A DNA stretch of 64,000 bases, taken from contig NZ_QAAA01000009.1 in NCBI RefSeq assembly GCF_003046545.1, positions 62,001-126,000 of the forward strand, given 5' to 3'. This document shows, piece after piece, positions 1 to 64,000 of the stretch (positions within the stretch are counted from its first letter, which is position 1; each line of letters starts with the position of its first letter). The notes beneath the pieces were generated by a model that had not been told where the DNA came from, ran no database searches, and saw only the letters and a list, made by a program, of their open reading frames with translations. Both the position numbers and the translations under genes were made by a program. This DNA is from Rhodovulum imhoffii. Its GTDB lineage: Bacteria; Pseudomonadota; Alphaproteobacteria; Rhodobacterales; Rhodobacteraceae.

Positions 1-282
1 CAACTCTGTCTTCAGGTCGGGAAATCGGGGCCGCAGAATTGCCATCAGGCGCGGCCACTCGGGAAGATCGGGCGATCCGTGCGCCAGGATTTCCAGCGCC
101 GCGGGAGAAGCATCGGCCAGCGATTGCCCCTCGAACAGGAAAACAGTGCCTTCGTCCTCCGACTGGGGGGGGCTTTTGCGCGGGCCGCGCGGGGGCAGGC
201 ACGCCACAAGGACCAGCGCAACCAGCGCGGCGACCAGCGATGAGACGAGAAGCACCAGGGGAATTCCCCACGTGGGTGACAA
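1..282 (-). CDS. N-terminal part of a membrane sensor kinase, PAS type (partial)
   Basis: An open minus-strand frame runs off the left edge, so only about 94 N-terminal residues are visible. The only usable start after an in-frame stop is TTG at 282, preceded at good distance by GGGAAAGG. The protein starts with a short periplasmic stub, one hydrophobic segment (about residues 7-27) and a basic stop-transfer stretch. It then enters a soluble region containing VFLFEGQSLADASPAAL, which resembles the opening of a PAS-like domain seen in Rhodobacterales sensor kinases. No kinase motif is visible because the gene is cut. It lies downstream of regB in the same direction, and a perfect CtrA-type box lies 56 bp upstream. 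The kinase call is inferred from family resemblance and context. Confidence 0.45.
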   Translation of the reverse strand, partial: MSPTWGIPLVLLVSSLVAALVALVLVACLPPRGPRKSPPQSEDEGTVFLFEGQSLADASPAALEILAHGSPDLPEWPRLMAILRPRFPDLKTEL

Positions 283-337
283 ATCAACCTTTCCCAGGAT
301 GACCTCAGGCTACAGGGCGAGTACACCTCAAATTAGG

Positions 338-352
338 TTAACAGTAGGTTAA
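338..352. promoter_or_regulatory. perfect CtrA-type box TTAA-N7-TTAA
   Basis: TTAA, seven bases, TTAA, followed by a third TTAA at 358-361. The motif sits between regB and the downstream kinase gene that starts at 282. The spacing matches the known alphaproteobacterial CtrA recognition pattern exactly. The AGGTTAA unit occurs three times in 28 bp. Confidence 0.6.
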
Positions 353-383
353 TTAGGTTAATTTGTCGGCCGTATAGGGTAAC

Positions 384-1775
384 TCACGCCTCTATCCGCT
401 GGTTTTCCCCCAGGGCAGAACCCGTTGCCGGGTCAGGCAGAACGGCTTCCAGGGACCAGATCACCTCGATCACGGCCCCGCTGCGCTCGGGCTGTTCGGT
501 GCTGGCAAGAAAAGGATCCGATCCGTTGGCAAAGCTGAGCACCGCGCCCGTGCGTTCCAGCAGGGTCTTGGCGATGAACAGGCCAAGTCCCATCCCCTCA
601 TATCCGGGGCGTTCGGGGGCCTCCTGTTCGGTCTTGCGCTTGCGCACGAACGGGTCCCCGATACGGCCGATCAGGTGGGGTGGGAAGCCGGGGCCGTCAT
701 CCATGATGCGCACGGTCAGTTCGGAATCCGTCCAGTTGGCCTCAACCCAGACGGTCGTGGCGGCAAAATCCACCGCGTTCTGGATGAAGTTGCGCAGCCC
801 GTGAATGATCTCCGGGCGGCGGCGGATTACCGGTTGTTGCGTCATGACGCCCGGCCCCGGCGCGACAGTGGAGATGATTTTCGTGCCCCGGTCCTGATGC
901 GGCTCCGCAGCCTCGTTGATGACGCTGCCTATAGGGGCGGTGTGCATCTGAAGGTCGTCCTTACCGGCCCGGCCCATGGATCTCAGGATATCCCGGCAGC
1001 GGTCCGCCTGGTCGCGGATCAGCGCCGCGTCGTCGCGCAGGTCCTCCTTGTCGGACAAATCCTCCATCAACTCCGAACTGACCAGCTTGATCGTGGCCAG
1101 GGGCGTGCCCAGCTCATGGGCATAGGCCGCGACGACACCGCCAAGGTCGGTCAGTTTCTGCTCCCGCGCGAGGGCCATCTGCGTGGCCAGAAGCGCGTCC
1201 GACATTGAGTTGATCTCCGACGCGACGCGGCCCGCATAGAGCGCCAGGAACACGACTCCGATCACGATAGCGGCCCAGAACCCGAAAAGAAAAATCGGCG
1301 GAAGCTGTGGCATCGGCCCGCCGACGGTTGTCAGGGGCATGTAGAAAAAGACCAGGAATGTCGCTATCGTTATGGTGATGACGCCCATCAACAGCGTGGA
1401 CCGGAACCGCAGCGCCGTAGCGGAAATGATGACCGGAGTCAGAAGAAGCAGCGCAAACGGGTTGTTCAGCCCCCCCGACAAGAACAAGAGAAAAGAAAGC
1501 TGCCCAAGATCGAACAGCAGCGCCAGAAGGGTTTCCGATTCTGTCAGGCGTTTGCTTTCAGGGTAGACGAACAGCCAGATCATGTTGGCGATGATGGCGA
1601 TGCCGATGGCAAGAAGGCTCCAGCCCAGTTCCAGCCTGACATCGAAATTCACCCATGCAACGGTGATCGCGACAAGCTGGCCGGTGATGGCCACCCACCG
1701 CAGCAGAACCAGTGTCCGCAATCGAATCCAGTGGCTCCTTTCGATCGGGGCCTGCTGGTTTTTGGGGGTCTCCAT
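384..1775 (-). CDS. regB: RegB/PrrB-type redox-sensing histidine kinase
   Basis: Global redox sensor kinase that phosphorylates RegA. The 463-residue protein has about six membrane segments in the first 185 residues, including the quinone-site motif GGLNNPF at 101-107. The H-box AYAHELGTPLATIKL follows, with phospho-acceptor His220, and then the redox-box region ADRCRDIL with Cys260, equivalent to the redox-active cysteine of the family. The C-terminal HATPase part contains NFIQNAVDFA, DDGPGF and GMGLGLFIAKTL. Length is normal for RegB. It is divergent from senC-regA, the standard arrangement in Rhodobacterales. In the family, RegB controls respiration, photosynthesis, and carbon and nitrogen fixation genes according to quinone redox state. 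Confidence 0.95.
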   Translation of the reverse strand: METPKNQQAPIERSHWIRLRTLVLLRWVAITGQLVAITVAWVNFDVRLELGWSLLAIGIAIIANMIWLFVYPESKRLTESETLLALLFDLGQLSFLLFLSGGLNNPFALLLLTPVIISATALRFRSTLLMGVITITIATFLVFFYMPLTTVGGPMPQLPPIFLFGFWAAIVIGVVFLALYAGRVASEINSMSDALLATQMALAREQKLTDLGGVVAAYAHELGTPLATIKLVSSELMEDLSDKEDLRDDAALIRDQADRCRDILRSMGRAGKDDLQMHTAPIGSVINEAAEPHQDRGTKIISTVAPGPGVMTQQPVIRRRPEIIHGLRNFIQNAVDFAATTVWVEANWTDSELTVRIMDDGPGFPPHLIGRIGDPFVRKRKTEQEAPERPGYEGMGLGLFIAKTLLERTGAVLSFANGSDPFLASTEQPERSGAVIEVIWSLEAVLPDPATGSALGENQRIEA

Positions 1776-1872
1776 TTCGGGTTCCGTTCGCGCTGTTATT
1801 TCAATTTACCCTTGTTAAAATGTGGACAAGAGACGATCAATGCGCGCAAATGACCGCTGCGAGGAAACGCCC

Positions 1873-2493
1873 ATGCCCCGGACACGTATGATCTTTGCGG
1901 CGGTTGCGGCCATCGTTGCCGGCCTGGGCGGATGGTGGGCGCTTTCGGTGCCGGAACCCGACCGGTTTGACCAGTGCCGCCCCGGTCCGCGCCCGCCGGG
2001 CCTCGACAAGATCGGCGGCCCCTTCACCCTTGTCAGCGAGACCGGTGAAACCGTGACCGAACGCGATGTCGTCACCGGGCCGTCGCTTCTTTATTTCGGT
2101 TACAGTTTCTGTCCGGATGTCTGCCCTCTGGACAACACCCGCAACGCGCAGGCCACCTATCTTCTGGATGAGCGTGGAGTCGGGGTGACGCCCGTGTTCA
2201 TTTCGGTCGATCCCGACCGGGACACTCCGGAACTGATGGAGGAGTTCACCGAATACATGCACCCGCGCATGATCGGGCTGACGGGCACGCCCAAGCAGGT
2301 TCAGGCCGCCAGCCGCGCCTACCGGACCTTCTACAAGGTGCGCGACCCGGAAGACGAATTTTACCTGATCGACCACTCGACCTTCACCTATCTCGTTTTT
2401 CCCGGACTTGGGGTTGTGGACTATTTTGAACGTGACGTCGGACCCGAAGACATGGCCGATCGGGTGGAATGTTATATTCGCGCCGTGAACTAA
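1873..2493 (+). CDS. senC: SenC/PrrC (Sco1-family) copper chaperone
   Basis: Membrane-anchored thioredoxin-fold protein of the SCO family, involved in copper delivery to cytochrome c oxidase and in redox signalling with RegB/RegA. It has an N-terminal membrane anchor (residues 5-25), the metal motif FCPDVCP (Cys80, Cys84) and the conserved distal His168 in LIDHSTFTYLV. The start at 1873 is chosen because GAGGAAA precedes it; an upstream in-frame ATG at 1822 would add a charged non-homologous leader ahead of the anchor. The gene is divergent from regB and followed by regA after 67 bp. Length (206 residues) fits the family. Confidence 0.93.
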   Translation: MPRTRMIFAAVAAIVAGLGGWWALSVPEPDRFDQCRPGPRPPGLDKIGGPFTLVSETGETVTERDVVTGPSLLYFGYSFCPDVCPLDNTRNAQATYLLDERGVGVTPVFISVDPDRDTPELMEEFTEYMHPRMIGLTGTPKQVQAASRAYRTFYKVRDPEDEFYLIDHSTFTYLVFPGLGVVDYFERDVGPEDMADRVECYIRAVN

Positions 2494-2560
2494 ATTGACC
2501 GCGTGAAGATATCGTCATAAAACCCTCGGAATACGATAGCTTAGGACTGGAGGTGCCCCC

Positions 2561-3115
2561 ATGGCAGACCGCGAACTGCAAGATATCGGGGAAGACCGCT
2601 CACTTCTTCTTGTAGATGATGATGAGCCGTTCCTGCGTCGTCTTGCGCGCGCCATGGAAAAGCGCGGGTTCGAACCGGTTACAGCCGGCACCGTGGCGGC
2701 GGGCCAGGTTATTGCCAGGACGAACCCGCCGGCTTATGCGGTTATCGACCTTCGGCTTGAGGACGGCAACGGGCTTGATGTGGTCGAGGCTCTGCGTGAA
2801 AAGCGTCCCGACAGCCGCATTGTTGTGCTGACCGGGTATGGCGCCATCGCCACGGCGGTCGCCGCGGTGAAGGTCGGCGCGACGGATTACCTTTCCAAGC
2901 CCGCGGATGCGAACGATATCATGGCCGCCCTGCTGACCAAAGGTGAGGCCCTGCCGCCCCCACCGGAAAACCCCATGTCGGCGGATCGGGTGCGGTGGGA
3001 GCACATTCAGCGCGTTTATGAGCTGTGCGATCGGAATGTCAGCGAAACCGCCCGCCGGCTGAACATGCACCGCCGCACGCTCCAGCGTATCCTCGCCAAG
3101 CGCAGCCCCCGCTGA
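2561..3115 (+). CDS. regA: RegA/PrrA response regulator
   Basis: Response regulator partner of RegB. The receiver domain covers about residues 14-125, with the acidic pocket VDDDE, phospho-acceptor Asp63 in VIDLRLEDGNG, the conserved Thr in VLTGYG and Lys in LSKPAD. A proline-rich linker leads to a Fis-type helix-turn-helix, NVSETARRLNMHRRTLQRIL, which is nearly invariant in RegA/ActR proteins. A strong GGAGGTG ribosome site precedes the ATG. Length (184 residues) is exactly that of the family. It probably shares a transcript with senC. Confidence 0.96.
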   Translation: MADRELQDIGEDRSLLLVDDDEPFLRRLARAMEKRGFEPVTAGTVAAGQVIARTNPPAYAVIDLRLEDGNGLDVVEALREKRPDSRIVVLTGYGAIATAVAAVKVGATDYLSKPADANDIMAALLTKGEALPPPPENPMSADRVRWEHIQRVYELCDRNVSETARRLNMHRRTLQRILAKRSPR

Positions 3116-3285
3116 CGGAGCCTTGCCCCGTTTTCTGTATGCGGGAAAGCGCCCTGGGTGCACATTTTTGCGGCACCGAAGATCAAATTGCGCGAAGTTT
3201 CAGTGCGCCTGGGGTTTTTTGCACAGAACCCCCGCACAGGCATTGTCAGGTTGTGGAAAGCGGCCTCGCAGTTTAGCGCCGTGTG

Positions 3286-3988
3286 ATGTTGAATTTGTCT
3301 GATCTGTTCCGGCTCAAAGGGTTCCGTTTCCCGCGCTCGATCATCGGCTACGCGGTTTTACCATCGATTTGCCCTCAGCTTGCGTGACGTTGAGGATCTG
3401 CTGGCATCACGGGGGATCACGGTTTCCTAAGAAACGGTCCGGGACCGGGTTGCGCGTTTCGGTGTCCAGTTTGCTGCGAAGGTCCGGTGGGATCGGCTAC
3501 GCCCCACCGATAAATGGCACCTCGACAGGTCGTCGTGCCGATCAAGGGCCGCAAACATTGGTTCTGGCGAGCGGTTGATGCCAACGGCGATGTTCTTGAT
3601 GTTCTGGTTCAGTCCCGCCGTAACAAGGCGACCGCGATGCGCTTTTTCCGGAAATTGTTCAAGACCTCGGGGCAAACACGGGCGGTCATCACTGACAAGC
3701 TGTGCTCATATGGCGCCGCAAAGGCAGGTCCGGCCCTTGGGATCGATCACCGCCAGCACAATAGGTTGAACAATTGCGCCAAAGTCTTGCACAGACACAC
3801 GCGGCGGCGAGAGAAGGTTATGGTCGTTTCAAGTTACCCGGCCAGGCGCAGCGGTTCTTGTCGGTTCACGATCAAATCGCCGCGCTGTTCCGCCCCAAAT
3901 GTAACCGTCTTTCAGCAGTTCCTATTGCTACGTCCGAGCTGACGCCTTCGAGCTTTGGGTCGAATATGTACGCGAACTCTCGGCCTGA
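3286..3988 (+). pseudogene. decayed IS6-family transposase
   Basis: Pieces of an IS6-type DDE transposase can be followed through all three frames. The start reads LFRLKGFRFPRSIIGYAV, then a frame change to RFALSLRDVEDLLASRGITVS. An in-frame TAA then replaces the usual aromatic codon before ETVRDRV. Another frame change leads to VVPIKGRKHWFWRAVDANGD and AVITDKLCSYGAAK, another to GQAQRFLSVHDQIAALFRP, and a last one to RADAFELWVEYVRELSA before TGA at 3986-3988. One internal stop and several frameshifts make it non-functional. No convincing terminal inverted repeats were found. Confidence 0.85.
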
Positions 3989-4054
3989 CCCCAACATGCA
4001 ACTCGAATCTTGTGGGCAGCCGGAAATAACCTGAGAATGTCCCAGGGGTGTCCG

Positions 4055-5443
4055 ATGGAAAATGAAGAACAGACAATCGTCGAACAAGAAGTAGAGCAGG
4101 TCGCCGAAGCCGTCACCGGCCATTTGCGCAAACTGTACGACTGGTTCTACAGCAATTTTCTCACATTCGAGTCGCTCTACCAGATTGCGGCCATAGCCGC
4201 GACCTTGTTTCTTGCGCTGTTGCTGCGCCGGCGGGTCAAACGCCTGCTGGAAAGACTCAGCAATGAAAGGACGCTTGGCGTCACTGTTCAGCGCCTGATG
4301 CGCACCGCGTCGGCAATAGCGATGCCTGTGGCATGGCTGATCTTGGTGAGCATCGTGACGAATGTTTTTGCCCATTTGGGTCTGCCGATTGAATTTTTGC
4401 GGCTCGCAAACAGCCTGTTGCTGGCATTCGTTGTCATCCGCACAGTGTCGATTTTCATTCCATCGCATTATTGGAGCCAGGTGTTCTCCTGGGTCGCCTG
4501 GTCCGCGGCCGCCCTGAACTCCGTTGGGTTGCTGGACGTCGTGATCGGGTGGTTGCGCGAAACCGGTTTTTCTGTCGGCCCTGTCCAAATTACGGCGTGG
4601 GCGATTGTCAAAGGCCTTATCCTCATTGCAGTTCTGATCTGGGGAGCGAGTGCGCTCACGGCAGCCGTCGAACGCCGTTTGCAGTCCGCGCAAAAAATGA
4701 GTTCCGCCCTACGGCTCTTGATCACCCGATTGCTGCGCATGCTTCTGATTGTCCTGGCGGTGATGATTGCGCTGGTTGCTATCGGTGTAGACCTGACCGT
4801 TTTTGCCGTCTTCTCCGGCGCCGTCGGTATCGGTGTTGGTTTGGGCCTGCGCCGTACAGTAGAGAACCTGATCGCAAGCTATACTCTGCTTGTCGAAAAG
4901 TCTGTGAAACCAGGTGATGTCATAGAGGTCGAAACCGCCAACGGCCCGACGTATGGTGAAGTCAAGAAAATGACAACACGATACGTTGCGGTGCGAACCC
5001 GCGATGGGACGGAAACGCTTATTCCGAACGAAGTGCTGATCTCAAATGTTGTTACAAACTGGACCCATTCCGACAAGACGTCGCGCCGCCGTATACCCGT
5101 TGGTGTGTCGTATGACACCGATATCGATCTCGCCCGGAAACTGTGCCTTGAAGCGGCAGACGAAACTCCTCGCGTGTTGAGTTTTCCGAAATCTGCCTGT
5201 TTGATGAGAGGCTTTGGAAGCAGCTCTATAGATCTCGAATTACGCTTTTGGATCGACGATCCTGAAAACGGCGTCGCAAATGTGGCCAGCGAAGTGCTTT
5301 TACTTATCTGGAAAAAATTCAAACAACACAACATTGAAGTGCCCTATCCTCAGCAAGACCTGAGAATGCGCACCGATGTTTCCATTGTATCCTTGCCGAC
5401 CGAAGAAGATGGTAGCGAAGAAACCGCTGAAAAGAAATTTTGA
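4055..5443 (+). CDS. MscS-family mechanosensitive channel
   Basis: Inner-membrane small-conductance mechanosensitive channel family protein, presumably releasing solutes on hypo-osmotic shock. An acidic N-terminal leader is followed by about six hydrophobic segments. The pore-lining helix region reads SGAVGIGVGLGLRRTVENLI, and the beta domain contains KPGDVIEV, TRDGTETLIPNEVLISN and VTNWTHSD. The start at 4055 follows AGGGGTG; an ATG at 4037 and one at 4010 are alternatives. Codon use is less GC-rich than in flanking genes. It lies immediately after the dead transposase, which suggests acquisition or rearrangement. Exact channel subtype is not determinable. Confidence 0.88.
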   Translation: MENEEQTIVEQEVEQVAEAVTGHLRKLYDWFYSNFLTFESLYQIAAIAATLFLALLLRRRVKRLLERLSNERTLGVTVQRLMRTASAIAMPVAWLILVSIVTNVFAHLGLPIEFLRLANSLLLAFVVIRTVSIFIPSHYWSQVFSWVAWSAAALNSVGLLDVVIGWLRETGFSVGPVQITAWAIVKGLILIAVLIWGASALTAAVERRLQSAQKMSSALRLLITRLLRMLLIVLAVMIALVAIGVDLTVFAVFSGAVGIGVGLGLRRTVENLIASYTLLVEKSVKPGDVIEVETANGPTYGEVKKMTTRYVAVRTRDGTETLIPNEVLISNVVTNWTHSDKTSRRRIPVGVSYDTDIDLARKLCLEAADETPRVLSFPKSACLMRGFGSSSIDLELRFWIDDPENGVANVASEVLLLIWKKFKQHNIEVPYPQQDLRMRTDVSIVSLPTEEDGSEETAEKKF

Positions 5444-5504
5444 TGGTCAGAGGTGGTCCCAGTATTTTGACCAGTTAGCAGCCTAACAATCAAAACGGAC
5501 CACC
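5444..5504. repeat. nested palindromic elements
   Basis: Several inverted repeats are nested in about 60 bp. TGGTCA (5444-5449) pairs with TGACCA (5468-5473). GGTGGTCC (5452-5459) pairs with GGACCACC (5497-5504). TTTTGA (5465-5470) pairs with TCAAAA (5490-5495). GTTAG (5474-5478) pairs with CTAAC (5483-5487). The arms are not perfectly concentric. It could be a multi-site operator (TGGTC...GACCA resembles GntR/FadR-type operators) or the end of a lost mobile element; sequence alone does not decide. Confidence 0.5.
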
Positions 5505-5506
5505 CG

Positions 5507-5716
5507 ATGGGGGGGGGCCAACAGGATTTTATCATTGCGCTGGTCTCACGGATTGTTGCCGCCGAGGACCCGCACAAACCGCTCAGCGATGCGGCGATCG
5601 TCCGGCAGGCCAGGGAACAGGGGGCCATACTGGCCCGGCGCACGGTCGTCACGTACCGCGGAAAACTGGGCATCGCACCCTCTTATGCGCGGCGGGCGGT
5701 TGCCACCCGCGACTGA
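5507..5716 (+). pseudogene. RpoN (sigma-54) C-terminal fragment
   Basis: A 69-residue frame whose last 50 residues match the extreme C-terminus of sigma-54: AEDPHKPLSDAAIVRQ, then the RpoN box ARRTVVTYRGKLGIAPS, close to the family ARRTVAKYRE motif that contacts the -24 promoter element. Everything N-terminal (activator-binding, core-binding, most of the DNA-binding region) is absent. The frame upstream is closed by TGA at 5468. The ATG is followed by a run of nine G and abuts the palindromic cluster. Most likely a rearrangement remnant, though a free-standing DNA-binding peptide cannot be excluded. Confidence 0.65.
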
Positions 5717-5791
5717 TCCTGTATTTCCGGTATACATCGGTCTTTCAGGGTCTTACCCTTCTACGACAACAAGGGTTGCCGGGTAAATGAA

Positions 5792-8026
5792 ATGGTGCGC
5801 ACTCGCGAAGTCGGGACATTGTGGATTGGCGGTGAACTGAGCTGGATGGAGCAAGTCTGCCTGAAGTCTTTTGTGGACAAGGGGCAGAAGATCACCCTGT
5901 TCCAGTACGAGAATATCCCCAACGTCCCGGAGGGTGTCCTCTGTCGCGACGGTCGCGAAGTCCTCGATACCGACGATTTCATAAAATACGAGAAGAAGAA
6001 CAGCTATGCCCTGTTTGCGGATCTTTTTCGCCTGCACATGATCCGTCGGTTCCCCGGGATGATCTGGATCGATACCGACGTCTATTGCCACCGCCCGATG
6101 ACCTATGACAGCGATTATGTCATGGGGTTTGAACTGCCCGGCGAACGGCGTGTCAACAATGCCGTTCTGGGCCTGCCCGCCGACAGCGACATGCTGTGTC
6201 AGATGCTCGATTTCACCGGGGACCGCTTTGCCATCGCGCCGTTCCTGCCGCCCAAAGTCCGGCGGGGTTACGAAGAGGCCCGCGATGCGGGGCAGCCCGT
6301 TCACGTCAGCCAGCAGCCCTGGGGGGTATGGGGCCCCCTCATGGTGACCCATTATACACATGCGCTGGGCCTTGCGGATAAGGTGCAGCCGATGGATGCT
6401 TTCTACCCCGTGCCCTTTCCCGACCGGCGCCTGTTCATGCGTCGGGCCGGGATGGTCGACGATGTGCTGACAGAAAATACCACGGCGCTCCATGTCTGGG
6501 CGTCGAACAAGCGCCAGTTGGGCAATTTCCACAATGGTTTGCCGCCCAAAGGCTCTTTCTTCGACAGGATCGTCACGCAGCACCATATCGTGCCCGGCTC
6601 TGCCCCGATCGGAAGTCGGGGAAAAACGAGCTTTGACGGAGGGCTGATCTATGAGCTTGACCAGGATGCGGTCGAAACATTTGCCGACCTGACCGGTGCG
6701 GCGCCCGGTTTTGCTCTGGCCGCCCATAACAGGTTTGACTGTGCAATCCAAGTGTTCAGCCTCGACCCAAAAGGCAACTTCACCGAAAACCCGCCGGAGT
6801 GGATTGACGGGTATGTCGGCTTTCTGACGGAAAACGGTGTCGAACCGGAGCGTATCCGCATCATCCGCACGCAGAAGGAAGTGCGTCCGGTGGATGTCCT
6901 GTGTAACCTCAGCGGTTATGGCGACAGGTTCAAGGTAAGCGGCGTCAAGCCTTTCCTGGAAAGCTGTCTGCACTCGGACACGCGCCTGTTCATGGATATT
7001 CGGAAAGGGTCCGGCGGCTTTCCGCTGCTGCGCGGCTATGGGACGAACCGGCAGATTTCCACTCGGGTTGAAGACGGAAAGGACGTATTGCGCGTCATCA
7101 TGACCCCGAACCCGCCCAAGGCCGATGAATCCGAAGGCGACTGGGCGGAAATCGCCCCCCGGCTTGCCGGGCCGGAGGGGTTCTTTCGCGCGGGGCCGGA
7201 GGGACATTCCTTCCTCTACATGCCGCGCAGCAAGGATACGCTGGTGGTCACGTTCGATAACCTCGATATTGCCATGAACAAGCGCGATGACCGGCGCCCC
7301 TGGGGATTTTCTCTGATCAAGGAACAGGGCTGGTCGATGCTGGGCGTTCTGGCCGGAGGATGGACGTGGTACCGAAACCCATGGGTTGCCGAGCAGTTCG
7401 ATGAACTGCGCGACAGCGGCTTTTTCAGGGAATTCGGGCGGGTTGTTTTCTACGGGGCATCGATGGGCGGTTACGCCGCCTGTGCCTTTTGCCCGGCATC
7501 GCCAGGGGCGGAGGTGGTCGCGATCAGCCCGCAATCGACTGTCGACAAATCGGTCGTACCCTGGGAGACGCGCTACCGCGTGGTGTGGGACAGAGACTTC
7601 TCCGGTCCCTATGGCGATGCGGCGCAGGTATCTGTCGCGGCGCGGCGGGTTTCAATTCTCTACGATCCTTACTCCGAGCTTGACGCCGCCCATGCCCGGC
7701 GTTTCACCAATCCCAATGTGGCGCATCTGCGCACACCGCTTATGGGGCACCGCCTGGGGTCGTCACTGAATCAGATGGGCGTGCTGTCGACCATCATCCT
7801 CAAGGCTCTGTCCGGGGATCTGACCTCACAGGAATTCTACCGGATTCTGCGCGCCCGGAAGGATTTTCCCCGTTACCAGCGCGAATTGTTCAACCGGGCA
7901 CTTGAAAAGGGGCACACGGATCTCGCGCGCCGGCTGGGGGCTTATATCCTGGCGCGAAACAGCAATCGCGCCGTGCGCCTGAAGTTGGCCCAGATTGAGG
8001 CAGATGCGACCGCTAGCGTACGATGA
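5792..8026 (+). CDS. multidomain protein: GT32-like glycosyltransferase plus alpha/beta-hydrolase-like domain
   Basis: The 744-residue protein begins VGTLWIGGELSWMEQVCLKSF, typical of small capsule/GT32-type glycosyltransferases, with the donor-binding motif WIDTDVYC (DTD 94-96) and a domain end near residue 265. A middle region (about 270-430) reads loosely like a SAM-methyltransferase fold but has no clear motif. The C-terminal part (about 430-700) has FYGASMGGYAAC with candidate nucleophile Ser557 and a downstream GHRLG with His653, as in alpha/beta hydrolases. No signal peptide or membrane segment is seen. It meets flgI tail to tail with a 14-bp overlap, so a role in surface or flagellar glycosylation is possible but only inferred. 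Confidence 0.65.
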   Translation: MVRTREVGTLWIGGELSWMEQVCLKSFVDKGQKITLFQYENIPNVPEGVLCRDGREVLDTDDFIKYEKKNSYALFADLFRLHMIRRFPGMIWIDTDVYCHRPMTYDSDYVMGFELPGERRVNNAVLGLPADSDMLCQMLDFTGDRFAIAPFLPPKVRRGYEEARDAGQPVHVSQQPWGVWGPLMVTHYTHALGLADKVQPMDAFYPVPFPDRRLFMRRAGMVDDVLTENTTALHVWASNKRQLGNFHNGLPPKGSFFDRIVTQHHIVPGSAPIGSRGKTSFDGGLIYELDQDAVETFADLTGAAPGFALAAHNRFDCAIQVFSLDPKGNFTENPPEWIDGYVGFLTENGVEPERIRIIRTQKEVRPVDVLCNLSGYGDRFKVSGVKPFLESCLHSDTRLFMDIRKGSGGFPLLRGYGTNRQISTRVEDGKDVLRVIMTPNPPKADESEGDWAEIAPRLAGPEGFFRAGPEGHSFLYMPRSKDTLVVTFDNLDIAMNKRDDRRPWGFSLIKEQGWSMLGVLAGGWTWYRNPWVAEQFDELRDSGFFREFGRVVFYGASMGGYAACAFCPASPGAEVVAISPQSTVDKSVVPWETRYRVVWDRDFSGPYGDAAQVSVAARRVSILYDPYSELDAAHARRFTNPNVAHLRTPLMGHRLGSSLNQMGVLSTIILKALSGDLTSQEFYRILRARKDFPRYQRELFNRALEKGHTDLARRLGAYILARNSNRAVRLKLAQIEADATASVR

Positions 8027-9113
8027 ATTCCGCATGCAGTGCCCCGGCAGCTTTGATGCTCTTGAGGATATCAATCATGTCACGCGGGGATACTCCAAGG
8101 GCGTTCAGCCCTGCGACGACCTCCGACAGGGAGGCCCCTTCCGGAATTTCGGCCAATCCTGCTGCCAGATATTCCTCAAGCGTTGCGCTGGTACGCGGAA
8201 CGATGACCGTTTCACCCTGCGCGAAAGGGTTGGGTTGTGAGACCATCGGTGTTTCCTCGATCCGTAGTGTCAGGTTCCCCTGAGACACCGCCACCCGCGA
8301 AATTCGCACATCCTCGCCCATCACGATGGTGCCCGAGCGTTGATCGACGACCACCCGCGCTCTGCGCTGGGGTTCGACAAGCAGGTTCTCGACGCGTTGC
8401 AGTGCATGCGCGGGGGAGCGCGCATGTGTTGCGGCAATATCCAGTTCAACCGTGCCGGAGTCCGTCATCCGTGCTACGGCCCGGCCAAAGGCGCCATTCA
8501 CCGTTTTTTCGATTTCTGCGGCGGTGGTAAAGTCGGGGGTGCGCAGCGCAAGGCGCAACCGATCAAGTGAAGTGAGCTCAAAATCGATCTCCCGTTCGAC
8601 CCGCGCACCGGAGGGAATGACACCCGCCGTGGGGACCCCTTGGACAACGCTGGCGGCGGCCCCTTCCGCGGCGACGCCACCGGCAATGACAGTCCCTTGG
8701 GCAACGGCGTAAACCTGCCCGTCCGCGGCCGTCAGCGGGGTCATGATCAACGTTCCACCCAGAAGGCTTTTGGCGTCGCCTATCGCCGAAACCGTCGTAT
8801 CGATCCGTGATCCGGCGCGGGAAAAAGGCGGCAGCTCGGCAGTGACGAACACTGCGGCGACGTTGCGCGGGCGGAACTGTTCCCCCGAAACATTCACTCC
8901 AAGCCGTTCGAGAATGCTGGACATGATTTCCTCGGTGAAGGGGGCGTTACGGATGCCGTCTCCTGATCCGTTGAGCCCCACCACCAGCCCGTAGCCAACC
9001 AGATCGTTTCCGCGGACCCCGTCGAATTCGACCAGATCCTTGATCCGGACAGGGGCGGCCGTTACCTGAAATGCGATCAGAAAAGCCAGGATCGCCAGGG
9101 CAAGGGCGCGCAT
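8013..9113 (-). CDS. flgI: flagellar P-ring protein FlgI
   Basis: Periplasmic P-ring subunit that forms the rod bushing in the peptidoglycan layer. Residues 1-19 are a signal peptide (cleavage after QVTAA). Family signatures include RIKDLVEFDGVRGNDLVGYG, GLNGSGDG and RNVAAVFVTAELPPF; the C-terminus LKSIKAAGALHAEFIVR is typical. Length (366 residues) is normal. It is the last gene of a minus-strand run flgE-flgK-flgL-flgI, and its ATG overlaps the flgL stop by one base (TAATG), suggesting translational coupling. Confidence 0.97.
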   Translation of the reverse strand: MRALALAILAFLIAFQVTAAPVRIKDLVEFDGVRGNDLVGYGLVVGLNGSGDGIRNAPFTEEIMSSILERLGVNVSGEQFRPRNVAAVFVTAELPPFSRAGSRIDTTVSAIGDAKSLLGGTLIMTPLTAADGQVYAVAQGTVIAGGVAAEGAAASVVQGVPTAGVIPSGARVEREIDFELTSLDRLRLALRTPDFTTAAEIEKTVNGAFGRAVARMTDSGTVELDIAATHARSPAHALQRVENLLVEPQRRARVVVDQRSGTIVMGEDVRISRVAVSQGNLTLRIEETPMVSQPNPFAQGETVIVPRTSATLEEYLAAGLAEIPEGASLSEVVAGLNALGVSPRDMIDILKSIKAAGALHAEFIVR

Positions 9114-10120
9114 TACAGGTACTCCGTCAGGGACAGGCGGGACAGGCGGGCAGTTACAGTGAAAATCGCGTCCAGCCGGGCCTCGGCCTCTTTCAGCGCC
9201 GTTGCGGTTTCAAAAGGGTCTGCGGAGGTGATGACATTGCGCGTGATTTCCAGCGCCGTGCGTCGTGCGCCGGTTTGCGTCCGAAGGGTTTCCACCCGTT
9301 CCTCTTGCCAGCCGACTTGCGCCGAGAGGCCGACAAGGCGCTCTTCGCTGCCTTGCGCGGATTGACCCATCAGGAATGCAAGCTCCTTTTGCGCGGCGGT
9401 ATCGCCCCCAAGCGCGGCAGGGTCAGAGAGGATCGCGGCTGTCGCCAAAAGCCGCAGACTGTCACGCAGGGCGGGGTCCGCAGCGGTGGTTTCCAGTGTC
9501 AGTGTTTCGGTGTCCGTCAGGCGCAGCGGTCCGGCAGGCTGTGCCGAGCCTTTCAGCGCCATTGTTTCGAACGCACCGCCCGGTGTGTTGAACCATGCCT
9601 CGATCCGGGTGATCGCCCCCGCCGCCGTAGTCTCCGCGGCAATTTCGTCCCGAATTGCAGAAAGGATTTCCGCCGCCGGGGCGAGCGCGGGGCTGGCGGT
9701 CGCACGCCCGGCGAAAACCGATTGACCTGCGATACGGGTGTTGAGCGTGGATACGACGCCTGAAAACCTGTGTGTGGCCTCCTCTCCGATCCGGCGGAGG
9801 CTGGAAATATCCAGAGTTCTGGCGTTGATCAGGGAATCCCCGATCGCGTCGATCTCTGACCGGATGCTGGAAAGACCGGCTTGTTGGGCTTCAAGGAGAG
9901 TGGCCGCGCTGGCCAGTGACGTGGAGTAGCTGCTCATCAGGCCAAGCCCGCGCTCCACATCGGCGAGAGGTTCGAACTGGCCGGAAATCTCCCTCCCGAT
10001 ATCGGATTTTCGCGTCGATATCATTTCCTTTGCCAGATCGGTCAATCTTGAACGGAGGTCCGCCGAGCTGCGGCGCAGTTGGAAGGACTGGGCCATATCG
10101 CCCATGTTGCGGATGGTCAT
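9113..10120 (-). CDS. flgL: hook-filament junction protein FlgL
   Basis: Flagellin-related junction protein exported by the flagellar type III system. The protein (335 residues) is alpha-helical at both ends, with an N-terminal flagellin-like helix region MAQSFQLRRSSADLRSRLTDLAKEM and a C-terminal coiled region ending EARLDAIFTVTARLSRLSLTEYL, both described here as segments rather than exact domains. It lies directly between flgK and flgI with a 3-bp gap to flgK and a 1-base overlap to flgI. Sequence divergence from enteric FlgL is large; the name rests on context plus the N- and C-terminal helices. Confidence 0.88.
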   Translation of the reverse strand: MTIRNMGDMAQSFQLRRSSADLRSRLTDLAKEMISTRKSDIGREISGQFEPLADVERGLGLMSSYSTSLASAATLLEAQQAGLSSIRSEIDAIGDSLINARTLDISSLRRIGEEATHRFSGVVSTLNTRIAGQSVFAGRATASPALAPAAEILSAIRDEIAAETTAAGAITRIEAWFNTPGGAFETMALKGSAQPAGPLRLTDTETLTLETTAADPALRDSLRLLATAAILSDPAALGGDTAAQKELAFLMGQSAQGSEERLVGLSAQVGWQEERVETLRTQTGARRTALEITRNVITSADPFETATALKEAEARLDAIFTVTARLSRLSLTEYL

Positions 10121-10123
10121 GGT

Positions 10124-11584
10124 TCAAATCCCCAGAAGTTTTTCCATCAGACCGTCGACAACCTGTAAAACGCGGGCATTGGCGGCATAGGCCTTTTCAA
10201 GACATAACAGGCTTTGAAGCTCGGAATCCGTATCGACGCCGTTGGCCAGTTCTGCCGCGCGCAGTTCGGCTTCGCGGGAGGTGGTGAAGGCTTGTTCGCC
10301 CTCGGCAGAGAGGCGCTGTGTCGAAGTTTGTGAAAGAAATCGGGCCGCAAGCTCCGAGGCACTGCCTTTCTGAGGTGCGAAGGGGCCTGTCGCAGGGCTT
10401 CGTGCGGAACTCAACGCGTCCGAGAAAGAATTCAAAAGGCGCGAATCTCCAGGGTCGCCAGGGGTTGCGGCGCCCAGCCCGTCGCGCAGCCGCCAAAGCG
10501 CCCCGCCCTGTGCCGGGTCTGCGGCAGCGTTGACGGAAAGCCGTGCGGAAAGGCCTGTCTCATCCGCAGGAATGGCGGGCGATCCGGCATCGGTGAAGAG
10601 GCCCGGCGCCCCGGTCGGAAGGGTTGGATCTGATACGACCGTCTGAAATCTTTCAGCAAGGTCGCGCGCCAGGTTGTCGAGTGCGGTCTGGGCGGAGACG
10701 GCACTTTCGTCACGGATTGTGAACAGGGCAGCCAATTTGCCGCCGCCAAGCAATCTGGCGGACATGCCCGCCGTCAGAGGCGTTCCTTCAATGGAAAGGC
10801 CCGACAACGTGCCGGCCTGGATCGACATATGTGGGGTGATGGTTTCGGTTTCGACAAAACCCAGCCGTGCAGGGCGGCTCCCTTCCAGCAGCGTGGCCCC
10901 GCCGGCGGTATAGAGAGCGACGGCCCCTCCCTCCCGCTCGACTTGGCGCAGGGGAACCAGATCCGCGATCGAATCGATAGCCGTCTGGCGCTGGTCTCGC
11001 AGGGCGGAGACATCCTGCCCTGCGGCGAGGCCCTTGCGAATGTCCGTATTCAGCTTCAGGACATTGCCGAGGGTCGTGTTGATTTTGCGGACTGCGCTGG
11101 CAATGCCTTGGTCGGCGTCCATTCGGCGGGCTTGGATCGATTCCGAAAGGGCGCCGAAAGTCTGCGCAAGCCCCTTGGCGGCATCCAGTATCCCCCGAAG
11201 CCCGTTCGGAGACGATGGCGTGGCGCCAGCGGTCACCAGCGTACTTTCAAACCGTGTCAGCCGGCTGACCAGGGCGCCGGGGTCGCCCGGTAGGCCAATG
11301 TCCTTTTCCATCCTGTTCCAGAATTCCGCCTGGGTGGCCGCTGCGCTGCCCGCAGCCTGGGCCAGACGCCTTGCGCCAAGCAAGGTCGGGTCTTCGAAGC
11401 GGCTGATCCTGTCGATACGTACCCCCGCGCTTTGCCCACCTGACATGGCGGCCGACAATACAAGGTCACGTCGTCCGTATCCTTCGGTCAGTGCATTCGC
11501 GATATTTGCCGAAATCACCTCGGTCCCGCGCGAGGCCGCGGCAAGCCCGGACATTGCGTTGTTCAAGGTGCTGGAAATGCTCAT
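10124..11584 (-). CDS. flgK: hook-associated protein FlgK
   Basis: Hook-filament junction protein 1, secreted through the flagellar channel. The N-terminus contains the rod/hook-type heptad helix with SANIANALTEGYGRR, the FlgK form of the ANNxANxxTxGY motif. The C-terminus contains the matching helix ELQSLLCLEKAYAANARVLQ. Length (486 residues) fits alphaproteobacterial FlgK. It is downstream of flgE by 12 bp and 3 bp upstream of flgL in the same direction. Confidence 0.95.
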   Translation of the reverse strand: MSISSTLNNAMSGLAAASRGTEVISANIANALTEGYGRRDLVLSAAMSGGQSAGVRIDRISRFEDPTLLGARRLAQAAGSAAATQAEFWNRMEKDIGLPGDPGALVSRLTRFESTLVTAGATPSSPNGLRGILDAAKGLAQTFGALSESIQARRMDADQGIASAVRKINTTLGNVLKLNTDIRKGLAAGQDVSALRDQRQTAIDSIADLVPLRQVEREGGAVALYTAGGATLLEGSRPARLGFVETETITPHMSIQAGTLSGLSIEGTPLTAGMSARLLGGGKLAALFTIRDESAVSAQTALDNLARDLAERFQTVVSDPTLPTGAPGLFTDAGSPAIPADETGLSARLSVNAAADPAQGGALWRLRDGLGAATPGDPGDSRLLNSFSDALSSARSPATGPFAPQKGSASELAARFLSQTSTQRLSAEGEQAFTTSREAELRAAELANGVDTDSELQSLLCLEKAYAANARVLQVVDGLMEKLLGI

Positions 11585-11596
11585 GGCGGCCCCCTA

Positions 11597-12868
11597 TCAG
11601 CGTTTGATGTTGGTGGTTTCCTGAAGCATCTCGTCGACAGTCTGGATGACTTTCGCGTTCGAGGAATAGGCCCTTTGGGTCTGAATCAGGTTGGTAAGCT
11701 CACCGGCGACATCGGTTGCCGATTGCTCCCGCGCGTATCCGCGAATCTCTCCGACGGGGCCGGTCCCGGCCGTCCACAAGAAGAAATCGCCGCTCTCGCG
11801 AGAGACCTGGTAAGCCTGCCCGTCCAGCACCTTCAGACCATCGGGGTTGGGGACATCCACAAGAGGGACCTGAAAGATCTTTTGGGTGAAGCCGGTGTCA
11901 TAGATGGCATGGACGAAACCCTGTTCATCCACTTCCACGTCAATGGGGGTGCCGACCGGTGCACCGTTCTTCGACACCCGGTTCGGGGAAAACTGGTCTC
12001 CCAGCTGTGTCATGCCGCCGGTGTCGCCCGGCTTGCCGATATTCAGGTCGATCGGGCCGCCGGCCACGGCCAGCTCTATCCTGCCCGTTGCCGCATCATA
12101 GGCGGGGGATCCGCCCAGGGGGGTGACGCTGTCCAGGGTTCCGCCGCCGGTGCGGCTGTCCCGGAAAACCAGGGTATATTCGCCGACTGTCGCAGGGCCG
12201 CTGGCGGAGTCGCTCACCGTCAGGGTCCACTCGTTCGGGTTGGCCGTGGCGGTAAAGGAAAGCTCCAGTGTTTCGCTTGCGCCGAGATTGCCGAAATATT
12301 CCACCGGCACGGGCAGGCTGTCGCCGGGCGCGGCAGAGGCCGGGAGATTGACCCCCAGGTCGATTTGCGTGGTCGGCTGGGCGGCCAGTGCTCCGCTTAG
12401 CCGAACGGGTTGCAGGCCATCGGCGGAGTCACGGGAAAAGGGCGGCACGGTGCCGTCGCTGTTGACGGGCCAGCCCAAAAGAACCATACCCGATTCGCCG
12501 GTCAGGATACCCGCGGCGTCAGGACGGAACCCGCCCGTCGTGGTGAGCATCAGGGGGGGCGTTCCCGGCCCGCCGAGGCTGGTGGATGGCGTGACCGGCA
12601 GCATCCCGCGCCCTGCGATGGCCAGATCCGTGGCGTTTTTCGTGCTGATCATCGGGCCCGTCTCCCCGATGGCGCGGCTGGTCGTGGTGCGCACGCCGCC
12701 CGCCGTGTAGTTGCCCGAGCCGCCGATCACCAGGGAATGAAAGCTGGATTCCGCCCGCTTGTATCCGAAGGTCGATGCATTGGCGATATTGTCCGAGATG
12801 GTTGCCAGGCGGCTGGCATTGACGCTCAGCCCGGCTACCCCAGCCTGAAGCGATGAGGAAATCGTCAT
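11597..12868 (-). CDS. flgE: flagellar hook protein FlgE
   Basis: Subunit of the hook universal joint. The N-terminal rod motif is SDNIANASTFGYKRAESSF; the C-terminal FlgE/F/G domain contains ATDVAGELTNLIQTQRAYSSNAKVIQTVDEMLQ, quoted here only as the location of the closing helix. A FlgE D2-like insert lies in the middle. Length 423 residues. A CtrA-like TTAA-N7-CTAA box lies about 49 bp upstream of the start and overlaps the motB stop, so flgE-K-L-I probably has its own promoter inside the motB end. Confidence 0.95.
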   Translation of the reverse strand: MTISSSLQAGVAGLSVNASRLATISDNIANASTFGYKRAESSFHSLVIGGSGNYTAGGVRTTTSRAIGETGPMISTKNATDLAIAGRGMLPVTPSTSLGGPGTPPLMLTTTGGFRPDAAGILTGESGMVLLGWPVNSDGTVPPFSRDSADGLQPVRLSGALAAQPTTQIDLGVNLPASAAPGDSLPVPVEYFGNLGASETLELSFTATANPNEWTLTVSDSASGPATVGEYTLVFRDSRTGGGTLDSVTPLGGSPAYDAATGRIELAVAGGPIDLNIGKPGDTGGMTQLGDQFSPNRVSKNGAPVGTPIDVEVDEQGFVHAIYDTGFTQKIFQVPLVDVPNPDGLKVLDGQAYQVSRESGDFFLWTAGTGPVGEIRGYAREQSATDVAGELTNLIQTQRAYSSNAKVIQTVDEMLQETTNIKR

Positions 12869-12916
12869 GGCACGTCCTTTCTTTTGCGCCGTTTCTTCTT
12901 GCCTACCGTGCGCCGC

Positions 12917-12931
12917 TTAACGGGGGCCTAA
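12917..12931. promoter_or_regulatory. CtrA-like box upstream of flgE
   Basis: TTAA, seven bases, CTAA (read on the minus strand TTAG-N7-TTAA), about 49 bp before the flgE start and overlapping the motB stop codon. Matches the N7-spaced half-site pattern found before other flagellar operons in this window. Confidence 0.5.
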
Positions 12932-13767
12932 CGGCTGCTGCGAAGCAGGATCATCTTGATGCGGTTGTTGCGAAGGGCCATTGGGTTGCCCGTTGCGGGG
13001 GACCGGTCGGCGTGGCCGGTGACCCGGCGCAATCGGGAAGACGGGAATCCGGCCTCAGCCAGAAGTTGGCGCGCGGTTTGCGCCCGTTGGGTGGAAAGCT
13101 CCCACACCGGGTTGTGGCGCAGGATGACCGGCCCGGCCCGCACGTGTCCCTCGATGGCAATGTCATTCCTGACCACAAGGAAAAGATTGGCCAGAACCGT
13201 GACGATTTCCCTGGTCTGCGGGGTGGGGCGGGACGTTTCTGGTGCAAACAGCGGCGCACCTTCAATGTCGAACAGTTCGATCACAAGTCCTTCATCGGTC
13301 AGCCGGGTCATGATATGCCGCCTGATCCGGTCGTCCAGAAGCGTTTCTCCGCTGATCCCCATCAGGCTGTCGGCCAGATCCTTCAGGGCACGGGTTTCCT
13401 CCTGTGTGGCGCCGTCTGAATCGGTGCCCGTGCTGCCGCGGGCCTGCCGGTCGGCGGTGGGGCGGGTATGAACTGCGCCCACCCCGATCTGGGCCAGACG
13501 ATCTTCCGACGCGAGACTTTCCCCGCCAAACGCCCCATCCCCGCCGCCGGAAACCCGGCTGATCGGGACGGTCGGGTCGAAATAATCCGCGATCCCCTTG
13601 CGTTGTTTTTCCGTTGTCGCGCTCAGCAGCCACATCAGCAGAAAAAAGGCCATCATCGCGGTAACGAAATCGGCATAGGCCACTTTCCACGCGCCGCCAT
13701 AGTGGCTCTTCTCGACCACAACCTTTTTACGTTTGATGATGACCGGCGCGTTTACCGCTGCGCCCAT
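12928..13767 (-). CDS. motB: flagellar stator protein MotB
   Basis: Proton-channel stator subunit anchored to peptidoglycan. A basic N-terminus precedes the single membrane segment YADFVTAMMAFFLLMWLLS, whose Asp33 is the expected proton-carrying residue. The C-terminal OmpA-like domain contains IEGHVRAG, RAQTARQLLAEAG and RRVTGHADRSP. Length 279 residues is usual. Unusually, it is not next to motA, which lies about 5 kb away on the opposite strand. A CtrA-like box lies about 45 bp upstream. Confidence 0.96.
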   Translation of the reverse strand: MGAAVNAPVIIKRKKVVVEKSHYGGAWKVAYADFVTAMMAFFLLMWLLSATTEKQRKGIADYFDPTVPISRVSGGGDGAFGGESLASEDRLAQIGVGAVHTRPTADRQARGSTGTDSDGATQEETRALKDLADSLMGISGETLLDDRIRRHIMTRLTDEGLVIELFDIEGAPLFAPETSRPTPQTREIVTVLANLFLVVRNDIAIEGHVRAGPVILRHNPVWELSTQRAQTARQLLAEAGFPSSRLRRVTGHADRSPATGNPMALRNNRIKMILLRSSR

Positions 13768-13811
13768 GAGATCACCTCGCTATCACCCGGAACCGGGATA
13801 GCGCAGGGGTC

Positions 13812-13826
13812 TGAACGGGGACTTAA
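13812..13826. promoter_or_regulatory. CtrA-like box upstream of motB
   Basis: TGAA, seven bases, TTAA, about 45 bp before the motB ATG, in the 86-bp gap between the fliP stop and motB. One mismatch from the TTAA-N7-TTAA pattern. Confidence 0.5.
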
Positions 13827-13853
13827 CGCTTGAAATCCAGTTGATGTCGCGCG

Positions 13854-14582
13854 TCACACATAGCTGCGCACCAAGGCTTCGGATAAAAGCCGCCAGCCAT
13901 CCGAGACCACGAAAAACGCCAGCTTGAATGGCAGCGACACCACCACCGGGGGCACCATCATCATCCCCATGGACATCAGGATGGCTGCAACCACGAGATC
14001 AATGACGAGAAAGGGCAGGAAAATCAAGAATCCGATCTCGAAGGCCCGTGCGATTTCACTGAGCATGAAAGACGGGATCAGAACTGAAAGCGGCGCATCG
14101 CGGGCCGGGATGTCCGCGGGTACGGCGTTGGGGCGCAGGGAGGCAAGTGTTTCGAATGTCTCCATGTCCATCCGGGTGGCCATAAAGCCCCGGAAGGGCT
14201 CCAGAACGCGGGGCAGGGCCTCTTCCGCGCTGAGGGCTTCGTTAAGGAACGGGGCGATTCCGGCCTGCCAGGCCTCGGTCAGGACGGGATCCATCACAAA
14301 ATAGGTCAGAAACAGCGCGAGGCTGACCAGAAGCATGCTGGGCGGCGATTGTTGCAGGCCGATCGCCTGGCGCAGAATTGCCAGAACCGTCACGATGAAG
14401 GGAAAGCAGGTCAGCATGATCGCCAGCCCCGGTGCAAGGCTGAGTACCGTAATCAGCGCGAAAAGCTGGATCGCGCGGGAGGACAGCGACCCGTCCCCGC
14501 CCATTGAGATGGCAATTTCCTGTGCGTGTGCCCCGCCCGTCATCAGGCCAAGGACCAAAGCCACCAGCAGAACGCGCCCCAC
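13854..14582 (-). CDS. fliP: flagellar export gate protein FliP
   Basis: Core subunit of the type III export gate (with FliQ and FliR). An N-terminal cleavable signal peptide (ends GGAHA) is followed by hydrophobic segments with the family signatures LTCFPFIVTVLAILRQAIG, SPPSMLLVSLALFLTYFVM and LIPSFMLSEIARAFEIGFL, then VIDLVVAAILMSMGMMMVPP. Length 242 residues is typical. It is the last gene of the fliF-fliH-fliN-fliP run. fliO is not recognisable nearby. Confidence 0.97.
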   Translation of the reverse strand: MGRVLLVALVLGLMTGGAHAQEIAISMGGDGSLSSRAIQLFALITVLSLAPGLAIMLTCFPFIVTVLAILRQAIGLQQSPPSMLLVSLALFLTYFVMDPVLTEAWQAGIAPFLNEALSAEEALPRVLEPFRGFMATRMDMETFETLASLRPNAVPADIPARDAPLSVLIPSFMLSEIARAFEIGFLIFLPFLVIDLVVAAILMSMGMMMVPPVVVSLPFKLAFFVVSDGWRLLSEALVRSYV

Positions 14583-14585
14583 CGA

Positions 14586-14858
14586 TCAGAACCCCTGACT
14601 CAGGTCGACGACCTCGGTCAGGCGTACGGCGATCTGGCCGTGGGGCTCTCCGTCAATCTCCTGCAACTCGCCACGGGCGATCAGGCGGTCGCCGATGTAA
14701 AGCTCAACCGGATCTTCGATTCCCCGGTCCAGGGGCAGGATCGCCCCCTCGCCCATGGCAAGAAGTTCCCCTACCAGCGGGCGGACCCGGCCCAGGGCCA
14801 CGGTCACCTCGATGGGCACGCTGTTCAAGGGGTTCGGTCCGGTCGGGTTGTCAACCAT
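14586..14858 (-). CDS. fliN: flagellar motor switch protein FliN
   Basis: C-ring subunit of the motor switch and docking site for the FliH-FliI complex. The 90-residue protein is essentially only the SpoA-type domain, with NSVPIEVTVALGRVRP near the start and GELQEIDGEPHGQIAVRLTE near the end. The ATG at 14858 is preferred because AGGAG lies nine bases upstream; a TTG at 14879 would lengthen it by seven residues. It overlaps the fliH end and is followed by fliP after 3 bp. FliG and FliM, its partners, are not in this window. Confidence 0.92.
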   Translation of the reverse strand: MVDNPTGPNPLNSVPIEVTVALGRVRPLVGELLAMGEGAILPLDRGIEDPVELYIGDRLIARGELQEIDGEPHGQIAVRLTEVVDLSQGF

Positions 14859-15438
14859 GGGGTCGGGTCTCCTGTTCAAGGTAAAGGAAATCGTCGACAG
14901 CCTTTGAAAGCTCTGTCAGCACCGTGTCGATATCGACCTCACGCTCTGTTTCCGGGCCGCCGATCCAGGCCTGCCCCGGACCAAGCGTGGCATCCTCCGT
15001 CACGGTGACGGGCAGCGGTGGATCAGGAGGCAGAAGCCGTTCAAGCGCTTCGAGGTTTTCCGGGGCGACGCGGATCTCGACCGGCCGGTTGGCAACACAG
15101 GCGGCCAGATCCGTTGCTGCCTCCAGAACGGTTTCGGCAAAACGTGCCTGTGCTGCCTGCGGCAGAATCCGTTCGGCCATCGCTTGAAGCAGGGGGCTGA
15201 GGGCCTGGATCACGCTGCTGCGGGCTTCGTGGTAGGAAAAGGCCATCTCCTGAAGAGTTTTTGCAAAATCTGTCCCGATGCGTGTCCGCTCCGCGGCTTC
15301 CCGGGCGATCGCGTCGTCCCATCCGGCACTGTAACCCTCTTCGTAAGCTGCGGTGCGCAAGGCGCCGGTGTCTTCCGCAGGGCCGGGCGCGTCGGGGGGC
15401 ACACCGTCAAAACTCTCCAGTCGCAGCCGTGACGACAT
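14851..15438 (-). CDS. fliH: FliH-like flagellar export regulator
   Basis: Predicted cytoplasmic regulator of the FliI ATPase. The 195-residue protein has the FliH-style helical N-terminal half with AAYEEGYSAGWDDAIAREA and a C-terminal half resembling V-ATPase subunit E/FliH (VEIRVAPENLEALERLL, followed by a GGPETEREVDID strand region). Sequence conservation in FliH is low. The call rests on this organisation, the size and the position between fliF and fliN. Its ATG overlaps the fliF stop by one base. Confidence 0.8.
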   Translation of the reverse strand: MSSRLRLESFDGVPPDAPGPAEDTGALRTAAYEEGYSAGWDDAIAREAAERTRIGTDFAKTLQEMAFSYHEARSSVIQALSPLLQAMAERILPQAAQARFAETVLEAATDLAACVANRPVEIRVAPENLEALERLLPPDPPLPVTVTEDATLGPGQAWIGGPETEREVDIDTVLTELSKAVDDFLYLEQETRPHG

Positions 15439-17003
15439 CAGGCCTGTTCCTCGGGTTCTTCCATCCAGTTGCGCAGAATTTCGACCGTTTCAACCTGCCG
15501 GGATTCGATCATCTCGCGCAGGCGGGCCACGGCATCCTCGGTCGGCAGGGCCAGTTGACCGCCATTGCCATTCTCCGACATGGCGCTTACCGGGAAATCG
15601 AAGGCACTGGCCATTTCCACCTCGCCATCCAGGCCCGGCGGCACGGGAAGGGCCTGGAGTTGGCGGGTCAGAATGGGGCGCAGCACGAACAACCCGAGGA
15701 TCAGCGCCACCAGTGCAAGGGCTGCCATCTGGATCAAGGCCATCGGGTGAGACAAAAGCTTGTCCAGTGTGCCGGGGCTGCCAGGGCCCGTTCCCGTGGC
15801 CGGAGCCGATTGCAGCGGCAGAGAACGCAGCGTGATCACGTCGCCACGAGCTTCATCATATCCCACTGCCGAGGCGACGAGGTCATGCAGGGCCTCGATT
15901 TCAGTGTCGGGCAAAGGTGTCCAGCCGGATGTCCCATCGGCGGCGACCGTCTGTTGGCCGTCGATCAGGACTGCAACCGTCAGGCGCCTGATCGCGCCGG
16001 GCTGGCGCAGAACCTCGCGTTCGGTTTCTGAAATCTCGTAATTCGCGCGCTCGCGGGTTTCGGAATCCGTGCGTGCGGAATTTCCACCGCCCTGCGCATC
16101 GCCGTCGGGCAGGTTGCTGGCGACGGTGACCGCGCCGGCCGCTCCGTTTTCGGATTTGGAGGCGCGCTCCTCGCTTTCGGTGCTGATCGCGACGCGGCTT
16201 TCCGGGTCGACGAGACGCTCGCGGATCGATTCGCTTTCGGTCACGGTTTCGACGCTGACTTCGACGACCGAGCGCCCCGGCCCGAGGCGGGCGATCAGCA
16301 GCCGCTCGACATTTTGCCTCAACTCCGCCGCGCGATCGGTTCCGAACATCGCAGCGCCCGGGCCGGTTTCTTCATGCAGAACAATCCCCGATGCGGCGTC
16401 GATCACGGAAACATCGGCAGGGGACATTCCCGCCACCGACGAGGCCACGAGATAGCGCAGTGCTTGCGCCTGATCCGGCCCGATGGCGCCTGCCGCCGCC
16501 GTGACCGTTACCGCGGCGGACGGAGATGCGTCGCGGCGAAACGCTCCGCCCATCGGCCGGGCGATGTGTACCCGTGCGGCCCTGATCCGGGGGCTGGCAA
16601 CGATGGTCCGGGCAAGTTCCCCTTCCTTCGCGCGCCAGTACGCGGCATCGAACATTTGCGATGTGGTGCCGAAGCCGGTCAGGGTGTCCAGAAGTTCGTA
16701 CCCTGCGGCCCCGTTGGCGGGCAGCCCCTCTGTGGCAAGCGTCATGCGCAGGGTGTCGCGCTGTGCGCTGTCGACGAAAATGGCGTTACCGCGAATCTCA
16801 TGTGCGACGCCTTGTTGTTCCAGCGCCCGCACAACACCCCCGGCCGCCGATTCGTCCAGGCCCGAATACAGCAAGGCCATGCCGGGAGTCGCCACGAGAC
16901 GCGACAACATGAGAACAGCCACGAAAACACCGGCCGTCGCCGCAGCAACGATCATCCGTTTTCTGACGTCAAGCTCTGACCAGAGGGCCATGATCTGGGC
17001 CAA
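15438..17003 (-). CDS. fliF: flagellar MS-ring protein FliF
   Basis: Membrane ring on which the basal body assembles. It has an N-terminal membrane segment (about residues 18-36), the YscJ-like periplasmic region with ALLYSGLDESAAGGVVRAL and GYELLDTLTGFGTTSQ, and a second membrane segment near residue 430. The acidic C-terminal tail with REMIESRQVETVEILRNWME is the FliG-binding end. Length (521 residues) is normal. It heads the minus-strand run fliF-fliH-fliN-fliP and shares a divergent promoter region with the fliL-like operon. Confidence 0.96.
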   Translation of the reverse strand: MAQIMALWSELDVRKRMIVAAATAGVFVAVLMLSRLVATPGMALLYSGLDESAAGGVVRALEQQGVAHEIRGNAIFVDSAQRDTLRMTLATEGLPANGAAGYELLDTLTGFGTTSQMFDAAYWRAKEGELARTIVASPRIRAARVHIARPMGGAFRRDASPSAAVTVTAAAGAIGPDQAQALRYLVASSVAGMSPADVSVIDAASGIVLHEETGPGAAMFGTDRAAELRQNVERLLIARLGPGRSVVEVSVETVTESESIRERLVDPESRVAISTESEERASKSENGAAGAVTVASNLPDGDAQGGGNSARTDSETRERANYEISETEREVLRQPGAIRRLTVAVLIDGQQTVAADGTSGWTPLPDTEIEALHDLVASAVGYDEARGDVITLRSLPLQSAPATGTGPGSPGTLDKLLSHPMALIQMAALALVALILGLFVLRPILTRQLQALPVPPGLDGEVEMASAFDFPVSAMSENGNGGQLALPTEDAVARLREMIESRQVETVEILRNWMEEPEEQA

Positions 17004-17060
17004 AGAGATCTCCTTTCAAGGGCTTCTGCCCGCAGGCCCCGCCTGTTTGGCGAGCTGGTC

Positions 17061-17075
17061 TTAATATTCGGTTAG
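17061..17075. promoter_or_regulatory. CtrA-like box in the fliF/fliL divergent promoter
   Basis: TTAA, seven bases, TTAG, located 58 bp from the fliF start and 48 bp from the fliL-like start, in a 119-bp divergent intergenic region. It could serve both operons. Confidence 0.5.
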
Positions 17076-17122
17076 CTCTCTGTGGTTATGGCGAAGACAA
17101 GCGGAACGAACCGGAGGCCGAA

Positions 17123-17599
17123 ATGGCAGATACGCCCATCAAAAACCCGCGTCAGGACATGCGCCTGCCTTTGCTGGCGGGCCTTCTTCTGGCCCTTGTT
17201 CTCGGGACGGGGGGATTTTTTGTGACCTTCCGGGATCTGTTGGGTGCGGCCCGGCAGGAAATGGCGTATGGGCCAGGCAGTGGCACACAGGCCCGATCTC
17301 AGATGGCGTTCGTGCCGCTCGATACGGTTGTCGTGACCCTCGGCCCGCTGTCCGAGCCGCGCCACCTCCGCTTTACCGCGCATCTCCAGACCGCGCCGGA
17401 ATATCGGGAGGAGGTATCTTTTCTGATCCCGCGCATCCTTGACGTTCTGAACGGCTACTTGCGTGCGGTGGATCTGGAAGTTCTGGAAGACCGTGCCGCA
17501 TTGCTTCGCCTGCGGGCCCAGATGTTGCGCCGGATTCAGATGATCACCGGTGAAGGCCGGGTGCAGGATCTGCTTGTCACGGAATTCATCATAAACTGA
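17123..17599 (+). CDS. FliL-like basal-body protein (copy associated with fliF)
   Basis: Single-pass inner membrane protein of the FliL family, which surrounds and stabilises the stator. It has a short cytosolic start, one membrane segment (about residues 14-32) and a periplasmic domain with FVPLDTVVVTLGPLSEPRHLRFTA (the exact strand set is described, not a motif) and the typical ending VQDLLVTEFIIN. Length 158 residues. First gene of the operon with the DUF6468-like gene, motE and probably motA. A second FliL-family gene lies after flgH, so the window has two paralogues. Confidence 0.85.
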   Translation: MADTPIKNPRQDMRLPLLAGLLLALVLGTGGFFVTFRDLLGAARQEMAYGPGSGTQARSQMAFVPLDTVVVTLGPLSEPRHLRFTAHLQTAPEYREEVSFLIPRILDVLNGYLRAVDLEVLEDRAALLRLRAQMLRRIQMITGEGRVQDLLVTEFIIN

Positions 17600-17609
17600 G
17601 GAGGCGCTT

Positions 17610-17939
17610 ATGGGACTGATTGCCGATTTTCTGCTGATCGCCGGGGCGCTGGGTGGTGCGGTTTACTGCAACCTCCTGGCGCGCCGGTTGCGCCGGTTCA
17701 ATGACCTGGAAAGAGGCATGGGCGGGGCGATTGCGACCCTTTCCGCGCAGGTGGACGACATGACGCGGGCGCTGGAGGCGGCACGCAGGACGGCGGGCGA
17801 ATCCTCCGCATCGCTCCAGGATCTGACGGTACGGGCGGAAGACGTTGCCCGGCGGCTGGAGCTTCTTGTCGCGTCTGTGCAGACCCTCCCCGAGCCGGAT
17901 CCCGTGCCCATGTGGCGACACCACCGGGAGGCAGGCTGA
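17610..17939 (+). CDS. small membrane coiled-coil protein, DUF6468-like
   Basis: A 109-residue protein with an N-terminal membrane segment (LIADFLLIAGALGGAVYC) followed by a basic turn (LLARRLRRFNDLERGMGGAI) and a long helical stretch predicted as coiled coil. Small proteins of this architecture lie just before motE in many alphaproteobacterial flagellar operons and carry the DUF6468 label; that assignment is from memory and context. It lies 10 bp after the fliL-like gene and overlaps motE (TGATG). A stator- or MotE-related membrane role is inferred. Confidence 0.7.
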   Translation: MGLIADFLLIAGALGGAVYCNLLARRLRRFNDLERGMGGAIATLSAQVDDMTRALEAARRTAGESSASLQDLTVRAEDVARRLELLVASVQTLPEPDPVPMWRHHREAG

Positions 17940-18520
17940 TGGCAGCGCGCGGCACCCCTTCCCCCCTGCGCCCAGGGCGTGGTGTGTTGTTCCTGATCGC
18001 GGTGTTTTTTGTCACTTCGGGTCTGGTGCGGATGGGCGATGGTGTCGCTTTTGCGGTTGCAAAGGAGATCCCGGATTTTTCTGTGCGCGACAGTGGACCC
18101 TGTACGCCAGCGCCAGATCTTGCGGCAGCACTTGAGGCCGTGCGCAAACGCGATGCGGAGCTGGATGCGCAAGCCGCCGCCCTTGAAAAGCGCAGCAGGG
18201 CACTCGACCTCGCCGAGGTCGAGCTTTCCCGCCAGATTGCTTTGCTGAACGAAGCCCAGGCCGATTTGCGCCGGGTCGTGTCTGTTGCGGAAAAGGCGGC
18301 GGAGGATGACGTGTCGCGCCTGACGGCGGTTTACGAAAAGATGAAGCCCAAGGATGCTGCGCGATTGTTCGAGGCCATGGCGCCGGATTTTGCTGCCGGG
18401 TTCCTGGCCCGGATGCGCCCCGAAGCTGCGGCGGAGGTCCTGGCTGGACTGACCCCTGAGGTGGCCTATTCGATCAGCGTGGTCGTGGCTGGGCGCAACG
18501 CGGCCGCTCCGGCACGGTGA
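17939..18520 (+). CDS. motE: MotE-like stator chaperone
   Basis: Predicted MotE, the periplasmic chaperone that stabilises a motility protein in alphaproteobacteria. It has an uncleaved-type N-terminal hydrophobic segment (GVLFLIAVFFVTSGLVRM), a central coiled coil (about residues 60-120) and a C-terminal MgtE-N-like domain with YEKMKPKDAARLFEAMAPD and FLARMRPEAAAEVLAGL. The start at 17939 overlaps the previous stop and follows GGGAGG; an earlier ATG at 17912 is unlikely. 193 residues, matching the family. Confidence 0.85.
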   Translation: MAARGTPSPLRPGRGVLFLIAVFFVTSGLVRMGDGVAFAVAKEIPDFSVRDSGPCTPAPDLAAALEAVRKRDAELDAQAAALEKRSRALDLAEVELSRQIALLNEAQADLRRVVSVAEKAAEDDVSRLTAVYEKMKPKDAARLFEAMAPDFAAGFLARMRPEAAAEVLAGLTPEVAYSISVVVAGRNAAAPAR

Positions 18521-18529
18521 AGAGATTTC

Positions 18530-18544
18530 TTAACGCCTTTCTGA
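18530..18544. promoter_or_regulatory. weak CtrA-like box upstream of motA
   Basis: TTAA, seven bases, CTGA, about 41 bp before the motA ATG. One good half-site with a degenerate partner; listed because position and spacing match the other boxes. Confidence 0.3.
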
Positions 18545-18584
18545 AAAATGTCGTGACCAACAGGGGGGCGACAGGAGATTTGGA

Positions 18585-19454
18585 ATGATCGGATTGGTCG
18601 GAATTGTCCTCGTATTTGCCATGGTGTTTGGCGGTTACATTGCTGCCGGGGGCAAAATGTCCATTGTCCTGCACGCCATGCCTTACGAGTTGGCGATCAT
18701 CGGGGGCGCGGCGACCGGGTCATTTGTCATCGGCAACGATCTGAACGGGATCAGGAGAGTTCTGGGCGATCTGCCGAAGGTGTTCCGCGGGGCGAAGTGG
18801 AAGCCGGAGGATTATCGCGATCTCCTGTGTCTTTTGTTCGAACTGATCCGCCTCGCACGCCAGAACCCGATCTCTCTCGAAGAACATATCGAAGCGCCCG
18901 ACCGATCTGACATATTTGCGCGCTATCAGAAGATTCTCTCTGACCGGGAAGCCGTGGAGTTGATTTGCGACACCCTTCGTTCGGCTTCGATGAACTATGA
19001 CGATCCGCACCAGGTCGAGGAAATGCTGGAAAAGCGAATCGAGTCCAGCATGGAGGATTCGCTTCATTCCAGCCGGGCGCTGCAAACCATGGCGGACGGG
19101 CTGCCCGCGCTGGGCATCGTGGCCGCAGTGCTGGGGGTGATCAAGACAATGGCCTCGATCGATCAGCCGCCGGAGGTTCTGGGCAGGCTGATTGGCGGGG
19201 CTTTGGTGGGGACTTTCCTGGGGGTTTTTCTGGCTTATGGGCTGGTTGGCCCGTTTTCCACCAAGCTGAAAGCCATCGTCGAGGAAGAGATCCACTTCTA
19301 TCGTCTGATCCGGGAGGTTCTGGTCGCGAATCTCTACAATCATCCGCCGAATCTGTGCATTGAGGTCGGCCGCCAGGCAACGCCAGCAGTAAACCGCCCG
19401 AGATTCGCGGATCTTGAAGAGGCGCTTAAATCCGCGCGAAAGGAGGCCGCATGA
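18585..19454 (+). CDS. motA: flagellar stator protein MotA
   Basis: Four-segment inner membrane subunit of the proton-driven stator. It starts MIGLVGIVLVFAMVFGGYI, has GKMSIVLHAMPYELAIIGGA, a large cytoplasmic loop with charged residues expected to touch FliG, and the paired C-terminal membrane segments GLPALGIVAAVLGVIKTM and ALVGTFLGVFLAYGLVGPF. Length 289 residues is typical. motB is not adjacent. The gene overlaps the next reading frame by four bases (ATGA), so the two products are probably made together. Confidence 0.97.
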   Translation: MIGLVGIVLVFAMVFGGYIAAGGKMSIVLHAMPYELAIIGGAATGSFVIGNDLNGIRRVLGDLPKVFRGAKWKPEDYRDLLCLLFELIRLARQNPISLEEHIEAPDRSDIFARYQKILSDREAVELICDTLRSASMNYDDPHQVEEMLEKRIESSMEDSLHSSRALQTMADGLPALGIVAAVLGVIKTMASIDQPPEVLGRLIGGALVGTFLGVFLAYGLVGPFSTKLKAIVEEEIHFYRLIREVLVANLYNHPPNLCIEVGRQATPAVNRPRFADLEEALKSARKEAA

Positions 19455-21412
19455 GCCATTCCAAGTCCGTTCTGGCGGTGGTCATTCTTGCCATACTGAT
19501 AGCGTTTCCTGCCCGCCCGGAACAGGTTCGCGTCCTGTCGGGGGATCATCCGACCTTCAGTCGTCTTGTCTTTCTGTTTGACGACCCGATTAAGTGGGAG
19601 TTGGGTCGAACTGCGGAGGGGTATCTCCTACGGTTCGACCGGGAGGACTTCGAGGCCGATCTTTCGCGCGTTTTTCGTCTGATCACGCGGACGCGTCTTC
19701 AGGGGGTTGAGAAAACCGTCGGCCCAGAGCTCCGCCTGAAGGTGGACGGGATGCATCACGCCCATGCCTTCGATTATCGGCGGGGGGTTGTGGTGATCGA
19801 TATCCGGGATGGTGCGCCGGGTCCCGGTGCCCGGTTCGAAGTTCCCTTGTCGTCACAGCCGGCCGTGAGTTTGCCGCCCCCTTCGGCAAGGCGTCCCCCG
19901 ATCAATCTGATTGAACCGTTCCTGCCGGAGCCGAAGTCTGAACCCTCTTCTGCCGCCATGTCCGCCTTTGCCCGGCAGATGGCTCGTGAAATCGGTCGGG
20001 CGGCCTCTGAAGGCCTGCTGGAGCCGGCCGATGAATTGCCGGCGCCGGTCTCGGCGCCGCCGGATCTGGACGCGGGGCGGAACATACGCGTCCGTTCAAG
20101 TCTGGAACGGGACCGGCTGGCCGCGCTGCCCGAAGCGGCCGATGGCGAGGCTTGCATCGAAAATGACAAGCTTGCCTTGCGTGATTGGGGGGATGCCCGC
20201 CCGATCGCGGAGCAGCTTTCTGCTACGCGCGCGCTGTTGCTGGACGGGGGCGACCGCCCCGACAGCAGGGCGGTCGAGACTCTGGTGCGACTTTATCTCC
20301 ACCTGGGATTCGGGGCTGAGGCGCGTGCAACTCTTGCTCAGTATGATGGGTTGATTGAAGACGCCTGGCTTTACGCCACGCTCGCCGCGGCTCTGGAGGG
20401 AAGGCCCTCACCCGATGCCGAAAGAATGCGGCGCCAGATGTCCTGCGACGGGCCGGTTGCGCTTTGGGCGGTTATGGCTCAGACGCGGCTGAAGCCAAGC
20501 GACGAGATCCGCGTCCCGGCGATCCGCCGGGCATTTTCCGATTTGCCGCCCGCCTTGCGCCGTCAGATCGGGCCGGCGCTGGCGGACAGGTTTCTTCAGG
20601 TTGACGATGCCGATACCGCCAGTTTCATTCGTGATTCGATGGAGCGCGGTGCCGCGGGGCATGCAGCGTTGGCGCTTGTGGATGCGAAGGTGAAGCTTGA
20701 AAGCGGTCAGGCCGGCCCGGCGGAAGGCATCCTGAATGGGGTGGCGAATACCCCGGGACCCGAAGCCCCTGAGGCACTTGCGCTTTTGCTGGAAGAGAAG
20801 TTGCAGCGCGACGAGAAGATCGAACCGCTGTTGCTGGAGAATGCGCTTGCACTTGCGTTTGAGCTCCGACGGGAGCCTCTGGGAAGCCGGCTTTACCGTG
20901 CGGTTTTGCAGGCCCGGGCGCGTGAAGGGAAATTCACGGAAGTTTTCGAGCAGATGCGCAGGCATAACCTGCTTGCGGATCAGGCCCTGTCGGATCGTGT
21001 GATCGCAGAGTTGGCCCGCCATGGAACCGATGCGCAGGTATTGCGCTATGGGTTGGCGCTCACGTCCCGGCCTGACATGCCGCATCCGGGGGGTGCGGTG
21101 CGCGCCGTCCTGGCCGATCGCCTGCGTGCAATCGGATTCCCAAAAGAAGCGTCACGCCTGTTTTCAGCCCCGGCCAGGGTGGAGCCTTCTCAACCTACCC
21201 CTCTTTCTGACGCTCTGTCAGCCTGGGAAAATCAGGATTGGGATCGCCTGAAGGAAATTGGAAGCACAGAGCAAAAGGCCCTGGCGGATTCGTATCGGAC
21301 GGAGGATTTCGTCGAGGACAAGCCACCCCTCGCGACTGCCCGTGCGAAACTTGAACGGAGCGTGCGGACACAGGAGGCGGTTCGGGCGTTGTTGGAGCAG
21401 ACCAGGCAATAG
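19451..21412 (+). CDS. secreted AMIN-like/helical-repeat protein coupled to motA
   Basis: No confident family name. The 653-residue product has a signal peptide (residues 1-23), then a beta-rich region (about 25-120) with FSRLVFLFDDPIKWELGR and RRGVVVIDIRDG that resembles an AMIN or secretin-type domain. A proline-rich linker follows, and from about residue 200 to the end the sequence is alpha-helical with Ala/Leu periodicity reminiscent of TPR-like solenoids. It overlaps motA by ATGA. Position and periplasmic location make it a candidate stator accessory protein, similar in concept to rhizobial MotC, but no sequence match to MotC was recognised. Confidence 0.7.
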   Translation: MSHSKSVLAVVILAILIAFPARPEQVRVLSGDHPTFSRLVFLFDDPIKWELGRTAEGYLLRFDREDFEADLSRVFRLITRTRLQGVEKTVGPELRLKVDGMHHAHAFDYRRGVVVIDIRDGAPGPGARFEVPLSSQPAVSLPPPSARRPPINLIEPFLPEPKSEPSSAAMSAFARQMAREIGRAASEGLLEPADELPAPVSAPPDLDAGRNIRVRSSLERDRLAALPEAADGEACIENDKLALRDWGDARPIAEQLSATRALLLDGGDRPDSRAVETLVRLYLHLGFGAEARATLAQYDGLIEDAWLYATLAAALEGRPSPDAERMRRQMSCDGPVALWAVMAQTRLKPSDEIRVPAIRRAFSDLPPALRRQIGPALADRFLQVDDADTASFIRDSMERGAAGHAALALVDAKVKLESGQAGPAEGILNGVANTPGPEAPEALALLLEEKLQRDEKIEPLLLENALALAFELRREPLGSRLYRAVLQARAREGKFTEVFEQMRRHNLLADQALSDRVIAELARHGTDAQVLRYGLALTSRPDMPHPGGAVRAVLADRLRAIGFPKEASRLFSAPARVEPSQPTPLSDALSAWENQDWDRLKEIGSTEQKALADSYRTEDFVEDKPPLATARAKLERSVRTQEAVRALLEQTRQ

Positions 21413-21478
21413 GGCGCTTACGATTTGGAAAGGGTGGCGCGCTACCGTGTCCGGGAATCTGAATGAAGAGGTGACAGA

Positions 21479-22186
21479 ATGGTTCTGTCCGCCCTGCAGG
21501 CGTGGGGGAGGTGGTGGAGTGGCGCAGCGATTTGTGGCTTGGTGTTTCCGCTGATCGCGGTCGCGGCGGAGCGGGACGCCACCTCGGACATATGCGTGAG
21601 TGCCGCCCATTTTGCAGCCCGGAAGACCGGAGTTCCCGTAGACGTCCTCCTGGCGATTTCCCTGACAGAAACAGGCCGTGCGCAGGACGGGCGCGTGCGC
21701 CCCTGGCCCTGGACCGTGAACATTCAGGGCAAGGGGACTTGGTTTGAAACCGCGCAAGAGGCGCTTGACTACGCAAGGCGCCATCGCAAGGCGGGGGCGC
21801 GAAGTTTCGACATGGGCTGCTTTCAGTTGAATTTCCGCTGGCATGGGGCTGGGTTCGGGTCGCTTGACCATATGCTCGACCCGGAGGCAGGCGCTCTCTA
21901 TGCTGCGCGGTTCCTGGCGGGTCTTTATCGTGAAACCGGAAGCTGGAGCGCCGCAGCGGGGGCATACCATTCCCGCACGCCAAAATTCGCAACCCGATAT
22001 CGTAAGCGGTTTGACCGGTTCCTGGCGGGATTGAGCCGCGAAGACACCCGGACATCCGCCTCCGCACGGCGAGTCGGGGGGCCACAACCCCTGTTCCGGG
22101 GAGCAGGTGCGCCCGCGCGAGGCTCGCTGGTGCCCGTTGCGCCTGCGGGGATGCCGTTGATCGCCCGGATTCAGGGGCATGAGTGA
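21479..22186 (+). CDS. flagellar-cluster lytic transglycosylase (SltF-like)
   Basis: Predicted periplasmic lytic transglycosylase that opens peptidoglycan for the rod. It has a signal peptide (about residues 1-30, ending VAA), then an SLT domain with AISLTETGR (candidate catalytic Glu), GARSFDMGCFQLNFRWHG and AAGAYHSRTPKFATRYRKRF. The tail is a short, low-complexity extension. GAGGTG precedes the ATG. It overlaps the flhA start by eight bases. Rhodobacter sphaeroides uses a dedicated flagellar enzyme (SltF), since alphaproteobacterial FlgJ lacks a muramidase domain; the FlgJ in this window is also the short form. Confidence 0.85.
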   Translation: MVLSALQAWGRWWSGAAICGLVFPLIAVAAERDATSDICVSAAHFAARKTGVPVDVLLAISLTETGRAQDGRVRPWPWTVNIQGKGTWFETAQEALDYARRHRKAGARSFDMGCFQLNFRWHGAGFGSLDHMLDPEAGALYAARFLAGLYRETGSWSAAAGAYHSRTPKFATRYRKRFDRFLAGLSREDTRTSASARRVGGPQPLFRGAGAPARGSLVPVAPAGMPLIARIQGHE

Positions 22187-24272
22187 TGGCATGGTGAAGT
22201 TCCGGGTTTCCAATCTGTTCCGTCCGACGGTTCTTCTGGCGCTGGCGCTGATGGCGGTGATCGTGATGATGATCCTGCCGGTTCCGGCGGCCGTGCTGGA
22301 CATCGGCCTGGCGGTGTCCTTTGCGCTGGCGATCCTGATTTTCACGGTTACCCTGTTTATTGAACGTCCACTGGACTTCTCGGCCTTTCCAACGATCCTG
22401 CTGGCATCTTTGATGCTGCGGTTGTCGCTGAATGTGTCTTCGACCAAGCTGATCATCGGTCAGGGCCATTCGGGGACGCAGGCGGCGGGCAATGTTATCG
22501 AAGGCTTTGCCATGTTCATCATGGGGGGCAGCGTATTTCTGGGCCTTGTCGTCTTCGGTGTTCTGATGATCGTGAATTTCATCGTCATTACCAAGGGTGC
22601 GGGCCGAATGGCCGAGGTGGGCGCACGTTTTGCGCTGGATGGGATGCCCGGCAAACAGCTTGCCATCGACAGTGACATGGCCGCGGGCGCGATCTCTCAC
22701 GAAGAGGCACGGGCCCGCCGTGAGCGTGAGCAGGCGGAAACGACATTTTTCGGGTCGCTCGACGGAGCATCGAAATTCGTCAAGGGCGATGCCGTGGCCG
22801 GGCTCATGATTACGCTGCTCAATCTTGTGATGGGGCTTGCGATGGGTGTCGTCATGCATGACATGCCGTTTGCCCGCGCCTTTGAAACCTATGCCATCCT
22901 GACAGTGGGGGATGGGCTGGTTACCCAGATTCCGGCGGTCATCATTTCCATCGCTTCGGCGCTGTTATTGGCGCGTGGCGGGGCCTCTGGGGCGGCGGAC
23001 ACCGCCATTGTCGAACAGCTTGGCCGTTACCCTGCCGCACTGGGCACGGTGGCGGTGTTGATGGCGCTTTTCGCGTTGGTGCCGGGCCTGCCGTTCCTGC
23101 CCTTCGTTTCCGGTGCGCTGGCCCTTGGGTCTGCGGCCTATCTTGCCACCCGACATGCCGGGCGTTCACAGCCCGACGTACCAGAAGAAGACATGGCTGA
23201 GCCGGCGCATACGACGATGGGTGATTTTCTCGACCTTGATGACATCCATGTCGAGTTTGCGCCGGATCTCGTCGCAATGGTGCTGGATCCGGCCAGCGGG
23301 CTGGAGCCTCGCATCACCTCGATGCGCCGCCATGTGGCGGAAAAGTTTGGCCTGATCCTGCCCGAGATCCGCTTGACGGATAACGGCGCGCTGGATGCGG
23401 GAACCTATGTAATCCGCGTACAGGGTGTCGTCGTGGCACGCGATCATGTGCGCCCGGATCGGGTTCTTGCGCTGGTGACCGAGGATGGTATTCCCATGCC
23501 GCCAGGTGAGGATGTGCGCGAACCCGTCTACGGTGCCCCGGCCCGCTGGATTCCCCAAAGCTCACGCGAGGAGGTGGTGCTGGGCGGTGTGACGGTGGTT
23601 TCCGCGACAGAGGTTCTGGCGACCCACCTTCTCGAAGTTATCCAGCAGAATTTCGCACGTCTTATGACGCACAAAACCCTGCGGCGGTTGCTTGATGAAC
23701 TGACCAACCTGTCCGATGCCGGGCGCGCCGCAGCCAACCGCCGCCTGATCGACGAACTGATCCCGGAAAAGGTGCCTTTCGACCTGCTTCTTTCGATTTT
23801 GCGCCTTCTGCTGGAGGAGCGTGTCTCGGTTCGCAACATGCCTCTGATCCTCGAAGCGATTGCCGAGATCCGTCACACCATTCCCGCACCGGCGGCAATT
23901 TGCGAACATGTGCGCCAAAGACTGGCATTCCAGTTAGTGGCCGAGTATCGGCGCGAGGATGGAACAATCCCTCTGGTTCAACTTGCGCCGGAGTGGGAAA
24001 AAAGATTTACCGATCACCAAGTGAACGGTGATTATGGGCAGATCGATGTGGCCCTGTCGCCCGATCAGTTCAACCACCTGGCCAGCGCGGTGGCTGCGGC
24101 GCTTTCCGAGGCTGAAAAGGGTGGGGTTGCCGCCGTGGTTGCAACCCCGGCGCGACGGCGGAGATTTTTGAAAACGGTCCTGTCCGCGAAGGGAATTTCG
24201 AACCCGGTTCTGTCTTTCGAGGAAATCGGGATGTTGGCGCGCCCGGCATTGGTAGGGCAGGTTGGAGCGTGA
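22179..24272 (+). CDS. flhA: flagellar export gate protein FlhA
   Basis: Large export-gate subunit. The N-terminal half has about eight membrane segments, with PTILLASLMLRLSLNVSSTK and GARFALDGMPGKQLAIDSDM (FHIPEP region). The cytoplasmic half contains IPQSSREEVVLGGVTVVSAT and binds chaperone-substrate complexes in the family. Length 697 residues is normal. The start at 22179 follows CAGGGGC; ATG at 22191 is possible. It ends in a GTGA overlap with fliR. Confidence 0.97.
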   Translation: MSDGMVKFRVSNLFRPTVLLALALMAVIVMMILPVPAAVLDIGLAVSFALAILIFTVTLFIERPLDFSAFPTILLASLMLRLSLNVSSTKLIIGQGHSGTQAAGNVIEGFAMFIMGGSVFLGLVVFGVLMIVNFIVITKGAGRMAEVGARFALDGMPGKQLAIDSDMAAGAISHEEARARREREQAETTFFGSLDGASKFVKGDAVAGLMITLLNLVMGLAMGVVMHDMPFARAFETYAILTVGDGLVTQIPAVIISIASALLLARGGASGAADTAIVEQLGRYPAALGTVAVLMALFALVPGLPFLPFVSGALALGSAAYLATRHAGRSQPDVPEEDMAEPAHTTMGDFLDLDDIHVEFAPDLVAMVLDPASGLEPRITSMRRHVAEKFGLILPEIRLTDNGALDAGTYVIRVQGVVVARDHVRPDRVLALVTEDGIPMPPGEDVREPVYGAPARWIPQSSREEVVLGGVTVVSATEVLATHLLEVIQQNFARLMTHKTLRRLLDELTNLSDAGRAAANRRLIDELIPEKVPFDLLLSILRLLLEERVSVRNMPLILEAIAEIRHTIPAPAAICEHVRQRLAFQLVAEYRREDGTIPLVQLAPEWEKRFTDHQVNGDYGQIDVALSPDQFNHLASAVAAALSEAEKGGVAAVVATPARRRRFLKTVLSAKGISNPVLSFEEIGMLARPALVGQVGA

Positions 24273-25015
24273 CGGTCGATCTTGCACCTTACCTTTCTGC
24301 CTATGGTTTGGTGTTCCTGCGGGTGGGGGGGGCAATGACAATGCTGCCCGGTTTCGGGGAGCGAATGGTGCCCCTGCGGATCCGCCTGGCGCTGAGCGTC
24401 GCGTTTACGGTGGTGGTTGCGCCGCTGATACAGACGGAGTTGGTGGGTGTGCCGCTGACCCCCGCCACAATGGCGGCCGAGGCCGTTTGTGGGCTGGCCC
24501 TCGGGCTGGGTCTGCGGTTTTTGGTTTATGCCCTGCAAATGGCGGGAGACTTTGCCGCGCAATCGATTTCACTTGCGCAGGTTCTTGGTAGCGTGGCTCT
24601 GGACCCACAGCCTGCAATGGGACGGCTTATGGTGGTGTCCGGGTTGGCGGTGGCGATGATGACCGGCCTGCATGTGCGGGTGGTCGAAATTTTCGCGCTT
24701 TCCTATGAAATTCTGCCCCCCGGCCTGTTGCCCCGATCGTCAGAACTGGCGGATTGGGGTATGAAACGGTTTGCTTGGGCTTTCGGGCTGGCGTTTAGTC
24801 TCGCCATGCCCTTCGTTGTCGGGGCTTTACTTTACAATATGGCCTTGGGGATTATCAACAAGGCAATGCCACAGCTTATGGTCGCTTTCGTGGGTGCGCC
24901 GGCGCTGATGCTGGGCGGGTTGATTCTGCTGTTCCTGTCCTTGCCCCTGATCCTTGGGGTCTGGCAAGATCTTTTTGTTCAGACCCTTTCCAATCCACTT
25001 TCGGTTCCGGCATGA
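24269..25015 (+). CDS. fliR: flagellar export gate protein FliR
   Basis: Integral membrane export-gate component. It starts with GTG inside the flhA stop (GTGA). Six hydrophobic segments are visible. Family regions include LRVGGAMTMLPGFGERMVP, YALQMAGDFAAQSISLAQ and ALLYNMALGIINKAMPQLMV. Length 248 residues is normal. A run of eight G (24325-24332) lies within the first codons. It is followed by flhB with an ATGA overlap. Confidence 0.96.
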   Translation: MTVDLAPYLSAYGLVFLRVGGAMTMLPGFGERMVPLRIRLALSVAFTVVVAPLIQTELVGVPLTPATMAAEAVCGLALGLGLRFLVYALQMAGDFAAQSISLAQVLGSVALDPQPAMGRLMVVSGLAVAMMTGLHVRVVEIFALSYEILPPGLLPRSSELADWGMKRFAWAFGLAFSLAMPFVVGALLYNMALGIINKAMPQLMVAFVGAPALMLGGLILLFLSLPLILGVWQDLFVQTLSNPLSVPA

Positions 25016-26088
25016 GCGAAACCGCCGAGAAACCGCATGAGCCGACACCAAAAAAGCTCGATCAGGCACGCCGAAAGGGGGAAGTCGCCCGCTCGACGGA
25101 TCTGCATACTGCCGCGTCCTATGCCGGGCTGGTGCTTGTTGCGCTGGCACTGGGGGCGTCGGGGTTCGTGGGTTTCGGGTCGATCGGTATGGTCCTGCTG
25201 GACCGCGCCCCGACATTTGCCCCCCTGTTGCTGGAAGATGGCGGCAGAGCCCCGGCCGGCGGGCTGATTCTTGCCCTGGGGGGGGGGCTGGTCCCATGGT
25301 TTCTTGTTCCCGCTGTGGCAGTCCTGGTTTCGGTCATTGCGCAGCGGGCCTTCGTGGTTGCACCGGACAAGATTAAGCCGAAAGCATCACGCCTGAATCC
25401 AGTCCAGACGGCCCGGCAGAAATTTGGTCCGTCCGGCCTGTTCGAGTTTGCCAAAAGTGCCGCCAAGCTGGTGATCTATTCGGTTTTGCTGGGGGTCTAC
25501 ATTTTTGCCCGGATTGATGAGATTCTTGCCACTCCCCGCCTGCCCCCGGCTCCGGCGAGTTCAGCAATGATGCACCTGGCGGTGGAGTTTCTGATGGTCG
25601 CCGTGGTGATCGCGTCGGCTATCGGGGCGATCGACTTCTTTTGGCAGGCGTTCGATCACCGACGAAAGAACCGCATGTCTCATCAGGAACTGAAGGACGA
25701 GATCAAGGAAAGCGAGGGCGACCCTCACATGAAACAGCAACGCCGCCAAAAGGGGATGGATATCGCCACAAACCGTATGCTGAATGACGTGCCGAGCGCC
25801 AACGTCGTGATCGTCAATCCAAACCACTACGCTGTAGCGTTGAAATGGAGTCAGGATATGCCCGGCGCGCCGGTTTGCGTCGCGAAAGGGGTGGATGAGA
25901 TCGCCGCGCGAATCCGCGAAACTGCTGCCTCAGCCGGTGTGCCCGTGCATCGAGACGTGCCCACCGCGCGGGCTCTTCATGCAACCGTTGAGATCGGGCA
26001 GGAGGTTCCACCCGATCAGTATCGCCCGGTTGCGGCCGCGATCCGTTTCGCCGAGGACATGCGCCAGCGGGCAAGGTCCCGTTCATGA
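25012..26088 (+). CDS. flhB: flagellar export switch protein FlhB
   Basis: Export-gate protein that switches substrate specificity after self-cleavage. The N-terminus has EKPHEPTPKKLDQARRKGEV, followed by four membrane segments and the cytoplasmic domain with MSHQELKDEIKESEGDP. The autocleavage loop reads VIVNPNHYAVALKW: Asn-Pro-Asn-His instead of the common Asn-Pro-Thr-His, keeping the scissile Asn-Pro and the His. Length 358 residues. A run of ten G (25278-25287) lies in the coding sequence. It overlaps both fliR and the next gene by ATGA. Confidence 0.96.
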   Translation: MSETAEKPHEPTPKKLDQARRKGEVARSTDLHTAASYAGLVLVALALGASGFVGFGSIGMVLLDRAPTFAPLLLEDGGRAPAGGLILALGGGLVPWFLVPAVAVLVSVIAQRAFVVAPDKIKPKASRLNPVQTARQKFGPSGLFEFAKSAAKLVIYSVLLGVYIFARIDEILATPRLPPAPASSAMMHLAVEFLMVAVVIASAIGAIDFFWQAFDHRRKNRMSHQELKDEIKESEGDPHMKQQRRQKGMDIATNRMLNDVPSANVVIVNPNHYAVALKWSQDMPGAPVCVAKGVDEIAARIRETAASAGVPVHRDVPTARALHATVEIGQEVPPDQYRPVAAAIRFAEDMRQRARSRS

Positions 26089-26432
26089 CCCCGGAACAGA
26101 AAAGGCGTCTGGCCGATATGCAGTGCCTGGCACAGATATTGTTGGATCGGACCATGGAAGATCTGCGCCGCGCCCGGACACGCCGGGAAGTTGCCGAATT
26201 CCAGGCCGAGAGGATTGCCGTGGCCTTGTCCGGGACACCGGAAACTGTCCAGGACATCGCCAGCCGTGCCGGTGCCCATGCACTATGGAGAGATGACATG
26301 GCTGCGCGGCGGGCGAATCTCAACGGAGAAATCGCGCGCTGTCGGGTGGCCGAAGAACAGGTTAAGAAGGCCGCCCTGCGCGCTTTCGGGCGGCAGGCGG
26401 CGCTGCGAAATCTCCTGGACAAGGTGCGTTAG
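26085..26432 (+). CDS. small helical FliJ-like protein
   Basis: A 115-residue, charged, fully helical protein with EDLRRARTRREVAEFQAERI and NGEIARCRVAEEQVKKAALR, which suggests a coiled-coil hairpin like FliJ/YscO export stalk proteins. It is the last gene of the sltF-flhA-fliR-flhB run (ATGA overlap with flhB). A FliJ role fits position and shape, but primary sequence identity to FliJ is not evident to the eye. Its stop codon overlaps the stop codon of the converging fliL gene. Confidence 0.6.
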   Translation: MTPEQKRRLADMQCLAQILLDRTMEDLRRARTRREVAEFQAERIAVALSGTPETVQDIASRAGAHALWRDDMAARRANLNGEIARCRVAEEQVKKAALRAFGRQAALRNLLDKVR

Positions 26433-26899
26433 GCATCCTGCCGCAGGATATCCATGATCAGGACCTCTCGCACGACCGGCCCCAACGTTGTTCTTGCAGC
26501 TTCGGCCAGGGCCCGGCGCAGGGCATCCATCGGGACGCTTTCGGTGAAGGCACCGTCAAACCCGCCCGCATTCGCATGGGCGAACAAAACTTCAAGGAAG
26601 GCATCGCGCAGTTTTGGCTCCTGGAACAGGATCGTGTCCTTGTCTTTCTCGAGAATCCCCAACCCAAGAGACAGCACCACGAGCGAGCGAACCCGGTCTT
26701 CGGAGACCAGAGGCACGATGAACTTGTTTTCCAGTTGCATGTAGGTCAGTGGGGTGTCGGCCATATGCGGCGGCGTCGGAAACAAGGGCGGGGTCCCCTG
26801 GGGGGTATCCATGTCGGTTGCGGGCCTGAGGAAGGCCCCCGCCCCGGCCCCCACCGCCAGACCGATCAGCCCCAGGATTGCGGGCAAAAGTTTTCCCAT
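26429..26899 (-). CDS. fliL: flagellar basal body protein FliL
   Basis: Second FliL-family protein in the window. It has an N-terminal membrane segment (LLPAILGLIGLAVGAGAGAFL), a proline-rich linker and the FliL periplasmic domain with YMQLENKFIVPLVSEDRVRS, FQEPKLRDAFLEVLFAHA and the typical ending VVREVLIMDILRQDA. 156 residues. It is 11 bp downstream of flgH, the classical alphaproteobacterial order flgH-fliL, so this copy takes the fliL name. Confidence 0.88.
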   Translation of the reverse strand: MGKLLPAILGLIGLAVGAGAGAFLRPATDMDTPQGTPPLFPTPPHMADTPLTYMQLENKFIVPLVSEDRVRSLVVLSLGLGILEKDKDTILFQEPKLRDAFLEVLFAHANAGGFDGAFTESVPMDALRRALAEAARTTLGPVVREVLIMDILRQDA

Positions 26900-26910
26900 C
26901 GGACGTCCTT

Positions 26911-27669
26911 TCAGAACGGTAGAATGATGTCAGCGATTTGCTGGCCGTAGCGCGGCTGTTGTACATCTGTGATCTGCCCGCGCCCACCGTAGGAAATCCG
27001 TGCGGAGGCGATCTTGTCATAGGTCACCTCGTTCTGGCGGGAGATGTCCTCGGGACGGATGTAGCCGCTAACCAGCAACTCGCGCATCTCGAAGTTTACC
27101 CTGACCTCCTGTGATCCCTCGATCCGCATGACTCCGTTCCGCAGAACGTTCGTCACCGTGGCGGCGATGCGAAGCGTCAGCTTTTCCTTGCGCTTCACCG
27201 ACCCCTCCCCACCCGAGGACGACGCGGAGCTGGTTGAGACCGCATCCTCCATCGAGGCACCTTCGGGCAACCGATCGTTCAGCCGTTGCGGTATGCCGAA
27301 CAACCCTGAAACACCCATGCTTTCCGACCCGCTGCGTTCGCGCTCTGAAGAGTTGGAAATCTCCGCCTTCTCATCGATCTGGATTACCACGGTCAGGATA
27401 TCTCCCTGCTGTTCCGCACGCCGGTCACCCAGAAGCGATTGCCGGCCTCCACGCCAGAGTGAGGCCGCCTGTACCGGGGGCCGCGTTTCCGTTTCGGTCG
27501 GAAAGGGGGCTGAGGTCATCGCGAAATAGGCGTTTCCAGTTTCAACGGGCGCGAATTCGGGCGTCTGGCCGACGTTACCAAGCCGCCCACAGGCGGTCGC
27601 CAGTACCAGCAGACTCAGGCCAAGGCCAAGGCGCAATATCGAGTCTCTTTCAGTCGCTATAAGAGACAA
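26911..27669 (-). CDS. flgH: flagellar L-ring protein FlgH
   Basis: Outer-membrane lipoprotein forming the L-ring. The signal sequence ends in the lipobox LVLATACGRLG with lipidated Cys27. Family signatures are SLWRGGRQSLLGDRRA, GDILTVVIQIDEKAEISN and the C-terminal RPEDISRQNEVTYDKIASAR. Length 252 residues is typical. It overlaps the end of flgA by 20 bases, and fliL follows. Confidence 0.96.
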   Translation of the reverse strand: MSLIATERDSILRLGLGLSLLVLATACGRLGNVGQTPEFAPVETGNAYFAMTSAPFPTETETRPPVQAASLWRGGRQSLLGDRRAEQQGDILTVVIQIDEKAEISNSSERERSGSESMGVSGLFGIPQRLNDRLPEGASMEDAVSTSSASSSGGEGSVKRKEKLTLRIAATVTNVLRNGVMRIEGSQEVRVNFEMRELLVSGYIRPEDISRQNEVTYDKIASARISYGGRGQITDVQQPRYGQQIADIILPF

Positions 27670-28069
27670 GTACCTCCCCCCCCTCTGTGACCGTACCGCT
27701 CACGGTGGTGCGGGATTCCAGGTTCATCACCCGTATCCGCTCCCCCGCGGCCGCGCGATCCATGGCACGGCCTTCGGCGGTCATGGTCAATGTGCCTTTC
27801 CGGTAGATCAGGGTTACGATCCGGTTACGGTCAATGATGGCGGGCGGGCCAAGGTCCTGTGCGCGAATCGGCTGCCCTGCATAAAGAATGACGCGGCTTT
27901 CCAACCCCAAGGCATCCCGTATGTCGGAAAGTGTTCCGGGAATCTCCCCGGGCATAAGGCTTACGTCCTGTGGTTCCAGAACCGTTTGACTGCGGATCGT
28001 GCGGGTCGCGGTCACGGTGTCCGCCATTGCGGGCAGCGCCACCAGCCCGATCAGCCCAAGCCATCGCAT
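27650..28069 (-). CDS. flgA: P-ring assembly chaperone FlgA
   Basis: Periplasmic chaperone for FlgI assembly. A signal peptide (ends AMA) is followed by the SAF-type region with TIRSQTVLEPQDVSLMPGEI and the C-terminal domain with GKLTMTAEGRAMDRAAAGER-like positions (actual start of this stretch KGTLTMTAEG) and VMNLESRTTVSGTV. Length 139 residues is the short form common in Rhodobacterales. It lies between flgG (adjacent, one-base overlap) and flgH. Confidence 0.92.
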   Translation of the reverse strand: MRWLGLIGLVALPAMADTVTATRTIRSQTVLEPQDVSLMPGEIPGTLSDIRDALGLESRVILYAGQPIRAQDLGPPAIIDRNRIVTLIYRKGTLTMTAEGRAMDRAAAGERIRVMNLESRTTVSGTVTEGGEVLVSYSD

Positions 28070-28854
28070 CAGCGCACCTGCGTGGTCGCGGCCAGCATCT
28101 GATCCGAGGCGGTGATGACCTTGGCGTTCAGTTCATACCCGCGCTGGGCCTCGATCAGTTCGGTCACTTCGCGCACCGCGTCGACCGAGGAGCTTTCAAG
28201 ATACCCCTGGCGCAGCGTCCCGAACCCGTCCTCTCCTGGAATGCCTGCCAGCCCGATGCCCGAAGCGGCGGTCTCGCGAAACAGGTTGGAACCGATCGCC
28301 TCCAACCCTTTTGGATTGGAAAATCGCACGAGATTGAACTGGCCCAGAAGTTCCGGTTCCGGCTCGTCGGTGAAATAGGCATAAACCTCGCCCTGCGCAT
28401 TGACGGATAGACTGCTGGCATCGTCGGGGATGGTCACACCGGGAGCGACGGGAAACCCATCTGCGGTAACAATCAGCCCGTCAGCGTTCCGCTTCAGCCC
28501 GCCGTCACGGGTGTAGGCCGGCTCTCCGGAAGGCAGCGTGATCTCAAGAAATCCGTCGCCGTTGATGGCAATGTCCAGATCGGCTCCGGTCTGGGCCAGT
28601 GCGCCTTGTTTCAGCGCCACGCTGACTGCGGCGGGCCGCACACCCAGACCAAGCTGTACCCCCGTGGGCAGCACCGTGCCGTCGGTGGCGTTGATCGTTC
28701 CGGGGCGGCTGACCTGCTGGTAATGCAGGTCGGCGAATTCCGCCCGGCGGGCGTTGTAGCCGGTGGTATTCATGTTGGCGAGGTTGTTGGAGATGACCTC
28801 AACCCGCATCTGTTGGGCCGACATGCCGGTGGCGGCGATCTGTAGAGCACGCAT
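28069..28854 (-). CDS. flgG: distal rod protein FlgG
   Basis: Distal rod subunit. It starts MRALQIAATGMSAQQMRVE with GAAAGGACAAGG upstream of ATG 28854; a longer frame begins at 28941 but its leader is non-homologous and overlaps flgF. The rod motif ISNNLANMNTTGYNARRAEF and the closing helix VTELIEAQRGYELNAKVITA are clear. Length 261 residues equals the family standard. Confidence 0.97.
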   Translation of the reverse strand: MRALQIAATGMSAQQMRVEVISNNLANMNTTGYNARRAEFADLHYQQVSRPGTINATDGTVLPTGVQLGLGVRPAAVSVALKQGALAQTGADLDIAINGDGFLEITLPSGEPAYTRDGGLKRNADGLIVTADGFPVAPGVTIPDDASSLSVNAQGEVYAYFTDEPEPELLGQFNLVRFSNPKGLEAIGSNLFRETAASGIGLAGIPGEDGFGTLRQGYLESSSVDAVREVTELIEAQRGYELNAKVITASDQMLAATTQVR

Positions 28855-28867
28855 CCTTGTCCTTTCT

Positions 28868-29584
28868 TTACTGACCGAGCGTTCGGATGACGTTGCGAAT
28901 CCGGTCATCCTCACGGCTGAGGAAATTCTGACCCAGTTCATAGGCGCGCTGGACCTCGATCATCCGGGCGGTTTCGCCGATCGGATCAACGTTGGATTGT
29001 TCAAGATATCCCTGCAAAAGGCGCGCGGTGTCTGCTGGCAGCGTTGGGCCGTCGGGGTCGAACAGCGTTCCGGACTGGCGCTGCATCCGGGTCGGATCTT
29101 CGGGCAGGACCAGGCCGATATCTGCCACGGGGCGCCCACCGGCCGACAGCGCCCCATCGGCCGACAGCGCCACATCAGCGGTGTCCGGCGGCATGAAGAC
29201 CGGTGCACCGCCCGCATCCAGCAGGCGATGACCGTCGGGGGTAACCAGTTCCCCCATTTCGTTGGGGGTAAAACTGCCCGCCCGGGTCAGGCGCTGACCC
29301 TGTGGAGTTTCGACCATGAAGAACCCCTCCCCCTCGATGGCGAAGTCCAGTGGCGCGTTCGTTTGTGTCAGCGGAGCCTGTCCGAGGTCGATGTGGCGCA
29401 CGTTCGCCCGCGCCATCGCCAGCGCACCACCCGGACCTTCCAGCGCGGTGACATATTCCGAGAAAAGCACCCCTTCGCGCCGATAACCGCCAGTGGAGGC
29501 GTTGGCGATGTTGTGGGCGATGCTTTGCATTTCGCGCATCAGGCCCGACTGGCGCGTCAATGTGGCGTAGATCGTATTGTCCAT
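28868..29584 (-). CDS. flgF: proximal rod protein FlgF
   Basis: Rod protein with IAHNIANASTGGYRREGVLF near the N-terminus, the FlgE/F/G-domain stretch FAIEGEGFFMVETPQGQRLT and the closing ARMIEVQRAYELGQNFLSRE. Length 238 residues is normal. It contains a short internal duplication encoding ALSADGALSAGG, visible in DNA as a repeated GGCCGACAGCGCC. It lies between fliQ (3 bp upstream) and flgG. Confidence 0.95.
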   Translation of the reverse strand: MDNTIYATLTRQSGLMREMQSIAHNIANASTGGYRREGVLFSEYVTALEGPGGALAMARANVRHIDLGQAPLTQTNAPLDFAIEGEGFFMVETPQGQRLTRAGSFTPNEMGELVTPDGHRLLDAGGAPVFMPPDTADVALSADGALSAGGRPVADIGLVLPEDPTRMQRQSGTLFDPDGPTLPADTARLLQGYLEQSNVDPIGETARMIEVQRAYELGQNFLSREDDRIRNVIRTLGQ

Positions 29585-29587
29585 GGG

Positions 29588-29857
29588 TCAGCTTCCCGCG
29601 ATCAGGGGCACCAGTTGCCGGGAAAAAAAGTCTGCCAGCGTTTCTGTCATGAAAGCCATCGACAGCCAGAAGACCACGACGATGGCCGCCAGCTTCGGAA
29701 CGAATGTCAGGGTCATTTCCTGAATCGAGGTCAGGGCCTGAAACAACCCGATTGCAACCCCGGTCACCAGGGCGGCCATGAGGATGGGGGTGGAGATCAT
29801 TACCGATACCCACAACCCCTGGCGGAGTGTGTCGTAAAAGTCGGCCTCGGTCATCAC
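29588..29857 (-). CDS. fliQ: flagellar export gate protein FliQ
   Basis: An 89-residue protein with the two membrane segments of FliQ: VMISTPILMAALVTGVAIGL and LAAIVVVFWLSMAFMTETL, joined by FQALTSIQEMTLTFVPK, which is the family signature. It overlaps fliE by ATGA. It completes the FliP/Q/R gate with genes elsewhere in the cluster. Confidence 0.97.
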   Translation of the reverse strand: MMTEADFYDTLRQGLWVSVMISTPILMAALVTGVAIGLFQALTSIQEMTLTFVPKLAAIVVVFWLSMAFMTETLADFFSRQLVPLIAGS

Positions 29858-30150
29858 ACGGGCATCCGCAGGATTTCCTGATAGGCCTCGACGATCTTGT
29901 TGCGGACGGTCACGGCGGTTTCCACGGCCAGCTCCGTCTTGGCCAGGGCCTGAACCAGCGCATGTGGGTCGGCCTCCGTGATCATGGCAGATTTGGCCGT
30001 TTGTTCCCCGGTCTTGAGGGTCTGCACGAAATCGGCGGCGGCGGCGGCGGCGAACCCGCCGCGCTTTTCCGAGGCGGTGCCGGGTGCGGGTTGGGTCAGA
30101 GGGCGCGCAGAGCTGTAGCCCTTTGCGGCGAGAACAGGGGTAAAGTCCAT
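29854..30150 (-). CDS. fliE: rod adaptor protein FliE
   Basis: FliE links the MS ring to the rod. The 98-residue protein has a low-complexity N-terminus with an Ala run and the conserved C-terminal helix pair with DPHALVQALAKTELAVETAV and RNKIVEAYQEILRMPV. It lies between flgC and fliQ, the standard order flgB-flgC-fliE-fliQ. Confidence 0.95.
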   Translation of the reverse strand: MDFTPVLAAKGYSSARPLTQPAPGTASEKRGGFAAAAAADFVQTLKTGEQTAKSAMITEADPHALVQALAKTELAVETAVTVRNKIVEAYQEILRMPV

Positions 30151-30163
30151 CTTCGAACTCCGG

Positions 30164-30544
30164 TTAGCGGCGCAGAAGATCCAGCAGGCTGCGGGTCATC
30201 TGGCGGGTTTGGTCAAGGATTTTGACATTCGCGTCGTAGCTGCGCTGGGCCTCCCGTGCGTCGGCGATTTCCACCACGAGGTCGACGTTCGAGCCGAGGT
30301 AATGCCCCGTCTCATCCGCCATCGGGTGACTGGGGTCATAGAGCCTGGGTAGCGCGCTCCGGTCGAGTGAGACCGGCCCGGTTCTGACGGTTCCGTCCGT
30401 GGGCGCGGCCTCGAACACGATCAATTTGCGGCGATAACCGGGGGTGTCGACATTGGCGATGTTTTCCGACGCATGGCGCAGGCGGGCGGCTTGCGCACGC
30501 ATCCCGCTGGCCGAGATCGAGAGGGTTTGAAGGATATCTCCCAT
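30164..30544 (-). CDS. flgC: proximal rod protein FlgC
   Basis: Rod subunit of 126 residues. The N-terminal signature is LRHASENIANVDTPGYRRKL, then HPMADETGHYLGSNVDLVVE and the C-terminal helix REAQRSYDANVKILDQTRQM. It follows flgB by 9 bp and precedes fliE. Confidence 0.97.
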   Translation of the reverse strand: MGDILQTLSISASGMRAQAARLRHASENIANVDTPGYRRKLIVFEAAPTDGTVRTGPVSLDRSALPRLYDPSHPMADETGHYLGSNVDLVVEIADAREAQRSYDANVKILDQTRQMTRSLLDLLRR

Positions 30545-30553
30545 AACGCGCCC

Positions 30554-30934
30554 TTACCGCCGCCCGAGGCTGGAGCGCAGAATTCCCAGCGAGGATTTGT
30601 AAACCGTCAGGGCCAGATCGTGCTGTTGTCGCGTTTCGACGGCGCTGACCATCTGGTCCTCCAGCGAAACGGAGTTGCCGTTGGGGGAGGGAACCCCCGT
30701 CACGGCCCCTTGCCCGATCTGCTCCCGCGCGGTGGGGGTGAAGTGGCCCGGACGTGTGGTGCGCAGCGCCATGGGGGGGCCGTTGCGGTACATTTCGGCA
30801 AAGGGGGTGACGTCCTGCGCGCGGTAACCGGGGGTGTCTGCATTGGCGATATTGCGCGCGATGACGTCCTGTCGCCCGGCGGCGTGCCATGCCAGCCCCC
30901 CGGCCATGCGCAGCACTTGCAGATTATCGAACAT
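30554..30934 (-). CDS. flgB: proximal rod protein FlgB
   Basis: Rod subunit of 126 residues, first gene of the long run flgB-C-fliE-Q-flgF-G-A-H-fliL. It contains VIARNIANADTPGYRAQDVT and the ending ALTVYKSSLGILRSSLGRR. ATG 30934 is chosen because GGAGAA precedes it; a longer frame reaches 30961 without homology. A CtrA-like box lies about 20 bp upstream, between this gene and the divergent fliI. Confidence 0.95.
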   Translation of the reverse strand: MFDNLQVLRMAGGLAWHAAGRQDVIARNIANADTPGYRAQDVTPFAEMYRNGPPMALRTTRPGHFTPTAREQIGQGAVTGVPSPNGNSVSLEDQMVSAVETRQQHDLALTVYKSSLGILRSSLGRR

Positions 30935-30953
30935 CGCGGATTCTCCTTCGCTT

Positions 30954-30968
30954 TCAACCAAGCCTTAA
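30954..30968. promoter_or_regulatory. CtrA-like box in the flgB/fliI divergent promoter
   Basis: TCAA, seven bases, TTAA, 48 bp before the fliI ATG and 20 bp before the flgB ATG, in an 81-bp divergent intergenic region. Confidence 0.5.
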
Positions 30969-31015
30969 GGGCGATTCCTTTAGAAACGGTAAGTACTCGC
31001 CAGAAGGAGAACCCG

Positions 31016-32338
31016 ATGCCCTCATGTCCCTTTGCGCCGCTTGTGTCGCGGGTGGAATCGCTCAGCCCCGTACGGCCGTTGGGGCGTGTGGCCGAAAGCC
31101 GGGGCGGCACCGTGACGGTATCGGGCCTGTCGCGGGAGGCGGCGCTGGGGGACATGGTCTGCCTCCGTCCGGCGGGGGGGGGCGGACGCCATGGAGAGAT
31201 ACTGAGCCTGGCGCGTGATTGCGTCACCGTTCTGCCCGATGGCGTGCCGGACGGGCTTTCGGTGGGGGATAGCGTTCTTCTGACCGGGCGCAGCGAGATC
31301 GCCCCCGATGACAGATGGCGCGGCCGTATCATAGATCCGTTCGGCAACCCTCTGGACGGGCGGCCCTTGATGCCCGGTCCGCGCCCCCGCCCCCTGCGCG
31401 CCGTGCCGCCCGCCCCGGTCGGGCGGCGGGGTCTGGGGGTGCGGCTGGCCACGGGGATGGCGGCTTTCGATACGCTTCTGCCCCTTGTGCGCGGGCAGCG
31501 GATCGGGCTTTTTGCCGGGTCGGGTGTGGGAAAATCGACCCTGCTGGCCAGCTTTGCTCGTGGCGTTCAGGCGGATATCGTGGTTCTGGCTCTGATCGGG
31601 GAGCGTGGGCGGGAACTGGGGGAATTCGTGCATAATGTCCTGGGGACAGAGGGTATGGCCCGGTCGGTTGTCGTGGCGGCCACGGCGGACCGGTCCCCTC
31701 TTGTGCGGCGGCGGGCGGCCTGGGCTGCGATGGCAGTTGCGGAGCATTTCCGGGACCGAGGCAAGAGCGTTCTGTTCCTGGCGGATTCCGTGACCCGCTT
31801 TGCCGAGGCGCACCGGGAGCTTGCGCTGGCCGCAAGCGAGACCAACGCGTTGCGGGGGTATCCGCCCTCCACCGCGCAGGAAATCATGGCACTGGCAGAG
31901 CGTGCCGGGCCGGGTGGTGCGGGTGCGGGAGATATCACCGCCGTGTTCAGCGTTCTGGTGGCCGGGTCTGACATGGATGAACCCGTGGCCGATATCCTGC
32001 GCGGGGTTCTGGACGGCCACGTTGTTCTGGACCGTCAGATTGCCGAAAGAGGGCGTTTTCCGGCGGTGAATCTTCTGCGGTCCGTGTCGCGCAGTTTGCC
32101 TGCCGCAGCCAGTGAGACCGAAAACCACCTCATCATGACGGCACGACGCCTGTTGGGGGTCTATGACCGGGCCGAAATGATGATTCAGGCCGGGTTGTAT
32201 TCCGCAGGCTCAGATCCGGAGGTCGACAAGGCGGTGCGGGTCTGGCCTGCTCTGGACGGTTTCCTGTCCGAAGCCGCCCCGGACGGCGTGCAGAGCAGTT
32301 TCGAAAGACTGCACGCCGTGCTTTCCCCTGTGCTTTGA
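31016..32338 (+). CDS. fliI: flagellar export ATPase FliI
   Basis: Hexameric ATPase of the flagellar export apparatus. The Walker A motif is GLFAGSGVGKST; other signatures are LIGERGRELGEFVHNVLG, VLFLADSVTRFAEAHRELAL, and GYPPSTAQEIMALAERAG. ATG 31016 follows AGAAGGAGAA; a longer in-frame extension to 30473 runs through divergent flgB/flgC and is not coding. 440 residues is normal. A run of nine G (31174-31182) lies in the N-terminal third. It stands alone on the plus strand and converges with the DUF1217 gene. Confidence 0.97.
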   Translation: MPSCPFAPLVSRVESLSPVRPLGRVAESRGGTVTVSGLSREAALGDMVCLRPAGGGGRHGEILSLARDCVTVLPDGVPDGLSVGDSVLLTGRSEIAPDDRWRGRIIDPFGNPLDGRPLMPGPRPRPLRAVPPAPVGRRGLGVRLATGMAAFDTLLPLVRGQRIGLFAGSGVGKSTLLASFARGVQADIVVLALIGERGRELGEFVHNVLGTEGMARSVVVAATADRSPLVRRRAAWAAMAVAEHFRDRGKSVLFLADSVTRFAEAHRELALAASETNALRGYPPSTAQEIMALAERAGPGGAGAGDITAVFSVLVAGSDMDEPVADILRGVLDGHVVLDRQIAERGRFPAVNLLRSVSRSLPAAASETENHLIMTARRLLGVYDRAEMMIQAGLYSAGSDPEVDKAVRVWPALDGFLSEAAPDGVQSSFERLHAVLSPVL

Positions 32339-32347
32339 GCGGGACGA

Positions 32348-33139
32348 TCAGGACATCAGAATGGCCAGAGCCGCCTGGGCCGGTCCGAAACCGGAGGGTC
32401 CGGCCTCGATCTCGCTGTGCACCATGAATCGCCGGATCAGACGCTCCTGAACATCCGCGGAGCCGAACTGGTCGAACTGGGTCACGCCCAGCAGCCGGGC
32501 GGCCTTGGCGCGATAGGTGTCCATTTGCCGGTCGAGATCCAAGGCTGCAAAAGCCTGTGGAAGGTTGAATGCCTTGTCGAACACACGGCGCAAAGGCTCT
32601 GAGCCCATGACGGAAAGCCACTTCCCGTCGTCGGACACGGCTCCATCTGCGATCTTTCCGATCTCGCGCGTCAGGTTCAGCGCCAGGCGCAGAGACTGGT
32701 CTTGCTCCCCCAGGGCAACTTCAAAGCCCTTTTTCCCGAATGCCTCCGCGATCCTGTCGGCAAATCCTGCGGAGCCCGTTGCGGGGCCTGCGGGGTTGTT
32801 GAATCCAAATGTCTTGCTGAAACTGAGATAGCGTTTGTCCGCAAGGCGGTTTGCAAGAGCCTTCGGGTCGGTCAGGTCGTCGCTCAGGACCTTTTTGATG
32901 AAAAACCGGTTGTCGATATCGCCGTCCAGGCCGAATGCCCCCAGCGCGACCTCCAGCAGCCGGCGGTCGGCCACAAGTGCCTCCGCCGTTGTAATCTTGC
33001 CGATATTTTCCTTGAAATATTGTATTTTACGCGAGATTTCCGGACTTTGCGCATACAGGGTTTCCTGGCGGTCCAGCGTACGGGTCAGAAACGTCCAGCC
33101 CGCATAGCCAGTGATCGGGACGACTGGCTGAAAGCTCAT
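32348..33139 (-). CDS. DUF1217 flagellar-cluster protein
   Basis: A 263-residue soluble protein starting MSFQPVVPITGYAGWTFLTR, with IQYFKENIGKITTAEALVAD, FIKKVLSDDLTDPKALANRL and RLIRRFMVHSEIEAG. These are hallmarks of DUF1217 proteins, found in alphaproteobacterial flagellar clusters and of unknown function. The ATG overlaps the flbT stop (ATGA), so it is coupled to flaF-flbT. No signal peptide or membrane segment. A structural or assembly role in the flagellum is inferred from context alone. Confidence 0.85.
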   Translation of the reverse strand: MSFQPVVPITGYAGWTFLTRTLDRQETLYAQSPEISRKIQYFKENIGKITTAEALVADRRLLEVALGAFGLDGDIDNRFFIKKVLSDDLTDPKALANRLADKRYLSFSKTFGFNNPAGPATGSAGFADRIAEAFGKKGFEVALGEQDQSLRLALNLTREIGKIADGAVSDDGKWLSVMGSEPLRRVFDKAFNLPQAFAALDLDRQMDTYRAKAARLLGVTQFDQFGSADVQERLIRRFMVHSEIEAGPSGFGPAQAALAILMS

Positions 33140-33540
33140 CCCGGCTCTCCGACAAGCAGGCGCTTTTCGCGCGCCAGCAGACCGCGCAGAGCCTTGAGAA
33201 CCTGATAATACTGACCCGCGATGACGGCATCCGTGGCCTGGGCGAGTTTCCTGTGACTGTCCGGATCGGTCAGGGCCTGGCTGAGCTGCTCGATCCCGCG
33301 CAGCAGGGGCAGGCGCGATGCCTCGGGCGACATGTCGCCCGACAGCACCAGTTGCGCGGCATAGCACAGACGGCGCACTGGCGTATTGGCCTCTTCGGGG
33401 TGGAGTGCATCGCGCAGGCGCAGGATGTTCGCGTTCGGCGTCATCACGCTCAGCCGGCTTCGGCGATCGCCGTTCTCGATTACCGCACCGTTGATCAGTA
33501 CCCGCTCTCCGGGCCCAAGCTTGAGAACCAGGCCGCTCAT
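33136..33540 (-). CDS. flbT: flagellin mRNA regulator FlbT
   Basis: In Caulobacter FlbT binds flagellin mRNA and blocks its translation until the hook is complete. The 134-residue protein has the family opening SGLVLKLGPGERVLINGAVI, then NANILRLRDALHPEEANTPV and the C-terminal RKLAQATDAVIAGQYYQVLK. It is coupled with flaF upstream (ATGA) and DUF1217 downstream. Its usual target, a flagellin gene, is missing next to it in this window. Confidence 0.93.
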   Translation of the reverse strand: MSGLVLKLGPGERVLINGAVIENGDRRSRLSVMTPNANILRLRDALHPEEANTPVRRLCYAAQLVLSGDMSPEASRLPLLRGIEQLSQALTDPDSHRKLAQATDAVIAGQYYQVLKALRGLLAREKRLLVGEPG

Positions 33541-33914
33541 GCTGTTTGCTCCGTTTTGGCCAGGCCGCGCAGGATGGCGGTGTTGATTTCGATCAGGGGC
33601 GCAATCTCGGCCTTGCGGGCGAGAACGGCGCCGGTGTGGCGCAGGCTGAAATCGGCCAGTGAGAGAATCTCCGCGCGCAGCGCCTCCGGCAGCTTGTTGC
33701 CGGGGGAGGCAAGGTCAATGGCGAGGGCCGTCCACAGCCGGTGGTTGTCGTGCAACGCGGCGACCAGCCTGGGCCAGCTTTGGGTCCCATGTTTTCCAGC
33801 CTCGGCCATGCGGGCGGTAATGCGGGAGATGACCCGGTATTCTGTGCCGCGCGCGGTGCTCAATACGATCTGTGGAGCGGCATAAGCGGATTTGGCCATG
33901 TTCAACGCGTTCAA
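33537..33914 (-). CDS. flaF: flagellar biosynthesis regulator FlaF
   Basis: FlaF assists flagellin secretion in Caulobacter and acts opposite to FlbT. The protein reads NMAKSAYAAPQIVLSTARGT, YRVISRITARMAEAGKHG and RLWTALAIDLASPGNKLPEA, all family landmarks. TTG at 33914 with GGAAGGA eight bases upstream gives a 125-residue product with the usual N-terminus; ATG at 33902 is an alternative. It overlaps flbT by ATGA. Confidence 0.9.
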   Translation of the reverse strand: MNALNMAKSAYAAPQIVLSTARGTEYRVISRITARMAEAGKHGTQSWPRLVAALHDNHRLWTALAIDLASPGNKLPEALRAEILSLADFSLRHTGAVLARKAEIAPLIEINTAILRGLAKTEQTA

Positions 33915-33987
33915 GGCGAATCCTTCCCTTGATTTTGTGTGATTACGAAAGAAAACCGGTGCAGCGGCTTCGCTCCGCATCCGTCAG

Positions 33988-34134
33988 TCAGCGAAAAGCG
34001 GCAGCCCCGGGGTGACCGCTGGGCGGCCATCGCCGGCGTCGGGGTGGCGAACCAATATGTGTCTGTGCCGACCAGCCGGGCCTGGCGCCTGGGAGATGCC
34101 GGGCTGCTGATGCGATGACGGTCCGGGTGTTCGA
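33988..34134 (-). CDS. doubtful 48-residue ORF with a good ribosome site
   Basis: ATG 34134 is preceded by GAAGGAG at ideal spacing. The product starts SNTRTVIASAAR, which looks like the first residues of acetyl-CoA acetyltransferases, and then becomes Pro/Arg-rich and unlike any family I recognise. This may be the stranded 5' end of a thiolase gene joined to unrelated sequence, or a spurious frame with a lucky start site. It lies where a flagellin gene is expected. Confidence 0.2.
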   Translation of the reverse strand, partial: SNTRTVIASAARHLPGARPGWSAQTHIGSPPRRRRWPPSGHPGAAAFR

Positions 34135-34276
34135 CATTTCAGACTCCTTCGGAAAGGCGCTTTGCGCCGGGCGGCGTGGCCACATCTCGTGGCGCGAACG
34201 GTTTCTACCGATGCGGGGCGAGGCGCTCCGCGCCACCTTTTTGCGAAGGTGCAAGGTCCAGACTCCGTGTTCCTTC

Positions 34277-34291
34277 CTAATGCGCGCCTAA
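34277..34291. promoter_or_regulatory. CtrA-like box in the flagellin gap
   Basis: CTAA, seven bases, CTAA (minus strand TTAG-N7-TTAG). It faces the region upstream of flaF where a flagellin would be expected, so it may be a promoter left behind, or one now serving flaF-flbT-DUF1217. Confidence 0.35.
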
Positions 34292-34329
34292 TTTGCCGGG
34301 AAAGTTATGGTGGATTTGAGGCAAATCCC

Positions 34330-34656
34330 TCAGACCCGCCGGAGAATGCAGGCCCCGCCCCCCAGGCCCCGGCTCTGGCCATGGCAGTCATAGGTACGCA
34401 GGGAGCCGCCATGGCCAAGGCCGGAAACGGTTTCCCGGGCCTGCTGCAAACCGGCCAGAGCGGCCGCCAGAAGAGTTTCGTTGCGGCGTATCGTGGCCTG
34501 CAGCGGGATGAGACCCTCCGGCCGGTCCACGGACAGCATCCGCGCCAGGCGCTCTTTCTCCGGGGCCAACGCGGCGATGTCTTCCAGCGCGCCTGCCACA
34601 AGCAAGCTGCGCTCACGCTCCAGAAGGGCAGACAGGGTGGCGGCGTTAGCGGGCAT
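34330..34656 (-). CDS. FlgN-like export chaperone
   Basis: A 108-residue helical protein with SALLERERSLLVAGALEDIA and PEKERLARML, the pattern of FlgN-type chaperones for FlgK/FlgL, followed by a second helix with RRNETLLAAALAGLQQARE and a low-complexity Gly-rich end. ATG 34656 has AAGGAG seven bases upstream; a GTG at 34662 would add two residues. The start overlaps the end of the flgJ-like gene by 11 bases. Assignment is by pattern and context. Confidence 0.65.
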   Translation of the reverse strand: MPANAATLSALLERERSLLVAGALEDIAALAPEKERLARMLSVDRPEGLIPLQATIRRNETLLAAALAGLQQARETVSGLGHGGSLRTYDCHGQSRGLGGGACILRRV

Positions 34657-34912
34657 CGGCACGCTCCTTCAAGGCTTCGAACAGGGTTTCCGCAAGGCCG
34701 ATCCCCCCTGCGAGCGCAATGGCTTTTGCCTGTTCGGCACGCAGGAAGGAGACAAACTGCGCCTCTCCCGTGCCGCCGCCAAATGCGTCGCGCGTACCAA
34801 GGCCCGCGTGTTTCAGCATCTCACCGATAAAACCGGCCTCAAGTTTTTGTGCCGCCTGCCGCAAGGCGGGGGTGTGCGGGGCCTGGGGGGAAAGGGCTGG
34901 GGGTTGGATCAT
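34646..34912 (-). CDS. flgJ: rod-binding protein FlgJ (N-terminal domain only)
   Basis: An 88-residue protein that matches the rod-binding domain of FlgJ: LRQAAQKLEAGFIGEMLKHA, then GGGTGEAQFVSFLRAEQAKA and GIGLAETLFEAL. The muramidase domain present in enteric FlgJ is absent, the normal alphaproteobacterial state, consistent with a separate lytic transglycosylase at 21479. ATG 34912 follows GAGGTG; an ATG at 34924 is also possible. Confidence 0.88.
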   Translation of the reverse strand: MIQPPALSPQAPHTPALRQAAQKLEAGFIGEMLKHAGLGTRDAFGGGTGEAQFVSFLRAEQAKAIALAGGIGLAETLFEALKERADAR

Positions 34913-34958
34913 GGGGCACCTCATCGGTTGACGATGGGCGCGTTATGACGTGGCGGGG

Positions 34959-34973
34959 GTAAAGAAGCGGTAA
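34959..34973. promoter_or_regulatory. CtrA-like box in the flgJ/fliK divergent promoter
   Basis: GTAA, seven bases, GTAA (minus strand TTAC-N7-TTAC), 43 bp before the fliK ATG and about 47 bp before the flgJ start. Each half-site has one mismatch from TTAA; spacing and position match the other boxes. Confidence 0.35.
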
Positions 34974-35015
34974 CCCGTTGCCGCGATACTTGCAGAACCC
35001 GAGACGGAGAATTCC

Positions 35016-36206
35016 ATGACCGTTCAGCCGATTGCCGCAGCCGGAGCGTTGCTCCCCGGCGGCGAAAAAAATGCCGCCGCTACCGCCGCCGAGGTGCCCG
35101 CCAGCGGATTTGCCCGTTTCTTTGCAGGGCTTTTCGCGGCAAAGGGCGGGGAAGACTGCGCAATATCCGGCATCGCCGGGGAAAAGGCCGAAAATCCGGC
35201 ACTGTCCCCACCGGGCGATCCGGAGCCCCCCCCATCGGACGATCCGGCGGTGCCCCCGCCGGGCGACCTTGAGATCCATCCCCACGGAGAGATTTCCACC
35301 GTGCCCATGCCGGCTATTCCCGGAGAGACCGGCGGGGAGATCGGCGCCCGGAAAACGGAGCCCTCTGTCCCCGGAGAGGAAGGGCCTGTCCCCCTGCCCC
35401 GGCAGGTTTTTCCGGAGGAGGAGGTTCGCATCGACCCGCGGGCCACCGCCGGAGCGGTGGAGACACCTGTCCCGGTCTCCGCTCCCCTTGTGCCTGGGCC
35501 CCCTGCGCCCGCGCCCCGCTCCTTGCGGGTCTTTCCCGCCGATCTTCCACAAGGGGAGGAGACCCTGCGCCCTGACACGATGCCTGCGTTACAAGCCCCG
35601 ATCCGTCTCGCGGAGGGGGCGGGGCATGCCCCTGTTTTGCCCCGCCCCGTGGCAGACGCGCCGCCCCGCCCTGCGGCGGTAGTGCCGGGCCCGGGCGCCC
35701 CAGCAATCCCGCTTGCAGAGACCGTGCCACAGATCGGCGCCCCTGGGCCGGAAGGGCACGCTCCCCTGTCCGCCCCGGTCGAGATACCCCGCGCCGGGGG
35801 GGTGTCCACACCCGTTCCGGCGCCGGTGCCGGTTCCGGTGCCGGCCAACCTTGCCACGCAGGTGGCAGAGGTCATCCGCACCACCCCGGAGGGGGCCGTG
35901 GACGTGCATCTCCGCCCCGAGGAACTGGGCCGTCTGCGGCTTACGATTTCGCCGTCTGACGCAGGGGTTTCCGTTACGGTTCAGGCCGATCGTCCGGAAA
36001 CGGTGGAGTTGATGCGCCGCCACATCGACCAGCTTGGCGCCCAGTTGCGGGAGATGGGCTACGGGCAGGTCAGTTTTTCGTTTGGGCAGCACCGCCAGGC
36101 CCCGCAAGGCGAAACGCCCGCCCGTTCGGAGGGAGGGGGGGAGCAGCCCGACCCCTCGCGTCCGGTTCGCCTGCGCCTGAGTGCCGGGCTCGATATCCGC
36201 CTTTGA
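35016..36206 (+). CDS. fliK: hook-length control protein FliK
   Basis: Molecular ruler for the hook, exported and interacting with FlhB. The first 290 residues are extremely Pro/Gly/Glu-rich and low in complexity, typical of FliK rulers. The C-terminal domain (about 295-365) contains VHLRPEELGRLRLTISPSDA and RRHIDQLGAQLREMGYG, the Flg_hook signature. 396 residues. Followed after 12 bp by flgD, as usual. Confidence 0.9.
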   Translation: MTVQPIAAAGALLPGGEKNAAATAAEVPASGFARFFAGLFAAKGGEDCAISGIAGEKAENPALSPPGDPEPPPSDDPAVPPPGDLEIHPHGEISTVPMPAIPGETGGEIGARKTEPSVPGEEGPVPLPRQVFPEEEVRIDPRATAGAVETPVPVSAPLVPGPPAPAPRSLRVFPADLPQGEETLRPDTMPALQAPIRLAEGAGHAPVLPRPVADAPPRPAAVVPGPGAPAIPLAETVPQIGAPGPEGHAPLSAPVEIPRAGGVSTPVPAPVPVPVPANLATQVAEVIRTTPEGAVDVHLRPEELGRLRLTISPSDAGVSVTVQADRPETVELMRRHIDQLGAQLREMGYGQVSFSFGQHRQAPQGETPARSEGGGEQPDPSRPVRLRLSAGLDIRL

Positions 36207-36218
36207 CAGGAGACATCC

Positions 36219-36866
36219 ATGGAGATTTCCAACGCTGCCGCCCAAACCGCCCCATCCCGCAAGACGGGCCCCGCCAATGGGCTGAGTTCGGATTTCGAGA
36301 CGTTCCTGCGCATGCTGACGACACAGATGCAGAACCAGAACCCTCTGAACCCGATGCAATCCAGCGAATTCGCGGTTCAGCTGGCTACATTTTCCGGAGT
36401 GGAACAACAGGTTCGCACGAATGAGCTTTTGTCCGCGATGGCCGATACGTTAAACGGCGGAATCACCCGCTACGGGGCCTGGATCGGGATGGAGGCGCTC
36501 AGCCCGGCCGCGGCACAGGTTTCCGGTGGGGCCGTGACGGTCGAGACGCTGACCGCCAAGGGGGCAGAGGCCGCGATGCTGGTGATTACCGATGCCCAAG
36601 GTTCCGAGATCCGGCGGATCGAGATCGACCCCCAGGGCGGTCCCGTAACCTGGGACGGAACCGACGAAAGCGGTCTGCCGGTGGAAGAGGGGGTGTACGG
36701 TTTCACGGTCGAAAGCCTGGCCGGGAAAGAGGTGATCGGAACCACCCCGGCCCTGACCTATAACCGCATCGTCGAACTGCGTCAGGACCGTGGCCAGACG
36801 GTGGTACTTCTGGAAAACGGTCAGGCCGTCTTTGCCGAAGATGTGCGTGGCCTGCGAAGCCCGTAA
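36219..36866 (+). CDS. flgD: hook-capping protein FlgD
   Basis: Scaffold for hook assembly. The N-terminus has SDFETFLRMLTTQMQNQNPL and SSEFAVQLATFSGVEQQVRT, the conserved FlgD signature; the C-terminal half has FlgD Ig/Tudor-type strands with GPVTWDGTDESGLPVEEGVY. 215 residues is normal. Last gene of the flagellar cluster on this side. Confidence 0.96.
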   Translation: MEISNAAAQTAPSRKTGPANGLSSDFETFLRMLTTQMQNQNPLNPMQSSEFAVQLATFSGVEQQVRTNELLSAMADTLNGGITRYGAWIGMEALSPAAAQVSGGAVTVETLTAKGAEAAMLVITDAQGSEIRRIEIDPQGGPVTWDGTDESGLPVEEGVYGFTVESLAGKEVIGTTPALTYNRIVELRQDRGQTVVLLENGQAVFAEDVRGLRSP

Positions 36867-37159
36867 TTCCTCTGCGGGCCGCGGGATTACCGTGGCCGGC
36901 CGCGCGGCTACGGGGGATGACAGGCCTCATCCGGCCTGACCTGCCGGGCAGGGTGTGTCCGTGTCAGAGGCGGGCGCATGGTGGCCCGCCGGTCACAGGG
37001 GTTCTGCCCGAAAGGTGGGACCACGATACGGGGTTTTTCCGCCTCGCGGGGGGGATGCGGCCGTTCTCGATTCAGGGTTGGGCCGTTTCCTCAGACCAGG
37101 GCCACGACGTTACCGTATGACCTGTCTGGCGATGCCCTCGCCAGCGGAGGGCCGCAGCC

Positions 37160-38689
37160 TCAGAGCAACGCTACCAGCCCGATCAGCCCGCTTGCCAAAA
37201 GGGCGCCCGCCCCCATCCAGAGCGCGGGAAGTGCGACCGGGCGGCGCGATACAGGGGCCGGGTCCTGTGACTGCCGGATCAGTGCGGTTTCTGCCATATG
37301 CGGCAGGTGCGGGCCGAACCTTGCCAGAACACGCGCCGTGCGCAGCAGATCGCGGGTCAGCGCCCGCGGACCGAGGCTCTCCTTGATATAGTCTTCAACG
37401 ATTGGGCGCGCGACCTGCCAGATGTTGATGCTGGGATGCAATGACCGGGCGACGCCCTCGACCACGACCATGGTGCGTTGCAGCAGGATCAGTTCTGTCC
37501 GGGTGCGCATGCCGAAGCGTTCCGTCACCTCGAACAGGTAGGCCAGCAGCCGCGCCATGGAAATATGAGTGGCGTCCATGCCGAAGATGGGTTCCCCCAC
37601 GGAGCGCAGCGCCTGCGCGAACTCGTCGATATCGCGGTCGGCGGGAACGTAACCGGCCTCGAAATGCACCTCTGCGACGCGGCGATAATCCCGCCGTATA
37701 AATCCGTAGAGAATTTCGGCATAAACGCGGCGGGTGTATTCATCGATCCGCCCCATGATGCCGAAGTCATAACAGATGATGTCGCCGTTCGCGGCGACCT
37801 TCATGTTGCCCTGGTGCATGTCCGCATGGAAAAAGCCGTCGCGCAGCGCATGCAGCAGGAACATCGACAGAACCCGCTCTCCCAGCTGGTAACGGTCATG
37901 GCCGGCGGCATCCAGGGCGGCGTTGTCGCCCAAGGGGGCCCCTTCGGCCCAGCCCAGCGTCATTACCCGTTTGCCCGAAAACGGCCAGATGACCTTTGGT
38001 ACATTGAACCCCGCGTCTTGTTCCGTATTCGCGGCGAACTCCGCCGCCGCCGAAGCTTCGACCCGCAGGTCCAGCTCCCCGGTGACGACCCCATCGAAAT
38101 GCCTGATGACATCCGTCGGGCGCAGCCGGCGTGAGGCAGGCGACAGGAACTCGATCGATGACGCGGCCAGGTAGAAGGCATCGATGTCCTTGCGGAAGTT
38201 TCGTTCCACATTCGGGCGGAGAACCTTAACGGCGACCTCTTCACCCGTGGTGGCCAGCCGTGCCTTGTGCACCTGTGCGATGGAGGCGGCGGCGATGGGT
38301 TCGGAAAATTCCGAAAAGACATCTTCCGCCGGGACGCCAAGCTCTTGCGCGATGGTCTGCATGGCAACCTCACGCGGGAAGGGCGGCAGCTTGTCCTGCA
38401 ACACCCGAAGCTGTACGGCCAGATCCGGGCCGACCACGTCGGGCCGTGTGGAAAGAATCTGCCCGAACTTGATATAGGCCGGGCCCAGGGCGGTTAGCGC
38501 GCGGGTTGCGGGAGGCAGGGTTTCATCGCCCCTGTCGCCCAGCCATTTCAGCGGCCAGCCCAGTGCGCGGGCGGCGGCACGCACCCCGGCGGGGGCTTCG
38601 ACTTCCTTCAGGACAAGCTGGTTGGCGCCGGTGCGTTCCAGTGTGGCGAGGGTGCGGACGAGCCGCCATATGTTGTGAGGTCCGCGCAA
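37160..38689 (-). CDS. ubiB: UbiB, ubiquinone biosynthesis kinase-like protein
   Basis: ABC1/ADCK-type atypical kinase needed for ubiquinone synthesis. The opening RGPHNIWRLVRTLATLERTG is typical. Signatures are PAYIKFGQILSTRPD (KxGQ), the Ala-rich loop AAASIAQVHKARL, VLRPNVERNF, and FFHADMHQGNM and CYDFGIMGRID of the catalytic core. Two hydrophobic segments at the C-terminus anchor it. The start is taken as TTG 38689 (509 residues), which fits the usual N-terminus and does not overlap ubiE; a longer frame enters ubiE. Confidence 0.94.
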   Translation of the reverse strand: MRGPHNIWRLVRTLATLERTGANQLVLKEVEAPAGVRAAARALGWPLKWLGDRGDETLPPATRALTALGPAYIKFGQILSTRPDVVGPDLAVQLRVLQDKLPPFPREVAMQTIAQELGVPAEDVFSEFSEPIAAASIAQVHKARLATTGEEVAVKVLRPNVERNFRKDIDAFYLAASSIEFLSPASRRLRPTDVIRHFDGVVTGELDLRVEASAAAEFAANTEQDAGFNVPKVIWPFSGKRVMTLGWAEGAPLGDNAALDAAGHDRYQLGERVLSMFLLHALRDGFFHADMHQGNMKVAANGDIICYDFGIMGRIDEYTRRVYAEILYGFIRRDYRRVAEVHFEAGYVPADRDIDEFAQALRSVGEPIFGMDATHISMARLLAYLFEVTERFGMRTRTELILLQRTMVVVEGVARSLHPSINIWQVARPIVEDYIKESLGPRALTRDLLRTARVLARFGPHLPHMAETALIRQSQDPAPVSRRPVALPALWMGAGALLASGLIGLVALL

Positions 38690-38690
38690 T

Positions 38691-39443
38691 TTACAATTTC
38701 CAGCCCGAATGAAGTGCGACGATGCCCATCGACATGTTGCGGTATTTGACCTGTTCGAATCCCGCATTTCGGATCATTCCGGCGAAGGTTTCCTGGTCTG
38801 GAAACTTGCGGATGGATTCGACGAGATACTGATAGCTGTCGCGGTCGTCGGCCACGAGCTTGCCCAGGGGCGGGATGACGTTGAAGGAATAGCGGTCATA
38901 GGCCCACTGCATCACCGGGTTGGGCAACTGGCTGAACTCCAGGATCATCATCCGCCCGCCGGGGCGCAGTACGCGGTAGGCTTCGTTCAGGGCATCCTGG
39001 ATGCGGGTGATGTTTCGGGTCCCGAACGAGTTGGTGAAGACATCGAAGCTGTTGTCCCCGAACGGCAGGGCCATGCCGTCGCCGGCCACCCAGTCGAGAC
39101 TGGCAGACATCTGCGCGGCCTCGGCGCGCTTGCGCCCCTCGACCAGCATGGATTCCGTCATGTCCAGGACGACGGCACTGGCGCCCGGAGCACGCTTGAG
39201 AAACCGGAAAGAGATGTCGCCGGTGCCGCCGGCCACATCCAGCAGCCGCTGATGCGGGCGCGGGGCGAGCCAGTCCATCATTGCGTCTTTCCAGACCCGG
39301 TGCACGCCCATCGACATCAGGTCGTTCATCAGGTCATAGCGCGAGGCGACGCTGGTGAAGACACCGTGAACCATTCCGGCCTTTTCCTCTTCGGCCACGG
39401 TCTTGAAGCCGAAGTGGGTGGTTTTCTGCGCGTTCTCTGTCAT
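38691..39443 (-). CDS. ubiE: UbiE, ubiquinone/menaquinone C-methyltransferase
   Basis: SAM-dependent methyltransferase of quinone synthesis (COQ5 family). It starts with [20 protein letters not shown], then [20 protein letters not shown], the SAM motif [30 protein letters not shown] and [18 protein letters not shown]. 250 residues is normal. Immediately upstream of ubiB and probably co-transcribed; divergent from mutM. Confidence 0.97.
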
Positions 39444-39528
39444 GGGGCCTTGCCGTTCGTCATTTGCGCCTCTCTTATAGGGCGCTCAGCGGTGCTTACA
39501 ATGCGTTCCTGACAGGAAGAAAGACCCG

Positions 39529-40380
39529 ATGCCCGAATTGCCAGAGGTAGAGACAGTGCGTCGCGGGCTTCTGCCTGCGATGGAAGGTCGCGTAATCGTG
39601 CGGGCGGACCTGCGCCGCGACGGCCTGCGCCGCCCCTTTCCGCCGCGGATGGCGGAGCGGCTGGCCGGGGCGCGGGTGGTGCATCTGGGACGGCGGTCCA
39701 AATATATCCTCGCCGGGCTGGATACGGATGAGACGCTGCTCATCCATCTTGGAATGTCCGGGCGGATGATGGTGTCCGGCGAAATGCCGGGGGCCTTCCG
39801 TTTCAATCCCCCCACCCCTGAAAAACACGACCATGTCGTGCTGCACATGGCGGGGGGCGCACGGGTGACGTTCAACGATGCCCGCCGCTTCGGCGTCATG
39901 GACCTGACGCCTTCGGACCGGGTGGGGGCGCACCCCCTGCTGCGCGACCTCGGGCCAGAGCCGCTTGGCAATGCGTTCGACGAGGCGTACCTGATCGCCC
40001 GGCTGCGCGGCCGACGGATGCCGGTGAAGACGGCGCTTCTGGATCAGCGGATCGTGGCGGGGCTGGGCAACATCTATGTGTGCGAGGCGCTGCATCGTGC
40101 CGGAATTTCGCCCCTGCGGGCCGCCGGGCGAATCGCTCCGCGCCGCATTGCCGCACTTGTGCCGGTGATACGCAACGTTCTTTCCGATGCCATCGATGCC
40201 GGTGGATCGTCGCTGCGCGACCACCGGCAGACCAGTGGGGAGCTGGGGTATTTCCAGCATGATTTTAGGGTCTACGGGCGGGAGGGGGGGGGCTGCCGCG
40301 CCCCCGGCTGCAAGGGCACGATCCGGCGGATCGTGCAGTCCGGGCGGTCCAGTTTCTACTGCCCCTGCTGCCAAAGATAA
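39529..40380 (+). CDS. mutM: formamidopyrimidine-DNA glycosylase MutM
   Basis: Base-excision repair enzyme for oxidised guanine. The N-terminal [13 protein letters not shown] provides the catalytic Pro and Glu after Met removal. Other signatures are [20 protein letters not shown] and [20 protein letters not shown]. The C-terminal zinc finger has [12 protein letters not shown] and CPCCQR. 283 residues is normal. A run of nine G (40284-40292) lies just before the zinc finger. Confidence 0.97.
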
Positions 40381-40442
40381 CTTGAACCATGGCCGCAGGC
40401 TGGTAAGGACTCGGGTCGAACAGAACGGAGGACAGTTCCGCC

Positions 40443-41219
40443 ATGGCCTACAAGACTCTGATCGTCGAGATTGAAGACCACATTGCGTTGATCCGGCTGA
40501 ACCGGCCAGATGCGCTCAATGCGCTCAACGCCGAGTTGCTGGGCGAACTGGCCGATGCGGTGACCCAGGCGGATGCCAACGACAAGGTCCGCTGTATTGT
40601 GCTGACCGGGTCGGAAAAGGCCTTCGCCGCCGGGGCCGATATCCGCGAGATGAGCACCAAGTCTTTCGTGGATGTATTCAGCGAGGACCTGTTCACCCGT
40701 GAGACCGAGGCGATTCTGGCCTGCCGCAAACCGATCATCGCGGCAGTGTCGGGGTATGCGCTGGGCGGTGGGTGCGAACTGGCCATGATCTGCGATTTCA
40801 TCATCGCGGCGGACACGGCGAAATTCGGCCAGCCTGAAATCAATCTCGGCGTGGTGGCCGGTATCGGCGGCACCCAGCGCCTGACGCGCTTCGTGGGCAA
40901 GTCCAAGTCGATGGACATGCACCTGACCGGCCGCTTCATGGATGCCGAAGAAGCAGAGCGGGCGGGCCTTGTCAGCCGTGTCGTTCCCGCCAAGAAACTG
41001 ATGGAAGAGGCGATGGGGGCCGCGCAGAAGATTGCCGAAAAATCCGCGTTGACGGTCAAGGCGGTCAAGGAATCGGTCAACCGCAGCTACGAAACAACCC
41101 TGCGGGAGGGGCTGTTGTTTGAACGCCGCATGTTCAACGCGCTTTTTGCCACCGAGGACCAGACCGAGGGCATGGCGGCCTTCGTCGAGAAGCGCGAACC
41201 ACAGTTCCGTGACAAATAA
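40443..41219 (+). CDS. enoyl-CoA hydratase (crotonase family)
   Basis: Hydrates trans-2-enoyl-CoA in fatty-acid beta-oxidation or related routes. It has LIRLNRPDALNALNAELLGE, the oxyanion-hole loops AFAAGADIREM and SGYALGGGCELAM, and QPEINLGVVAGIGGTQRL with the expected catalytic glutamates. The C-terminal part FERRMFNALFATEDQTEGMA is typical. 258 residues. Its place between mutM and rpsT is common in Rhodobacterales. Exact substrate chain length cannot be read from sequence. Confidence 0.93.
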   Translation: MAYKTLIVEIEDHIALIRLNRPDALNALNAELLGELADAVTQADANDKVRCIVLTGSEKAFAAGADIREMSTKSFVDVFSEDLFTRETEAILACRKPIIAAVSGYALGGGCELAMICDFIIAADTAKFGQPEINLGVVAGIGGTQRLTRFVGKSKSMDMHLTGRFMDAEEAERAGLVSRVVPAKKLMEEAMGAAQKIAEKSALTVKAVKESVNRSYETTLREGLLFERRMFNALFATEDQTEGMAAFVEKREPQFRDK

Positions 41220-41242
41220 GGGCCGTATTGTGCCAATTGCGG

Positions 41243-41271
41243 TTGACTTACCGCCGAGTCGGCCCTAAAGA
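41243..41271 (+). promoter_or_regulatory. predicted sigma-70-type promoter of rpsT
   Basis: TTGACT (41243-41248), 17-bp spacer, TAAAGA (41266-41271), 45 bp upstream of the rpsT start. The -35 is near consensus; the -10 is weak. Confidence 0.5.
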
Positions 41272-41315
41272 CGCGACTTCAGATTTCCAAGACCCAGAAC
41301 CGGGAACACGAACCT

Positions 41316-41582
41316 ATGGCAAATTCGCCCCAAGCAAAAAAGCGTGCCCGCCAGAATGAGCGCCGCTTCGCCGTGAACAAAGCGCGCCGCTCGCGCATCC
41401 GCACCTTCCTGCGCAAGGTGGAGGAAGCCATCGCCTCTGGCGATAAGGACGCGGCGGCCACTGCCCTGCGCCAGGCCCAGCCTGAACTGATGCGCGGTGT
41501 GACCAAAGGCGTGCTGCACAAGAACACCGTTGCCCGCAAGATGTCCCGCCTGTCGGCCCGTGTGAAAGCCCTGGGTGCCTGA
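41316..41582 (+). CDS. rpsT: 30S ribosomal protein S20
   Basis: Binds 16S rRNA in the small subunit. The 88-residue, very basic protein reads [35 protein letters not shown] and [20 protein letters not shown], all characteristic of S20. It has its own promoter and is followed by a strong terminator. dnaA lies downstream, a common alphaproteobacterial order. Confidence 0.98.
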
Positions 41583-41605
41583 CGACGGCGCGGTCGGTAT
41601 TTTCG

Positions 41606-41642
41606 AAAAAGGGGGCGCAGCCACGGGCTGTGCCCCCTTTTT
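41606..41642. terminator. rho-independent terminator after rpsT
   Basis: A-tract, then a 12-base stem GGGGGCGCAGCC with loop ACG, and GGCTGTGCCCCC (one G-U type pair), followed by five T. The flanking A and T runs would let it work in both directions. Confidence 0.85.
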
Positions 41643-42120
41643 CGTTTGCTTTTGAGCCCTTGCAAAAAAGGGTGCTGACAGCTTTCCGGATTCGTTCATG
41701 GAAAGAATGAGTCAAGCGCGAAGTTCTGTTGCGCAGCCTTCACAGAGATTGCTAGCTTTGGGCAGCGATTCATATCGACTGGGGGGACAAAAGGATAATC
41801 CGCAGCTACTGGGGGTGATCCGGGCGCGTTGGTGCCCATGTGGGCGGGCAGTTCCGGCCATGTGGCGTGTGTTGAGATTCGCGCCGGATCTGTCAGAGCC
41901 TGTACTGGCTGTCGCCGAAATATCCGACTGTCCATTTGCCTGCGCAAGGCACGATATCAGAACCCGGCTGGCCTGAGCCAGGAACCGGGGCCTGTGGTCG
42001 GTGCCTGTTCGGGGGTAAAGGCAATGGCTTGGCATGTGTGCCGGGCGTTGCAGTTTCGGTCCGAGTGAATCCCGCCGCCTTGCGGTCAACGAAAACAGTA
42101 CGGTCGGTTACGGGATAAAA
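41643..42120. other. 478-bp region before dnaA; no gene recognised
   Basis: No protein-like frame and no RNA gene could be recognised. Only isolated partial DnaA-box-like words occur (for example GGATAATCC near 41793). No cluster of TTATNCACA boxes or AT-rich unwinding element is evident, so I do not call an origin here. The dnaA promoter must lie near the right end; I see no convincing -35/-10 pair. Confidence 0.4.
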
Positions 42121-43452
42121 ATGACAGAAGAAACCTGGGGACGTATTTGCGAAACGCTTGAGCAGGCAATCGGGAAAAGCAATTTTGCCACCTGGATTTC
42201 GCCCCTGAAACTGCATTCTGTCAGCCAGGGCGTGGCCCGGTTCGATGTGCCCACCAGCTTTGTGGGGGATTGGGTCTCGCGCAATTTCGGGGACCAGATT
42301 CTCCGGCACCTGGTCAGGCATGGGGAGCCGGTGCAGCGGCTTGAATTTAGCGTTGCCGCGCCGCGCCGCGCTCCTGTGCAGCCCGCGCGCCCGCCCGAAC
42401 CGGTGGCGGATATGCCCGGTGCGCCGCTGGATGCGCGTTTCACCTTTGACAGCTTCGTGGTCGGCAAGCCGAACGAACTGGCGCATGCCGCTGCCCGCCG
42501 CGTGGCCGAAGGCGGAGCTGTTTCGTTCAACCCCTTGTTTCTGTACGGCGGGGTCGGTTTGGGCAAAACCCACCTGATGCATGCCATTGCGTGGGATTTA
42601 CACAAGAAATCGCCGCATTTGAGGGTGGTTTACCTGTCGGCGGAGCAGTTCATGTACCGCTTCGTTCAGGCTCTGCGGGAGCGGGACACGATGGGCTTCA
42701 AGGAGCTTTTCCGCTCTGTCGATGTTCTGATGGTGGATGACGTACAGTTCATCGCCGGAAAGGACAGCACGCAGGAGGAATTTTTCCATACCTTCAATGC
42801 GTTGGTGGACCAGAACAAACAGATCATCATTTCTGCCGACCGTGCGCCGGGCGAGATCAAGGATCTCGAGGAGCGGATCAAGAGCCGCCTGCAATGTGGC
42901 CTGGTCGTGGACCTGCACCCGACGGATTACGAACTGCGCCTGGGCATCCTGCAACAGAAGGTGGACGATTACCGTCAGCAGTATCCCGATCTGGTTCTGG
43001 CCGATGGGGTGCTGGAGTTTCTCGCCCACCGCATTGTCACCAACGTGCGTGTTCTGGAAGGTGCGCTGACCCGGCTGTTCGCTTTCGCAACGCTGGTCGG
43101 GCGCGAGATCACGATGGATCTGACGCAGGATTGTCTGTCCGATATTCTGCGCACCTCTGAACGCAAGGTCACGATCGAGGAAATTCAACGCAAGGTCAGC
43201 GAACATTACAATATTCGCCTGTCGGACATGATCGGACCACGCCGTCAGCGCACGCTGGCCCGCCCGCGACAGGTGGCGATGTATCTGTCCAAGCACCTGA
43301 CCGAGCGCAGCCTGCCCGAGATCGGCCGCCGCTTCGGCGGGCGGGATCACACCACCGTCATGCACGCGGTCCGGAAGATCGACGAGCTGCGCGCCGCCGA
43401 CAGTCAGATCGAGGAAGACCTGCGCTTGCTGCGCCGTACGCTGGAAGGTTAG
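42121..43452 (+). CDS. dnaA: chromosomal replication initiator DnaA
   Basis: AAA+ initiator that opens oriC. The N-terminal domain has TWGRICETLEQAIGKSNFAT. The ATPase core has LFLYGGVGLGKTHLMHAIAW (Walker A) and VLMVDDVQFIAGKD (Walker B). The C-terminal DNA-binding domain has GPRRQRTLARPRQVAMYLSK and the signature GGRDHTTVMHAVRKIDEL. ATG 42121 gives 443 residues with the family N-terminus; an upstream in-frame extension to 42034 is non-homologous. Confidence 0.98.
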   Translation: MTEETWGRICETLEQAIGKSNFATWISPLKLHSVSQGVARFDVPTSFVGDWVSRNFGDQILRHLVRHGEPVQRLEFSVAAPRRAPVQPARPPEPVADMPGAPLDARFTFDSFVVGKPNELAHAAARRVAEGGAVSFNPLFLYGGVGLGKTHLMHAIAWDLHKKSPHLRVVYLSAEQFMYRFVQALRERDTMGFKELFRSVDVLMVDDVQFIAGKDSTQEEFFHTFNALVDQNKQIIISADRAPGEIKDLEERIKSRLQCGLVVDLHPTDYELRLGILQQKVDDYRQQYPDLVLADGVLEFLAHRIVTNVRVLEGALTRLFAFATLVGREITMDLTQDCLSDILRTSERKVTIEEIQRKVSEHYNIRLSDMIGPRRQRTLARPRQVAMYLSKHLTERSLPEIGRRFGGRDHTTVMHAVRKIDELRAADSQIEEDLRLLRRTLEG

Positions 43453-43562
43453 GCGCTGTGGCCTTGACGGGTCTGCGAAAGCATCAGACAGTCCGGGAAA
43501 AGGCTTGAGCGGACAGAGAAAACCGTTAGGTTTCTCCTCCCGCGGGCATGAGGAGTGATGGT

Positions 43563-44681
43563 ATGAAGATCAGCATAGAGCGTGGCGCCCTTTTGCGGGC
43601 GGTCGGGCAGGCCCAGTCGGTTGTCGAGCGGCGCAATACCATTCCGATCCTTGCCAATGTCCTGATCGAGGCCGAAGGCGACTCCGCCCGTTTCCGCGCC
43701 ACCGATCTCGACATCGAGGTGGTGGACCGTGCCGCCGCGCAGGTGGAGCGTGCGGGGGCCACCACGGTTTCGGCGATCACGCTGCACGAGATCGTGCGCA
43801 AGCTGCCGGACGGTGCGCTGGTGCAGCTGACCGATGACAATGCGGCGGGCCGGCTCACGGTACAGGCCGGGCGGTCGAACTTTTCTCTGGCGACCCTTCC
43901 CAGGGATGATTTCCCGGTGATGGCCAGCCCCGATTACACATCGAACTTTGCCGCCCCTGCCTCGGTTCTGCGGCGGCTTTTCGACAAATCGAAATTCGCC
44001 ATTTCCACGGAGGAAACCCGTTATTACCTCAATGGCGTCTACATGCATGTGGCGCAGGGGGAGGAGGGTCAGGTGCTGCGCTGTGTGGCGACTGACGGTC
44101 ACCGGCTGGCGCGGGTCGACGCGGCCCTGCCCGGCGGGGCCGAAACCATGCCCGGCGTGATCGTTCCGCGCAAGACCGTGGGCGAACTGCGCAAGCTTCT
44201 GGAGGATGACGACATGGAAATTGCCGTGTCGGTCTCTGAAACCAAGGTGCGTTTTGCGACGCCCGACATCACGCTGACATCGAAGGTGATTGACGGCACC
44301 TTTCCCGACTACACCCGTGTTATCCCGCAAGACAATGCCCGCCGGCTGGAGGTGGACGCTGCGGAGTTCGCGAGGGCCGTGGATCGTGTTGCGACGGTGT
44401 CGTCGGAACGGTCGCGGGCGGTGAAGATGGCGCTGGACGAAGATCGCCTGGTGCTTTCGGTCAACGCCCCGGACAGTGGGGCCGCCGAAGAGGAACTCGC
44501 CGTGGCCTATGGCGACGAGCGCCTGGAGATCGGCTTCAACGCCAAGTACCTGCTGGAAATCGCCAGCCAGGTGGATCGGGAAAACGCCGTTTTTCTGTTC
44601 AACAATTCCGGCGATCCGACGCTCATGCGCGAAGGGAACGACACCTCCGCCGTGTATGTCGTGATGCCGATGCGGGTGTGA
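43563..44681 (+). CDS. dnaN: DNA polymerase III beta sliding clamp
   Basis: Ring-shaped processivity clamp. It begins MKISIERGALLRAVGQAQSV with the typical ERRNTIPILANVLIEA, then YYLNGVYMHV, CVATDGHRLARVDAALPGG and the C-terminal AVYVVMPMRV. ATG 43563 follows GAGGAGTG and gives the standard 372 residues; an ATG at 43548 is unlikely. It follows dnaA by 110 bp and precedes recF. Confidence 0.98.
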   Translation: MKISIERGALLRAVGQAQSVVERRNTIPILANVLIEAEGDSARFRATDLDIEVVDRAAAQVERAGATTVSAITLHEIVRKLPDGALVQLTDDNAAGRLTVQAGRSNFSLATLPRDDFPVMASPDYTSNFAAPASVLRRLFDKSKFAISTEETRYYLNGVYMHVAQGEEGQVLRCVATDGHRLARVDAALPGGAETMPGVIVPRKTVGELRKLLEDDDMEIAVSVSETKVRFATPDITLTSKVIDGTFPDYTRVIPQDNARRLEVDAAEFARAVDRVATVSSERSRAVKMALDEDRLVLSVNAPDSGAAEEELAVAYGDERLEIGFNAKYLLEIASQVDRENAVFLFNNSGDPTLMREGNDTSAVYVVMPMRV

Positions 44682-44709
44682 CCCGCTCCTGCCCCGGAAA
44701 GGCCGGGCC

Positions 44710-45822
44710 ATGGTGCGACTGGCCCTGACCGAATTGGCGCTGGTGCAGTTTCGCTCCCATGCCGGGGCGCGACTGTCTTTGGATGGCCGCCCGGTGGCGA
44801 TCTATGGCCCCAATGGTGCAGGAAAAACCAACCTGCTGGAGGCTGTCTCACTTTTGTCTCCGGGCCGCGGTCTGCGCCGGGCGCCGGTGGGGGATCTGGC
44901 CCGTCAGTCTGCCGGGGTTGGCTGGCGGATCGGCGCGGTCCTGGAAAGCTGCGGACAGGTTCATGAAATCGACAGCCGTGCCGACCCTGACACGCCCCGC
45001 CGGGTAGAGATAGACGGCAAATCCGCGCCGCAGGTGGCGCTGGCCCGGATTGCACGGATCCTGTGGCTGACCCCCGCGATGGATCGGCTCTGGATCGAAT
45101 CCGCGGAAGGCCGCCGCCGGTTTCTCGACCGTATCGCGATGAGCTTCACCCCCGCCCATGCGGAGACAGCCCTTGCCTATGAAAAGGCCATGCGTGAGCG
45201 CAACCGCCTGCTGAAGGACGGGGTCGCGGACCGGCACTGGTATGGCGCGCTGGAAGCTCGCATGGCCGAAGAAGGTGCGCGCCTTGCCGCCAACCGGCGC
45301 GCGGCGCTGGCCCGGATCGAGGCCGCGCAGGCCGGGGCGGAAACGGCCTTTCCGCAAGCCGCTCTGGCACTGGCTGGACCCGAAGGCGCCGACCTGCCCG
45401 ATGCGGAGATTCTGGCCGGGATTTTCGCACGGGGCCGGGCCGCGGATCGGGCTGCTGGGCGCACCTTGTCCGGCCCCCACCGCGCGGACATGGACGCGAC
45501 CTTTGTCGCCAAGGCTGTCCCGGCGCGACTTTGCTCCACGGGGGAGCAGAAGGCGCTGCTGATCTCGCTTGTGCTTGCCAATGCGCGGGCGCTGGCGCAG
45601 GATTTCGGCGCGCCGCCGCTGTTGCTGCTGGATGAGGTTGCCGCCCATCTGGACGCGGCGCGCCGCGCGGCACTTTATGCCGAGATTGCCGCGCTGGGCG
45701 CCCAGGCGTTTCTGACCGGTACCGGCGCGGACTTGTTCACAGAACTTGCCGCCCGTGCCCAGTACGTCGCGGTGAGCGAACAGGACGGTACCAGCCATGT
45801 GACGCAAAAGGACACACCATGA
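44710..45822 (+). CDS. recF: recombination protein RecF
   Basis: SMC-like ATPase for single-strand gap repair. Walker A is IYGPNGAGKTNLLEAVSLLS; other signatures are RRRFLDRIAMSFTPAHAETA, LSGPHRADMDATFVAKAVPA, STGEQKALLISLVLANA and LLLDEVAAHLDAARRAALYA. 370 residues is normal. It overlaps the next gene by ATGA. Confidence 0.97.
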   Translation: MVRLALTELALVQFRSHAGARLSLDGRPVAIYGPNGAGKTNLLEAVSLLSPGRGLRRAPVGDLARQSAGVGWRIGAVLESCGQVHEIDSRADPDTPRRVEIDGKSAPQVALARIARILWLTPAMDRLWIESAEGRRRFLDRIAMSFTPAHAETALAYEKAMRERNRLLKDGVADRHWYGALEARMAEEGARLAANRRAALARIEAAQAGAETAFPQAALALAGPEGADLPDAEILAGIFARGRAADRAAGRTLSGPHRADMDATFVAKAVPARLCSTGEQKALLISLVLANARALAQDFGAPPLLLLDEVAAHLDAARRAALYAEIAALGAQAFLTGTGADLFTELAARAQYVAVSEQDGTSHVTQKDTP

Positions 45823-46244
45823 CCCCTCAGCGTGCGAGCTTCATCACTTTTGGCGTGACCGACCTGCCCCGCACCTTTTGTGCCATACCGGGCTGGCGCC
45901 CGGCACAGGAGCGGGAGGGCAACAGCTTTTATCGGTTGAACGGACAGGTCCGGGCGCTTTTCGGACGCGCCGTGTTGGCGGCGGATCAGGGACGACCGGA
46001 GGCGATGCCGGGCACCGTGGGAGGTGCGCTGGCCCAGAACTTTGTCACCGGGGCAGAGGCGGGTGCTGCCTGCAAGGCGGCTCTTGGTGCCGGAGCCATG
46101 GTACGGAAGTGCCCGCAGAAAGTGTTCCGTGGGGGATGCTCGGGCTGCTATGCGGGCCCGGACAGGCATGTCTGGGAAGTGGCGATGAACCCCTTCTGGA
46201 CGCTGGGCGACGATGTCGCCCAGACCTTGCCGGCCCCGACATGA
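45819..46244 (+). CDS. glyoxalase/VOC superfamily protein
   Basis: A 141-residue protein with RASFITFGVTDLPRTF at the N-terminus and AGPDRHVWEVAMNPFW at the C-terminus, the vicinal oxygen chelate fold pattern in which the final Glu is a metal ligand. The central part contains NSFYRLNGQVRALFGR. Substrate unknown. Inserted between recF and gyrB, coupled to recF (ATGA) and to the LysE gene (ATGA). Confidence 0.8.
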   Translation: MTPQRASFITFGVTDLPRTFCAIPGWRPAQEREGNSFYRLNGQVRALFGRAVLAADQGRPEAMPGTVGGALAQNFVTGAEAGAACKAALGAGAMVRKCPQKVFRGGCSGCYAGPDRHVWEVAMNPFWTLGDDVAQTLPAPT

Positions 46245-46861
46245 CGCTTACGTTCGTGGAACTCACCCTCTATGCCGGGGCGCTGTTCGTGCTGTTCCTG
46301 ACCCCCGGTCCGGTCTGGGTGGCGCTGATGGCGCGGGCGTTGTCGGGCGGGTTCCACGCGGCCTGGCCGCTGGCGCTGGGGGTGGTTGTGGGGGATGTGC
46401 TCTGGCCCTTGCTGGCGGTGCTGGGCGTCAGTTGGCTGGTGACGACATTCGAAAGCTTCCTGCTGGTGCTGCGCTGGGTCGCCTGTGGAATCTTTCTTGC
46501 GATGGGGGGGATGCTGATCCGAAATGCGAACCGGGCGATTGCCGCAGACAGCCGGCTGACACGACCGGGCGCATGGGCCGGGTTTCTGGCCGGGCTGGCG
46601 GCAATTCTGGGCAACCCCAAGGCGGTTTTGTTCTACATGGGCATTCTGCCGGGGTTTTTCGATCTTACGAGTCTGACCGCAGGCGATGTGGCGGCAATTT
46701 GCACGGTATCGGCGGCGGTGCCGCTGGTGGGGAACCTCGCGCTGGCGGCCTCGCTGGGGAAGGCCCGGAGGTTGATGACCTCGCCCCGTGCGCTGCGGCG
46801 GGTCAATGTCGTTGCCGGAGGGCTGCTGATTGCGGTGGGGGTGGTATTACCCTTTACCTGA
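46241..46861 (+). CDS. LysE/RhtB-family amino-acid exporter
   Basis: Inner-membrane transporter of 206 residues with about six membrane segments. It starts TFVELTLYAGALFVLFLTPG, has PGPVWVALMARALSGG and AILGNPKAVLFYMGILPGFF, all typical of LysE/RhtB proteins. ATG 46241 overlaps the VOC stop. Probably transcribed with recF and the VOC gene rather than with gyrB, which has its own promoter. Substrate not determinable. Confidence 0.9.
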   Translation: MTLTFVELTLYAGALFVLFLTPGPVWVALMARALSGGFHAAWPLALGVVVGDVLWPLLAVLGVSWLVTTFESFLLVLRWVACGIFLAMGGMLIRNANRAIAADSRLTRPGAWAGFLAGLAAILGNPKAVLFYMGILPGFFDLTSLTAGDVAAICTVSAAVPLVGNLALAASLGKARRLMTSPRALRRVNVVAGGLLIAVGVVLPFT

Positions 46862-46879
46862 AGGTGGCAAATTCCCTGA

Positions 46880-49369
<2,490 letters not shown>

Positions 49370-49403
49370 GACCGGGTGGGGCCTTGCCTCGATGATGTGA
49401 GAA

Positions 49404-49424
49404 GCCGGGCCCTTCAGGCCCGGC
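49404..49424. terminator. GC-rich hairpin between convergent gyrB and ackA
   Basis: GCCGGGCC, loop of five, GGCCCGGC. There is no T-run on either side, so it is a candidate transcription-end structure rather than a canonical terminator. Confidence 0.4.
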
Positions 49425-49460
49425 AAGGCCGAAACGCGCCGCCGCGTGCCGCGGGATATT

Positions 49461-50693
49461 TCAAGCGGGGTCCGGCCCCGCCTGACCGAGAGGTTTACCG
49501 CCCGCTTCCGGCATATTCGGGGCCTCGCGAAACCGCTTGATGGCCCGTGCGATCACAAGCTCTTCGCTGGTGGGAATCACCATTACCTGGATGCGGCTGT
49601 GATCCGGGGAAATGACCGTGGCATTTTCAGCATTGCGGTCAGGGTCTATCCCGATTCCGATCCAGCCCATGCCGTCACAGACCCGTTCCCGGACAAGGCG
49701 TGAGTTTTCCCCGATCCCTCCGCAAAACACCACCGCATCAAGTCCGCCAAGCGTTGCCGCAAGCGCGCCCAGCTCCCTGCGGATCCGGAAGACGAAATAA
49801 TCTATCGCTTCTTCCGCTTCCGGGGTGCCTGCGGCTTCCAGAACGCGCATGTCATGGGACAGGTCCGACAGGCCCAGAAGGCCGGACTTGGAGTAGAACA
49901 GCTCGATAACCTCATCAAGCGCCATCCCCTCCTCCCGGAGCAGGTAGAAAATGATACCGGGGTCGATCTGGCCTGTTCGGGTGCCCATCGGCAGCCCGTC
50001 GAGTGCGGTAAACCCCATGGTCGAAGCAACAGAACGCCCGCCTTCCATGGCGCACATGGAGGCGCCGTTGCCCAGATGCGCCATCACCACCCGGCCCGCA
50101 TGGAGCTGCGGCGCGATGCGGCGCAATTCCCCCGCGACGTAGTCATAGCTTAATCCGTGGAACCCATAGCGGCGGACCCCCCTTTCGTAATAGGCGCGCG
50201 GCAAGGCGAAGAGGTCGTTGACCTTTGGATGGTTGCGGTGGAAAGCGGTATCGAAGCAGGCCACTTGCAGGGCGTCCGGGAATTCGGCCATGGCGGCCTT
50301 GATACCGGCGATGTTATGGGGCTGGTGCAGCGGTGCGAATGGGGCAAAACGGGAGAGATCGTCCAGGAGGTTGTCAGACACGATCCGGGGGGCAGCGTAG
50401 GCCGGGCCGCCATGTACCACGCGATGTCCCACGGCCACCACTTTGGCCGAAGGCACCTGGCTGTGCAAAAGCGCAAATGCCGCAGAGACTGCGCTGCGGT
50501 GGTCCGCAGGTCCGCGTTCGGAAGAGGCGCGGGTTATCGTTGTCCCGTTACAGGTGAATTTCAGCCGGAGGGCTGTGCCGATATTTTCCACGATACCGAA
50601 GCCCAGTTCGATGGGCGGGCCCTCGATATCGAACAACCCGAATTTCAAGGAAGACGAGCCGACATTCAGGGTAAGAGCAACGGGCCGGGTCAT
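49461..50693 (-). CDS. ackA: acetate kinase family protein
   Basis: Interconverts acyl phosphate and ATP with acetate (or a similar acid). It begins ALTLNVGSSSLKFGLFDIEG, has AVGHRVVHGG, ACFDTAFHRNHP, RYGFHGLSYDYVAGEL, MAHLGNGASMCAMEGGRSVA and AVVFCGGIGENSRLVRERV, covering both acetokinase signatures. 410 residues is normal. The start overlaps the end of the upstream pta-like gene (ATGA), so kinase and transacylase form one unit. Propionate or butyrate specificity cannot be excluded. Confidence 0.93.
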   Translation of the reverse strand: MTRPVALTLNVGSSSLKFGLFDIEGPPIELGFGIVENIGTALRLKFTCNGTTITRASSERGPADHRSAVSAAFALLHSQVPSAKVVAVGHRVVHGGPAYAAPRIVSDNLLDDLSRFAPFAPLHQPHNIAGIKAAMAEFPDALQVACFDTAFHRNHPKVNDLFALPRAYYERGVRRYGFHGLSYDYVAGELRRIAPQLHAGRVVMAHLGNGASMCAMEGGRSVASTMGFTALDGLPMGTRTGQIDPGIIFYLLREEGMALDEVIELFYSKSGLLGLSDLSHDMRVLEAAGTPEAEEAIDYFVFRIRRELGALAATLGGLDAVVFCGGIGENSRLVRERVCDGMGWIGIGIDPDRNAENATVISPDHSRIQVMVIPTSEELVIARAIKRFREAPNMPEAGGKPLGQAGPDPA

Positions 50694-52096
50694 TGCCAGG
50701 GGGCCTCCGCCATATCGGTGCCGCAGACATGGGCCTGATACAGGGCCGCCACCGCGCAGGATGCAAGCCGTGACATACGTCCGTCCGCGCGGCTGTTCAG
50801 GATTACTGGCACCCTGGCCCCCAGGACCAGCCCCGCGCCTTCGGCGTGGCTGATATAGGCCAGCTGCTTTGCCAGCATGTTGCCCGCGTCGATCCCCGGA
50901 ACGACAAGGATATCCGCCCGCCCGGCAACTTCGGAGGTGATCCCCTTGGTGCGCGCGGCGGTCAGGCTGATGGCGTTGTCCATTGCCAGGGGGCCATCGA
51001 CCAGCCCACCCCGGATCTGGCCACGTTCGGCCATCTTCGAAAGCAGCGCCGCATCGACCGAGGATTGAATTCCGATGTTGATGGTTTCGACTGCGGACAG
51101 AACGCCGACCCGCGGTGTCGCGATCCCCAGTGCCAGCGCAAGGTCGATCGCGTTCTGCACGATATCGACTTTGGTGGCGAGGTCCGGAGCGATGTTGATG
51201 GCCGCATCGGTCACCATGATCGGCGCCGGCATGCCGGGGACATCCATGACGAAAACATGGGTGAAGCGGCGCCCCACCCGCAGCCCGTTTGTTTTGTCGA
51301 GCATCGGTTTCAAAAGATCGTCGGTATGCAGGTGCCCCTTCATCACCGCCGCTGCGCGCCCGCTGTTGACCAGCGCGCAGGCGGTTGCTGCGGCGTCGCG
51401 GGGGTGGGTGGCGGCCAAAAGCTCAAACCCGGTAATGTCAGTATCGCTTTCGGCGGCCGCCGCAGAGATCTTTTGCGGGTCGCCAACCAGGATCGGTGTG
51501 ATGATGCTTTCCTTCGCCGCCAGCAATGCGCCCCCGAGAGAGTTCGGCTCCTGCGGGCAGACGACAGCGGTGGGAATTGGTGGCAGAGACCGGGCGCGGT
51601 CGAGGAGCGCCTCGAAATGGCGGTGGCGCTGAACCACCAGACCGGGCAGGTGCATGTCTTCGAAGGCGGCGTATTTTGGCGGCGCGATCACCTCGGCCTC
51701 GCCGCTCAGGATCAGGGCGTTGTCACCGATGCGGTGAATCGCGGTTTTCAGCGTAACGGTCCCGTCCGTGTGCTTTTCCGTCACTTCGACATGGATGCGA
51801 ATTTCTTCGCCGGCATGGGCGCGCGTTGCAAAATTCAGCGTCTGACGGCGGTAAAGCGTACCCGGACCGGGCAGTTGCATCCCCAGAACGGTCGCCACCA
51901 GGGAGGCAATGAACATTCCCGGCGCCACGGCTTCGGCAATGCCGTCCCCATCGCCGTCTTCCCTGGGAAGATGCATCGGGTTGTGGTTGCCCGTGGCGGC
52001 GGCGAAAACGTACAGATCGTCAATGGTCAGAAGGCGACGCATCTCTGCGCTGTCCCCGATCTTCAGTTCCGAAAAGGGATGGTTTTCGATCCTCAT
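50690..52096 (-). CDS. MaoC hydratase / phosphate acyltransferase fusion
   Basis: Two-domain protein of 468 residues. The N-terminal part (about 1-145) is a MaoC hot-dog domain with SELKIGDSAEMRRLLTIDDL and AAATGNHNPMHLP, the hydratase signature with Asp and His. The C-terminal part (about 160-460) is a phosphate acetyl/butyryl-transferase with VVCPQEPNSLGGALLAAKES, LVNSGRAAAVMKGHLHTDDL, DVPGMPAPIMVTDAAINIAP and VEGPLAMDNAISL-like region (here VDGPLAMDNAISL). ATG 52096 follows GGAGACC. Followed by ackA. It may convert an enoyl- or acyl-CoA to acyl phosphate, but substrates are unknown. Confidence 0.88.
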   Translation of the reverse strand: MRIENHPFSELKIGDSAEMRRLLTIDDLYVFAAATGNHNPMHLPREDGDGDGIAEAVAPGMFIASLVATVLGMQLPGPGTLYRRQTLNFATRAHAGEEIRIHVEVTEKHTDGTVTLKTAIHRIGDNALILSGEAEVIAPPKYAAFEDMHLPGLVVQRHRHFEALLDRARSLPPIPTAVVCPQEPNSLGGALLAAKESIITPILVGDPQKISAAAAESDTDITGFELLAATHPRDAAATACALVNSGRAAAVMKGHLHTDDLLKPMLDKTNGLRVGRRFTHVFVMDVPGMPAPIMVTDAAINIAPDLATKVDIVQNAIDLALALGIATPRVGVLSAVETINIGIQSSVDAALLSKMAERGQIRGGLVDGPLAMDNAISLTAARTKGITSEVAGRADILVVPGIDAGNMLAKQLAYISHAEGAGLVLGARVPVILNSRADGRMSRLASCAVAALYQAHVCGTDMAEAPWQ

Positions 52097-52880
52097 GTCT
52101 TGGTCTCCGTCGGGTTGCCGCCACATGTGACCGGCGGGGTGGCCCTTTCCGCAAGATCACAGGGGGTAAGCAGAGCGCCTTGTCCCATATGCGGCAAGGT
52201 CGTGGCTGTTGGGCCGGAAACGAATCGCGCGGCCCCGAACCCACAGCCCCTGTTGTATTTGCCTGGAAAGTGAAGCGCCCCATGATCTTCTTTCGCCGCC
52301 CCGTAAGCCGGTGCGAAGTTGCCGCGTACATATTCAAGCCTGTGTGCGGCAGACGTTCAATCCCGCCCCGGTTGCAGGGATTGTGGCGACGGGGGGGCGT
52401 AGCCAATTGGCCACAATGCCCCTGGATCCGAGCCTGGCGGCGCTTCAAAGCGTATGGCTGCGGCCCGTGTACGGCAATCCGACCGAAAGAGTGCGAATAC
52501 CCCGATCCATATCTCTGCCCGGCGGGGTCAGGGCCTGAAAACCCCGCCGAATCTGCGCGGCGAACAGAACGGAATTCATACGGTTTCGTGTGGTCCAGAA
52601 GGCGGCCCCCGAAGGTTGGCCCCCGTCCCGGGCGGCGGGCCGCACTATGATACGTTCAGATCTTGAAACTGCTTTGGCGGGCATCGGCGGAATGGCCGGT
52701 CTTCGTCAAACCCTGAAGAGCCGCAGAGCTCCCGATGCCGTGTCACGGCCGCGAGCCCGGCCAGAAAGACCGCCGGAGCCTGAAGATCATCTAAATCTCA
52801 AAACGGATACAGCAAAAGCCATCCACGCGATTTCCCGATCGCGGTGAAACGGCGCCACTGTGTGGTGGCACCGCTTGCGC
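52097..52880. other. 784-bp region between pta-like gene and sdhA; little coding signal
   Basis: Sits where related genomes usually carry sdhB downstream of sdhA, but no iron-sulfur subunit sequence (no CxxCxxC pattern) is present on either strand. Open frames here have irregular codon use. One weak 66-codon frame is listed separately. It must hold the pta-like gene promoter; none is obvious. Confidence 0.45.
52647..52847 (+). CDS. possible small protein, unknown
   Basis: A 66-residue frame starting MIRSDLETALAGIGGMAGLR, followed by a basic, Pro-rich segment (SRPRARPERPPEPEDHLN) and a short helix. No family recognised, no clear ribosome site beyond a G-rich stretch. Codon use is less GC-biased at third positions than in neighbours. 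It faces sdhA tail to tail. Could be spurious. Confidence 0.25.
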   Translation: MIRSDLETALAGIGGMAGLRQTLKSRRAPDAVSRPRARPERPPEPEDHLNLKTDTAKAIHAISRSR

Positions 52881-54686
52881 CTAATAGACCCGCGCCTTCG
52901 GGGCGATTTTTTTCATGTCTATACCACCTGCATCCTGCCCGGTCAGCGGTTCCAGATGTACCGGGCGGTAGGCCAGGGTTACATCGGTTCCGTTCACCCA
53001 GGACAGGGAATGCTTGCGCCAGTTCTCGTCGTCGCGGTCGGGGTAGTCCTCATGGGCGTGGGCACCGCGGCTTTCCTTGCGCGCTTCGGCGCTGACGATG
53101 GTGGCCAGCGCATTGGGCATCAGGTTGGTCAGCTCCAGCGTTTCCATAAGATCGGAGTTCCAGATCAGTGAGCGGTCGGTCACTTTCAGGTCGTCCATCT
53201 TGGACGCAACGCCGGCCATGTTCTCGCAGCCTTCGGCCAGTGTCTTGTCGGTACGGAACACGGCGGCATCGGCCTGCATGGTCTTTTGCATCTCAAGCCG
53301 CAGTTCCGCGGTGGCGACGGTACCATTGGCGTAACGCAGCCCGTCGAAACGCTCCAGGGCCTTGTCGATCGAGGCCCGGTTGGGTGTCGGGACTTCGGAT
53401 TTCGGGTCGACGACCTTGCGGGCACGGATTGCGGCGGCGCGGCCGAACACCACGAGGTCGATCAGCGAGTTCGATCCAAGCCGGTTCGCGCCGTGCACGC
53501 TGGCGCAGCCGGCTTCGCCCACGGCCATCAGGCCCGGTGTGACGCGGTCAGGGTGGTCGGGGGTCGGGTCCAGAACTTCACCCCAGTAGTTGGTGGGGAT
53601 ACCGCCCATGTTGTAGTGCACCGTCGGCAGCACCGGGATCGGTTCCCTGGTGACATCGACGCCGGCAAAGATGCGCGCAGATTCCGAAATGCCCGGCAGA
53701 CGTTCGGCCAGGGTCTCGGGCGGCAGGTGCGACAGGTTCAGGTGGATGTGGTCCCCGTGGGCGCCGACCCCGCGCCCTTCGCGGATCTCCATCGTCATGC
53801 AGCGTGAAACCACATCGCGGCTGGCAAGGTCTTTATAGGTCGGGGCGTAACGCTCCATGAATCGTTCGCCCTCGGCGTTGGTCAGGTAGCCGCCTTCGCC
53901 ACGCGCCCCTTCGGTAATCAGGCAGCCCGCGCCATAGATGCCGGTGGGGTGGAACTGCACGAACTCCATGTCTTGCAGGGGCAGCCCCGCGCGCGCGACC
54001 ATGCCGCCGCCATCGCCGGTACAGGTGTGGGCCGAAGTGGCTGAAAAATAAGCCCGCCCATAGCCGCCGGTGGCCAGAACCACCATTTTCGCGGCAAAAA
54101 CGTGCAGCGACCCGTCATCCAGCTTCCATGCAATCACGCCCTGGCACCGGCCGTCTTCGGACATGAGAAGGTCGATGGCGAAATACTCGATGAAGAACTC
54201 CGCCTTCTGCTTCAGGGATTGTCCATAAAGCGTATGCAGAATCGCGTGGCCGGTGCGGTCGGCGGCGGCGCAGGTGCGTTGTACCGGCGGGCCTTCACCG
54301 AACTCTGTCGTGTGGCCGCCAAAGGGGCGCTGGTAAATCTTGCCGTCCCCGGTCCGCGAGAACGGCACGCCGTAATGTTCCAGTTCGTAAACGGCCTTGG
54401 GCGCTTCACGGGCAAGATATTCCATCGCGTCCGTATCGCCCAGCCAGTCAGAGCCTTTTACCGTGTCGTACATGTGCCATTGCCAGCTGTCCGGGCCCAT
54501 GTTGCCAAGGCTGGCGGCAATCCCGCCCTGCGCGGCGACGGTGTGGCTGCGGGTGGGGAAAACCTTGGTCACACAGGCGGTGCGCAGGCCCTGCTCCGCC
54601 ATGCCCAGCGTGGCGCGCAGGCCCGCGCCGCCAGCCCCCACCACGACCACGTCATATTCATGCACTTCGTATTCGTAAGCGGCCAT
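52881..54686 (-). CDS. sdhA: succinate dehydrogenase flavoprotein subunit
   Basis: Catalytic subunit of complex II oxidising succinate to fumarate. It has [20 protein letters not shown] (FAD fold), the flavinylation-site region [17 protein letters not shown], and [20 protein letters not shown], plus the C-terminal [20 protein letters not shown] with active-site Arg/His. ATG 54686 gives 601 residues, the usual length; the longer frame to 54713 adds a non-homologous leader. Last gene of sdhC-sdhD-sdhA. sdhB is not downstream. Confidence 0.97.
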
Positions 54687-54702
54687 AAACGGTCTCCGTC
54701 GG

Positions 54703-55074
54703 TTACATCGCAATGCGGATGACGGCGTAGATGCCGGTCGCCATCGCGGTGTAGGTGATGCAGGTCGTCGCGATCAGAAGCGTTTTGCAGAACAGACCGC
54801 GGGTGTAATCTTCGATGGCGACGGTGACACCGCGCTTGAAGTGATGCAGCCCGACCCAGAAGGTCAGCAGGGCGACCATGGCGGGGAAGGGGCGCGAGAA
54901 TGTGGAGATCGTGTCCGCGTGGCTGCCGCCCAGCGCGGAGCCGAAGAAATACACGAAAAACGGGACCAGCCCGACCAGCGCAACCGCGCTGACGACCGTT
55001 TGCCAATGCTCCTGTGTGCCGGAGCGGGCACTGCCGAAGCCCTGGGCCAGTTTGCGGTTGGTGACGTAACGCAT
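54703..55074 (-). CDS. sdhD: succinate dehydrogenase membrane anchor subunit
   Basis: Hydrophobic anchor of complex II. The 123-residue protein has three membrane segments, with [20 protein letters not shown], then [20 protein letters not shown] carrying the likely heme-ligand histidine, [20 protein letters not shown], and a final segment. Start 55074 has GAGGAA seven bases upstream; an ATG at 55089 overlapping the sdhC stop is an alternative. Confidence 0.93.
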
Positions 55075-55085
55075 GGCGGAATTCC

Positions 55086-55469
55086 TCATATGACCAGCAC
55101 CGTCAGCAGAGTCAGGACACCGGAGCCGACGATCACGGCCATGCCCAGCTTTTGCGCAGTTTCAAGCTCCAGCCCGTGGCCGGTATCCCAGATCAGGTGA
55201 CGGATTCCCGCGAGGCCGTGATACCACAGCGCCCAGAGAGACAGGAACATTACGCCATCCCCCAGCCACGAGGTCAGGAACCAGTTGGCGCGGGCATAGG
55301 CTTCGGGACCTTTCGCGGCGGCGATGAACCACCAGACGATCAGAATCGCTCCGACGATCAGCGCGTTTCCGGTGATCCGGGTGAAGATCGAGGTGACCGA
55401 GGTAATCTGGGGCCGGTAGATCTGGAGGTGGGGAGACAGGGGCCGGTTCCCCCGGTTCAGTTCAGGCAT
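55086..55469 (-). CDS. sdhC: succinate dehydrogenase cytochrome b556 subunit
   Basis: Heme-binding membrane subunit. It has the family opening RPLSPHLQIYRPQITSVTSI with SIFTRITG (quinone-site Ser/Arg region) and HGLAGIRHLIWDTGHGLE with the heme His. Three membrane segments, 127 residues. ATG 55469 follows GAGGGA. First gene of the operon; a paired GTGATCAC operator lies 120-148 bp upstream. Confidence 0.95.
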   Translation of the reverse strand: MPELNRGNRPLSPHLQIYRPQITSVTSIFTRITGNALIVGAILIVWWFIAAAKGPEAYARANWFLTSWLGDGVMFLSLWALWYHGLAGIRHLIWDTGHGLELETAQKLGMAVIVGSGVLTLLTVLVI

Positions 55470-55588
55470 GGCTGTCCCTCTCTGGCGACCTATTGTTGCG
55501 GCTGTGATAACGTTTTTTTTGCCGGAGTCACTGCTTTCACGACTTTCGGCGGCAAATTTTTGCGACGATCGGGGAAAATCCACACTTT

Positions 55589-55617
55589 GTGATCACGCAC
55601 GCCGCACACGTGATCAC
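55589..55617 (-). promoter_or_regulatory. paired GTGATCAC operator upstream of sdhC
   Basis: GTGATCAC at 55589-55596 and at 55610-55617, separated by 13 bp (centres 21 bp apart, about two helix turns). On the sdhC strand the gene-proximal copy continues as GTGATCACAAAGTGTGGA. The same arrangement, with the same spacer length and nearly the same extension, occurs before sucC. Each unit is a perfect palindrome. The cognate regulator is unknown. Confidence 0.75.
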
Positions 55618-55631
55618 AAATACTGCGCGCG

Positions 55632-56669
55632 TCACCGGGGGATAAGAACCCAGTAATCGAGATCCAGAAGCACATGCGGCAGGTACTTGCCATCCTCGCC
55701 GCGCAGCATCCCCGGAATACCGCCCGCCTTGCACGCCACGAGCCGCAGCCGCAGCGCCCCCACACCCGGAGCAGCGGTTTCTGCCTTGTCCAGAATTTCC
55801 GTCCAGGCCCGGACGGTATCCCCGGCAAAGCAAGGATTGGCGTGGGCACCACCGTTCAGCCCCACGATCATCTGCGCGTTCGCCAGCCCGTTGAAGCTGA
55901 GCGCCCGCGCCACAGAGATGACGTGCCCACCATATATCAGCCGCCGTCCATCTTCACGGAAAGTGGCATCGAAATGTACCTTGGCGGTGTTTTGCCACAG
56001 ACGTGTGGCCTGCATGTGTTCGGCTTCCTCGACGGTGACACCATCGACATGGTCGACGATCTCACCCACCTCGTAATCAGACCAGCGGTGGGGCTCCCCG
56101 GCCAGGGAGAAATCGTAGTCGCTGAAATCCAGCCCCTCGGGAAGCACCAGGTCCTGCGCCGCGACGGCTCCGGCCAGTTCGGGGATTGTCGCTTCCGGGG
56201 CGGGGAGATCCATGTTCCGTTTGCGGACCATGACCCAGCGGACATACTCCACGACCAGTTCGCCGCGCTGGTTCACGCCGCGGGTGCGCACCCAGACCAC
56301 GCCGGACTTGCCGTTGGAATTCTGCTTCAGCCCGATCACCTCGGAGTCCGAACGCAGCGTATCCCCCGGATAGACGGGAAGATGCCATCGTCCCTCGGCA
56401 TATCCGAGATTGGCCACCGCATTCAGGGAGATGTCCGGCACGGTCTTTCCGAAGACCGTATGGAAGGCGATCAGGTCATCCAGGGGGGCGGCGGGCAGGC
56501 CGCAGGCGCGGGCGAATTCGTCAGAGGAATAAAGCGCGTGCCGTGCCGGATAAAGCGCGTGGTAAAGCGCCCGTTCCCCCCCGGAGAGGGTGCGCGGCAC
56601 CGCGTGCGCGATCACCTGCCCGATACTGTAATCTTCGAAAAAGCGGCCCGGATTGGTTTTGGCCATCAT
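55632..56669 (-). CDS. mch: mesaconyl-CoA hydratase (ethylmalonyl-CoA pathway)
   Basis: Tandem MaoC-fold hydratase acting between mesaconyl-CoA and beta-methylmalyl-CoA. It starts AKTNPGRFFEDYSIGQVIAH, has YSSDEFARACGLPAAPLDDL, and two hot-dog halves. The first half includes YAEGRWHLPVYPGDTLRSDS; the second includes QNTAKVHFDATFREDGRRLI and NGGAHANPCFAGDTVRAWTE. 345 residues matches Mch. The start (56669, or 56666) overlaps the DUF1737 stop by ATGA. Presence with mcl2 supports an active ethylmalonyl-CoA pathway for C2 assimilation. Confidence 0.93.
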   Translation of the reverse strand: MMAKTNPGRFFEDYSIGQVIAHAVPRTLSGGERALYHALYPARHALYSSDEFARACGLPAAPLDDLIAFHTVFGKTVPDISLNAVANLGYAEGRWHLPVYPGDTLRSDSEVIGLKQNSNGKSGVVWVRTRGVNQRGELVVEYVRWVMVRKRNMDLPAPEATIPELAGAVAAQDLVLPEGLDFSDYDFSLAGEPHRWSDYEVGEIVDHVDGVTVEEAEHMQATRLWQNTAKVHFDATFREDGRRLIYGGHVISVARALSFNGLANAQMIVGLNGGAHANPCFAGDTVRAWTEILDKAETAAPGVGALRLRLVACKAGGIPGMLRGEDGKYLPHVLLDLDYWVLIPR

Positions 56670-56869
56670 AAAATCCCCAGCTTCATGTCGGGCGCATAGC
56701 TGCCCTCGATCTCTTTCACCACCGCCTGCGCGCATCGCATCCGCCCGCTGACCGGGTCATGGGCATAAGCGGGGGAGCCATAAAGCTCCCACCCTTTGGA
56801 AAGCGCCTCTGTCACCTTGTGGCAAAAGGCGGCGGTGTCTTCCTCGGTCAACAGGCGGTAGGCACGCAT
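56666..56869 (-). CDS. DUF1737 small protein
   Basis: A 67-residue protein starting MRAYRLLTEEDTAAFCHKVT, then ALSKGWELYGSPAYAHDP and RCAQAVVKEIEGSY. This is the DUF1737 pattern (function unknown; small alpha-beta protein). It overlaps nnrU upstream (TGATG) and mch downstream (ATGA), so translation of all four operon genes is coupled. A longer open frame to 57457 in the same frame has no support. Confidence 0.85.
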   Translation of the reverse strand: MRAYRLLTEEDTAAFCHKVTEALSKGWELYGSPAYAHDPVSGRMRCAQAVVKEIEGSYAPDMKLGIL

Positions 56870-57435
56870 CAGCCCACCATCGGGAAGGGCCGTACGCCCA
56901 GCCACCAGTGAATGGCGGTGGCGACGCCGTAAAGCACCAGCGCAATCAGCCCCAGCCGCAGGTCGCCCTTGAGGGTGCCGCCTGTCCAGCGCACATATCC
57001 CGTGTCTTGCCGGTTGATGAGCACGATTGCCGCAAGAGCCCAGACCCCAAGCCCGCCGAACAGGACGATCGAGGCCAGATCGCCGTTCACCAGGAGGTGT
57101 GCAATGGTCCAGAGCAGGAAGCCGATCAGCATCGGATGGCGTATCGCGCCGCGCAGGTGGCTTTGAGAATTGCCGACCCCGAACAATGCGATGGCAATCA
57201 GCATCAAGGTATTGTTGACATGTACCGCCCAGTCCGGCGCCACATACAATATCGGCGCTGTGTTCCCCTTGTACCCCACCACCATCAGCACGACAGAAGC
57301 CGCCAGCGCCACGGCGAACAGCGCCTTGGACGCATTCCCCATCTTGTCTTGCAGTGCCCTGCGTGCGTCGGGGGCGAGGCGTTTGAACAGGTGCGCGGTG
57401 CTCCATAACAGGACGCCCAGAATGATCAGGCTCAT
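56869..57435 (-). CDS. NnrU family membrane protein
   Basis: A 188-residue integral membrane protein with about six segments; SLIILGVLLWSTAHLFKRLA, VHVNNTLMLIAIALFGVGNS and RGAIRHPMLIGFLLWTIAHL, then LVNGDLASIVLFGGLGVWAL are typical of NnrU. NnrU is named from a denitrification locus of Rhodobacter, but many copies sit outside such loci and the activity is unknown. Embedded between mcl2 and DUF1737 with overlaps on both sides. Confidence 0.9.
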   Translation of the reverse strand: MSLIILGVLLWSTAHLFKRLAPDARRALQDKMGNASKALFAVALAASVVLMVVGYKGNTAPILYVAPDWAVHVNNTLMLIAIALFGVGNSQSHLRGAIRHPMLIGFLLWTIAHLLVNGDLASIVLFGGLGVWALAAIVLINRQDTGYVRWTGGTLKGDLRLGLIALVLYGVATAIHWWLGVRPFPMVG

Positions 57436-58292
57436 GCAGATTCCTCCAACTCAGCAATTGCGGCCGCCCTGGCCAGCGTTTCCCTTGCCGTCACGATATG
57501 CAGATTCTCGACAATACGGCCATCCACAACCGCGACGCCCTGCCCGGCGGCCCCGGCCTCCTCGAAGGCCGCGATCTGGCGGCGGGCCAGATCGATCTCG
57601 GCCTCTGTCGGGGCGAAGGCGCGGTTGGCACTGGCGACCTGCGCGGGATGGATCAGCGTCTTGCCATCGAAGCCGAGGTCACGGCCCTCATCGCATTCGG
57701 CCCACAGGCCGTCTTCGTCTTTGAAGGCATTGTAGACGCCGTCGATTGCCACCACCCCGTGGGCGCGTGCCGCCAGCAGGCAGTGCGACAGGCTTGCCAT
57801 CAGCGGCAGGCGGTCCGGGCGGTAGCGGCACCCCAGTTCCTTGGCGAGGTCGTTGGTCCCCATCACGAAACCGGCCAGGCGCGGGTGTGCGGCCAGGGCT
57901 TCGGCATTGAGCACGCCGCGTGGGGTTTCCATCATCGCCCAGAGCGGCACATCGGGGATGGCGGCGGCGAGATCGTCAAGCTGTGCGGTGGTTTCCACCT
58001 TGGGCAGCAGAACGGCATCGATATCCGCCCCCTTCAGCGCCGCCACGTCCTCCCGGCCCCACGGGCTGTCGAAGCCGTTCACCCGGACGATTTTTGCCCG
58101 CGGGCCATAGTCGGCACTGGCCAGGGTTCGCACCAGCAACGCGCGTGCGGCGGGCTTTTCCTCGACGGCGACGGCATCCTCGAGATCGAATATGATCGCA
58201 TCCACTGGCAGGGTCCGGGCCTTTTCCAGCGCCCTTTCCTTCGATGCGGGAATATAAAGAACAGAGCGGAAAGGCCGCTTGCGTGGATCCAT
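57432..58292 (-). CDS. mcl2: (3S)-malyl-CoA thioesterase, CitE family
   Basis: CitE-like protein. The opening FRSVLYIPASKERALEKART and IIFDLEDAVAVEEKPAARAL match Rhodobacter sphaeroides Mcl2, the thioesterase that hydrolyses (3S)-malyl-CoA, rather than Mcl1, whose start differs. Other landmarks are KIVRVNGFDSPWGREDVAAL, LLPKVETTAQLDDL, MMETPRGVLNAEALAAHPRL and GFDGKTLIHPAQV. ATG 58292 follows GGGGAAG; 286 residues. First gene of mcl2-nnrU-DUF1737-mch. Confidence 0.85.
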   Translation of the reverse strand: MDPRKRPFRSVLYIPASKERALEKARTLPVDAIIFDLEDAVAVEEKPAARALLVRTLASADYGPRAKIVRVNGFDSPWGREDVAALKGADIDAVLLPKVETTAQLDDLAAAIPDVPLWAMMETPRGVLNAEALAAHPRLAGFVMGTNDLAKELGCRYRPDRLPLMASLSHCLLAARAHGVVAIDGVYNAFKDEDGLWAECDEGRDLGFDGKTLIHPAQVASANRAFAPTEAEIDLARRQIAAFEEAGAAGQGVAVVDGRIVENLHIVTARETLARAAAIAELEESA

Positions 58293-58307
58293 GATTCTTC
58301 CCCTTGA

Positions 58308-60254
<1,947 letters not shown>

Positions 60255-60269
60255 GACCCTGCACATCTT

Positions 60270-60292
60270 CCCCCGGCGGGTGCCGCCGGGGG
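60270..60292 (+). terminator. hairpin terminator after mdh
   Basis: Perfect 10-bp stem CCCCCGGCGG / CCGCCGGGGG with a 3-base loop, followed by a short T-containing tail (TTATGTT). 16 bp after the mdh stop. Confidence 0.7.
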
Positions 60293-60612
60293 TTATGTTG
60301 GGCGCCGGGTGGGGTTGGCCCGTGCGTCGCGACCGACCGGGGTAGCGGAGAAACCTCTGCCCGAAGCCGCTCACCCTGCCCGGCGGGAGGGCTGCCCCGC
60401 AACCAAGGGTCATGACAATATCCCGCAACGGTATACAGCGGGTCAGGAATTGTCGGCCCGGCCCTCCGTCAGTGCGTACCGTTAGAAAATCCAGGCATGC
60501 CACGGGGATGGGGCATGCCACGCCCCGCATGTCCGGGGGGCGGAACTGTTTTGTAGACCTCCCCCCGGAGATCGTTTACGACTTTGTCAAAATAATGTTC
60601 CGCGAGGCGAAG
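60293..60612. other. 320-bp region between mdh and methyltransferase; no gene recognised
   Basis: GC-rich on the left, becoming distinctly AT-richer close to the methyltransferase start. An in-frame upstream extension of the methyltransferase exists (to 60412) but has no protein-like composition. Confidence 0.4.
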
Positions 60613-61344
60613 ATGAAAAGCTTCAGAACTGTTATGAGAGAGTATCGCTTTCAAGGTGACAGTATCACAGACGACCTGAAAGAAAAATATCGCTACGAAG
60701 GTGATCTGGGCCGCCTTTACGCCGAACATGATGGGCCGCTTATCCAGAAATGGCACCACTATCTTCCAGTCTACGAAAAGTATCTGTCGCGCTATCGGGG
60801 AACAGGATTCCGCTTTCTCGAAATCGGTGTTTCCGGTGGGGGGTCCCTGCATCTCTGGCGGCACTATTTCGGCGACGACGCGACGATCATGGGGATCGAC
60901 ATCAACCCCGACTGTCAGGCGCTCGACGGTCAGTCAGGCATGGTTCGGATCGGGTCGCAGGATGACGAAGCCTTCCTGAACCGTGTCGTTGAGGAAATGG
61001 GCGGCGTCGATGTCATTCTCGATGACGGCAGCCACCGGATGGAGCACGTCAGCAAAAGCTTGCAGGTCTTGTTCCCTAAACTCTCCACGCCTGGGCTCTA
61101 TCTTGTCGAAGACTTGCATACGGCGTACTGGCCGAAATATGGCGGCGGCCTGGACGCGCCGACGAACTTTTTCAATATCGTCAAACCTCTCGCCGACGAC
61201 ATGCATGCCTGGTTGCATGAGGGCCCGGCGAAGGTGCCCGGAATCGGCAATGCGATTACCGGGATTCACCTCTACGATTCGATGCTCATCCTGGAAAAGG
61301 ATGAGGTCCACCCCCCCGCCCATTCAAGGATTCGCGGCGGCTAG
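60613..61344 (+). CDS. class I SAM-dependent methyltransferase
   Basis: A 243-residue protein with YRGTGFRFLEIGVSGGGSLH (SAM motif), ATIMGIDINPDCQAL (acidic ribose-binding residue), DVILDDGSHRMEHVSKSLQV and LYLVEDLHTAYWPKYGG, characteristic of sugar/macrolide O-methyltransferases of the CmcI/MycE type. ATG 60613 follows GAGGCGAAG; an ATG at 60595 is possible. Codon use near the start is AT-richer than neighbours, suggesting transfer. Substrate unknown; a surface sugar is a reasonable guess. Confidence 0.82.
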   Translation: MKSFRTVMREYRFQGDSITDDLKEKYRYEGDLGRLYAEHDGPLIQKWHHYLPVYEKYLSRYRGTGFRFLEIGVSGGGSLHLWRHYFGDDATIMGIDINPDCQALDGQSGMVRIGSQDDEAFLNRVVEEMGGVDVILDDGSHRMEHVSKSLQVLFPKLSTPGLYLVEDLHTAYWPKYGGGLDAPTNFFNIVKPLADDMHAWLHEGPAKVPGIGNAITGIHLYDSMLILEKDEVHPPAHSRIRGG

Positions 61345-61781
61345 GGCAGGATGTTACTGCCGTGGTCTCCGGATTCCGGCGCGGCAGTTAAAAAGGACAA
61401 AGCCTTTGCAAGAATTCCCCTGTGCCCGTCCGGGCGTCGGATACGGCGCCGTGTGGCAGCGTTGCAAGGGGGGCTGCTGCAGGGGAATTGCGGAGAGGGT
61501 GGCTTTTCCGAACGTCCGCTTTTCATGGTCTCCCGCGTGTCATCGGAAATGCCCGCCGGGACGCAATCGGCGTTGCCGCCGGTGATGCGAATCACGGATT
61601 TCACAAGCGCCCCCACTGCGCCAAGTTGTCTCACACCGGCGTCGTGATCACGCCCGCCTCCAGTGTGATCACAAATTGTGGAAAAATCTTGGAAAAGTAG
61701 AATCAGGGTCGAAAGCTCTTTAAACCGACTGCGTTCCTGTGCCACATCTGGAAACGGTAAGCACCAGCATGGGACAGCTTG
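61345..61781. other. 437-bp region upstream of sucC; regulatory
   Basis: No gene recognised. The left 280 bp are featureless GC-rich sequence; the right part holds the paired GTGATCAC operator, a probable promoter with TTGTGG (61676-61681), 16-bp spacer and TAGAAT (61698-61703), and then a 78-bp leader to the sucC start. Confidence 0.5.
61644..61672 (+). promoter_or_regulatory. paired GTGATCAC operator upstream of sucC
   Basis: GTGATCAC at 61644-61651 and 61665-61672 with a 13-bp spacer, continuing on the gene side as GTGATCACAAATTGTGGA. The downstream part overlaps the likely -35 TTGTGG, so the pair sits directly upstream of the promoter. Same architecture and orientation as before sdhC; extension differs by one base over 18. 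Confidence 0.75.
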
Positions 61782-62975
61782 ATGAACATTCATGAATACC
61801 AGGCGAAGGCGCTTCTTCGCAGTTATGGGGCGCCGGTCTCCGACGGCCAGATCGTCACCCGCGCGGAAGAGGCGAAAACCGCGGCGGGCAAGCTGGATGG
61901 CCCGGTCTGGGTGGTAAAGGCCCAGATTCATGCCGGGGGGCGTGGCAAGGGCCGCTTTGCGGAAGCCGAAGCCGGAGAAAAGGGTGGTGTACGCCTGACC
62001 AGATCGGTGAGCGAGGCCGCCGAAGAAGCCCGGAAGATGCTGGGCCGTACCCTTGTGACGCACCAGACCGGCCCGGCGGGCAAACAGGTCGGTCGCGTTT
62101 ACATCGAGGAAGGCTCCGGTATCGCGCGTGAGCTTTACCTCGCGCTGCTGGTGGACCGTCAGACAAGTCGCGTCGCGTTCGTTTGCTCGACCGAAGGCGG
62201 CATGGACATCGAGGAGGTCGCGGCGGCGACGCCCGGGAAGATTCTGTCCTTCAGCGTCGACCCGGTGACCGGCTATCAGCCCTATCATGGCCGCCGCATC
62301 GCCTTTGCGCTGGAGCTGGAGGGCCAGCAGGTCAAGCAATGCGTGCGTCTGATGGGTCAGCTTTACAAGCTGTTCATGGAAAAAGACTGCGAGATGCTGG
62401 AGATCAACCCGTTGATCGTCACCGATGTGGGCGACCTCAAATGCCTCGATGCCAAGATGGGCTTCGATTCCAATGCGCTGTACCGGCATGAGGACATCCT
62501 TGCCCTGCGCGACGAATCCGAAGAGGACCCCAAGGAGCTTCAGGCTTCCCGGTACGACCTGAACTACATTGCCCTGGAGGGTGAGATCGGCTGCATGGTC
62601 AATGGTGCCGGCCTGGCGATGGCGACGATGGATATCATCAAGCTTTACGGGGCCGAGCCGGCCAACTTCCTGGATGTGGGCGGCGGCGCCACCAAGGAAA
62701 AAGTGACCGAAGCATTCAAGATCATCACCTCGGACGAGAACGTCAAAGGTATTCTGGTGAACATCTTCGGCGGGATCATGCGCTGCGATGTCATCGCCGA
62801 AGGCGTCGTGGCCGCGGTGAAGGAGGTGGGCCTTCAGGTGCCGCTGGTCGTACGGCTGGAAGGGACCAACGTGGAGAAGGGCAAGGCCATCATCAATGAC
62901 TCCGGCCTGAACGTGATCGCTGCGGACAACCTGTCCGACGCGGCGGAGAAGATCGTGAAGGCGGTGAAGGGGTAG
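61782..62975 (+). CDS. sucC: succinyl-CoA synthetase beta subunit
   Basis: TCA-cycle enzyme subunit with ATP-grasp fold. It starts [20 protein letters not shown], has [40 protein letters not shown] and [20 protein letters not shown], plus [20 protein letters not shown] and [20 protein letters not shown]. 397 residues is normal. ATG 61782; a second ATG three codons on is not favoured. Its partner sucD follows after an unrelated gene. Confidence 0.97.
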
Positions 62976-62979
62976 GAGC

Positions 62980-63396
62980 ATGAAAACCGGATTTTTTGCC
63001 TGTACAATTGCATTGGGGTTCATGACCCAATTCGCCCAAGCCGGTGCGATCGACACGTTTCGCCAGATCTGTGTTTCAAATGCCGGAAACCCCTCGGCAA
63101 TCATAGCGGCGGGTAACAAGGCTGGCTTTGGAATGGAGAAGATGGCAGTTGGGGCGATTGGATTTCGCACGAAGACCGATGAAAGTCTGCAGGTCAATGT
63201 CGCGACGAAGCACAAATTCGAATGTGCCGTGACAACATCCGACATGGCTAACTTCGAACAGGTGCGTGCCGATTTTTTCAAATCGCTCGGGCTGAAACCG
63301 AAGAGAGGCACCGCACGGGGTATTATCGGCGGCAAGACCTATACATTCCTTCATGACACCAGAGGCGGCGAAGCCTTTGTGATGTTCTCAAACTGA
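62980..63396 (+). CDS. small secreted protein of unknown function within sucCD
   Basis: A 138-residue protein with a cleavable signal peptide (ends FAQAGA). The mature part has [19 protein letters not shown], a Cys pair (one near the start, one in [10 protein letters not shown]) that could form a disulfide, and [19 protein letters not shown]. No family recognised. It starts four bases after the sucC stop with GGGGTAGGAG-type ribosome site and ends 14 bp before sucD. Codon use is AT-richer than sucC. A periplasmic protein inside a TCA operon is unexpected. Confidence 0.75.
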
Positions 63397-63410
63397 GGAG
63401 AAACGCCAAG

Positions 63411-64000
63411 ATGGCCGTTCTTGTCGACGAAAACACCCGGGTGATCTGCCAGGGCTTCACCGGTTCGCAGGGGACCTTCCATTCCGAACAGGCTATCGCC
63501 TACGGGACGAAAATGGTTGGCGGCGTGACACCGGGCAAAGGTGGGCAGACCCATCTGGACCTGCCGGTCTTCAATTCCTGCCATGAGGCGGTGGAAAAGA
63601 CCGGAGCGAACGCCTCTGTCATCTATGTGCCGCCGCCCTTCGCGGCGGATTCGATCCTCGAGGCGATCGATGCCCGGATCTCGCTCATCGTTTGCATCAC
63701 CGAGGGCATTCCGGTGCTGGACATGATGACCGTGAAGCGTGCGCTTGAGGGGTCGGACTCCACCCTCGTCGGGCCGAACTGTCCCGGTGTCATCACCCCC
63801 GACGCCTGCAAGATCGGCATCATGCCCGGTCATATTCACAAGCGGGGGTCGGTTGGTGTCGTGTCGCGCTCCGGTACGCTGACCTATGAGGCCGTCAAGC
63901 AGACCACCGATGTCGGTTTGGGGCAATCCACCTGTGTCGGCATCGGCGGCGACCCGATCAAGGGGACCGAACATATCGATGTGCTGGAGTGGTTCCTGGC
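63411..64000 (+). CDS. sucD: succinyl-CoA synthetase alpha subunit (partial, cut by window end)
   Basis: CoA-binding subunit carrying the phospho-histidine (the His lies beyond the visible part). It starts [20 protein letters not shown] with [20 protein letters not shown], then [35 protein letters not shown] and [20 protein letters not shown], and [20 protein letters not shown]. About 196 of the usual 290 residues are visible. ATG 63411 follows GAGGAGAAA. Confidence 0.97.

Follow-up and report, generated by a model that had tools for sequence, protein, structure and literature searches.

Probable twin AkgR operators upstream of sdhC and sucC, and an A/T ladder at the helical repeat between operator and promoter, in Rhodovulum imhoffii and related Rhodobacteraceae

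The 64,000-nucleotide stretch of Rhodovulum imhoffii DNA analysed here (the window) carries sdhC, sdhD and sdhA on the minus strand and sucC on the plus strand (Table 1). Upstream of sdhC and of sucC lies the same arrangement of two GTGATCAC palindromes, followed towards the gene by candidate promoter elements and, at sdhC, by a stretch in which A/T content rises and falls with the turns of the helix. As for the wider gene order, sdhB (a Fer2_3 match, G000:C4:61563-61877) is found on another contig, apart from sdhCDA, genes that look by eye like pta and ackA come after sdhA (window 52126-52881) and an ORF of 138 aa sits between sucC and sucD (window 62980-63396).

Table 1. Genes, operator sites and promoter features in the window (window coordinates; plus signs in feature names count bases from the proximal operator towards the gene)
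Feature	Position	Strand	Basis or remark
sdhC	55086..55469	-	TIGR02970, 129.6 bits
sdhD	54703..55089	-	TIGR02968, 43.4 bits (cut-off 41.8)
sdhA	52881..54686	-	TIGR01816, 937 bits; start chosen by eye
sucC	61782..62975	+	NF001913, 585 bits
sdhC operator, proximal GTGATCAC	55589..55596	-	exact match
sdhC operator, distal GTGATCAC, N13 spacer	55610..55617	-	exact match
sucC operator, distal GTGATCAC	61644..61651	+	exact match
sucC operator, proximal GTGATCAC	61665..61672	+	exact match
sdhC A/T ladder, +1 to +55 from proximal operator	55534..55588	-	10.4-bp power
Stretch holding the ladder in relatives (sucC)	61673..61727	+	no detectable ladder in this species' sucC
Predicted sdhC -35, GTGACT	55526..55531	-	GTGAC conserved in sdhC promoters
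Predicted sdhC -10, TATCAC	55504..55509	-	promoter scoring
Candidate sucC -35-like TTTAAA, conserved place +47	61719..61724	+	de novo two-block motif
Promoter-like pair TTGTGG-N16-TAGAAT	61676..61703	+	best-scoring, this species only; TTGTGG at 61676-61681, TAGAAT at 61698-61703

That sdhC and sucC are preceded by an identically spaced double GTGATCAC had been claimed in a preliminary description of this DNA and is borne out by our analysis: both 29-bp GTGATCAC-N13-GTGATCAC elements were confirmed exactly and are the only perfect N13 pairs in the 2.9-Mb genome (2,909,339 bases), each of them 5' of a TCA operon. Chance had been judged unlikely as their origin, and indeed about 0.0006 such pairs would be expected from 41 sites (41 x 41 / 2.9 Mb) where two were found. 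Single copies of GTGATCAC are not enriched genome-wide, since the 41 seen come near the ~46 expected on scaling up from the window, and as 12 of the 15 copies (out of 41) that were placed against a rough ORF call fall within predicted ORFs, the single copies, unlike the pairs, seem to be placed at random. In the 64-kb window the motif occurs five times against 1.01 expected, and one out of 100 shuffles reached five; one more single copy, apart from the operators, lies at 15832-15839. When up to three mismatches to the paired element were allowed, the genome yielded 39 places, two of them perfect (sdhC, sucC) and the next four with two mismatches, and with just two perfect pairs in the genome we reject the idea that the pair is scattered across it.

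Both elements continue on the gene side as GTGATCACAAA(G/T)TGTGGA, and this identity, likewise pointed out before, is correct for this genome. Among relatives, however, AAA is conserved and TGTGGA is not, and we reject the latter as a conserved part of the operator.

The pair itself is widely kept. Among close relatives it is perfect 5' of sucC in 33 of 36 (N13 in 29, N12 in 4) and, of the three other loci, two carry one mismatch, whereas the third belongs to a genome with two copies of sucC, the other of which is paired; locus L062 was dropped before counting as the other sucC copy of its genome has a perfect pair. Upstream of sdhC, 21 of 23 named relatives have it, and at more distant sucC loci it was found in 0 of 44. 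Across 100 genera sampled from the family, perfect pairs (N11-N15) are present in 89, with two pairs in 70 genera, one in 18, three in one and none in 11. When 60 pair loci were fetched, one per genome, a script assigned 33 to suc and 23 to sdh, and among the remaining four the neighbours identify two as sdh loci, one lies 5' of a fumC-like gene and one is unclear. The spacing is fixed at 21 bp, sometimes 20, from centre to centre. Hence a scan of genome and relatives found the pair conserved in orthologous promoters rather than scattered, and the 21-bp spacing and the conservation together support, at the level of sequence, the earlier proposal that a single regulator would bind two sites on one helix face and co-control sdh and suc. 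As to departures from the usual two loci, the genome of Roseovarius sp. 217 (G100, locus L062) has two close copies of sucC (84-85% to the query) with a twin operator at one only, and in G042 a third twin GTGATCAC site (L211, position 1501) precedes a fumC-like (fumarase) gene, which would be a further TCA step on the succinate side.

As to the regulator, we take AkgR to be RSP_0981, as reportedly described by Imam et al. (2015, mBio). According to PMC6365646, GTGATCAC is a published AkgR motif of Rhodobacter sphaeroides, and PMC4344238 gives RSP_0981, a GntR protein, as predicted regulator of sucCD, sdh and sucAB-lpd, its predicted targets thus being succinyl-CoA synthetase, succinate dehydrogenase and alpha-ketoglutarate dehydrogenase. 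In R. imhoffii, GTGATCAC is present at both operators, these lie 5' of the sdh and suc operons and the genome encodes an AkgR orthologue (G000:C9:132985-133632; 216 aa with GntR and FCD domains) 7 kb beyond the window, where the suc operon ends. Its neighbours read as lpdA, sucB, sucA and sucD, and akgR is convergent with and adjoins the lpdA-like gene. The protein is 77% identical to that of another sampled genome, G051, where both twin sites are present and where the gene order (sdhC-D-A, a small gene, sdhB, a DUF1127-like gene, GntR) fits RSP_0974 to RSP_0981, with the GntR orthologue two genes past sdhB in the position expected of RSP_0981. G051 is probably R. sphaeroides 2.4.1. The operator very probably belongs to the known regulator AkgR, so the novelty first claimed for it falls; the preliminary description had not recognised the motif as that of FnrL, CceR, RegA or any other regulator known in the group, and an unknown regulator is rejected here on the grounds that motif and predicted targets are already published for AkgR (PMC6365646 and PMC4344238).

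Orthologue and operator travel together. An akgR orthologue (at least 58% identity) occurs in 87 of the 100 sampled genera, and both orthologue and pair are found in 86, the orthologue only in one, the pair only in three and neither in ten (Fisher P = 1.8e-10, a value that overstates independence because the genomes are related). In the one genome with orthologue only (G040), a pair that is one mismatch short of perfect lies 5' of sucC, and the three with pair only (G019, G033, G096) are 91, 74 and 77% complete, G033 having a 47% homologue. GntR-type matches number ten in R. imhoffii, eight of them over the cut-off. A paralogue at C4:77702 was considered as AkgR because, by the RSP numbering, AkgR would belong beside sdh, and was ruled out by the gene order of G051. 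A 36%-identical GntR paralogue of AkgR (L238:7664-8464) has neighbours that by eye look like a polyamine ABC transporter and amine oxidases.

The regulator gene carries the motif as well: GTGATCAC sits just 5' of the akgR start codon in 25 of the 30 orthologue loci with the best matches (23 of 28 readable by script plus the remaining two), and five loci, G051 included, are without it. The site is found 3' of the -35 and 5' of the start codon; in 19 of 24 measured cases its first base follows that of a TTGA by exactly 18 nt, which places it over the spacer and -10 region. Since it overlaps these elements, its position suggests that AkgR may repress its own gene.

Between twin operator and promoter, A/T content oscillates with a period of 10.2 bp in suc and 10.4 bp in sdh promoters, with no difference between the named and the replication set. 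After thinning to less than 60% identity (suc from 69 to 62, sdh from 45 to 44 promoters; sdhC of L051 and L070, which lack a perfect pair, were left out), the power at this period was 0.0514 in suc (n=62) vs 0.0154 after dinucleotide shuffling (200 shuffles, maximum 0.020) and 0.0793 in sdh (n=44) vs 0.0150 (largest of 200: 0.0218). A per-column null of random shifts ignores shared ancestry and therefore the test was redone per sequence with dinucleotide shuffles, thinning and unrelated promoters, whereupon the promoters that individually exceeded their own 95% null numbered 46 of 62 in suc and 40 of 44 in sdh. Maxima fall at +2, +11, +22, +32 and +42 in suc (n=60) and at +2, +11, +21, +32 and +42 in sdh (n=41), so that A/T tracts at the helical period, 5' of the -35, characterise the 62 suc and 44 sdh promoters. 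The signal stays when operator flank and promoter elements are removed by restricting the analysis to +16 to +55 (0 of 300 shuffles reach it). At suc +11 the 62 promoters show 31 A and 29 T, i.e. the letters interchange. As for R. imhoffii itself, the 10.4-bp power of its sdhC promoter was reached by 2 of 2000 shuffles over +1 to +55 and by 5 of 2000 over +1 to +90, and a ladder was not detected in its sucC promoter, where 1262 of 2000 shuffles gave at least as much power (+1 to +90). In a wedge model with assumed parameters, 60 bp of the ladder would bend by 36.1 (suc) and 45.0 degrees (sdh) vs 23.2 and 21.6 degrees when shuffled, the figures for mdh being 17.2 vs 16.5 degrees. In the literature on A-tracts or on suc, sdh and GntR that was searched, we found no description of such a helical A/T ladder.

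Could the ladder serve some other factor, for instance a nucleoid protein like HU or MucR, or mark promoters that are AT-phased in general, and be unrelated to AkgR? Phasing of A/T close to the helical period (~11 bp) is common in bacterial genomes (PMC4132750), and a weaker 10.4-bp signal also runs 5' of the distal operator (0.0213 and 0.0165 vs 0.0112; reached in 0 and 1 of 300), both of which would fit this alternative. Against it, the phase of the ladder is locked to the operator with a coherence of 0.90 in suc and sdh alike (phases 0.83 and 0.99 bp), and the signal was not found upstream of mdh (29 regions), in coding stretches of sucC (29) or in akgR promoters (23). Nine sucC promoters from the same family but without operator show no detectable ladder (0.0133 vs 0.0112, 266 of 1000 shuffles), nor do 44 sucC promoters from other alphaproteobacteria (0.0129, 169 of 1000 shuffles), whereas those with operator do at the same place (n=36, 0.0393, 0 of 1000 shuffles). 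To our minds, then, a ladder unrelated to AkgR is unlikely, albeit the best of the alternatives, and we prefer to see it as part of the AkgR-controlled promoters.

Where the promoter lies relative to the operator bears on how AkgR would act. Looked for in +41 to +100 of sdhC promoters, GTGAC occurs 48 to 81 bp past the proximal operator in 20 of 22, mostly at +58 to +61, and TAnnnC-like -10 elements follow ~22 bp beyond it. For sucC, a de novo two-block search beginning at +36 returned two elements that each occur in 37 of 69 promoters, TTTATT (+47/+48) and GTATAC (+70/+71). Conserved core-promoter elements hence lie 48-82 bp past the operator, which places the two sites near -98/-119 (sdh) and -87/-108 (suc) relative to predicted starts, and the distances of suc and sdh core elements from the operator differ by about one helical turn, again judged from predicted starts. 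This speaks to a reading in which AkgR is a class II-like activator with its proximal site touching the -35. It had been noted that the extension at sucC overlaps a predicted -35, and in R. imhoffii the pair TTGTGG-N16-TAGAAT, right beside the operator, does score best; however, it keeps no conserved place among 35 related sucC promoters, while the elements that do are found farther downstream (within the range from +36 on that the sucC search covered) and sdhC has its GTGAC near +59 in most promoters. That conserved elements lie farther from the operator speaks against a class II position, and we consider a class II-like mode of AkgR action improbable.

Even less probable, in fact highly unlikely, is that a GntR paralogue instead of the AkgR orthologue binds the pair, for although eight GntR-type HTH matches exceed the cut-off, the paralogue at C4:77702 is 36% identical to AkgR and related GntR proteins may have the motif in common (PMC6365646), the cluster of that paralogue reads by eye as polyamine transport and its 3.2-kb locus contains no GTGATCAC, while the AkgR orthologue stands beside the suc operon, co-occurs with the pairs and has the site in its own promoter.

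Taken together, we favour a joint explanation, at a probability of roughly 0.85, in which an AkgR twin operator would control sdhCDA and suc (from sucC onward), with the ladder, activation at a distance and self-repression of akgR as its components. As the sites are 21 bp apart, i.e. two helical turns, two AkgR dimers would sit next to each other on the same helix face, and from ~87/108 bp (suc) and 98/119 bp (sdh) 5' of the transcription start they would activate. The A/T ladder may curve the DNA and/or dock the C-terminal domain of the RNA polymerase alpha subunit in the right register, and would thereby keep operator and promoter in helical phase. We infer from these sequence patterns that the twin operator probably activates at a distance, helped by curvature and/or alpha-subunit docking, and AkgR in turn may repress akgR from the site that covers the spacer and -10 region.

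More tentatively, and at somewhat less than even odds, the arrangement may amount to a built-in DNA ruler made up of the twin operator, five A/T tracts spaced by exactly one turn over about four turns (+2 to +42) and the core promoter. Such a ruler would set suc and sdh promoters about one helical turn apart in distance and would bring operator, curvature and RNA polymerase into one activating nucleoprotein complex; that complex would turn on the succinate steps of the TCA cycle together, with the one akgR site stopping synthesis of the regulator. Since the tracts keep their register while A and T swap freely, selection would seem to act on the shape of the DNA and not on its letters. If so, two unrelated promoters from dozens of genera, whose A/T content follows the phase of an activator operator at the helical repeat and in which A and T are freely exchanged, would offer direct evidence of selection on DNA shape from activator to promoter, and the long-discussed idea that curved or alpha-docking DNA is part of activation geometry becomes testable. 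The twin site may also provide a rule for finding AkgR targets, for instance the fumC gene in one genome.

How does this compare with known systems? The same palindrome, GTGATCAC, is reported for PS417_07240 of Pseudomonas simiae, a GntR regulator of deoxyribonate oxidation with 32% identity to AkgR, yet as a single site and for a different pathway (PMC6365646). CceR, a LacI family protein, is also predicted to regulate sdh, along with mdh, in R. sphaeroides, but its motif, [AGT]GTT-N6-8-AAC[ACT], differs from GTGATCAC found here (PMC4344238). The AkgR (RSP_0981) regulon of R. sphaeroides shares with our case a GntR-family regulator, the GTGATCAC motif and the predicted targets (sucCD, sdh, sucAB-lpd); the fixed 20/21-bp spacing, the ladder and the site at akgR itself were not found in the AkgR literature searched, and Imam 2015 may contain some of these. 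The AkgR motif and the predicted suc and sdh targets were known already, and what is new, as far as the literature searched goes, is the helical A/T ladder together with a new member species. UP elements and phased A-tracts 5' of a promoter bind the alpha subunit of RNA polymerase. The ladder resembles them in having A/T tracts one helical turn apart 5' of the -35 and differs from them in that here the tracts extend as far as the operator of an activator, with which they keep phase.
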